Shown in pieces: positions 1 through 36,013 of a DNA stretch of 36,013 nucleotides. Made by a program: the position numbers and the translations under genes. The first letter of the stretch is position 1, and every line of letters starts with the position of its first letter. The notes under the pieces are model-generated. The model saw only the letters and a program-made list of their open reading frames with translations. It ran no database searches and was not told where the DNA came from. This DNA is from Oscillatoriales cyanobacterium RM2_1_1 (GTDB lineage: Bacteria > Cyanobacteriota > Cyanobacteriia > Cyanobacteriales > Microcoleaceae), in contig JAAURB010000055.1 in NCBI GenBank assembly GCA_012033335.1, positions 1 through 36,013 of the forward strand, given 5' to 3'.

Positions 1-557
1 GCGATCGCACTCGATCTGCCCACGCCTCAAGACCTGGATAGGATGCTAAGGAAATCTCTACCTGGGGCAAATCTGGAATTAAAGTTCCCGCCACGACTTC
101 GGCCATGGTAAATCCCTCCCCCGCAAATAGGGCGATCGCCCAGGAGATCTTCCAGAAACCTCAGTACAGTAGTGATTCTGGCCTGACTATAGGTGACTTC
201 ATCAGGGGTTTTGTGATGCACCAACAAACCACCAATACCGGGCAGCAGTTCATGGATCGCCACCATTTGCACCATCCGCACCCTGGCTAGAGATTCAGGA
301 TCCGACGGCAGTAACACCGGTTCAGGATACTTGGCCTCCAGATAGTCCAGAATGGCTTGAGATTCAATCACCCGAAATTCCTGGTCTACCAGCACTGGAA
401 TATGACCGAAGGGATTCAGGGCGATGAATTCGGGTTCAAACTGAGCACCTTTGGCAAGATCAACCACAACCGGATCAAACGGCAATCCCTTTTCCAGGAG
501 GGCAAACCAGACAGGACGGGCAAAGAGAGAAGGACGAGCATAGTAGAACTGAATCAT
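1..557 (-). CDS. Glutathione S-transferase family protein (frameshifted, runs off the left edge)
   Basis: Predicted cytosolic glutathione S-transferase, conjugating glutathione to electrophiles. The N-terminal thioredoxin-fold half is clear: it starts MIQFYYARPSLFARPVW, which holds the usual Ser/Tyr active-site region, followed by NPFGHIPVL with the cis-Pro and by the IESQAI glutathione-binding motif near residue 64. The helical C-terminal domain begins normally. After LLGDR, near positions 126-133, the reading frame changes. In the next frame the protein continues as FAGEGFTMAEVVAGTLIPDL up to the window edge, which is typical GST sequence. The shift touches a HIP1 octamer at 132-139. One extra base or two missing bases would explain it, so a sequencing error is as likely as a broken gene. 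The gene is divergent from the TetR regulator at 715, which may control it. Confidence 0.85.
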
Positions 558-584
558 GGTTTTCTAGGTGAGTACAGAAAAGGT

Positions 585-596
585 ACGAACGGTCGT
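585..596. promoter_or_regulatory. Possible TetR operator between GST and tetR
   Basis: ACGAACGGTCGT has ACGA/TCGT inverted arms around four bases, flanked by A-rich and T-rich sequence. It lies 28 bp upstream of the GST start and about 120 bp upstream of tetR, in the divergent intergenic region. TetR repressors typically bind short palindromes in such positions. The assignment is inferred from position and symmetry only. Confidence 0.3.
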
Positions 597-714
597 TTTA
601 TTTTACTATGGTCTGGGGTGAAGCCAATGCCATTCCGTCAGACTAGCCAGCTATAAATTCACCACCTTTTGTAACCTTGATGTAATCTTGAAATGACCCT
701 GGATTCTGCACCCG

Positions 715-1376
715 ATGCCAGAACTCTCCCTATCTCCATCCCCAGCCAAGCGCCGCCGCACCTCCCAGGGGGAACAAACCTACCAGGCCATTTTGCAAAG
801 GGCCATGGATATTGCCTCCGTAGAAGGCTTGGAAGGACTATCAATCGGTCGATTAGCGGGGGAATTGACCATGAGTAAAAGCGGTTTGTTTGCCCATTTT
901 GGCTCCAAGGAAGAATTACAATTGGCCACGATTACAGCGGCCCGCGCCCTAGTGATTGGCCGGGTTGTACGTCCTGCCCTCAGAAACCCAAAAGGAATTC
1001 AACGGTTGCAACGGCTGTGTGCAGCCTGGCTGAACTATACAGAACAGAACCTGTTTCCGGGGGGTTGCTTTTTTGCCATGACCTCAGTGGAATTCAAAAG
1101 TCGTCCTGGTGCAGTCCGCGATCGCTGGTTGAGATCATGCAAGAGCGGTTGGCGACCTTTGGGCGGTTGGTTCGGGATGCTCAGCAGATGGGGGAAATTC
1201 AAGCGGATCTCGACGCTGATCAGTTGGCTTTTGAAATTGATACATTACTGATGGGAGCCAATTGGACGTTTCAGTTATATGGCGATCCTCAGTTAATCAG
1301 CCGTACCCGCCATGCCATTCAGCAGCGGCTCCAGAATGCCAGCTTCCAATCATCCGAAATCCGCAATGAATCATGA
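715..1376 (+). CDS. TetR/AcrR family transcriptional regulator (frameshifted)
   Basis: Predicted one-component repressor. The N-terminal helix-turn-helix is typical: AILQRAMDIASVEGLEGLSIGRLAGELTMSKSGLFAHFGSKEELQ spans roughly residues 26-70, with the GLSIGRLA and SGLFAHFGSKEEL signatures. The C-terminal ligand domain starts in this frame and then shifts near 1118-1128. Beyond that point the next frame reads LVEIMQERLATFGRLVRDAQQMG through to a stop at 1376. Restoring one base gives about 220 residues, a normal TetR length. The shift sits on the HIP1 octamer at 1118-1125. The likely start is ATG 715. It is transcribed away from the GST gene, a common arrangement for a local regulator, and its last bases overlap the response-regulator remnant on the other strand. 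Confidence 0.85.
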
Positions 1377-1718
1377 ATCATCAAAACTGGAGATTGGGGC
1401 TCGAATTCTAGCCGCTAATTCTTCCAATTCAAAGGGCTTTACTAGGTAATCATCGGCCCCTGCATCTAACCCAATAATTTTGTCAGTGGTCGTATCTCGA
1501 GATGTCAGCACCAAAATGGGTGCAATGAAACTCATTTCTCGAAGCCACTTGTATAGGGTAATCCCATCCAACCCCGGCAACATCAAATCCAATAAAATCA
1601 AATCTTAGGCCCCTGCTTGGGCGTAGTTTTGCCCTGCGATTCCATCTCTAGCAATATCCACTGCATGGTTTCGATCATCGTCTTCAACCAATAAAATTCT
1701 CATGGGAATTGTTCTCAT
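1371..1718 (-). pseudogene. Decayed OmpR-type response regulator (receiver domain only)
   Basis: Reading leftwards from ATG 1718 (or ATG 1703) gives MRILLVEDDDRNHAVDIAR, the start of a receiver domain. About twenty residues that normally follow the VEDD motif are missing. The frame then has an in-frame TAA at 1605-1607, where the family has a Tyr before DLILLD. After the stop the frame continues with DLILLDLMLPGLDGI (phospho-acceptor Asp), ILVLTSRDTTTDK and GADDYLVKPFELEELAARIRA, all classic receiver motifs. The DNA-binding winged-helix domain is absent; the frame ends after a few unrelated residues at 1371. An internal deletion, a stop codon and a lost C-terminus together make this a true pseudogene, unlike the single-base shifts elsewhere. 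It lies beside an IS remnant, which may have caused the damage. Confidence 0.85.
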
Positions 1719-1724
1719 GAAGCT

Positions 1725-2440
1725 GGCTCAATCTGCGATTTTCTTCAGCTTAAGGCTTAATGGGTAGACTCACATCTTGCACCAAGAGGTAAGGGTCAAG
1801 TTTTGAACGCAACTACTTGCAGATCGAGACCAGCAGATTGAAGCAGGGAACGAGATTGTTCCACCTGAAGTAGAAGCAGACAAAGCAGGACATCAGGAAG
1901 CAGGATTTTGAAGGCCAAGGCGGCTGATGCGCCCCAATCAGGCAAAGCAGAGGAACCGGTGTGCAGATAGACCCAATGAACCAAGAGGAAGCAGATGAAA
2001 CACAGAATCAGCCATCGATAGACACCCCGCAATGTCTGTTGAGCAAAACGGTGTAAGCCAAAGCGATGTTTGATGGTTTTGAAGAAGCCTGCAATCGCCC
2101 AGCGACGTCGTCCCCACCAATTGATAGTAATGGCTTTGAGCGGACGGGTAGAAAGGACAAAACGCTTTTCCAACTTGCCATCGCGTTTGAGGTAGAACCA
2201 GGAGATGGTGATGGGGAATGACAACCCCTTAAGTCTGACTTGTTGTCCTTTGTTGACCAAGTGAGAGACTGGACGTTCATCTGTGAGTTTACGGTCGTAG
2301 CGCACCCCAACAATGACGGGGTGACGACGGGCCCGCATGGCTGTCAGAAACTCAACGCTACCGAAGGCGGTATCGGCCAAAATGATGACTCGAAAGGCTT
2401 TCACTACAGAGGAAGGCAATGTGTCAATCAATCGCACTGC
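1725..2440 (-). mobile_element. Truncated IS4-type insertion sequence remnant
   Basis: This segment holds the C-terminal part of a DDE transposase and about 70 bp of possible terminal sequence on its left. Its right side ends abruptly at roughly 2435-2445, where nuclease coding sequence on the other strand begins, so the transposase N-terminus and one IS end are missing. I could not define terminal inverted repeats or a target duplication. The limits given are approximate. Confidence 0.65.
1796..2440 (-). pseudogene. IS4-type transposase, C-terminal fragment
   Basis: DDE transposase remnant. Recognisable parts are VIILADTAFGSVEFL (a catalytic Asp region), VGVRYDRKL, and the C-terminal RRRWAIAGFFKTIKHRFGLHRF followed by a hydrophobic segment near LILCFICFLLVHW. 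The N-terminal DNA-binding part and first catalytic Asp are missing, because the frame runs into nuclease sequence of the opposite strand around 2440. In the C-terminal signature, Ala (GCA) stands where I expect the catalytic Glu of the RW-x-IE-x-FFK pattern; this is from memory of the family. The frame extends upstream to 2566, but those residues are the shadow of the nuclease gene. It is almost certainly non-functional. Confidence 0.8.
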
Positions 2441-2441
2441 T

Positions 2442-2864
2442 AGAGATCCGTCTGCGTTTGAGCGTCTGGCACAGTGTTTACTGCGTGAGTCTGGGTTTAT
2501 CCAGGTACAGGTTACGGGTAAAGCTGGTGACGGTGGCATTGATGGTGTCGGGATTGCCCGTATCAACGGCTTTTTGAGTTTTCACATTCTCTTTCAATGC
2601 AAGCGTTATCAGGGTTCAGTCACAGCAGGTCAAATTCGGGATTTTCGTGGAGCCATGCAAGGGCGGACTGACAAAGGTTTATTTATCACGACTGGCACAT
2701 TTACCAGGGACGCGATTAAAGAAGCTACACGAGATGGCGCACCACCCATTGATCTGATAGACGGTGAACAGTTAGTTCAACGCTTGAAAGAGTTGGGTCT
2801 TGGTGTCAAGATAACAATGATCGAGTCAGTTGAAATCGATGCCGATTGGTTTGCAAAGATCTAA
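2442..2864 (+). pseudogene. Mrr-like restriction endonuclease, catalytic domain, 5' truncated
   Basis: PD-(D/E)xK nuclease domain of the Mrr family (Mrr_cat), which cleaves modified or foreign DNA. The sequence from AFERLAQCLLRESGF through GDGGIDGVG and FQCKRYQGSVTAGQIRDFRGAM to DLIDGEQLVQRLKELGLGV matches the family closely. The active-site Asp in GDGGID and the QxK motif in FQCKRY are both present. The N-terminal winged-helix domain usual in Mrr proteins is missing, because the upstream DNA is IS sequence. In-frame translation can start upstream inside the IS (ATG 2337), so a chimeric product is possible. The gene sits 15 bp before the 80-residue gene at 2880, forming a small operon with it and the HNH fragment. 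A remnant is the most likely reading, but the catalytic core is intact. Confidence 0.8.
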
Positions 2865-2879
2865 TACGATGGAGGCTAA

Positions 2880-3122
2880 ATGGTTACAACTCTTAATAAA
2901 CCATCTTCTCTGATTCATGAAATCCAACTTGAAAAAGTTGGTAACTGGAATTTATTCAAATTCAGTGAGTCTCTTCAACTACGGATGGAGAGCTTTTTAG
3001 AAAAGAAAAAGGCTGATCAACTAACTCCTGACGAAATTACTGAATTGGATGCGATCGGAGAGTTGGATCGTATTTTTACTCATATCAACGCCATGCTTGC
3101 TGCTCAAAATGCCAATCAATGA
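2880..3122 (+). CDS. Small conserved-type hypothetical protein between mrr and HNH genes (80 aa)
   Basis: Intact 80-residue soluble protein without a recognised domain. It is helical and charged in its second half (LQLRMESFLEKKKADQLTPDEITELDAIGELDRIF). The start is well supported by GGAGG five bases before ATG 2880. Its stop overlaps the start of the HNH gene by 14 bases, a sign of translational coupling. From memory, similar small proteins often precede short HNH endonuclease genes in cyanobacteria, so it may be a partner or antidote of the nuclease; that role is inferred. It is the only complete gene left in this remnant operon. Confidence 0.7.
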   Translation: MVTTLNKPSSLIHEIQLEKVGNWNLFKFSESLQLRMESFLEKKKADQLTPDEITELDAIGELDRIFTHINAMLAAQNANQ

Positions 3123-3204
3123 TGAACTCAAGCAGACTATTCGAGAGCGAGCCGGATATGTGTGCGAGTATTGCCATTCTCCTCAGTCTTTGAGTAGAGA
3201 TTAA
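3109..3204 (+). pseudogene. HNH endonuclease, N-terminal fragment
   Basis: ATG 3109 opens a 31-residue frame, MPINDELKQTIRERAGYVCE, then YCHSPQSLSRD and a stop at 3202-3204. The RERAGYVCEYCHSP segment is the zinc-ribbon start (CxxC) of short HNH nucleases, which normally run to about 130 residues with an HIxP core further on. Everything after residue 31 is missing. The start overlaps the preceding 80-residue gene. The sequence after 3204 shows no further HNH motif in any frame, so this is a truncation rather than a simple frameshift. Confidence 0.75.
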
Positions 3205-3431
3205 AACCCTCAGCTCAGAATCTTGAGATGATCTCAATTCATATCAAGTCCTTTGGAGTGAAAACAATGTCATTGAGGCCAGAATCTTCAGATAGCAAGG
3301 ATTTTAGCTGATTGACGACCTGGGTTTAATTAGGGTAATCAAGCGGATTTGATATCACTATTGACCCAATACCACCGATATCTTCCTTTTGTAGAGTCAG
3401 TTAGGGATCTATGGAGGTTTTCTAAAACTAT
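3205..3431. other. Intergenic stretch after the HNH fragment
   Basis: No gene is supported. A short open stretch near 3355-3430 on the plus strand (ending LWRFSKTIQRAEG) looks faintly protein-like but has no start or recognisable motif, and it runs into the end of the USP gene on the other strand. It may be a gene remnant. Confidence 0.3.
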
Positions 3432-6109
3432 TCAACGAGCTGAGGGCAGCGCCGGACGAACCAGAATCATATTACAGGGACAATTGCGGGCGATCGCCTC
3501 CGGCAGATTTCCCTGAATCACCTGCTTCAACATACCCTCTTGACTGGCTCCCAACACCACCACATCACATTGATTTTTCTCGGCCATATCAATCACCGCT
3601 TCGGCCACCGAATCATTACAAACCATTGTGGGAATCGCATTAATTTTCAGGGCTTTTTTGATGCCCTCAGCAATCTTTTCCAGGGCTTGAAAATTCATAT
3701 TCTTTTGTCGAACAACCTGAAGCAACTGCACTTCCGGATGAACACTCAACCGCACAAATGCCGGTAAAAGCTCCAGGGCAATGGACTTATGCTCACCCCC
3801 CCGCAGGGGAAATAACCATCTATTCCAGGTGAGGGAAGAGTAAACCCCAGGAGATTGACCGGTCACAGTTCTCTGATCACACTTGACCAGCATCACCTCA
3901 CAGGGGGCTTGACGGATCAAGCTATCCACCACCCGACCAAAGATCCGATCTGTAGCAGAGGCCCCCTGCCATCCCATGATCAATAGATCAATATGCCGTT
4001 CCTGAATGGTTTCCAAAATGGCATGGGCCGTATCATGGCTGACTCTTGCCTCAGTATGAACCGGCACCTGCCAGGCCTGACCAATCCGATCCGCTTCCTG
4101 CAATAAACGCCGACTTTTTTGCACCCGGACTGGGGTTTCCGAAGGAATTTGTCGGGGCGGTACTTTGATCACGGTCAAACACTCCAATTCATAATTGCGC
4201 TCTCGGGCAATGGCCGCCGCAATTTGCAATAGGGTTGAAGCGGTTTTAGGATTTCCCACGGAAACCAGTAGCCGACCCTGGCCAACCTGAGCGATCGCGT
4301 TTGATAGACCACATAGGAAGGGTGGGGATGGGGGCCAATCTGGGTATCCTCTCCACTGAGATAACCCAACTCCGCTTTAATAATGTCACTGCGGGTAATA
4401 ATTCCCACCAGATGCCGACCTTCTACGACGGGTAACCGACTGGGTTTGTACTGGGTTAAAAGATACAGCACCTGAGTCAGGGAATCATCGGGATTGACCG
4501 TAATCGGTTGCGGGGTCATCAGCTCCCTCAGGGCCGTATCTCCAGGGACTGAACGTTTAGCAATATCCGCCAGATCCTGTTGGGTAAAGATCCCCACTAG
4601 CTTGCCATCTTCTACCACCGGAAACCCCCGGTGCCGGGAGGCAGAAAAGACTTTTCGAGCCTGATCCAGGGTGAAATGTCCCTCCAGGGTTTCGACATGA
4701 CGCTGCATTACCTCACTAGCCCGTAAATTACTCAAGCTACTGTAGGCAGACTGATCCGGCTTCAACTCAATGCCACTCAATTGCAACAGCCGGTCATACA
4801 AAGACTGGGGGTTCAATTTCTCAGCGGTAAAGTAAGCCGTAATGGCACAGATCATCAGTTGGAGTACCAGGTTAAAGTCCTCAGTAATTTCAAATACAAT
4901 CACCACTGCGGTAATGGGAGTCCGGGAAACGGCACAGAAAAACGCCCCCATCCCTGCTAGGGCAAAGGTACTGGAGGGCTCCAAGCCAATGGCAGCACTC
5001 TCCCACAACCCCACCAAATTTCCCAGGGAGGCCCCTAAAACCAGGGAAGGGGCAAATAACCCGCCGGGGGCCGAGGAGCTAGCGGCGATAGTGGTCAGAA
5101 TGAAATGAGCAACAAAAACCACAGCGGTAAATTCCCAGGAGATATCCCCCCCGAGAACCAATTCCCGCAACCCGGAGTTGTTGCGAAAGTTCAGGGGCAG
5201 AGCCGCAATAATCAAACCACAGAGCAGACCAGAAAGCGCCATTCGGCCCGGTAAACTTAACTTCAACTGGCGATTGAACTGAATGGACTTGACAATCCCA
5301 CTACTGAACAGTGTCCCCAGCAACCCGGCTAAAATTCCCAGAATCACATAGAACGGAATCTCCGGGAGCTGTACCAACCACTGCCGATAGGAGGCTTCCA
5401 GGGCTTCTACGGAGGGTTGGTCAAAGCTGACATCCCGCCCCCCCAGCAACCGCGCCACCATCGCCCCCACAAAGGATGAAATAATGGCTGGGCCTAGAGT
5501 CACCCCGGAGGTATCGTGGAGCAGGTCTTCCACTACAAACAACACCCCCGCCAGAGGGGCATTAAATCCGGAAGATAACCCTGCCGCCGCCCCACAGGCT
5601 AACATTTGTCGTCGATAGTTGGGGGACGTGGGTACCCAACGGCTGACCCAGGCCGCCAAGGCCGCCCCGATTTGTACCGTAGGCCCCTGTCGCCCCAGGG
5701 TTAGGCCGGCTCCCATCGTAAACATGGTTCCCAGTAATTTGGCGATCGCCACCCGCAAGTCTAGTGAGATCGGCAATCCCCCCAGGGCAGCCTTGACCTG
5801 GGGCACACCGCTACCGGTTGTCTCAGGGGCAAACTGTTCCACCATCAGCCCAGTAGCAAACCCCCCTATCACCCCCACCAGGGGAAGAAATACCCAGGCT
5901 GGAACCGGTAAATGTATAGAACCATAAACTCGCCAGGATCCTAGCCATCCGGCCCCAATTCGCAGGCAATAGGCTGCTAGCCCGGAGACAAAACCAATGA
6001 TACAAGCCTCAATAATGGCAAGGCGCTCGGGGGAAGTAGGTCGAAGGAACTGAGTTGTGAAACTCTTAAATGGCAGAGAAAGCTGCTGAAGGGGAGGAAA
6101 TTTTCCCAT
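3432..6109 (-). CDS. ClC-type chloride channel/transporter with CBS pair and two USP domains (frameshifted)
   Basis: Membrane anion channel or transporter. The ClC domain fills about residues 25-440, with GSGVPQ at the first selectivity loop, GRQGPTVQIG, and SSAPGGLFAPSLVLGA. A CBS pair follows (VMQRHVETLEGHFTL... and LMTPQPITVNPDDSL..., about 465-590), then two universal stress protein domains that read in the next frame (ATP-loop-like GWQGASATDRIFGRVVDSLI and GASQEGMLKQVIQGNLPEAIA). The frame shifts near 4291-4300, on a HIP1 octamer. With one base restored the protein is about 892 residues, usual for the cyanobacterial ClC-CBS-USP architecture. Residue 141 is Gln (CAG) where canonical ClCs have the gating Glu of GREGP. 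The start ATG 6109 gives a normal N-terminus. The shift is probably an artefact; if real, the USP part is lost. Confidence 0.9.
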
Positions 6110-6160
6110 AAAACTTTGGGTATACCTCTAGTTCAGCATATCAATTGATCTGGGATCTGG

Positions 6161-6418
6161 TTGCGCTGCTACATTACTCTTTCTTTTGAATTTGAATTCG
6201 TTAGAGAAAATTACCGAAGAGAAATCACCGATTCTATTGAAAAACGTCAGGTTTTGGATACATTTGTGCGGGAAACTGATACCCTCATCGACCTCTACAT
6301 CGATGACGAAGTTATTTCTAGAACCGAAGACCATCCGTTCTGGGTGGTAAACAAAGGTTGAGTCGAGGCGGAGGATTTGCAGGTTGGAGACGTTGATTCA
6401 GACTCCACAACTGGCTAA
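6161..6418 (+). pseudogene. Remnant of a Hint-domain (polymorphic toxin type) protein
   Basis: The frame reads DTFVRETDTLIDLYI, DDEVISRTEDHPFWVVNKG, a TGA at 6359-6361, then VEAEDLQVGD before a TAA at 6416-6418. This matches the pretoxin Hint signature, in which a TT-x-EHPFWV-x-x-KGWV-x-A-x-x-L-x-x-GD pattern marks an autoprocessing domain before the toxin of Rhs or two-partner systems. TGA stands where the family has Trp (KGWVEA). No upstream delivery domain and no downstream toxin are present, and the surrounding sequence is non-coding. It is a short fossil of a larger gene, inserted between the ClC gene and purL. Confidence 0.7.
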
Positions 6419-6578
6419 GGACAGGCTAATTTTGTCCAAAGTTTAGCCAGCAAAGCATCTCAATTGATCCCTCCAGATTGATTACCTCAGGCGTACTAGC
6501 CTGGATTTACTAGTCTGGATTTGATAGCCGGGCAGGCTAGGAATTTGGGTAAACCTTGCTCTTAAGCGGAAACGTCAC

Positions 6579-9008
6579 TTAAACGTCACTCAAACGTCGT
6601 TCAATGGCGTTGAAATAAAATTCACTCAGGTCGGCCAGATTCGCATTGATCAAACCCAAATCCTCTGCGGCCCAAATTTCCAAGGGAGTGGCCGAATTCC
6701 CAACAGTCCCCAACTGATACCAATTTTGCCCCGGTTCTTCCCAGGATTCCTGCAGGTAAGTTTCCCAACTCTGCTGAGAGGCGGGAGCAACTGACACCAG
6801 GATTCTCGCCCCCTCCCCAACTAAAATCCGATCCCAGCGTTGCTGCACCAAAGACGTTACCTTAAAATTCACCGTCGCCCCCCTCTGACCGCTGATACAA
6901 GATTCCGCCAAGGCGATCGCCAATCCCCCCTCCGCACAGTCATGGGCAGATCGGATCCAACCCTGCTGAATGCCCCAGCGACAGACCGCTTGCACCTGAC
7001 GTTCCAGGTCAAAATCAACCCTAGGTGGTTTTCCTGCAACTTGTTGATGAATCACAGCCAGGTATTCTGAAGCATTGAGGGTAATTAGATCGGGCATTTC
7101 CAGGCCAGAGGTTTCACCATCGTTCTGCCATTCCCCCCGTCCCAGCAAATAAATTAAATCCCCTTCCGCCCGCCAACCCTGACCGCAAACTTGATTAATG
7201 TCCTGTACCAATCCCACCATGCCCACCACCGGAGTTGGATAAATTCCCTGGGGATTGCCCTCAGCGTCTAGAGTTTCGTTATAGAGGGAGACATTCCCTC
7301 CGGTAACGGGGGTGTTCAGCTCCCGGCAAGCGTCAGCAATGCCTCGACAGGACTCTGCCAATTGCCAGTAACCGATGGGGCTTTCAGGGCTACCAAAATT
7401 CAAGTTGTCGGTGACGGCAATCGGTTCAGCCCCGACACAGCTTAAGTTTCGGGCGGCCTCTGCCACCACAGCCTTGGCTCCTTCGTAGGGATCCAGATAG
7501 ACATAGCGCCCATTACAATCTACCGTTGCCGCGATCCCTTTGATAAAGGCCCGATTGTTTGAGGATGGTTCGGGACAGTCAGTCTGATAAGTTGATGAGG
7601 ATTGGCCAGATTCAACTGGACGCAACCGCACCACCGCCGCATCCGCCCCCCCAGGAACTATCACCGTATTATTCTGCACCTGATGGTCATACTGACGATA
7701 CACCCAACGTTTCGAGGCGATGGTTGGGGTATCAAGAAGCCTACACAATACTTGATACCAGGTATGAAATTCTGTCCCGACAAATACCCCTGAAACCGTA
7801 CAGGGCGGCAATAAATTCTCTGTCCATGCCCAAGCCTGTCGAGCATATTCGGGGGGTTCCGCTAAAAGTTCCCGGTGGTAAATCGGTGTGTTATCGGCCA
7901 GGGCTGTAGCTGGGATTTCAGCGGCAATTTCTCCCTGGAACCAGATTCGCACAACTGGTTCCTCGATGACTGTTCCTGCCACCACCGCCTGCAGTCCCCA
8001 TCGATGAAAAATATCGATCAACTCCTGCTCCCGACCCCGCTGCCCAACAAATAACATTCGTTCCTGGGATTCAGACAGTAGATATTCATAGGGAACCATC
8101 CCGGTTTCCCGCACCGGAATTTTGTCCAGATCCAGGTCAATACCAACGCCCCCCTTTGCCGCCATTTCCGCCGTCGAACAGGTAACTCCCGCCGCCCCCA
8201 TATCCTGGGCTGCTACCACGGCTCCGGTTTTAAATGCTTCCAGACAAGCCTCCACCAGGGACTTCTCTAGAAAGGGATCCCCCACCTGTACCGCCGGTCG
8301 ATCAGCGATGGATTCATCACTCAGTTCGGCGCTGGCAAAACTGGCTCCCCCCATGCCATCACGCCCGGTGGTAGAACCTACATACAACACTGGATTGCCA
8401 ATCCCTGAGGCTCCTGATTTGACAATTTCTGTGGTTTCCATCAAGCCAATCGCCATCGCATTAACCAGGGGATTTCCAGTGTAGGCGGGATCAAAATAAA
8501 CCTCACCCCCCACCGTTGGAACCCCAAAACAGTTGCCATAATGGGAAATTCCAGCCACTACCCCCTGAAACAGTTGCCGGGTTCGAGGATCCACCAGGGA
8601 ACCGAACCGCAGGGAATTTAGCACGGCAATTGGTCTGGCCCCCATGGTGAAAATATCCCGCAAGATGCCTCCTACCCCTGTGGCTGCCCCCTGAAACGGT
8701 TCTACCGCTGAGGGATGGTTGTGGGATTCAATTTTGAAGGCGATTTGCACTCCGTCCCCAAAGTCCACAACTCCAGCATTCTCCCCCGGGCCCACTAGAA
8801 TTCGGGCTCCAGCGGTGGGAAATTGCTTCAGCAAAGGTCGAGAGTTCTTGTAGCAGCAGTGTTCGCTCCACATCACCCCAAACATTCCCAGTTCGGCTTG
8901 GTTGGGATGGCGACCCAAACGGTTGACAATTTCCTGATATTCGTCGGGTTTCAACCCCTCATTGGCAATTTCTTCTGGGGAAAACGGACAGGGAGAAATG
9001 GCAGACAT
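6579..9008 (-). CDS. purL: Phosphoribosylformylglycinamidine synthase subunit PurL
   Basis: Cytosolic enzyme of purine synthesis. It converts FGAR to FGAM with ATP, using ammonia delivered from PurQ with the help of PurS. The 809-residue frame is intact and slightly longer than typical small-type PurL. Motifs seen are [13 protein letters not shown] near residue 50, [17 protein letters not shown] with the active-site His, [28 protein letters not shown], and the second half-repeat with [11 protein letters not shown] and [11 protein letters not shown]. The start [25 protein letters not shown] fits the family. The middle (around residues 400-480) has a low-complexity Ser-rich insert, [20 protein letters not shown], that accounts for some of the extra length. 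It stands alone here, without purQ or purS. Confidence 0.96.
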
Positions 9009-9081
9009 GGTTTAGCAAATGGCTCAGCAGCACTATTCTATCGGGATTTAAGCCAAGTTAAGATCTAATAGAGTGCAGAAG

Positions 9082-9140
9082 TGGATGGTGCGGTGCGATA
9101 CCCTCTCCCAAACCCATACCCCACAGAATTGAAAATCGCT
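9082..9140. repeat. Dispersed repeat family 1, copy A
   Basis: The 33-bp core at 9108-9140, ending AATTGAAAATCGCT, is nearly the same as cores at 20605-20637 and 21280-21312. All three copies lie between genes. This copy is the most divergent (CAGAATTG instead of CGGGATTG). It lies upstream of purL. Confidence 0.7.
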
Positions 9141-9244
9141 TTAACTTCATCAGGCCGTTAAAATCAGGCCGTTAAACTCAGAATATTTTCATGGTCATAC
9201 GCCCCTGAAAATACCTGTCCTGAACCCGTTGACCGCCCCTATCC

Positions 9245-9667
9245 TTGAGGGGCATTTCTACCAATCCCGTCCATCAACAGTATCCCTTGATGGGTATGAG
9301 TGGACGTTCAAGTGTGGCCCATTTTTATTCCATGACCCATTGGACATATTTGGGAAAACAGCAAGATGGAGTCCGATTTGTCCAGATTCATCCTCAGGTT
9401 GCTCAAGCAATTGGCGTTCAAACTGGGGACGCAGTGGTGGTTGAAAGTCCCAGGGGGCAGGCTTCAGGAACGGCGCTGATCTGGGAGGGGATTCGGCAGG
9501 ATACCCTATTTATTCCAGGTTGGTTTGGGCCTCGGCAGCAAATGGCCACAGAATTGGGTACTCCTCTGTATGAACCTGTTAGCCAGTTACTCGATGATCA
9601 GTTCTATGACAATCTTTCGGGGCAGCAAGCTTACAAATGTTTCGCCTGTCGAGTCAGAAAAGCTTAA
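9245..9667 (+). pseudogene. Molybdopterin oxidoreductase, C-terminal remnant
   Basis: The frame matches the end of a molybdopterin oxidoreductase of the nitrate reductase/formate dehydrogenase type. MSGRSSVAHFYSMTHWTYLG is followed by the molybdopterin-dinucleotide-binding domain: VRFVQIHPQVAQAIGVQTGD, VVVESPRGQASG, then FIPGWFGPRQQMATELGTPL. It ends YKCFACRVRKA with a stop at 9665-9667. Such enzymes have 700 or more residues; only about the last 125 are here. No Fe-S or molybdopterin-binding N-terminal part is seen upstream, where intergenic sequence with a dispersed repeat lies. The ATG at 9245 is probably only the first Met of a fragment. It converges on thiO with 34 bp between the stops. 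Confidence 0.75.
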
Positions 9668-9701
9668 CCTAACGGGGGCTCAATGGCAGAGGGTCAACCA
9701 G

Positions 9702-10874
9702 TCAACCCATGGAAAATCGATGCCAAGAGAACTGACGTAGCAAGGGATCAGCTTTTTGTTCCAGTACCCAATCTGCAATCAGTTGGGCGGTCATCGGGGC
9801 TAATAAAATGCCATTGCGATGATGCCCCACTGCCAGAGTAAGATTCTTAAAGGGACTGCCGCCCAGGATCGGAAACTGGTCGGGAGTGGTGGGGCGAAAT
9901 CCCCACCAAAAGTCCTGAATGGGAAAATCCTGTAGGGCCGGATAGAGCCGAATCGCTTTGGACAGGAGGGATTGTAGTCCGGCTGGAGTGAGGCCGGGAT
10001 CAAAGCTGTGGGGTTCTACCGTGGCCCCAATGACAATCAATCCATCTCGACGGGGCACAATATAAGCCTCTGAGCCAAATAGTACCTGCTTGAGGGGCAG
10101 GGGTTCAGGGGAGGGAGGAACTCGAACCGATAGCATCTGGCCTTTGACGGGGTAAACCGGAATAGTTGGTAAAATCTGAGCTGACCAGGCTCCCGTCGCC
10201 AAAATATAGTGAGCACCCGTAACCGTTCCTTGATTGGTGTGAACTTTGATTATCATTGCGGGATGAATTGCAGAATTCTCGGGCTCGAACGGTTGACCCT
10301 GAGAATTCTGAGGTTTTAGAGTTTGCGCTTCCAGGGATTGAGTTTCAAGCCGCTGAACTTCCACTCCTTCGCGAAGATTGACCCCCAGCTTTTGGGCGGC
10401 AACTTTTAAAGTCCTGGCCAAACCCCGCCGGTTATCAACCTGAGCATCCTGGGGAAACCACCAGGCTCCAACGACTTCTGGGCCTAAATCGGGTTGACGT
10501 TGATCGAGGGTGTTGCGATCGCACCAATAGGCAGGAGTTTCGGGGGATTCTGAGCCGACCGTTGATTCAGGTCGCTGGTAGACTGGGGCTAAAATTCCAC
10601 AGGGCCAATATCCCGGATCTAATCCGGCGATCGCCTCTAGCTTATTGGCCCAATCCTGATACAGGGCACGGCTTCCCAGGGCTAGTTTGAGAAATTCTGG
10701 ATCTTGAATCCCCTCTGCCTGGGGCGCTAACATTCCCGCCGCCGCATGGGCTGCCGCTTCTTGAAAATTACGGCTAAGCAGGGTAACATTGGCCCCCCGG
10801 AGTTGCAATTCAATACTGATGGATAAGCCCATTAGACCCCCACCAATAATTACAATGTCATTCCCAGTCTTCAT
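9702..10874 (-). CDS. thiO: Glycine oxidase ThiO (FAD-dependent)
   Basis: FAD-dependent amine oxidase that turns glycine into iminoacetate (dehydroglycine), the nitrogen source for the thiazole ring of thiamine. The N-terminal dinucleotide fold is clear (DIVIIGGGLMGLSISIELQLRGANVTLLSR, residues 6-35), followed by AAAHAAAGMLAPQAEG, typical of ThiO/DAO. C-terminal FAD-contacting sequence is also present (WWGFRPTTPDQFPILGG and NLTLAVGHHRNGILLAPMTAQLIADW). At 390 residues it is a little long because of a low-complexity insert near residues 173-200 (LETQSLEAQTLKPQNSQGQP). In many cyanobacteria ThiO is fused to ThiG; here it ends as a single-domain protein. No thiamine riboswitch was recognised upstream. 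Confidence 0.9.
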   Translation of the reverse strand: MKTGNDIVIIGGGLMGLSISIELQLRGANVTLLSRNFQEAAAHAAAGMLAPQAEGIQDPEFLKLALGSRALYQDWANKLEAIAGLDPGYWPCGILAPVYQRPESTVGSESPETPAYWCDRNTLDQRQPDLGPEVVGAWWFPQDAQVDNRRGLARTLKVAAQKLGVNLREGVEVQRLETQSLEAQTLKPQNSQGQPFEPENSAIHPAMIIKVHTNQGTVTGAHYILATGAWSAQILPTIPVYPVKGQMLSVRVPPSPEPLPLKQVLFGSEAYIVPRRDGLIVIGATVEPHSFDPGLTPAGLQSLLSKAIRLYPALQDFPIQDFWWGFRPTTPDQFPILGGSPFKNLTLAVGHHRNGILLAPMTAQLIADWVLEQKADPLLRQFSWHRFSMG

Positions 10875-10916
10875 GTGCCAGGTTAGAGTCAGTTAAGGAT
10901 TATGGATCAAATGTAG

Positions 10917-10940
10917 AACAGCCGTCTTGGCTGTTTTCTT
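10917..10940. terminator. Stem-loop between Uma2 gene and thiO
   Basis: AACAGCC-gtctt-GGCTGTT forms a 7-bp perfect stem, followed on the plus strand by TTCTTATAG. It lies just after the Uma2-type gene, which is read leftwards, but the T-rich tail is on the plus-strand side. It may act as a weak or bidirectional terminator. Confidence 0.4.
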
Positions 10941-10988
10941 ATAGACAAGATGCCTGCACCACAAGATTTACCTATTTGACAGATATTC

Positions 10989-11720
10989 CTAAGTTTGAGT
11001 TGTTTTGAGTCCAAGTTTTTTCAGGGATTCTGCCAGGTCTATGTCTGACCAAGGTTGCTCTGTAGGCGTTTGGGGCAGGGATTCTGAATTGAGTTCTGGG
11101 TTGGGTTGGGAGCTTTCTTGGAGGGTTCGAGGTTGAATCCATTGACCTTGAGCATCATACCAACGTAGCCAGGCTCGTTGCAGACCATTGTCAGATCCAT
11201 GCCAAAGCCCCAAACCCAGTTCAAGCTCTGGAATCCATAGTCCTTGGGGAGTTGAGGCTAAGTTTTCATAGTCCGCGCCCCCTAGTTGAAACCCGTGGAG
11301 TTGGTTGGCGGTAGGGTCAAAGACAATATAATAGGGCACCCGCAAAATTCCTTCATAGACATCCCATTTGGTTGGAGTGTTTTCCAGTCCAGGCATCGTC
11401 TTACCCAAAACCTCAGCCTGGGTTTCTGGGGAGAGAAATTCAACCACTAGAAATGGGCTCTGGGTTTCTTGCCAGACAACATAGGATTTGCGGGGCGTGG
11501 CACCAAGGGCAGGTGAGGCTTCGAGTACCATGAACCAATCCGGTTGCTTATAGACCCAGGGATCTTGGGGGTCAAAGTACAATTTGACATCTGTGCCATA
11601 GAGAATCTGTTCAACAGGATAACCCTGTGGCTGACAGGTACTTCGCAGCCAATGGGATTGCCAGTTCCGAAATTGATCTAAGTCGGCCGATGGGGTTGAA
11701 TTTGGAGTGCTGCTAGACAT
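10989..11720 (-). CDS. Uma2 family (DUF820) putative endonuclease
   Basis: A 243-residue protein of the Uma2 family, a PD-(D/E)xK-fold group greatly expanded in cyanobacteria whose biological role is mostly unknown. Family features are DVKLYFDPQDPWVYKQPDWFMVLE, the core SPFLVVEFLSPETQAEVLGKT with its acidic residue, and KWDVYEGILRVPYYIVFDPTANQLHGFQL. The last 50 residues are Pro/Gln/Ser-rich and variable, ending SDIDLAESLKKLGLKTTQT. No partner gene is apparent. The start MSSSTPNSTPSADLDQFRNWQ is the first ATG of the frame. It is transcribed away from the repeat-bearing region at 11724-11887. Confidence 0.88.
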   Translation of the reverse strand: MSSSTPNSTPSADLDQFRNWQSHWLRSTCQPQGYPVEQILYGTDVKLYFDPQDPWVYKQPDWFMVLEASPALGATPRKSYVVWQETQSPFLVVEFLSPETQAEVLGKTMPGLENTPTKWDVYEGILRVPYYIVFDPTANQLHGFQLGGADYENLASTPQGLWIPELELGLGLWHGSDNGLQRAWLRWYDAQGQWIQPRTLQESSQPNPELNSESLPQTPTEQPWSDIDLAESLKKLGLKTTQT

Positions 11721-11808
11721 GAGTTGCGCGTCCTGATGAATGCCTTGATCCCAGAATACCGGTTGGCTTGGAAAATCCGCCTTAAATCCCCTAAAAATTG
11801 TCGATTCT

Positions 11809-11880
11809 GGAGGGTTGGGAGACCCAGGCCCTACATTGGATCAATTATTCACAGGGAGGGCTGGGAGACCCATCCCCTAC
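11809..11880. repeat. Two-copy repeat (GGGAGACCC family)
   Basis: GGAGGGTTGGGAGACCC at 11809 and GGAGGGCTGGGAGACCC at 11855, each followed by a short C-rich segment and CCCTAC, form two 26-bp near-identical units. Each unit contains a GGGagaCCC-type hairpin. A more divergent relative (GAGGTTGGGAAGCCCG) lies near 21402. The function is unknown. Confidence 0.65.
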
Positions 11881-11887
11881 GTGGGGT

Positions 11888-12400
11888 TTATCGACAGCCA
11901 AGGGAATCCCGAGTGGATACTCCGGTGGTAGGATTCACTCCTGTAGCTCCCTCACACAATTGCCGCACCTGCAAGCCATCTAGCAAGGCTTCAGTAAAAT
12001 CTGCGCCATCGACCTTGGTATGGCTAAAGGTTGAGCCGAAGAATAGGGCCTCGGTGAAAATAGAATTGCTCAAGTCAGCGTCGGTAAAATCTGCCTGATC
12101 CAACATTCCGTAGGTGACATCTGCCCCTGTCATCGTGACTTTTTTGAGGATGGCTTTGCTAAAAATTGCCCCCTTTAGATAGGAGTTATCAAACTGGGCT
12201 GACTCTAGATTAGAATTGGCAAATTCAGCCTGAGGAAAAGACTGATTAGAAAAATCCCGACCTTGTAACAGGCTATGACTAAAAAACAAGCCCGGCGGGT
12301 TTTCTTCCGCCTGAAGGTTGGCTGGCCCCATGAAGCACAACAGGGTAAATAGAATAATGGCAAGCCAGCGAATCATCTGATTTCCTCCATCCCAGATCAT
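11888..12400 (-). CDS. Pentapeptide-repeat protein with signal peptide (lumenal/periplasmic)
   Basis: A 170-residue exported protein. The N-terminus has a signal peptide (MIRWLAIILFTLLCFMGPANLQAEE), which suggests that the real start is the second Met at 12376 rather than 12400. The body is a run of A(D/N)Lxx-type pentapeptides from about residue 50 to 140 (for example AEFANSNLESAQFDNSYLKGAIF and DQADFTDADLSNSIFTEALFFG), which fold as a right-handed quadrilateral helix. The end, CEGATGVNPTTGVSTRDSLGCR, is conserved with thylakoid-lumen pentapeptide proteins as I remember them. The biochemical role of this family is unknown. It stands alone, with repeats just downstream. Confidence 0.88.
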   Translation of the reverse strand: MIWDGGNQMIRWLAIILFTLLCFMGPANLQAEENPPGLFFSHSLLQGRDFSNQSFPQAEFANSNLESAQFDNSYLKGAIFSKAILKKVTMTGADVTYGMLDQADFTDADLSNSIFTEALFFGSTFSHTKVDGADFTEALLDGLQVRQLCEGATGVNPTTGVSTRDSLGCR

Positions 12401-12572
12401 CTCGGTGCTTTCTATTCTGACAAATGATTAACCAGTTTTGCGAGAAGGATAGCAATCTTATCGTCTCAATAAACTGCTGAAGTATAGCGATCCTAAATCA
12501 ATCGTGAGAAAAGCTAGGGAGAGGTTGAGGAACTTCGTCCCTAAGAAGGGGGCAACGTCTCTCCTTCTCACC

Positions 12573-12586
12573 AATCACTAGTGATT
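12573..12586. repeat. Perfect 14-bp palindrome
   Basis: AATCACTAGTGATT is a perfect palindrome 13 bp beyond the stop of the lipoprotein gene. The neighbouring stretch 12505-12570 is also rich in self-complementary segments (GAGAGGTTG with CAACGTCTCTC). It could be part of a transcription end or a binding site. No T-run follows. Confidence 0.4.
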
Positions 12587-12598
12587 CCTACATTGATA

Positions 12599-13447
12599 CT
12601 AGAATGCACAGTAATACAGATAAGCCAGATCAACGGATTTGCTGGTGGTTCCATCCAGTACTACCCCCCTGAAGTGAGTGCCTTCCAGACTGGCCGCCCA
12701 AAAAATGACCAGGGTGAGATCGCCCGACTGATAAACGGCTAGGGGTTGAGGAATCCCGACTTCACTCCGGGCATACAGGTCAACCGGGCTGCTATTCACC
12801 TGCTCAACGACCCGTTTTTCACTGGTCTCCTGGAACAGAGGTTTTTCTTGCTGCAAAATCTCAGTTTGAACTTGATAATCTGAGTACACTTGCTGCCTAA
12901 TGGTCAGGGATTCTGCCCGCCATTCTCGCTGTTGAGGTTGGGTTTTTGGCTGTTCCATCAGGGGAACTGCTGAAATATTATCTGCCTCTTGGGCTGATGC
13001 TAGCCAGACAATGCCCTCAGGTAGAGCTTGGGCCACGGAGAAACTCGCCATGGTGGTCTGATTGCCATCACAGCCATAGGGCTGTTTTGAGACCTGGATA
13101 AACTTTGCCTCAGCTTTAACCTCAGGCGCTATCACCCTCACATTGGCTGCCGGTGCGATCGGGGCATCCTCAGAAAAAATGACCACCTGGCTATTAGAGC
13201 TGGCGGGCTGCCAATCAAAGGAACCCTTTCCCGGCTGAGGAACCGTGACAAACCCCAACTGACCGGGAAATTCTATCTCAGACTCAGGATTCTGGATCAG
13301 GGGCGTATCAGTTGCCACCTGAACGGCTGGAGTTGGGGGCGCGTTGGAGATGGGTGTTACTGGTATTCCAGAACAGCTAACCAGAAGGGGAAATGCGGTA
13401 ATCCAGGTTAAAATTTTAGGTCGAAGTTGAAATGCGGTCATGATCAA
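12599..13447 (-). CDS. Hypothetical lipoprotein
   Basis: I do not recognise this 282-residue protein. The N-terminus is a lipoprotein signal: basic residues, a hydrophobic stretch ILTWITAFPLLVSC, and a Cys at about residue 25 in an LLVSC lipobox. A Pro-rich linker follows (GIPVTPISNAPPTPAV). The rest looks like a secreted beta-rich domain, with Gln-rich segments near residues 165-210 (MEQPKTQPQQREW, ILQQEKPLFQE). Cysteines are few outside the lipobox, one being in YGCDGNQTT and one in the final YLYYCAF. It is most likely anchored on the outer face of the plasma membrane or in the periplasm. The start could be at MTAFQL, two codons in. It lies downstream of prk on the same strand, separated from it by a terminator. 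Confidence 0.7.
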   Translation of the reverse strand: MIMTAFQLRPKILTWITAFPLLVSCSGIPVTPISNAPPTPAVQVATDTPLIQNPESEIEFPGQLGFVTVPQPGKGSFDWQPASSNSQVVIFSEDAPIAPAANVRVIAPEVKAEAKFIQVSKQPYGCDGNQTTMASFSVAQALPEGIVWLASAQEADNISAVPLMEQPKTQPQQREWRAESLTIRQQVYSDYQVQTEILQQEKPLFQETSEKRVVEQVNSSPVDLYARSEVGIPQPLAVYQSGDLTLVIFWAASLEGTHFRGVVLDGTTSKSVDLAYLYYCAF

Positions 13448-13536
13448 AACTATGTTTATTTATAGAGTGATCTACAGGGTTGGCCAGGGATCTACAGGGA
13501 AAAAACCAGGGAATTCGCATAAATCTGAATACAACC

Positions 13537-13570
13537 AAAAAAAATACGCGAGGAAGGTAAACTTCTCGCG
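13537..13570 (-). terminator. Rho-independent terminator of prk
   Basis: Read on the minus strand, CGCGAGAAG-tttac-CTTCCTCGCG forms a stem of 9-10 pairs with one bulge, followed by TATTTTTTTT. It lies 70 bp after the prk stop codon in the correct orientation and separates prk from the lipoprotein gene. Confidence 0.85.
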
Positions 13571-13640
13571 CCAAGTTCTGCTGAGTTGCAGACCCGATTT
13601 CAAACCTGAATGCCTGAAATCTAATAAAATCTACTGGGGT

Positions 13641-14645
13641 CTAGACCGTCGCAGCCACTTTCTCCACAGCACCCGTTAACCGTTCATAGGTGGATCGCAT
13701 CTTCAGGCCCACTAAAACCTGGAATAGGCCACTCCCGTCATTGGCCCCAGGATAATCCTGATGTTCTCGCATCATATGGGTCATCTCGCCATAGTACTTG
13801 GTAGAAATATTGCTCAGATGACCTTCAACATAGATCATCTCGTCCAGGTTATCAAATCTACCATCTACTTCCAGGACAGAGACTTCATTGCCGTAGTAGG
13901 TATCTGGCCCATAGAACATTTTGATACCCGGATAGGAACAGGTCAGCTTTCGCCCACAGGGAATCCAGTTAATCGTCGAACCTTCATCGAACAAATAGGC
14001 GGGCTCAAATCCTTCAATTCCCTCTTTTTGAATCAGGCGAATCCGCAGAACTTTATGCTCCTTATCGTCGGGAATCAACTGAGTCGGCAAGATTTGAATC
14101 ACCACATCAGCATGTTGCTTTTGGGGATCAATATAGGCTTCAAAATCAGGGCGACGAGCATTAATTGAAGCCAGAATGTCTTCGTAGCGATGGCCCCGTT
14201 CAGCCATATCCCGCTGAATCTTCCAGGCAATCTTGACCTGATCACTAATATCCAGATAGACTCCAAAGTCTACCAGTTCCCGTACCCGCTCATCATGAAA
14301 AGGGTGGAGTCCTTCGATTACAATAATGTGATTGGGAGTAATCTTTTCTGGCGGATCAATCATTCCCGTTTCATGGTTATAAATGGGTTTCATAATCGAT
14401 TGACCACTCTTGAGCGCTTTAATTTGCTCAGCCATTAAGTCAAAATTATTTGCCCTGGGATCAAGAGCGGTAATTCCAGTCTCCTTCCGCTGCTTACGAT
14501 CCAAACTATGATAATCGTCCAAGCAAATAACAGTGACAAAATCTTGCCCAAAAATGTCTGTTATCCGACGTAAAAATGTGGACTTTCCACATCCAGAATC
14601 TCCAGCAACGCCAATAACTACGATCCGATCCGGCTTGTTTCCCAT
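13641..14645 (-). CDS. prk: Phosphoribulokinase
   Basis: Calvin-cycle enzyme that phosphorylates ribulose 5-phosphate with ATP to make the RuBisCO substrate. The 334-residue frame is intact. The P-loop is GVAGDSGCGKSTF (residues 12-24). The thioredoxin-regulated pair Cys19/Cys41 is present, and so is the second pair Cys230/Cys236 in WIPCGRKLTCSYPG, which supports formation of the CP12-GAPDH-PRK dark complex. DDYHSLDR and VIEGLHPFHDERVRELVDF are further family signatures. AGAGGAA five bases before ATG 14645 is a good ribosome-binding site. It is a single gene with its own terminator (13537-13570) and a long upstream region with strong inverted repeats (14918-14960). Confidence 0.98.
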   Translation of the reverse strand: MGNKPDRIVVIGVAGDSGCGKSTFLRRITDIFGQDFVTVICLDDYHSLDRKQRKETGITALDPRANNFDLMAEQIKALKSGQSIMKPIYNHETGMIDPPEKITPNHIIVIEGLHPFHDERVRELVDFGVYLDISDQVKIAWKIQRDMAERGHRYEDILASINARRPDFEAYIDPQKQHADVVIQILPTQLIPDDKEHKVLRIRLIQKEGIEGFEPAYLFDEGSTINWIPCGRKLTCSYPGIKMFYGPDTYYGNEVSVLEVDGRFDNLDEMIYVEGHLSNISTKYYGEMTHMMREHQDYPGANDGSGLFQVLVGLKMRSTYERLTGAVEKVAATV

Positions 14646-14917
14646 AGGTTCCTCTGACCGACAAAAACTGTTTACAAAGACTCAGCAAATGAACTCTGAG
14701 AACAAAAAACCTAGCTAATATCTACTAAAAACCACACCACTTTAGTCATGGATGAAGCAACCATCAACACCAAGAGCGACGTAAGCATCCTAATTGACGA
14801 GTAGGCCTAGATAGAAAGCTGGGCGTTTTATACTAACTTTTGTTTAAGATTTTACCAGAAGGGGATCATCCCTACAAGTCTGACGACGAATTAGCAACAC
14901 AGAGAGTCACTTACTTC

Positions 14918-14960
14918 TTAACCGGTTAATTACTTGACTTTATACACAATCAAGTAATTA
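14918..14960. promoter_or_regulatory. Palindrome and 11-bp inverted repeat upstream of prk
   Basis: TTAACCGGTTAA (14918-14929) is a perfect palindrome. It overlaps TAATTACTTGA at 14927-14937, which is repeated in perfect inverted form as TCAAGTAATTA at 14950-14960 after 12 bases. LysR-type regulators of carbon fixation genes (CbbR/CmpR type) bind TTA-N7/8-TAA and similar AT-rich palindromes. The site lies about 275 bp upstream of the prk start. A role in prk control is inferred. Confidence 0.45.
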
Positions 14961-15304
14961 GATGAAATTATAGCCAGAATAAAAACAACTTATCAGTTCA
15001 TTTGCTCCTCTGACCGTTTGGTCAACAAAGGCTTCTAGCCAGAACAGAACAGCCAGAATGGACTTTGAGCAAGTAAAGTTTTATAGTCTCGCTGATTCAT
15101 CGCAATTTGGATGAGAACATTCTCCTGGAGGCGCTCTATGTCCTTCCAAGACTATCCTGAGTGTTCATTTTTTCACGCCAACCACGAGTCACCTGAGTAT
15201 AAGCCTCTTCGCAGGTTACTAAGATTCACCAATACCCTATCAATAGCGGAATTCATCTAGCTCAAAATCAAGCTTTCCCGAATGATGGGCTCTCACTGAC
15301 TAAA

Positions 15305-15334
15305 GGTACAGATACTAGAGGTACAGATACTAGA
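15305..15334. repeat. Exact 15-bp tandem duplication next to tRNA-Ser
   Basis: GGTACAGATACTAGA occurs twice head to tail, ending five bases before the 3' end of the tRNA gene. A partial third unit (AGTAC) follows. It may be slippage or the scar of an integration event. Confidence 0.8.
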
Positions 15335-15338
15335 AGTA

Positions 15339-15430
15339 CGGAGAGGGAGGGATTCGAACCCTCGGATAGGACTTACGTACCTATCAACAGATTAGCAATC
15401 TGTCGCATTCGACCACTCTGCCACCTCTCC
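15339..15430 (-). tRNA. tRNA-Ser (anticodon GCU)
   Basis: On the minus strand the gene starts GGAGAGGTGGCAGAGTGGTC and ends with GGTTCGAATCC and CCTCTCC, giving a seven-pair acceptor stem. The anticodon arm is ACAGA-TTGCTAA-TCTGT, with GCT as anticodon. The long variable arm (GATAGGTACGTAAGTCCTATC) is typical of a class II serine tRNA, and the discriminator is G. CCA is not encoded. Length is 92 nt. It reads AGC/AGU codons. Confidence 0.96.
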
Positions 15431-15488
15431 AGAATGTCATCTCTTTATCCTAGCAAATTCAAAATGGAGTTGTCTAGATCTGTCTAAC

Positions 15489-16469
15489 TCAAGCTCTGTC
15501 TACAATCCACTGAATCACCTGCTGCCCTAGATCCCGATGGTCAAGTAGGTCGATCTCACGAATGCCGGTGGGGCTGGTAACGTTGACTTCGGTGAGATAT
15601 CCGCCAATCACATCAATCCCAACAAAGTACAGACCATCTGCTCGCAGTTTGGGAGCAATAACAGCACAAATTTCCTGATCCCGTTCAGTCATCTGAGTTT
15701 GGGCGACCCGCCCTCCCACGGCCATATTCCCCCGAAACTCTTTGCCCGTTGGAATCCGATTGATCGCTCCAATTGGCTCTCCATTGAGTAGAATAATTCG
15801 CTTATCGCCATCTTTGGCTTCAGGCAGATAGGTCTGGATCATCACAGGCTCTAGCCCCTGGCGGGTGCTGACTTCTACCAGGGAGTTGAGGTTGCGATCG
15901 CCCGGTTCTAGAAACAAAATTCCCTCCCCCGCTTTCCCCCCTAAGGGTTTGAGCACCGCTGCCCCTTGGCGCTCGACAAATTCTCGAATCACCTGCTTAT
16001 CCTGACTGACAATCGTTTCGGGAATCACTGCAGTGAACTGCAGGGCATACATTTTTTCGTTGGCGGCCCGAATTCCCCCCGGAGTATTGATTACCAGGGT
16101 TTTTGCCGGGTTGATATAGTCTAGTAGATAGGTGGCATAGAGATAGGGCACTGTCACCGGAGGATCCGTTCGCATGAATATCGCATCCATAGCCTCCAAC
16201 GCTTGAAAGACAGGCTCTCCCAAGGAGAACCAAGGCTGAACCACCCGCCAGCGATCTAATGCTGCCGCCCTATCACTCTCCCGAACGATAGGGGTGAGGT
16301 GAACCGGAGTCAGGGCTGACCAGGTTTGCCCTTGAATTATGGTGAGCTGACTAGCAGCCGTTACCCAGACCTGATGACCTAGCTTTTGGGCCGCTTCCAT
16401 CAGGGCAACGGTACTGTCGTGGCCCGGATTGAGCTTTGCAATCGGGTCAATGATAAAGGCAAATTTCAT
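15489..16469 (-). CDS. gshB: Glutathione synthetase
   Basis: ATP-grasp ligase that joins gamma-glutamylcysteine and glycine to make glutathione, in the cytosol. The intact 326-residue frame begins MKFAFIIDPIAKLNPGHDST, the classic GshB start (DP...L...DST). Core motifs are FMRTDPPVTVPYLYATYLLD (about 98-117), NTPGGIRAANEKMYAL, AVLKPLGGKAGEGIL (the glycine-rich ATP-grasp loop) and the metal/ATP site FVGIDVIGGYLTEVNVTSPTG near 285-305. It lies 26 bp after the glutaredoxin gene on the same strand, so the two are probably one operon that supplies and uses glutathione. The tRNA-Ser gene follows on the same strand. Confidence 0.97.
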   Translation of the reverse strand: MKFAFIIDPIAKLNPGHDSTVALMEAAQKLGHQVWVTAASQLTIIQGQTWSALTPVHLTPIVRESDRAAALDRWRVVQPWFSLGEPVFQALEAMDAIFMRTDPPVTVPYLYATYLLDYINPAKTLVINTPGGIRAANEKMYALQFTAVIPETIVSQDKQVIREFVERQGAAVLKPLGGKAGEGILFLEPGDRNLNSLVEVSTRQGLEPVMIQTYLPEAKDGDKRIILLNGEPIGAINRIPTGKEFRGNMAVGGRVAQTQMTERDQEICAVIAPKLRADGLYFVGIDVIGGYLTEVNVTSPTGIREIDLLDHRDLGQQVIQWIVDRA

Positions 16470-16495
16470 ATTCTAATGATCATGCTAGTAACCGT

Positions 16496-16755
16496 CTAAG
16501 CAGCCAGGAGAGGATCGAGTTTGCCTAGGGCATCGAGTTCGTAAAGATCGTCACAACCCCCAATATGCTGATCATTAATAAAATCTGAGGTACAGAACGG
16601 CGACCATTAGCCCGCTGAGCCATTTGTCCCCGAGCTGTTTCGTCTCCATCGATCACATATTCTTTGAAGGCTACTCCTTTTTGGTTGAGCAGGGATTTGG
16701 CCCGAATACAGAAGGGACAGGAACTCCAGGTGTAGATTTCGATTTGACCAGCCAT
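16496..16755 (-). CDS. grxC: Glutaredoxin 3 (frameshifted)
   Basis: Small glutathione-dependent thiol oxidoreductase. The N-terminal half reads MAGQIEIYTWSSCPFCIRAK with the dithiol CPFC active site at residues 13-16, then ANGRRSVPQI with the cis-Pro. The frame then breaks: a run of four A (16580-16583, plus strand) appears one short. In the next frame the protein goes on as FINDQHIGGCDDLYELDALG and KLDPLLAA with a stop at 16496-16498. This restores the glutathione-binding GGCDD motif and a normal 86-residue length. Without the correction the product lacks that motif. The upstream gene in an apparent grxC-gshB operon, 26 bp before gshB. The shift is most likely a homopolymer error. Confidence 0.9.
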
Positions 16756-17123
16756 AGTGATTCAAGAGTTGAGTAACATTTCTTGATATTAAGTCTGAAG
16801 GGACTATAGTTCAACCTGAAGTTTTTGCACTGAATCAACTTGAATTGATCAACTTGAATCAATCGATCTGAGTTTGGAACTCAGCAGACAAGATTAAATA
16901 GAAAGCTGCATCAGCTAGATTGAGGCAGATATGCCAGAATGGGTTACCCTATCCCCAGCCCATCCTATAGTTAACTCACAATCCCGAGTTCACGACCTTG
17001 AAAACTTACAACCTAAGTTACAACTTAAAATTTCCAATTAAAATTTCCAATTCCCAACCCAGATTTCCTCAGAGAATATCGGGTTTTGAAACTTGAACTA
17101 TCTCGACAAAATCCCTAGAACCC
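16756..17123. other. Intergenic region between ssb and grxC
   Basis: No gene is supported. It holds short AT-rich repeats: CAACTTGAATTGATCAACTTGAAT-type words near 16837-16860 and AAAATTTCCAATT twice near 17028-17052. A promoter for grxC-gshB is expected here, but no clear boxes were found. Confidence 0.4.
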
Positions 17124-17654
17124 CTAAAATGGAATTGGATCGTCAGGCTCATCATAGCCAGAGGTAAGGGGTTGAGCGGCTGGAGAAGGTTGGGTGATTG
17201 GGGGGGATTCAGATGGAGGGCGATTGCGGCTATTCAGGGGAACCACGTTGCTTGGGGATGTACCTAGCATTGGCGTTGAACCGATATCAGAATTGACCAT
17301 CTCAGGATTAGATGAACCACTGAATAAACTATCAGATGCACTGAAAGCCCCCGCCCCTAAGCCATAAATTTTCTGCACGGTTAACTCGGCTCGCTTTTCC
17401 TTGAATCCTTCCGGTCGTTCTACCAGGCTCATACCTAGCCGTCCTTCGATAATTACCTGGTCTCCTTGGTGGTAATTCGCGCTGATCTCCTGGGCTAGAT
17501 TGCCCCAGCCTATAACTTTCAGGCTTCCAGGGGCATCTGTAGGGCGTGGCCCTGAGAACTGTACCATCATTTCCGCGATGGGCATTTGATTGTCAGCGGT
17601 ATAGCGGAGTTGGGGATCCTGGAGAATCTCAACCATTAAGATGCAGCTATTCAT
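17124..17654 (-). CDS. ssb: Single-stranded DNA-binding protein
   Basis: OB-fold protein that coats single-stranded DNA in replication and repair. The N-terminal domain (MNSCILMVEILQDPQLRYTADNQ to about residue 105) has the family pattern, including VIGWGNLAQEISANYHQGDQVIIEGRL. A flexible Ser/Pro/Asn-rich linker follows. The last residues, DEPDDPIPF, form the acidic tip with the terminal DxPF that recruits repair and replication partners. At 176 residues it is typical for a longer cyanobacterial SSB paralogue. The start matches the usual MNSCILMVEI beginning. It is a single gene, divergent from the YdcF-family gene across a long gap. Confidence 0.93.
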   Translation of the reverse strand: MNSCILMVEILQDPQLRYTADNQMPIAEMMVQFSGPRPTDAPGSLKVIGWGNLAQEISANYHQGDQVIIEGRLGMSLVERPEGFKEKRAELTVQKIYGLGAGAFSASDSLFSGSSNPEMVNSDIGSTPMLGTSPSNVVPLNSRNRPPSESPPITQPSPAAQPLTSGYDEPDDPIPF

Positions 17655-18444
17655 GGGTTAGAGAACTTAATACTAGAGAGCTTAGTAGATGGACGACCGT
17701 TCCTCTGCAGGTAGCCGGAGGTTTGTCTGGGAAAATTTTAGAGTTTTCAATATCATACTGTCTCACGGGCGAGATTGGCTTTACCAAAATCAGGATCCGC
17801 AGAGAATAGGATATTTCTCTCGGTTCATCCCTGTGACCTGTTCCTTAAATGGAAGAAATGGGACGATCCAGATGCTGTCATTGATTGAATTGATGGATTA
17901 ATTTTGTTCCAGGCTAGAATACAAATCGAGCTAACCCCAGAATGCTGCTGCCCTTTTAGAGGCGGACATTGGGCTGAAGATTCAGTCCAGGAAGACTGGA
18001 GGACATACCTGACTCGGGAATACCTAATTTGGAGATTAGCCTGATTTGGAGATTAGATGGATTCAGACGGGTTATTTTAGCAATCGGGTTTGAATCCTAA
18101 ATCTGAATTCCAAAGAGCTGACAAGTAGCTTGACACAATTAATCAGAAGATTGATACGGGGGGTAAAGGGGGCAGTGCCCCCTTCCTACACTGCCCCAGA
18201 CCCCCTGCCATTTAACAATTAATCACAACCACCTGCTTAGATATTGGCAAACCATGGGCAAATATTGTAAGTCACGTTGGATTGGGATGGGACATCCCAA
18301 CCAGAGCCATGAAAACTTTGAAGAACTTGCCTTGCCAGAAACTTGCCAGAAAAGAGAATTTATTTCGCTGTGATTTATAATCCGTTCTAGAATTGCATTA
18401 ATCTAGCTCCCTCTCAACTTGCCGTTTATTCTTAAGCAAGAATC
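17655..18444. other. Long intergenic region between ssb and the YdcF-family gene
   Basis: About 790 bp without a supported gene. It contains a copy of dispersed repeat family 2 (18153-18253), a short tandem pair ATTTGGAGATTAG near 18028-18057, and a hairpin TTGGGAT/ATCCCAA near 18284-18302. Promoters for the two divergent genes should lie here but no clear boxes are seen. Confidence 0.4.
18153..18253. repeat. Dispersed repeat family 2, copy 1
   Basis: The core AAGGGGGCAGTGCCCCCTT (18166-18184) is a perfect 9-bp inverted repeat around one base. It is followed by a C-rich part, CCATTTAACAA and ACAACCACC. The same order with point changes occurs at 26448-26551. An 11-bp direct repeat ACAATTAATCA (18135-18145 and 18215-18225) brackets the palindromic part in this copy only. 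Confidence 0.7.
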
Positions 18445-19431
18445 ATGTTTGTACAACTGACCCGGCTTTTACTGCTACTGCTCATCGGAACAATTGTTTT
18501 TAGACTTTGGAAGTCACTGGTGGGGGGAAAAGACAGTAGTTTAATTAGCCGCCTGTGGTTTATTCTGGCACTGTTTTTATTGACGGTGGCGTTTACTGCT
18601 CCAGATAATCCTATAGGGCAGGTTGTTCTAGAGATTATTGCAGTTTTTCTCAAGCCCCTGGGACTGTCAATTTTGCTGCTGGTGATTGCCTGCTCTCAGA
18701 TCAATGGGGGCATCAAGTCTTCCGGGGCCAATTTAATTTTAACGTCGCTCCTGATTCTGATCCTTTCCAGTACTCCGTTCGTGGCTCAGTGGCTCGCCTA
18801 TCAGCTTGAACAAACGGCGTTGGTGGCCATTCAACCCGATCTCTGCTGTGGTGAAAAAGCCGGGGCGATCGTGCTGTTGGGTCGAGGGACAACGGAACCC
18901 AAGCTGCCCTATCGGAGTCAAATTCAGTTGACTAAATCGGGGGATCGGATTCCCTATACAGCTCAGCTTTATCGCGATCATTTTGCCACTCGAGTGATTG
19001 TTAGTGCTGGGCCCCGGCACAACTTATTCCAGCCCACTAGTGAGGCTGAAGATGTCAAGCGACTTCTAGTTTACATGGGGGTTTCTTCGGGGGATATTGT
19101 GGTTGAGCCCCATGCCGATACCGTCAGTGAGAGTGTTCGGCAGGTAAAAAAATTAATGAAAGATCGGGGTTTGGGGCGGACTGTGGTGCTAGTGACATCG
19201 GCTCTGGAAATGCGACGAGCCAGCCTAGCCTTTGCGGAGGCTGGATTCAAGGTAATTCCAGCGCCAACAAATTTCAATACATTCACCCGGGAGGGTAAGC
19301 AGAGCTACCGGGTCAGCGGAGCGGATTTTGCTCCCAGTGCTGAAGCGTTGTTGCTCACCACAAAGGTATTCGAGGAATACTTGATTACTTTTTATTACTT
19401 TATTCGCGGCTGGCTGGCTCCCTCACTTTAG
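18445..19431 (+). CDS. YdcF family (DUF218) membrane protein
   Basis: A 328-residue inner-membrane protein. Three or four hydrophobic helices occupy residues 1-115 (LTRLLLLLLIGTIVF, LWFILALFLLTVAFTA, LSILLLVIACSQ, LILTSLLILILSS). A cytosolic or periplasmic DUF218 domain follows from about residue 140: AGAIVLLGRGTTEPKLPYRSQ, ATRVIVSAGPRHN, EAEDVKRLLVYMGV, VVEPHADTVSESVRQVKKLM and VVLVTSALEMRRASLAFAEAGF. The domain is related to SanA/ElyC/YdcF, which take part in envelope or polyprenol-linked metabolism in other bacteria. The substrate here is unknown. Its stop overlaps the convergent ygfZ stop by a few bases. Confidence 0.88.
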   Translation: MFVQLTRLLLLLLIGTIVFRLWKSLVGGKDSSLISRLWFILALFLLTVAFTAPDNPIGQVVLEIIAVFLKPLGLSILLLVIACSQINGGIKSSGANLILTSLLILILSSTPFVAQWLAYQLEQTALVAIQPDLCCGEKAGAIVLLGRGTTEPKLPYRSQIQLTKSGDRIPYTAQLYRDHFATRVIVSAGPRHNLFQPTSEAEDVKRLLVYMGVSSGDIVVEPHADTVSESVRQVKKLMKDRGLGRTVVLVTSALEMRRASLAFAEAGFKVIPAPTNFNTFTREGKQSYRVSGADFAPSAEALLLTTKVFEEYLITFYYFIRGWLAPSL

Positions 19432-20500
19432 GGTTTGGCAGGGTCGGGTTCAATCGGATAGGTCAGGTACGGAACTTCGACTACTTTCCCCTCAACATCT
19501 CCAACATCCACGATCAATCCTCTCCCACCGGCCTTGGTTCGAATGTAACCTAGGCCATAGAACTGCTGGTTAATCTCGATACAACTGGTCAGAACACCAA
19601 TTTTTTCCCCCTGAACTGTAATGATGGTTCCAGGGGAGGCTAGGTCAGTCAAATGCATCCCGAAAAGACGCTGTTTGACTCCTTTGTAGGTGTTCAGTCG
19701 GGCAATTGTTTCCTGACCAATGTAGCAGCCCTTATCAAAGGAAATAGTTTGCCAGAGCCCCGCTTCTAAGGGATTATAATCTTCGGTGAGTTCCTGGTCT
19801 GGTTTGGGCCGCCCTGATGAATTCGCAATTGCTCCCAGACCTGCTCCCCAGTGGCAGTAGCCCCCTGCGAGACCAGATAGTCCCAGATTGCTGCCGCGTC
19901 TTTGGTTTCCGCAAAAATCGTATATCCTTCCAGGGCCAATCCAGTTCCCACCGCCAAGCGAATCACCCAATTTTTCAGGGTGACTAACTGATGATCTCCC
20001 TTCGACAGGGACTCCGACACGCTTTCTAACTGAACCCCCAGCTTTTCGAGCAGTTGAGAGCTGTGTTTCCCCAGTAGGGTAAACACGGCATAGTCCGAGC
20101 TGTAATCCTGCAGCGCCACCCGATCCATGGGAAAAATATATTTATCCAGTCCTTGCAGTAACAACTGGCGGCGATGGGGAGAAACCAGGGTCAGCAGAAC
20201 CTGATCGGTGGCATAAACAATCGCCAGATCAATGGTTCGGGCCGTAGCAGTTACGAACACAGTTTCACAGCCCTGACCGGGTTGCAGCGTTTGAATATCG
20301 TTGGTGCTTTGATTATGCAAGAACCGCAGCCGATCTTCTCCAGTAATGGCTAGAATCCCCCAATGGGAGCGATCGCATAGGGCCACCCCAGACTGAGCCG
20401 CCTCAAACGCGAGAGGATCATTGCCAAAACTCAGGGGAACCTCAAGGGACTGAGTAAAGATTGCGCCGAAGGACTTTTGAATTTCACGTAAAGCTTCCAT
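19428..20500 (-). CDS. ygfZ: Folate-binding protein YgfZ (GcvT-like), frameshifted
   Basis: Tetrahydrofolate-binding protein of the GcvT fold, needed for the maintenance or repair of Fe-S enzymes. The N-terminal part reads CDRSHWGILAITGEDRLRFLHNQSTNDIQ (about 42-70). The signature KGCYIGQETIARLNTYKGVKQRLFG, with the conserved Cys, lies in the C-terminal half but in another frame. The change is at 19807-19814, where RIHQG should run on to RPKPDQELTEDYNPLEAGLW. One G (C on the plus strand) appears to be missing in the GGGCGGCCC context, which holds a GGCC site. Corrected length is about 357 residues. The stop overlaps that of the convergent YdcF-family gene. The shift is probably an artefact. 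Confidence 0.88.
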
Positions 20501-20576
20501 GGTCAGTTACTGGTATCTGGTATTTGTTCTTTTGCTCGTATCTGTTACAACATTTCTGATCCTGTTGGAGGAGGGG

Positions 20577-20637
20577 AGTGGGCAGCGTAGTGGGTGACCC
20601 ACTGCCAAATCCGTACCTTACGGGATTGAAAATCGCT
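20577..20637. repeat. Dispersed repeat family 1, copy B
   Basis: The core at 20605-20637 ends CGGGATTGAAAATCGCT and matches copies at 9108-9140 and 21280-21312. The upstream part contains an imperfect inverted repeat (GTGGGT-gac-CCACT region). It lies between ygfZ and the hypothetical gene at 20667. Confidence 0.75.
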
Positions 20638-20666
20638 GGATTGCTATCGGTTGAACTTTCAGAAGA

Positions 20667-21125
20667 TCAGTCCTCAGCCGGTAGGCCCTCGGAAGTTGGG
20701 TTGCCAGTCGGGAATCCCGTCGGCAAATGGGTAGGGGGTGGGGGGGTGGCGGGTAAGTTGACAAAAAGTTGATGAATTATGGTCTGGGTTTTTTCTTCCA
20801 GTACATTCCAGGCGATCTCTCCCCTTTCGTCAATTAACTGAGTATCAATTTCTACATCCTGAGCTTCTGTAGAGCCATCAACCCGGGAATAATCCCTAAA
20901 ACAGACCTGATAGCAGAGTTGCCAAATATCTATGCTGATCCTCTGGGTGCTACATTTCAAATCTAAACGATACCCCGGATAGGGAGTTTGAATTGACTCA
21001 TAGGTTCCTGTCCAGGGGGAATCTTCTAGTTTTTTACGAATGTTATCCAGTACTCGAATCAGAGCCGGTTGCATCAATAACTCAGTCTGTTGCCATGCCA
21101 GTTGATCTTTAATTCTGGGCTGCAT
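20667..21125 (-). CDS. Hypothetical protein (152 aa)
   Basis: I do not recognise this protein. It is soluble, without a signal peptide or membrane segment. The first 120 residues look like a folded domain: a helix rich in Leu/Gln (DQLAWQQTELLMQPALIRVLDNIRKKLED), then alternating strands (YESIQTPYPGYRLDLKCS, RISIDIWQLCYQVCFRDY) and an acidic segment (AQDVEIDTQLIDERGEIAW). The last 25 residues are low-complexity Pro/Thr/Gly (PATPPPPTHLPTGFPTGNP) and probably disordered. Codon use and the lack of stops suggest a real gene. It is flanked on both sides by copies of dispersed repeat family 1. Confidence 0.65.
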   Translation of the reverse strand: MQPRIKDQLAWQQTELLMQPALIRVLDNIRKKLEDSPWTGTYESIQTPYPGYRLDLKCSTQRISIDIWQLCYQVCFRDYSRVDGSTEAQDVEIDTQLIDERGEIAWNVLEEKTQTIIHQLFVNLPATPPPPTHLPTGFPTGNPTSEGLPAED

Positions 21126-21452
21126 TGAACCTGAAACGTAGAATAATTTTGAATGATGCGTGCTGGTCTCTAAGGAAACCTGACCCCAAAGCCTGAATCC
21201 CTGGGTGGGTTCAGACTATTTACTAGTTTACAGGGTTTCTCATGGGCTGGAGTACGGAAATTGGTAGCATATCGCACTATCCAATCCATACCTCACGGGA
21301 TTGAAAATCGAGGGACTCTGGGGAAAGGAAATAGCCTGTCAAGTCAGTCTGTTGGGGGTCTATGACCTAGATCAGTGACGTGGGGCAGGAATATCCAATT
21401 GCGAGGTTGGGAAGCCCGCTCTATATGCGTAAGCATCAGTATCGAAAGTATG
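21126..21452. other. Intergenic region with repeats
   Basis: About 330 bp without a supported gene. It holds copy C of dispersed repeat family 1 and a divergent GAGGTTGGGAAGCCCG element near 21402 that resembles the pair at 11809-11880. Confidence 0.45.
21263..21312. repeat. Dispersed repeat family 1, copy C
   Basis: The core at 21280-21312 contains ATCCATACCTCACGGGATTG followed by AAAATCG and matches copy B at nearly all positions. Copies B and C flank the hypothetical gene at 20667-21125 in the same orientation, about 675 bp apart. Confidence 0.75.
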
Positions 21453-22011
21453 TCACTCTGTAGATTCCTGGGAGAGGGGAGCCTTGGGAACTTCTAGAAT
21501 CGGTTGATCCACTGGAATGCTCAGGGCGTTGGGATTGACCATGGGGACAATCGGCTCATTCAAAGCAATTTTTAACGGTTCTGACTCAAAAGACCGCTGA
21601 GCTAAGCGGGGAATCCCCATGGGCTCTCCAGCACAACTCCAGAAAGAGTAGCCATAAACAAAGCCGCGATCGCGTTCCACTCCAGATTAGAGTTCGTTGA
21701 GTTCTCCGGTGGAGCTTTTTGAATACCTGATGGGTCAGAACCGTTGGAGTAGCCCCTGGGGATGGAGTAGGCATTGTCTGCCATTGGGATCGCAGCCTGA
21801 GCCATTGGCGATAGGTTGCCCCAAGCTCAGGATCCTCAGCCAGCCATTGCTCAACCTGATGGCGTTCTGCCGCCGTGGTTTCCTGATCTAGATAGGCACT
21901 GAGCAACTCATAACGAGATCGCTCAATGGACTCTGGAGTCTGCAGAATGTCGTCGTGTTCTGGATGAGATTCAGATTGCATAGCTTTACCCCCTTTGCTT
22001 TGGCCAATCAA
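21453..22011 (-). CDS. Anti-sigma factor, zinc-finger-less cyanobacterial type (two frameshifts)
   Basis: Predicted membrane-anchored antagonist of the SigG-type sigma factor encoded just upstream (44 bp apart, same strand). The N-terminal part, ERSRYELLSAYLDQETTAAERHQVEQWLAEDPELGATYRQWLRLR, is a typical anti-sigma cytosolic domain. The frame shifts at the HIP1 octamer 21666-21673; the next frame reads AIAALFMATLSGVVLESPWGF, the expected membrane helix. A second shift near 21606-21625, between G4 and C4 runs, leads to LAQRSFESEPLKIALNEP and ILEVPKAPLSQESTE, which resembles the C-terminus of related proteins as I recall. The better start is ATG 21981, preceded by AAAGGGGGT, rather than 22011. 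Either a doubly broken gene or two base-calling errors. Confidence 0.75.
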
Positions 22012-22055
22012 GATCGATATACGTTTTGGTCTCAGTTGAGTTTGGATTCCCAGCG

Positions 22056-22712
22056 CTAGTCATACAGGTACGGTTGGAGTTGGGTTTGGAGCCGTTGTCT
22101 GGCCCGAGCAATTCTAGATTTGACTGTTCCCAAAGAGACCCCCGTCATCTCAGCAATTTCTTCATAGGCCAGCCCTTCAATTTCCCTCAGTACAATCGTA
22201 GTGCGAAATACTTCTGGTAAATCTGAGATCGCCGTTCTCAACTGGTCATAAAATTCTCGAGTCGTCAAGTCTTCATCCGGGCCCGGTAGATCCGCTGCAA
22301 CATCCCAGTCAATTTCGCCATCCTCAGAAATTCGTGGAGCATCCAGAGAAATCATCGGGCGCACTCGCTTGCGCTTACGCAACTCGTCATAAAACAGATT
22401 AGTGGCAATTCGACTCAGCCAGCTTCTAAATTTTTCTGGTTCCTGGAGCCGCCGAATGTTGCGATAGACCCGAATCCAAACTTCCTGGGCCAAATCTGAA
22501 CGGTCTTGCCAATCTGGGGCAAGGTGATAGAGCAATTTATCAATATGAGATTGATAGCGACGGATTAATTCCGTAAAAGCACCTCGATCAGGACATCCCC
22601 CAACCTGACACTGCAAAATCAAATCACAATTAGATAGCTTCTCTGGAGGCAATTGCACTTCAGGCAGGGTCGCTTTGACCGTAGACCAAGGTAAGGATAT
22701 GGATTGACTCAT
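22056..22712 (-). CDS. sigG: ECF (group 4) RNA polymerase sigma factor, SigG type
   Basis: A 218-residue extracytoplasmic-function sigma factor that directs RNA polymerase to stress promoters. Region 2 is clear at about residues 43-115 (FTELIRRYQSHIDKLLYHL, DLAQEVWIRVYRNIRRLQEPEKFRSWLSRIATNLFYDELRKRKR). An acidic linker (EDGEIDWDVAADLPGPDED) follows, then region 4 with its helix-turn-helix (LPEVFRTTIVLREIEGLAYEEIAEMTGVSLGTVKSRIARARQRLQ). It is followed by its likely anti-sigma gene on the same strand, the usual sigG arrangement. Such pairs normally control themselves; no promoter box was pinned down upstream. Confidence 0.92.
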   Translation of the reverse strand: MSQSISLPWSTVKATLPEVQLPPEKLSNCDLILQCQVGGCPDRGAFTELIRRYQSHIDKLLYHLAPDWQDRSDLAQEVWIRVYRNIRRLQEPEKFRSWLSRIATNLFYDELRKRKRVRPMISLDAPRISEDGEIDWDVAADLPGPDEDLTTREFYDQLRTAISDLPEVFRTTIVLREIEGLAYEEIAEMTGVSLGTVKSRIARARQRLQTQLQPYLYD

Positions 22713-23012
22713 GGGGAACCTGGCTCATCAGATACGCTTTTGATCTAGACGCACCTGTTAGCCTGAAAGTTCCACTTTTGATCTTAGATTGGCAGGGTCG
22801 AGGTTGGAGAGGATTTGCACAATCCAACTTGAACAAGTCAGATTCATGACCCGACAGCCTGGGTAGTGCTACTTAAAAAGTATTACTTTAAAAAGTACGG
22901 CTTGAAAGTACGGCTTAAACAATTGAAACCTCTGAATTTTCATTGTCAGTTCAGTATCAGTTCAGCTTCCCGCCATGGCTATATAATCCCTATAAGACGC
23001 AACGGCTGAGAA
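22713..23012. other. Intergenic region between acs and sigG
   Basis: No gene is supported. A short run of near repeats is present at 22870-22918: AAAAAGTATTACTT, AAAAAGTACGGCTT, GAAAGTACGGCTT. It lies upstream of sigG and after the acs stop. Confidence 0.4.
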
Positions 23013-24979
23013 TTATGCACCTTCCCGGAGTTTGTCCAGGACGCTACGATCTTGCAAGGTAGAAGTATCCCCAGTAATTTCCTGGCCGGAAGCCAGGTTC
23101 CGCAGGAGTCGCCGCATGATTTTGCCAGAGCGGGTTTTAGGTAGGTCATCGGTAAATCGAATCTCACCGGGACGGCGATCGCCCCAATTTCCTGAACAAC
23201 GTGCTGTTTAAGGGCTTTTTCCAGGGCCTCATTGGCTTGATGGCTGCCTTCTAAAGTGACAAAGGCTACAATCTCTTCCCCCTTGATCTCATCGGGTTTG
23301 CCAACCACCGCCGCCTCAGCTACCGCTGGATGGGACACTAGGGCAGATTCAATCTCCATCGTTCCTAGGCGATGCCCTGAAACATTGATCACATCATCAA
23401 CCCGACCCATCACCCAAAAATAGCCGTCCTGATCCCGATGGGCCCCATCCCCGGCAAAGTAAATATATTCGCCTGTTTCCGGGCGAATATGCTCCCAATA
23501 GGTACGCCGGAACCGCTCTGCATCCCCATACACCGTTCGCATCATACTGGGCCAGGGATGTTTGATCACCAGATAGCCCCCACTGTTATCGGTTACAGGT
23601 TTGCCTTCCCCATCCACTACATCCGCCACAATCCCCGGAAAAGGTAGGGTCGCTGAACCGGGCTTTGTAGGAGTAGCCCCTGGGAGGGGTGTAATCATGA
23701 ATCCTCCGGTTTCCGTCTGCCACCAGGTATCAACAATAGGACAGCGATTCCCACCAATCACCCGTTGATACCAGATCCAGGCTTCGGGATTTATTGGTTC
23801 CCCGACAGTTCCCAGGATTCTCAGGGAACTCAGATCCCGAGCATTAGGGTAGTGTTCGCCCATTTTCATCAACGCTCGAATTGCCGTCGGGGCAGTATAG
23901 AAGATGGTAACGCCATATTTTTCAACCACATCCCACAAGCAGCCAGGGTTAGAGGGCCGGGGAACCCCCTCATACATCAAGGTTGTTGCTCCATTGGATA
24001 GGGGGCCGTAGACAATATAGCTATGGCCAGTAATCCAGCCAACATCGGCGGTACACCAGTAGACATCTGTATCTTTCAGGTCAAATGCCCATTTATTGGT
24101 GACATGGGTATAGAGGTTATAACCCCCGGTGGTATGAACAACTCCTTTGGGTTTGCCCGTTGTGCCGCTGGTATAGAGAATAAACAGCATAGCTTCACTG
24201 TCCATGGGTTCTGCTGGACATTTGCCAGAGGCCCCTGCCTGCAGGTCATGCCACCAGTGATCTCGCCCTGGCTCCATGTGAATCGTCTGGCCTGTGCGTT
24301 TGACCACCAATACATTGTCTACACTGGCAGAGCCTTGCTGTAAGGCTTTGTCTACCTGGTCTTTCAGGGGGACAATCCCATCCTTGCGCCAGCCCCCATC
24401 CGCTGTAATCACCAACTTCGCTTCTGCATCTTCCAGGCGATCCTTGAGGGCTTCAGCGCTGAATCCCCCAAACACCACATTATGGGGCGCACCAATCCGG
24501 GCACAGGCTAACATGGCGATCGCCGCTTCCGGAATCATCGGCATATAAATTCCGACGCGATCGCCTTTTTTGACTCCCAATTGCTTGATCACATTGGCCA
24601 TCTGACAGACTTCTCGATGCAACTGGCCGTAGGTTAAGGTTCGGGAATCTCCCGGTTCACCTTCCCAGATCAGGGCCGCCTTGTTCTTGCGCCAGGTGGT
24701 CAGATGGCGATCCAGACAGTTGTAGGAAATATTAATTTTGCCGCCGACAAACCATTGGGCAAAAGGGGGCCGCCAGTCTAGCACGGTATGCCATTTTTCA
24801 AACCAGTGCAGCTCGTCTTCCGCTAGCTCCGCCCAAAAACCCTCAGGGTCAGCCTTAGCCCGCTCATAAATCGTTTGATACTCTTCCAAACTTTTGATGT
24901 GGGCATCCTGGGAGAATTCTGCTGAGGGTTCAAATAGTCGCTCTTCCTGCAGAATGGACTCAATGGTGGGTTGTGACAT
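23013..24979 (-). CDS. acs: Acetyl-CoA synthetase (frameshifted near the C-terminus)
   Basis: AMP-forming ligase that activates acetate to acetyl-CoA in the cytosol. The adenylation core is textbook: [19 protein letters not shown] (P-loop, about 265-283), [62 protein letters not shown]. After GAIA (near 23170-23183) the frame shifts at a HIP1 octamer. In the correct frame it continues [20 protein letters not shown], with the catalytic, acetylation-controlled Lys at about residue 620, to LDKLREGA and a stop at 23013-23015. One missing C after GCGATCGCC explains the shift exactly. Corrected length is 655 residues, normal for Acs. Uncorrected, the enzyme would lack its catalytic Lys. It starts at ATG 24979. 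Confidence 0.94.
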
Positions 24980-25464
24980 TGCAATGACAGTAACGTTAGG
25001 AACAACTTTTGGACTAATCCTTTATTGTCAGCTTAGTCGGTGATTTCAATCCTGAGTTTTAAGTTTTTTAAAGGTTAGTCCTTGAATGGGAACCTGGATT
25101 GAAGTTTTTTCCGGTTCCGGGGCAAGGGATTGAAGCAGAGTTGCAGGAGAAGGGAAAGTGACATGCTAATGCCGGGGTTGAGTCCCTACTGACGGACTAC
25201 TCAGTCAGCCTATCATGGTATAATCGGCGGGCTAGAGAAGGGCTAGAGGTTTGACTGTAGATTTATGGCGGTTATAAATGAAGGTCATAAACTAGTTTGT
25301 CGGTTGGGTTGACAAAAGGAAATCCAACGCTCTTAACTTGCTGTATCATTACTTCCGGGGAAGCCGATTATTCCAAGCGTACCCCGATCTAAAAGAATTG
25401 ATGTTATTTAAGTCTGGTTCCCCCATTCAAACCAAGAACTTAAACTAAGAATTTAAGCTATAAA
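24980..25464. other. Intergenic region between acs and the LRR gene
   Basis: About 485 bp separating two divergent genes, with no gene supported. A TATAAT box is present on the plus strand at 25219-25224, with no good -35 at the right distance. Just upstream lies the short inverted repeat ACTGA-cggactac-TCAGT. Either could serve the LRR gene, whose start is 240 bp away. Confidence 0.35.
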
Positions 25465-26391
25465 ATGCAGAATCAGGTGAGAGGAGTTGTCATGTTGACC
25501 AGGTTGATTAGAAGGTTTGATTTTAGTCTGAGAAATTGTCAGAGAACTGCAATTCGATCCGTTGTTATCTCAATTGGATTGGTCTTGAGTTCAACCTTTG
25601 GGGTGGACGCTCAGCCTGGTTCGAGTCAATTCAGCCCAACTTTTGTCACCTCTTTTCAAAGTTTTGCCGAGTGGTGTGGGGCCCGGAATCAACTGCCCCC
25701 CGAAACCCAAAAGACCGTTGATGTGTTGTTACAAAAAGCCAATACGACAAACTGCCAGCAAGCGGATCGAGTCCTTTCTATTGCATCCGGACTCAATCTC
25801 ACCGCCAGCGGAATTTCTGACCTCAAGCCGATTGGTAGTTTGAAAAACCTCAGCCGATTAACTCTGCACAAAAACCAGATTTCCGACTTAAGTCCCCTGG
25901 CTAGTTTGGAGCAATTGAAGACGCTGCAAATCGCTGCAAATCAAATTTCTGATCTGAAGCCCTTGGCCGTTTTGACTCAGTTGGAAGAGCTCCTTTTATT
26001 CGATAACCAGATTTCTGATCTAACTCCCCTGGGTTCTTTGACTCGTTTAAAAAATCTTAACCTCGGTCAAAATCAGATTTCTAGTTTGGGTTCCCTGGCT
26101 ACCCTGACAAATTTAACGGAACTTTCCCTGGCCCGCAACCAGATTTCCGATCTGAGTCCTTTGTCAGGTTTGAACAGAATGATCGAGTTGAATTTGAGTT
26201 TCAATCAGATTTCAAATGTTGAACCGTTAGCTGCCATGAGGAACTTGCAAGAAGTCAATCTGAATGGCAATAATATCTCCAATGTCAATCCTCTGAGAAC
26301 CTTGCCAAACCTGAACGAGGTTTATCTATTTCAAAACCCGGTTGAAAGTCAGGTCTGTCCTCAAAATCCAGATGCCCTTTGTATTCTTTAG
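25465..26391 (+). CDS. Secreted leucine-rich-repeat protein (internalin-like repeats)
   Basis: A 308-residue exported protein. A signal sequence follows a basic N-terminus (RTAIRSVVISIGLVLSSTFGVDAQPG, cleavage likely after VDA near residue 49). A short Cys-containing cap follows (SFAEWCGARNQLPPETQKTV ... NTTNCQQADRVLS). Then come eight 22-residue repeats of the pattern NQISDLsPLasLtqLkxLxL, from about residue 115 to 295, and a tail with two Cys (SQVCPQNPDALCIL). This is the SDS22/internalin type of LRR, a protein-binding solenoid; the partner is unknown. The real start may be the Met at 25492 (MLTRLIRRF), since the stretch before it is not needed for export. It stands alone and is divergent from acs. 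Confidence 0.88.
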   Translation: MQNQVRGVVMLTRLIRRFDFSLRNCQRTAIRSVVISIGLVLSSTFGVDAQPGSSQFSPTFVTSFQSFAEWCGARNQLPPETQKTVDVLLQKANTTNCQQADRVLSIASGLNLTASGISDLKPIGSLKNLSRLTLHKNQISDLSPLASLEQLKTLQIAANQISDLKPLAVLTQLEELLLFDNQISDLTPLGSLTRLKNLNLGQNQISSLGSLATLTNLTELSLARNQISDLSPLSGLNRMIELNLSFNQISNVEPLAAMRNLQEVNLNGNNISNVNPLRTLPNLNEVYLFQNPVESQVCPQNPDALCIL

Positions 26392-26447
26392 TTTGTATTT
26401 TTTGGTTTGTATTTTTTAGGATGATATAGCGATCGCAAATCATCTGT

Positions 26448-26551
26448 GAAAAGGGGGTTGAAGGGGGCAGTGCCCTCTTCCTGGGGAAAGCCCTAGATCT
26501 CCTTCCATTGAACAACTCATGACAACCACCGACTTAAACTATTGACATCTG
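26448..26551. repeat. Dispersed repeat family 2, copy 2
   Basis: AAGGGGGCAGTGCCCTCTT (26461-26479), then TCCTTCCATTGAACAA and ACAACCACC, match copy 1 at 18153-18253. The palindrome arm is imperfect here (CCCTCTT against CCCCCTT). It lies between the LRR gene and the hybrid kinase gene. A 14-bp tandem pair GTTTGTATTTTTTG (26391-26418) precedes it. Confidence 0.7.
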
Positions 26552-26615
26552 ATTTTACAGAGGTTCCTGTGTGGATCCCTTGAGCCATGGCATTACAGGA
26601 ATATTTTTCAGGTTT

Positions 26616-29600
26616 TTAGGATTGGAGCTCCTGCTGAAGTTCCTGGTAGACGCGCTGCCACTCCGCTTCCGCTTTCCCCAAACGTGCCGCCGCCGATCCG
26701 GTGGTAAAGCACTCTGCAACCTGATCTTGAGGTTCTAAACCTGACTGCCCCATGTATTCTAGCTCCTTACAAAATTCTGAAAACTGGAGCGCACCCAGTT
26801 GAGCACTGCTGGATTTTAGGGTGTGGGCGGCTTCTTTCAAAGCCTTAGCATTCTGGGTTTTGACGGCACTCTGGAGGGTAGCAATATGGTTGGGGGCTTC
26901 ATGGAGATAGGTCTCAATCAATAGATTGACGAAGGGTTCATCTTCGTCGTCGTATTCCCGTAAACCTTGTAAAACTTGAGCATCAATGGCGGGAACTTGA
27001 GTCACTACATCGTCTTGATCCATAATTTCTACTTCAGATTTTAGATCTCCGGGGTCTAAATGACCATTTTCACCGATCTCAATTTCACCATGCTCCTGGG
27101 ATGGGCTGATGGCGTTGGATGTTGCCGGATGGCCTGGTGAGATGGTCTCCCTCGGGGAGGTTAACTGGTCAGACTGATGGAATGTCCCCAATCGAGCCAG
27201 ATGAGAATGGTGCAAAGCCCGGGCGAGTTCATCTCGACGGATGGGCTTGGTCATATAGTCGTTCATCCCCGCTGCCAGACACATTTCGCGATCGCCCCGC
27301 ATGGCATTGGCTGTCATGGCAATGATCCAGGTTTCCGGGAACCGGTTTGATGATCCAGACCAAATTCCTGGCAGATCCGTCGTGTCACTTCTAGGCCATC
27401 CATGTGAGGCATTTGTACATCCATCAAGATGACATCATAGGGTTGTTGCTTCAAGGCCGCCAACACTTCCAACCCATTACTGGCAATATCAGCCCGGTAT
27501 CCTAGGCGTTGCAGTAACTTGGTGGCGACTTTCTGGTTGGTGATATTATCTTCAGCGAGCAAAATTCGCAGGTTTGCAGCCTGTTGAGAGACTGGATCGC
27601 TAATCGAATGAGTATTTCCAGAGACATTTCTAGGGGCACGTCCAGGAAAATTTCTGGCCGCCATTAAATTGGTCTGGTTGAGGATTCGAGGGCCGGAAAA
27701 TGCTTGCATCAGCGCATTATAAAACTGAGATTGCTTGAGGGGCTTATTAATAAATCCGGCACAGTTGACTTCACTGGTGACCAACTGTTTGACCAGGTTT
27801 GTATTGCTGACATAGTTAAACATCAGAATTTGAATCGGATGTCTGGCCTTTTGGCGATTTCGCAGATCACTTTCGAGGAAGCGAATTTTTTGGGCCAGCT
27901 TGACCTCATTAATATCAGGCAAATTCGTCCCAATAATCACTAGATCCAACTGCGGACGATCTTTGATTATCTTTAGCCCTTCGATTCCCGTTCCCGTCAC
28001 CGTTGGCTCCATTCCCCAATTCTGAATTTGTCCTGCCAGAGTGGTGCGGTTGAGTTTGTGGCCCTCAATCACTAGCACCTGCTTGGACTGCAGAAGATTC
28101 TCTGGAAATTCCTCCGGATCGGCCTCGAAGCTACCAGGCACTTGGATGGTGAAATAAAAATTTGAGCCAATTTTCTGACTCTCAGGTTCAAAAAACCCCT
28201 CAGGCTGGTTCCCTGCCATGCTGGAAATCAAGCCAGAATTCCCCTTTGTCTTTTGCTCGGTGGCCACCTGACTGGTGACCCACATCTGTCCCCCCATCAT
28301 TTCGCTCAAGCTCTGACTAATCGCCAGCCCCAGCCCTGTACCGCCATAACGCCGGGTGGTGGAAGCATCCACCTGAGAAAAGGCTTTAAATAGTCGATTA
28401 ATTCGTTCTGGGGGAATACCAATGCCGGTGTCTCGCACTGAGAATTGAATCTCGTACAAATGGTCAAACTGTTGCAATAAATCCGGGGAACCTGTAATCC
28501 CAAGGTGGGATTGGGCTTCAAACGCGGCTGAGGGTAATGCTTTTAGATCTCCCTTTAAATTCTCCCCAATCACCTGGGCCCGAACAACCACAATTGCTTC
28601 TCCTCGGGCTGTAAATTTCAGGGCATTACTAAGTAAATTGACCAGGATCTGACGCAGACGAGTCACATCCCCCATCACCCGTTCCGGGACAGAATCCTCG
28701 ATATAATAGGCCAATTCTAGCCCTTTTTCTGAGGCCCGAGCCGAGACCAGATCCAGGGCTTCTTCTATACAACTTCGCAATCGATAGGGATGATACTCCA
28801 GCTCTAGCTTGCCCGCTTCAATCTTAGAAAAGTCAAGAATGTCATTGATAATGGTCAGCAGGGAATCCCCACTGGTACGAATCGTCTCGACAAAATCCTG
28901 CTGTTCTGGGGTGAGATCCATGTCTAGCAACAATCCCGTCATCCCAATCACAGCATTCATCGGAGTGCGGATCTCATGGCTCATATTGGCGAGAAATTCA
29001 CTCTTGGTCTGGTTGGCTACCTCGGCAGCTAATCGGGCTTCTTCCAGGGCTTTATTTTTTTCTGCCAGTTGTTGACGGCTGGTAACGGCGGCTTCTAACA
29101 ACTTGGCCTGGGAAATGGTCAGCCCCACTTGACTGGCTACATCTTCTAAAAACTCAATTTCTTCCTGGCTCCATTGCCGCATCTGATCACATTGATGCAA
29201 CATAATCACCCCATTGGGCTCATCCTGGTAGGAGGTTCGCACCGCCAGCATTGATTTGATTCCGGCCCGGCGATTCATTGGGGTGGAAGATTCGAGCAGG
29301 GGATCTACAAACACATCGGGAGATGCAACGACTTTATCCTCGGCTAAAACCTTTTCAATGTAGGGATTGTAACTGGCGGAGATTTCCAGATTTAAGGTCG
29401 ATTCGTAGCCCATTTCCAGGTACTCAGCCACACAGGTGAGATGGGGATAGGGAGCCGGAATAAAGGTATAAATCGAACAGCGGTTCACCCCAAAAATTCG
29501 ACCAATTTGGGTGGCAGTGGTTTGAAATACCTCTTGAGTTTCTAAATTCGACCTGACCCGTTGGGTAATTTGTTTCATCAGCAACAGGTATTGATTCTGG

Positions 29601-31615
29601 CGCTGGAGGGCTTGCTGGGAGTTTTCTCGGGCAATTTCACTGCCAATATAATTCGCCATCAACTTCAACATCTCAATGTCAGTTTGCCGGAATGCGCTAT
29701 GGGGATTGCGGCTCATGAAGCTCAAGGTTCCATAGACCCGACCATTCACGATCACTTGAGTGCCGATGTAGGATTCAAGATGACGAGTCCGATGAACTGG
29801 ATGGTTGCGCCACTGGGAATGTTTGATGGATTCCACATACAAAACTCCCGTTGACCGCACCACCTCCCGCTCGAAGGTTTGATCCAGGGACAGGGTATCC
29901 CCCTGGGTGAATTTGAACGGAAATTCTGAGGACAGATGGGCAGCAATCACTTCATAATGCTCGACCCAGACTCGCCCCAAGAGCCCAATCTCCATCCCCA
30001 GGCGATCGCACCCCATCCGCAGGAGTTGAGCAATCCGCTCCTCAAAGCTGACATTAGACTCCACGGTCACTTGATAAAGCTGACGAATTGCCTCTGCCCG
30101 ATCCTGGTGTTCGGTGGAAATCAATTGACCCTCCGCTTGCAAAATCATTGCCTGACTGCTCTGGGACAACTCTGTAGACACTCCCACCATATAAATAGAT
30201 TGCTGGGCTGATTGGCGAAACACCTTGCCTCGATCAAGAATCCATTTGTAACGCCCATCCCGGCAGCGGATACGATATTCGACGGTGTATAGATCTGTGT
30301 TTCGCGATAGATATTGCTTCAGGGTTGATTTGACGGTGGGCAGATCCTCAGGATGAACCCGACTCAACCACTCCTCTAGGCGATTAGAGATCTCCCCATC
30401 CGGGTATCCCAGAATATCTTTCCAGCGAGCCGAATAGAAGATTTCCTGGGTCTTGAGATTGAGTTTCCAGACCCCACTCTGGCTCACTTCAAAGGCTAGA
30501 CTCGCTAGATCATGGTCATAGGATTTTTCAGAATGAGTTGAAATGGGAGGGGGCTGAGGCTTGGCCGGGGTTGGATGGGTTGGATGGGTTGGATGGGTTG
30601 GAATCGGTTTAAATCTGGATTTCAAGCTTAACATTGCCACCTGCATGGACTGGGGCAACATTACCTGCATAACAATATTGCGAGGCGAGACAATCTGCTG
30701 AGGTGAGCCTTTTTGATCTACAACAATCAAGGGCATCTGACCATGGAACTTCTGCATCAGTGTTATAGCTGACTGCACTGAAGCTTTTGCCGGAATCAAA
30801 GTTGGGGGATGATTACAAAAAGAGTCGGCTTGAATGTGATCCAGGTCAATCTCCAGGGCTTTGAGTTGAACAATGTCATGGGTGGTGACAATCCCACAGG
30901 GAACCTGGGAACTAGATTGAGAGCCTGTTTTCAGGGAAGTACCAGAAGATTGACAGATCACAATACAGTTTGTCTTGTGGTGAGACAATAGCTCCGTCAA
31001 CTCCCGGCCAGAGGCCGTTCGATCTGCCCGAATCACCTGAGAGGTTTGCAGGGGGGCGAGTTGATGCAGTTGGATCAAATCAGCCGGTAAAACCAGGGCA
31101 TCAGTTGAAGCTAGGTTCTGGGGATTTAAATTCCCTGGGTTCAGGTTTCCTGAATCTGCACCTGGATTCAAGGGCTCTGGATTTAAATTCTCTGGACTGG
31201 ATAGGGGTTGGATCTGGGCCTGACGCAGTAAGTTTAGAGCGGTCAGTAAACCAACGATCCCGCCAAATTCATTGACAACAGGAAGATGACTAATCTGATG
31301 CTTGGCCAGTAGGGCAGCTATTGCAAACGGATCTGAGAGCTCGGCTTCCTGAACCGTCACCAGGGAACGGATCATAATCTGGGCGATCCGATATCCCCCC
31401 AAGCGATCGCCAATAGAGCTCAGTTGAATAATATCGGCTTCGGTAAAAATTCCCACCAGGATTTGTCCCATCTCTGGAGACTCCGGGGTCTCCACCACCA
31501 GAGCGGCACTGGCTCCAGTCTGACTCATCTGCTCAATCACATTCTCTACCGGGGTTTCCGGCCTCACCATCAGGGGACTACGATTTAGAATATGAGCAAT
31601 TGCAGGAAGAAACAT
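26616..31615 (-). CDS. Hybrid sensor histidine kinase with CBS, PAS, GAF, two REC and HPt domains (one frameshift)
   Basis: Multi-domain phosphorelay kinase of about 1,666 residues. The order is: CBS pair (1-135), second CBS-like pair (about 190-330), a Thr-His-Pro linker, PAS with PAC (370-490), GAF (about 515-670), GAF (about 690-850), HisKA with His880 in [10 protein letters not shown], and HATPase ([28 protein letters not shown]). A degenerate receiver follows ([12 protein letters not shown] has Gly at the phospho-site), then a normal receiver ([10 protein letters not shown], Asp1399 in VILMDVQMP), and an HPt domain with His near 1598 ([14 protein letters not shown]). The frame shifts at 27324-27330, next to a GATC; in the other frame [19 protein letters not shown] continues perfectly. 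No membrane segment is visible, so the kinase is cytosolic. The CBS domains may sense adenosine ligands. No partner regulator lies alongside. Confidence 0.92.
30571..30602. repeat. 9-bp tandem repeat inside the kinase gene
   Basis: TTGGATGGG is repeated three and a half times in frame, encoding Thr-His-Pro repeats in the linker between the CBS and PAS parts. A second low-complexity stretch (LNP-rich) lies at about 31110-31200 between the two CBS pairs. Their multiples of three keep the frame. Confidence 0.85.
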
Positions 31616-31753
31616 GGGATGGCAGCGGTAGAGGACTCAAGCGAGGAAACATGGGATTGATCTGGGGATTATCGGGAACCTGAGCGGGTAAGATGAGTTA
31701 AAGTTAGAAGTTGTTATTTTAGAGGTTGTGATCTAGACGGTATGGTCGAGGAT

Positions 31754-31791
31754 TTGTAATTCAGAGCTTGTAATTCAGAATTTGTAATCAA
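31754..31791. repeat. 14-bp tandem repeat upstream of the kinase and DUF4330 genes
   Basis: TTGTAATTCAGAGC, TTGTAATTCAGAAT and TTGTAATCAA lie head to tail in the divergent promoter region between the kinase (start 31615) and DUF4330 (start 31898). Such iterons could bind a regulator, or they may be slippage products. Confidence 0.65.
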
Positions 31792-31897
31792 GTTCCAATT
31801 GGCCCTTTTGACTTCTGTCTTCGATATCTCTAAGATTTTAAAGGCTTTAACTACTTCTATTGTTCCCTATTGCTTCCCTGAGTCTTAATCCAGTTGT

Positions 31898-32419
31898 ATG
31901 AAATTTTTAGATTCTAAAGGTCGTCTATTTGGCAAGCTGAGCATCCTGGATGTGGGGGCGGCCCTAGTGATGCTGCTGGTGTTTGTTGGAATTTTCTTCT
32001 ATCCGGGAACCTCTGGATCCGTGGCCCAGGTGGGAGTTACCACGAAGCCAATTGAGGTGGATGCGATCGCCCTAGGCTTCAAAGGTCGCAATCCAACTGA
32101 CCTGATCAAAGCGGGCGAAAAAACTAATTTGATTATCCGCAATCAGCCCTACGGCCAGGTTGATCTTAAATCAGTAGACATTTTGCCCCGGAATATCCCG
32201 GTGGCTCAGCCTGATGGCTCTGTGGCCGCTCGACCCGATCCCACTGCCGATATTACCTTCAGTAATAACGTGCTAATCACTATCGTGGGCAAGGGTCAAT
32301 TGACTGATACAGGGCCAGTTCTGGGAAATATCAAAATTAAAAATGGCAGCACCATTGAGCTAGAGGGAGATGCCTACAATTTTAATGCAACGGTTATTGA
32401 TATTCGGGTTCAGGACTAG
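31898..32419 (+). CDS. DUF4330 domain protein
   Basis: A 173-residue membrane-anchored protein of unknown function found in cyanobacteria and some Firmicutes. It begins MKFLDSKGRLFGKLSILDVGAALVMLLVFVGIFFYPG, the typical DUF4330 N-terminus: a short conserved KGRLFGKxSILD segment and one membrane helix (about 17-36). The rest is a beta-rich exterior domain (VDAIALGFKGRNPTDLIKAGEKTNLIIRNQPYG; NVLITIVGKGQLTDTGPVLGNIKIKNGSTIELEG). It lies 69 bp before an ABC-transporter ATPase gene on the same strand, probably in one transcript. Confidence 0.88.
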   Translation: MKFLDSKGRLFGKLSILDVGAALVMLLVFVGIFFYPGTSGSVAQVGVTTKPIEVDAIALGFKGRNPTDLIKAGEKTNLIIRNQPYGQVDLKSVDILPRNIPVAQPDGSVAARPDPTADITFSNNVLITIVGKGQLTDTGPVLGNIKIKNGSTIELEGDAYNFNATVIDIRVQD

Positions 32420-32488
32420 CAGTATTTAATTCTTTAAGGATTAAATTCCACCTGGATCGTTCATTGGAGGATTCTCATCAGACCCAGT

Positions 32489-33487
32489 ATGGCTGTCATC
32501 TATTCTGAAAACCTCAGTAAGTCTTACCCGGTTGCGGTCAAAGAACCAGGGCTAAAAGGAACGATTCAGCATTTTTTCCGCCGCACCTATCGGGAAGTCA
32601 AGGCGGTTCAGAATGTTTGCTTCACCATTGAACCGGGGGAAGTGGTGGGGTTTTGGGGTCCGAATGGCGCTGGCAAGACCACAACGTTAAAAATGTTGAC
32701 CGGGCTGATCTATCCCTCTGGGGGAGTGCTGCGGGTTGCGGGTCATATTCCGTTCGAGCGCCATCCTGATTTTTTGCGAAGAATCACCCTGGTGATGGGT
32801 CAAAAGCAACAGTTGATCTGGGATCTACCCACCCTGGACTCTTTGAAGATTAATGCCGCTGTCTATGGCATTCCTGAAAAAGAATATCAGCGGCGGTTGG
32901 CGGAACTAACTGAAATGTTGGGGATGGCGGATAAGCTCAAGCAGCCAGTCCGTAAGCTGTCTCTCGGAGAGCGGATGAAAGCTGAATTATTAGCGGCGTT
33001 GCTGCATCATCCGCAGGTGTTGTTCCTGGATGAACCGACCCTAGGGTTAGATGTCAATGCCCAAGTGAATATTCGGGAATTTCTAGCCGAATACAATCGC
33101 CGCTATCAAGCGACTGTGTTACTGACCAGTCACTATATGGCAGATATTACCGCCCTGTGCAAGCGGGTGATCGTCATTCATCAGGGTCAACTGATCTATG
33201 ATGGTGTCCTCGAAGGACTCCTGGAAAGGTTTTCCCCCTATCGAGAAGTCCAGATCGAGTTGGCTCAGCCGATTGCTGATGAGCTGCAATTGCGCCAAGA
33301 TCTCAACCATTACGGAGAAATCGAAGCTATCGAAGGAAAATCTGTACGGCTGATGGTGCAGCGCCAAACCCTGACAGCTACAGTGTCCAAGATTCTCGCT
33401 GAGGTAGAAGTGCTGGATTTGACTATTACGGATCCTCCGATAGAGGAAGTCATTGGTCGGGTCTTTACTACGGGAAGTGTCGCTTGA
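32489..33487 (+). CDS. ABC transporter ATP-binding protein (COG4586 type)
   Basis: A 332-residue ATPase subunit of an ABC-2 type exporter. The N-terminus SKSYPVAVKEPGLKGTIQHFFRRTYREVKAVQNV is the family's own extension. Walker A is GPNGAGKT (57-64), preceded by an unusual GFW where GFL or GLL is normal. MGQKQQLIWDLP is the Q-loop region, LSLGERMKAELLAALLHHPQVLFLDEPTLGLD holds signature and Walker B, and LLTSHYMADITALCKRVIV contains the H-loop. A C-terminal domain of about 90 residues follows. This family normally works with two ABC-2 permeases (COG4587, COG3694) encoded next door; neither is here, so they must be elsewhere or the gene serves another permease. It follows the DUF4330 gene on the same strand. 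Confidence 0.93.
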   Translation: MAVIYSENLSKSYPVAVKEPGLKGTIQHFFRRTYREVKAVQNVCFTIEPGEVVGFWGPNGAGKTTTLKMLTGLIYPSGGVLRVAGHIPFERHPDFLRRITLVMGQKQQLIWDLPTLDSLKINAAVYGIPEKEYQRRLAELTEMLGMADKLKQPVRKLSLGERMKAELLAALLHHPQVLFLDEPTLGLDVNAQVNIREFLAEYNRRYQATVLLTSHYMADITALCKRVIVIHQGQLIYDGVLEGLLERFSPYREVQIELAQPIADELQLRQDLNHYGEIEAIEGKSVRLMVQRQTLTATVSKILAEVEVLDLTITDPPIEEVIGRVFTTGSVA

Positions 33488-33538
33488 ATGATAATATGGC
33501 TCGGTCTAAATCCCAGGGATATTGTCCATCAGAGCCTC

Positions 33539-33628
33539 TCACATCTTCTCAAAGCTCTGACGGAAGCCAACCACCAGTGAGCCGTAGGCGATTACAGTAA
33601 CCGTCATCACCCACCAGAAATGAGTCAC
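33539..33628 (-). CDS. Possible small membrane peptide, or a coding remnant
   Basis: From GTG 33628 the frame reads THFWWVMTVTVIAYGSLVVG, then FRQSFEKM and a stop: one hydrophobic helix with a charged end. The open frame extends further upstream (FYAELSQLYPV) without a start codon. No ribosome-binding site is seen. It is antisense-oriented between the ABC ATPase and DUF3153 genes and might be a small thylakoid-type protein, a fragment of a larger protein, or chance. Confidence 0.25.
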   Translation of the reverse strand: MTHFWWVMTVTVIAYGSLVVGFRQSFEKM

Positions 33629-33696
33629 AGGATAAAGCTGGGACAATTCTGCGTAGAATATTAGAGAGTTCAGCCAATATCGGAGGCATCGAGGAC

Positions 33697-34469
33697 ATGA
33701 AGGGCATTCGACAAATACTGATTGTTTTAGTGGCTGCGTTCTGTCTCACTGGCTGCGTGCAGTCGAGTATTGGTGTGCAATTTCAAGATCAAACCCATGG
33801 TCAGATTGTCCAAACTGTGAGGCTTACAGAAAAGCTCTCTAGCCTCAGTCCCAGTGCCATTGATGAATGGATTCGCAGTCTCAATCGCCAGGTCAAGGGG
33901 GTTGATGGCCAGACAAAGCGGATTTCTAACCAATCCCTGCAAATTACGATTCCGTTTAATAATGGAGCCGACCTGGAAAAAAATTCAACCAATTTTTTAA
34001 CCCGATCAATCCAGAGCAGCTCAAAGGCGCAGAGACTCTAGACATCGAGCTCCCCCAATTTTCCTCTCGCCTGAATCTGACTCAAAATAATTGGATCTTT
34101 GCAATTCGCAACCATCTGGATTTAGAGCTGGATTTGCGATCGCTCTCTGTCCTCTCTACCCCAGAAAATGTCCTGATCGATTCTGGTGATTTACTCGACC
34201 TGGAATTTGCTCTCCTGACTCCCTGGGGGGCTCATATCCTACAACCGGATGGGGCTGGAGCTGAGGCATCCCTGGTGGTAACGGCAAAACAAAATGGCAA
34301 ACGATTGACTTGGGCATTACAACCCGGAGACGTAAACCGGATAGAAACTATTTTTTGGGTTCCCAGTCCCATCGGCCTGGGTGCTGCGGTAATTATCGGA
34401 GTCACCGGACTCGGTTCTGCCCTGAAATATCAATGGTGGCGCACGGCTTCAGGTTTCACAGCCCCTTGA
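33697..34469 (+). CDS. DUF3153 lipoprotein (frameshifted)
   Basis: A membrane-linked protein of the cyanobacterial and plastid DUF3153 family, function unknown. The N-terminus is a lipoprotein signal with lipobox LTGC (IRQILIVLVAAFCLTGCVQSS). The exterior domain begins IGVQFQDQTHGQIVQTVRL. At the run of seven A (33977-33983) the frame shifts; with one more A it goes on as FNQFFNPINPEQLKGAETLD and IELPQFSSRLNLTQNNW, then DLELDLRSLSVLS to a C-terminal membrane helix (PIGLGAAVIIGVTGLGSALKY). Corrected length is 257 residues, with both ends membrane-attached as the family expects. A homopolymer error is the likely cause. It lies 209 bp after the ABC ATPase gene on the same strand. Confidence 0.87.
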
Positions 34470-34484
34470 CTTCAACTCCGGGGA

Positions 34485-34554
34485 ATAATAAACCCCTCCT
34501 TTCCGTCAACCCTGGTGACTTCTGGCTCAGGTCGAGGAAATGGGAGGGGTTATT
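34485..34554. terminator. Inverted repeat between convergent genes
   Basis: AATAAACCCCTCC near 34487-34499 and GGAGGGGTTATT at 34543-34554 are complementary apart from one base and enclose about 43 bases. The repeat lies between the convergent DUF3153 and epimerase genes and could end transcription from both sides. The long loop makes it an unusual terminator. Confidence 0.4.
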
Positions 34555-34620
34555 CAATGCAACATTGATTGTTTATTCAACTGAATTTGAAATTGATTGA
34601 ACATTACCCCTGAGCAATAG

Positions 34621-35484
34621 CTAAACCAACTCAATCATCATGCTAATCATCGTTTCTACCGTATCATCGGGCTGAACAGTGAGTAATGCTTCGCCAGTAT
34701 TCAAGGCATTACGGGGGGCAGTCCAGGGTTCTAAGCAATAGAAATCTTTCCCTTTGACTGTCCAGAAAACCAGGGTTGAGTAATGGTTATCGTAGGTCAG
34801 GGTTAGCTTTAGACCCCGGCTTTGATCGATTACAGTAGCCGTTTGACCCGTCAGATTGGTGAAAGCATAATCAATTTCCTCCTGACTAAAGTCAAAAGTT
34901 CCGGAAAACTCCTGTAGGGTTTCATTCCCTTTGATTTTGAACTGAGTTGTTGGCAGCTCAACCTGCAACTTAGCCTTATCCGACACAAAAAAGTAAGGAT
35001 GAATCCCCGTGGCAAAGGGCATCGCTGTCGAGGATAGGTTAGTATGACGAAACCGCAGTTCCAAAGTATTGCCCCGCAACGTATAGATGTAGTTCAGCTC
35101 AAACTCAAATGGATAGCTGGCCAAGGTTTCGGGATTGCTCTTCAAGCTCACTGTCAAGCTAGCTCCAGCCTCCGTATGCTGCTGGGCAACTGTCCAGGAA
35201 GACGTGCGAGCAAAACCATGTTGCTTCAGGGAATAGGACTGACCATTCAGGGTGTAGCTGTCCTCGACTAGATTTCCACAGATCGGAAATAACAGCGGAA
35301 TTCCCCCTCGAACCGACAGGGCCGGATCGGTGAACCGCTCTCGATCTAGATAAAAAATCGGTTGCCCATCCATTTGCCATTCCGTCAGGATGCCGCCGCG
35401 TTCAGGCACAATCTGCACTTGAGACTCGCCATCTGAGAGGATATAAGTTTTATATTGCTGCTGTTCAACCGCGATCGCCGCCAT
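34621..35484 (-). CDS. Aldose 1-epimerase family protein
   Basis: A 287-residue cytosolic mutarotase of the galactose mutarotase-like fold, interconverting alpha and beta anomers of hexoses or hexose 6-phosphates. Family features are QVQIVPERGGILTEWQMDGQPIFYLD at the N-terminus, RGGIPLLFPICGNL (substrate-site Arg), LKQHGFARTSSW with the conserved His, FATGIHPYFFVSD with the second catalytic His, and the glutamate region KDFYCLEPWTAPRNALNTGEALL. The sequence looks closer to the hexose-6-phosphate mutarotase branch than to GalM, but the substrate cannot be decided here. The frame is complete and it is a single gene. Confidence 0.92.
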   Translation of the reverse strand: MAAIAVEQQQYKTYILSDGESQVQIVPERGGILTEWQMDGQPIFYLDRERFTDPALSVRGGIPLLFPICGNLVEDSYTLNGQSYSLKQHGFARTSSWTVAQQHTEAGASLTVSLKSNPETLASYPFEFELNYIYTLRGNTLELRFRHTNLSSTAMPFATGIHPYFFVSDKAKLQVELPTTQFKIKGNETLQEFSGTFDFSQEEIDYAFTNLTGQTATVIDQSRGLKLTLTYDNHYSTLVFWTVKGKDFYCLEPWTAPRNALNTGEALLTVQPDDTVETMISMMIELV

Positions 35485-35572
35485 AGAAGTCTACCAAAAA
35501 CAACTGCTTCTAAACTCTCACACAATGGTCAGCAAAGCTACAGATAACCTTTGTACCATCCGCACCAACGCA

Positions 35573-35606
35573 GTGTTAGCCCGTTCCGCTGGAATCGGGC
35601 TAGCAC
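35573..35606. other. Long stem-loop upstream of the AAA ATPase gene
   Basis: GTGTTAGCCCGTTCC (35573-35587) pairs with GGAATCGGGCTAGCAC (35591-35606) around a GCT loop, giving about 15 pairs with one bulge and one wobble. AAAGGAG follows directly. There is no T-run, so it is not a classic terminator. It could be a leader structure of the ATPase gene or part of a small element. Confidence 0.5.
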
Positions 35607-35647
35607 AAAGGAGTTAACATAGCATTATGAAGCCCTGACGACCCCCT

Positions 35648-35887
35648 ATGCTGAAATCACTAAAGATAGAAAAATTCCGCTGTTTTCAGTCCTTCGAGCT
35701 TCAACAGCTTGGTAGGGTCAATTTGCTAGTTGGAACAAATAACAGCGGCAAGACATCAATTCTTGAAGCCATTCAACTGCTGTGTTCGCGGAATAATCTG
35801 GAACCGTTAGCTGAGTCTATAGATAGACGAGGCGAATATTTTTGGGGTGATGGAAAAAGCGGATTCGATACAAGAAGTGAATTTGAC
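35648..35887 (+). pseudogene. AAA/RecF-like ATPase, N-terminal part, interrupted by an IS1-type element
   Basis: Starts MLKSLKIEKFRCFQSFELQQLG, then RVNLLVGTNNSGKTSILEAIQLL with a perfect Walker A (GTNNSGKT, residues 29-36). This is the beginning of an AAA_15/AAA_21 ATPase as found in OLD-like nucleases and other phage-defence ATPases, which normally run to 350-600 residues. After about 80 residues (GFDTRSEFD) the sequence changes to IS DNA at about 35888, and translation ends after three more codons. The rest of the gene, if it exists, lies beyond the IS outside the window. The start lacks a strong ribosome-binding site close by; AAAGGAG at 35607-35613 is 34 bp away. The defence role is inferred. 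Confidence 0.8.
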
Positions 35888-36013
35888 GGCGTTGCATAAT
35901 AGTGCCATGAATTGAGGCTCAATCTGATGCAATGTCCTGACTGTGGTTCCAGCCATATCGGTAAAAACGGCAAGATGAGGGGTAAACAAAATCACATTTG
36001 TGTGGCGTGTCGT
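35888..36013 (+). mobile_element. IS1-family insertion sequence, left end (cut by the window edge)
   Basis: GGCGTTGCATAATAGTGCC at 35888 looks like the terminal end of an IS1-type element: it starts exactly where the ATPase coding sequence stops and precedes an InsA-like frame by 39 bp. The element continues past the window, so the other terminus and target duplication cannot be seen. Confidence 0.75.
35927..36013 (+). CDS. IS1 family transposase InsA-like N-terminus (partial)
   Basis: ATG 35927 opens MQCPDCGSSHIGKNGKMRGK, then QNHICVACR, to the window edge (29 residues). The CPxC...HI-x-KNGK-x-RGKQNHICV-x-C pattern is the zinc-binding N-terminus of IS1-family transposases (InsA), which bind the IS ends. 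IS1 proteins are usually made as InsA plus a frameshifted InsAB' or, in cyanobacterial relatives, as one longer protein; which applies cannot be seen. Confidence 0.88.
   Translation, partial: MQCPDCGSSHIGKNGKMRGKQNHICVACR

Follow-up and report, generated by a model that had tools for sequence, protein, structure and literature searches.

Type II toxin–antitoxin (TA) modules, as laid out in the consulted passages of the survey by Makarova et al. (2009; PMC2701414), are the closest described relatives of the gene pair considered here. They share with it a small upstream gene that overlaps or abuts a small nuclease gene, a nuclease that is not kept without its partner, the existence of solitary partners, and an occurrence on both chromosomes and plasmids. 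HNH is mentioned 0 times in the main text of that survey. Unlike the members of these modules, however, the small protein of our pair, 80 aa in length, matches no antitoxin family above cut-off. The pair was met in a stretch of 36,013 nucleotides (hereafter the window; contig JAAURB010000055.1, positions 1 to 36,013) of Oscillatoriales cyanobacterium RM2_1_1, in which the 80-aa gene stands between a truncated Mrr-type nuclease gene and a truncated HNH nuclease gene.

Among cyanobacteria, Ssl2245-Sll1130 of Synechocystis PCC 6803 is a described TA pair and, according to the passages available, resembles ours in having a small antitoxin of no known family (PMC12475003, PMC4963859, PMC7965980). 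The same source passages describe its toxin, Sll1130, as being of the PemK type and not HNH (PMC12475003, PMC4963859), and identity of the two pairs was rejected on the basis of this description. GinB was likewise rejected as an HNH toxin family, since the passage found assigns it to MqsR. In Mycobacterium smegmatis, the chromosomal HNH nuclease MSMEG_1275 reportedly kills when overexpressed and cuts DNA but, in the consulted part of its report, is controlled by an ArsR-family regulator rather than by a small adjacent antidote (PMC9416677). The HNH domain also has similarity to PtuB of the Septu system (PtuAB; PADLOC, E = 6.5e-12), which differs in that no PtuA-type ATPase was recognized when the open reading frames (ORFs) of window 1-7000 and of the second locus of this genome (L002) were read, the adjacent partner here being the 80-aa protein. 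Finally, Mrr type IV restriction nucleases are matched by a second copy of the locus on contig C143 of the same genome, which has both Mrr_N and Mrr_cat, whereas the window retains the C-terminal half only; Mrr is here a clade-limited neighbor outside the core pair. Among the open-licence papers searched, none was recognized as describing the 80-aa/HNH pair.

Considering the comparative evidence given below, we regard it as probable that the pair is an apparently undescribed type II TA-like module, with the 80-aa protein as the antidote of a standalone HNH nuclease. According to this proposal, the upstream 80-aa protein would bind the HNH nuclease encoded directly behind it and restrain it, and the nuclease would be harmful once the 80-aa protein is absent. 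Because a toxin could not outlive its antidote, decay would proceed toxin first and would leave solitary 80-aa genes behind. Binding, neutralization and toxicity are inferred, as is a DNA or RNA target.

The Locus in the Window and Its Second Copy

The features of the locus are listed below in window coordinates.

1796..2441, minus strand: IS701/IS4-type transposase remnant that abuts the truncated Mrr gene; its ORF continues antisense into Mrr to 2566
2444..2864, plus strand: gene of an Mrr-type nuclease without its 5' part, covering residues ~146-286 of 286, frame open, Pfam Mrr_cat at E = 2.4e-30
2871..2875, plus strand: GGAGG ribosome-binding site of the 80-aa gene, read directly from the letters
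2880..3122, plus strand: intact 80-aa gene, ATG 2880 to TGA 3122, proposed antidote of HNH
3109..3204, plus strand: 3'-truncated HNH gene, 31 aa, ATG 3109, TAA 3204, homology stopping at 3182
3241..3355, no strand assigned: short repeat of ~115 bp, 3' of the HNH truncation, with 12 further whole or partial matches in the same genome

The Mrr frame, closed by its TAA at 2862-2864, is a 91% match to Mrr residues 146-286. It contains the motifs DGGIDG and QCK, which we take to be the catalytic residues, and of the two domains by which an Mrr restriction endonuclease is recognized, Mrr_N and Mrr_cat, the window copy has Mrr_cat only. A gap of 15 bp separates it from the 80-aa gene, which in turn overlaps the HNH gene by 14 bp. 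In the HNH piece the first ~24 codons are homologous, with 79% identity to residues 1-29 of intact HNH, and we propose that it is the remnant of a toxin gene. Pfam returned no family for these 31 aa at E up to 10; their HNH identity follows from intact relatives, which match PF01844. On the left, the transposase remnant was recognized by Pfam DDE_Tnp_1 (5e-9) and by NCBIfam IS701 (1.7e-12, below the family cut-off), and a partial copy on contig C91, 97% identical, covers window 2010-2408. On the right, no inverted repeat of at least 12 bp was found in window 3150-3450. Several genes near the locus are seemingly split by frameshifts or a stop (window 27-557, 715-1376, 1371-1718 and 3432-6109). 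From the reading of their ORFs they are presumably a transferase, a TetR-like regulator, a response-regulator receiver and a chloride channel with a stress-protein domain, and either local decay or assembly indel errors would explain their state.

The sister locus of the same genome, C143:3830-3092, was 91.5% identical to the window in DNA over ~740 bp (BLASTN), the match extending from window 2444 to 3182. Since homology begins at 2444 and stops at 3182, the loss of the 5' end of Mrr and of the 3' end of HNH is real relative to C143. The ORFs and this comparison together confirmed the initial annotation of the layout, in which an Mrr gene without its 5' end and an HNH gene without its 3' end flank an intact 80-aa gene that has its own ribosome-binding site, with the gap and overlap given above. 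On C143, Pfam recognizes both Mrr_N (1.7e-17) and Mrr_cat (3.2e-30) in an Mrr protein of 286 aa. The protein encoded by the intact 80-aa gene there is 95% identical to that of the window, and a frameshift interrupts HNH. Thus, this genome has two intact 80-aa genes, neither of them adjoining an intact HNH gene. The same break in HNH recurs in L134, from Spirulinaceae cyanobacterium SM2_1_0, where 4520 bp of DNA match C143 at 99.98% identity; since both assemblies may derive from one source, this is weak independent proof of the frameshift.

It had been suggested from the window that the small protein, as the only one to survive whole, was selectively retained. The window alone does not support this, as the truncated Mrr tail is also conserved: between the window and C143, dN/dS was 0.12 for the Mrr tail and 0.07 for the 80-aa gene. 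Because both are conserved, the damage in the window may be recent. With an Mrr tail as open as the 80-aa gene and nearly as conserved, the window adds little to the antidote argument. For the window only, it is even conceivable, though on balance rather unlikely, that ordinary decay of a transposon-rich spot took place and that the 80-aa gene survived as the short and central one. The transposase remnant on the left, the repeat element on the right and the open, conserved Mrr frame all agree with such decay, which is compatible with the antidote proposal but leaves unexplained why, across the family, HNH depends on the 80-aa gene and the 80-aa gene not on HNH. Under the antidote proposal itself, the module of the window would be a damaged second copy with Mrr in front, where a transposase remnant replaces the 5' end of Mrr and the 3' end of HNH has been lost.

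We also observed that window 1-139 overlaps the interior of C143 (L032 4511-4651) by ~140 bp, in what the sequence reading suggests is a glutathione-S-transferase-like gene, and that the match of L134 to C143 ends at 4520. Either a chimeric join in C143 or a genuine rearrangement may lie behind this.

Association of the 80-aa and HNH Genes

The HNH family was searched with one alignment (A2) in 148 genomes, with at most 26 candidates scored per genome, and the best 150 places were listed, of which 137 were used for the neighbor test and the 13 weakest were left out. Matches at E ≤ 1e-8 occurred in 142 of the 148 genomes, although some of these may be other HNH proteins. Among the 70 closest listed places (E ≤ 1.3e-47), 69 were preceded on the same strand by a homologue of the 80-aa gene, and in 68 of the 70 the ends of the two matches lay -11 to +11 nt apart. 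One place, at +101 nt, was the frameshifted gene of C143 itself, and five of the 70 were partial matches. At the 70th place (G057:C20), the stretch 330-618 contains the 80-aa gene together with roughly the first 19 codons of HNH, and the remainder of HNH resumes from about 2012, after ~1.4 kb of other sequence, so that HNH is split by an insertion. Hence these 70 closest listed places include no undisrupted case of HNH without the 80-aa gene. The order of the two genes, with the small one upstream and with overlap or near-abutment (68/70, and 14 bp in the window), is that of type II TA modules.

The suspicion that the 80-aa/HNH pair is a recurring module was therefore well founded, and it extends to plasmids. 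On one plasmid record, the two genes overlap by 4 bp and are annotated as "hypothetical protein" and "HNH endonuclease." On the Fischerella plasmid AP018300.1 (L353), both are annotated as "hypothetical protein," although the product of the second is related to HNH with 69% identity, and the pair lies ~0.8 kb downstream of the ParA/ParB partition genes, in a position typical of many plasmid addiction modules.

Seen from the side of the 80-aa gene, the association was looser. From the best 150 listed places, 111 were read with their flanks; two (L123 and L131) were dropped for want of a seed match, and 113 matches came from the other 109 loci. Of these, 57 had an intact HNH gene, 26 a partial one, 2 a full-length one with an early stop, and 28 none. 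The 80-aa ORF was whole by alignment (aligned from residue 14 or earlier to residue 70 or later) in 57/57, 24/26, 2/2 and 23/28 of these classes, respectively. Where HNH was not intact, 49 of 56 80-aa ORFs were thus whole, or 51 of 56 when length alone (70-110 codons) was considered; L055 passes under either rule, although its alignment stops at residue 63 and it ends in foreign sequence. A consistent neighbor, as expected from the initial annotation, was accordingly found from the HNH side (69/70 closest listed) and not from the 80-aa side (intact HNH in 57/113). The 80 loci named individually behaved similarly: HNH was intact in 39, partial in 26 (including L153 and L193, which reach contig ends) and missing in 15, with the reservation that they were recruited through the 80-aa protein and that loci without the 80-aa gene are invisible there. 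As in type II TA modules, the putative toxin gene was not kept without the putative antidote gene. The exception, and the lone named locus in the opposite direction, was L177, from a metagenome bin, in which HNH is intact and a single-base frameshift disrupts the 80-aa gene.

To sample without regard to either gene, loci of the Microcoleus group were anchored on an upstream gene that, from its sequence, we take to be glycosyltransferase-like; 28 of 29 genomes have this anchor. Within 1.5 kb downstream, an 80-aa match was present in 15 of the 28 loci and neither gene in 13, while HNH without the 80-aa gene occurred in 0/28. Of the 15 loci with a match, 2 had HNH at full length, 6 a remnant and 7 none. 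Twelve of the 15 80-aa matches were full length, one of the 12 with an internal stop. The state in which only the small protein is whole was found in 9 loci, and the opposite state in 0. Judged by eye, about nine distinct junctions of HNH loss could be told apart among 11 loci. Chance alone would give a bias of ~2:1, HNH being about twice as long, and the loci are also related.

Because HNH is hardly ever kept without the 80-aa gene whereas the reverse is common, an antidote is the simplest account of these distributions. On the other hand, solitary 80-aa genes decay too, the HNH gene is the longer one (about 450 vs. 240 bp) and so the likelier target of chance damage, and the loci are related and not independent. 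The dN/dS of orphan 80-aa genes was 0.16 (11 loci, a value that includes the time before HNH loss), compared with 0.09 for paired ones (3 loci). An unlikely explanation is that the 80-aa protein is not an antidote at all and serves as an obligate subunit or chaperone for HNH function in a two-protein nuclease. The fixed gene order and the want of HNH genes without the 80-aa gene would be explained equally by such a subunit. Nevertheless, a solitary subunit gene should decay as fast as HNH, yet the 80-aa ORF was whole in 49 of 56 matches that have no intact HNH, and in the neighbor-anchored set the only single-gene state seen was that of the 80-aa gene alone.

Mrr as a Neighbor

A full-length Mrr gene lay directly upstream of the 80-aa gene in 6 of the 80 named loci (L134, L137, L143, L144, L148 and L157), and also on C143. 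Remnants of Mrr were present in L136, L141, L142 and L155, and the Mrr gene of L139 is cut by the contig end. In the DNA covered up to 4 kb upstream, no Mrr match was found in 69 of the 80 named loci. Where Mrr was linked, all three genes were intact in L137 (from Aphanocapsa sp. GSE-SYN-MK-11-07L), L143, L148 and L157; HNH alone was broken in L134, C143 and L144, Mrr alone in L142 and L155, and both in the window, L136 and L141. The 80-aa ORF had 80-81 codons in all Mrr-linked loci, which were themselves recruited through the 80-aa gene. Conversely, no 80-aa or HNH gene was found within 1.5 kb of 7 of 8 full-length Mrr homologues of other genomes (76-86% identity), the eighth being masked downstream.

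These observations indicate that Mrr–80-aa–HNH is a recurrent but clade-limited neighborhood in which Mrr does not depend on the 80-aa protein; of the expectation that the 80-aa gene is preceded by Mrr, the recurrence stood and the generality did not. Since close Mrr homologues stand without the 80-aa gene, we rejected the 80-aa protein as an antidote of Mrr, and its partner is HNH. The idea that the small protein is an antidote or accessory of one of the two nucleases was thus upheld for HNH, toward which it behaves in this way in comparative genomics, and abandoned for Mrr. It is very improbable that the 80-aa protein is instead the controller of a three-gene defense unit serving both Mrr and HNH, with the HNH pair as one of its uses, for although full-length Mrr recurs directly upstream (6/80 and C143), the close full-length Mrr homologues clearly lack both neighbors in 7/8 cases and most named loci (69/80) have no Mrr match in the upstream DNA covered.

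Properties of the Two Proteins

Two intact relatives of the HNH piece matched PF01844 above cut-off (E = 5.9e-16 and 5.9e-14). Across 39 intact relatives, H37 and C19 were invariant, and N51, N60, C22, C56 and C59 were conserved in at least 90%; these are presumably the H-N-N residues and two CxxC pairs. Judging from this conservation, the enzyme is probably active. Its AlphaFold2 model had a mean pLDDT of 48.5 and was discarded.

In the own-and-relatives set, 84 of 148 genomes carried a homologue of the 80-aa protein, as did 84 of 386 genomes sampled across the phylum. Hence, the frame is not a chance ORF, and its presence in relatives, which the initial annotation had made a test of its reading, is established. 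In GTDB contigs there were 291 relatives, of which the best 80 were analysed as the named loci; the records of these 80 name cyanobacteria or genera counted as cyanobacterial. Eleven plasmid records contained a relative, viral contigs contained one, and none of the phage records searched matched. A phage origin of the gene was rejected on these grounds.

The 80-aa protein had no family in Pfam at E up to 10 and no match in PADLOC or PHROGs at E up to 1. In NCBIfam, its only hit was the VapB15 antitoxin (NF047401), with 13.2 bits, far under the curated cut-off of 80. The AlphaFold2 model (mean pLDDT 79.9, pTM 0.59) consists of a helix at 8-14, a beta-hairpin with strands at 15-20 and 23-28, and helices at 30-44 and 50-78. 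A fold search of the PDB with this model gave no match at E ≤ 0.001, and with VIA-align 2 the top row was YnzC (Z = 6.2; 52 residues at rmsd 1.5), a score within what common arrangements give; the predicted fold gives no functional hint. Neither a DNA-binding family in Pfam nor a consistent upstream operator palindrome was seen. Judged by eye, many of the displayed loci that have no Mrr share a TATAAT-like box ~45 nt ahead of the 80-aa gene.

Partners of Distant HNH Genes

In the next 67 listed HNH places (E 7e-46 to 9e-36), 14 had a recognizable 80-aa homologue. Of the 53 without one, 40 were read, and in 39 of these 40 a short ORF (66-144 aa) ended just upstream of HNH; the other (L326) has no upstream ORF, and bases are masked there. 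Under the stricter rule of a control, the count was 38/40, as L261, whose upstream ORF ends at -73, fails it, compared with 40/341 for long ORFs; this control was taken from 261 or more overlapping loci, includes repeats and has unrefined start codons. In profile comparisons, the 80-aa family aligned over 68 columns (E = 1.7e-13) with an 86-92-aa class of partners, of whose 9 sequences two had already been recovered with the 80-aa protein, and over 43 columns (E = 1.6e-6) with a ~130-aa class (6 sequences). One long distant partner gave RHH_5 at its N-terminus (E = 8e-4, below cut-off). The resulting picture is that the partners of HNH would have a common hairpin region behind exchangeable N-termini. 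A shared region with exchangeable N-termini is a common build of type II antidotes.

A broader and more tentative reading, which we consider possible but would not call probable, is that cyanobacteria harbor a large undescribed superfamily of HNH TA modules, whose antidotes combine a constant helical hairpin with swapped N-termini, one of them DNA-binding-like, and of which one clade has been joined in an operon to Mrr as a two-nuclease defense unit under one antidote. If the antidote proposal is right, many cyanobacteria carry at least one copy of a nuclease switch that in the annotated plasmid records examined is given only as "HNH endonuclease" and "hypothetical protein," and a class of HNH nucleases would join the TA catalogue. 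It would then offer a genetic entry point to plasmid maintenance, stress death or phage defense in cyanobacteria, and a number of orphan small genes would be explained as left-over antidotes. Moreover, asking which of two genes is lost first offers a simple comparative test for further gene pairs that lack annotation.

One further arrangement of the pair was seen at L011 (G101:C1), where one HNH gene lies within a row of three 80-aa-type genes: one of the extra genes precedes the usual partner, and the other follows it and is without the start of the family sequence.
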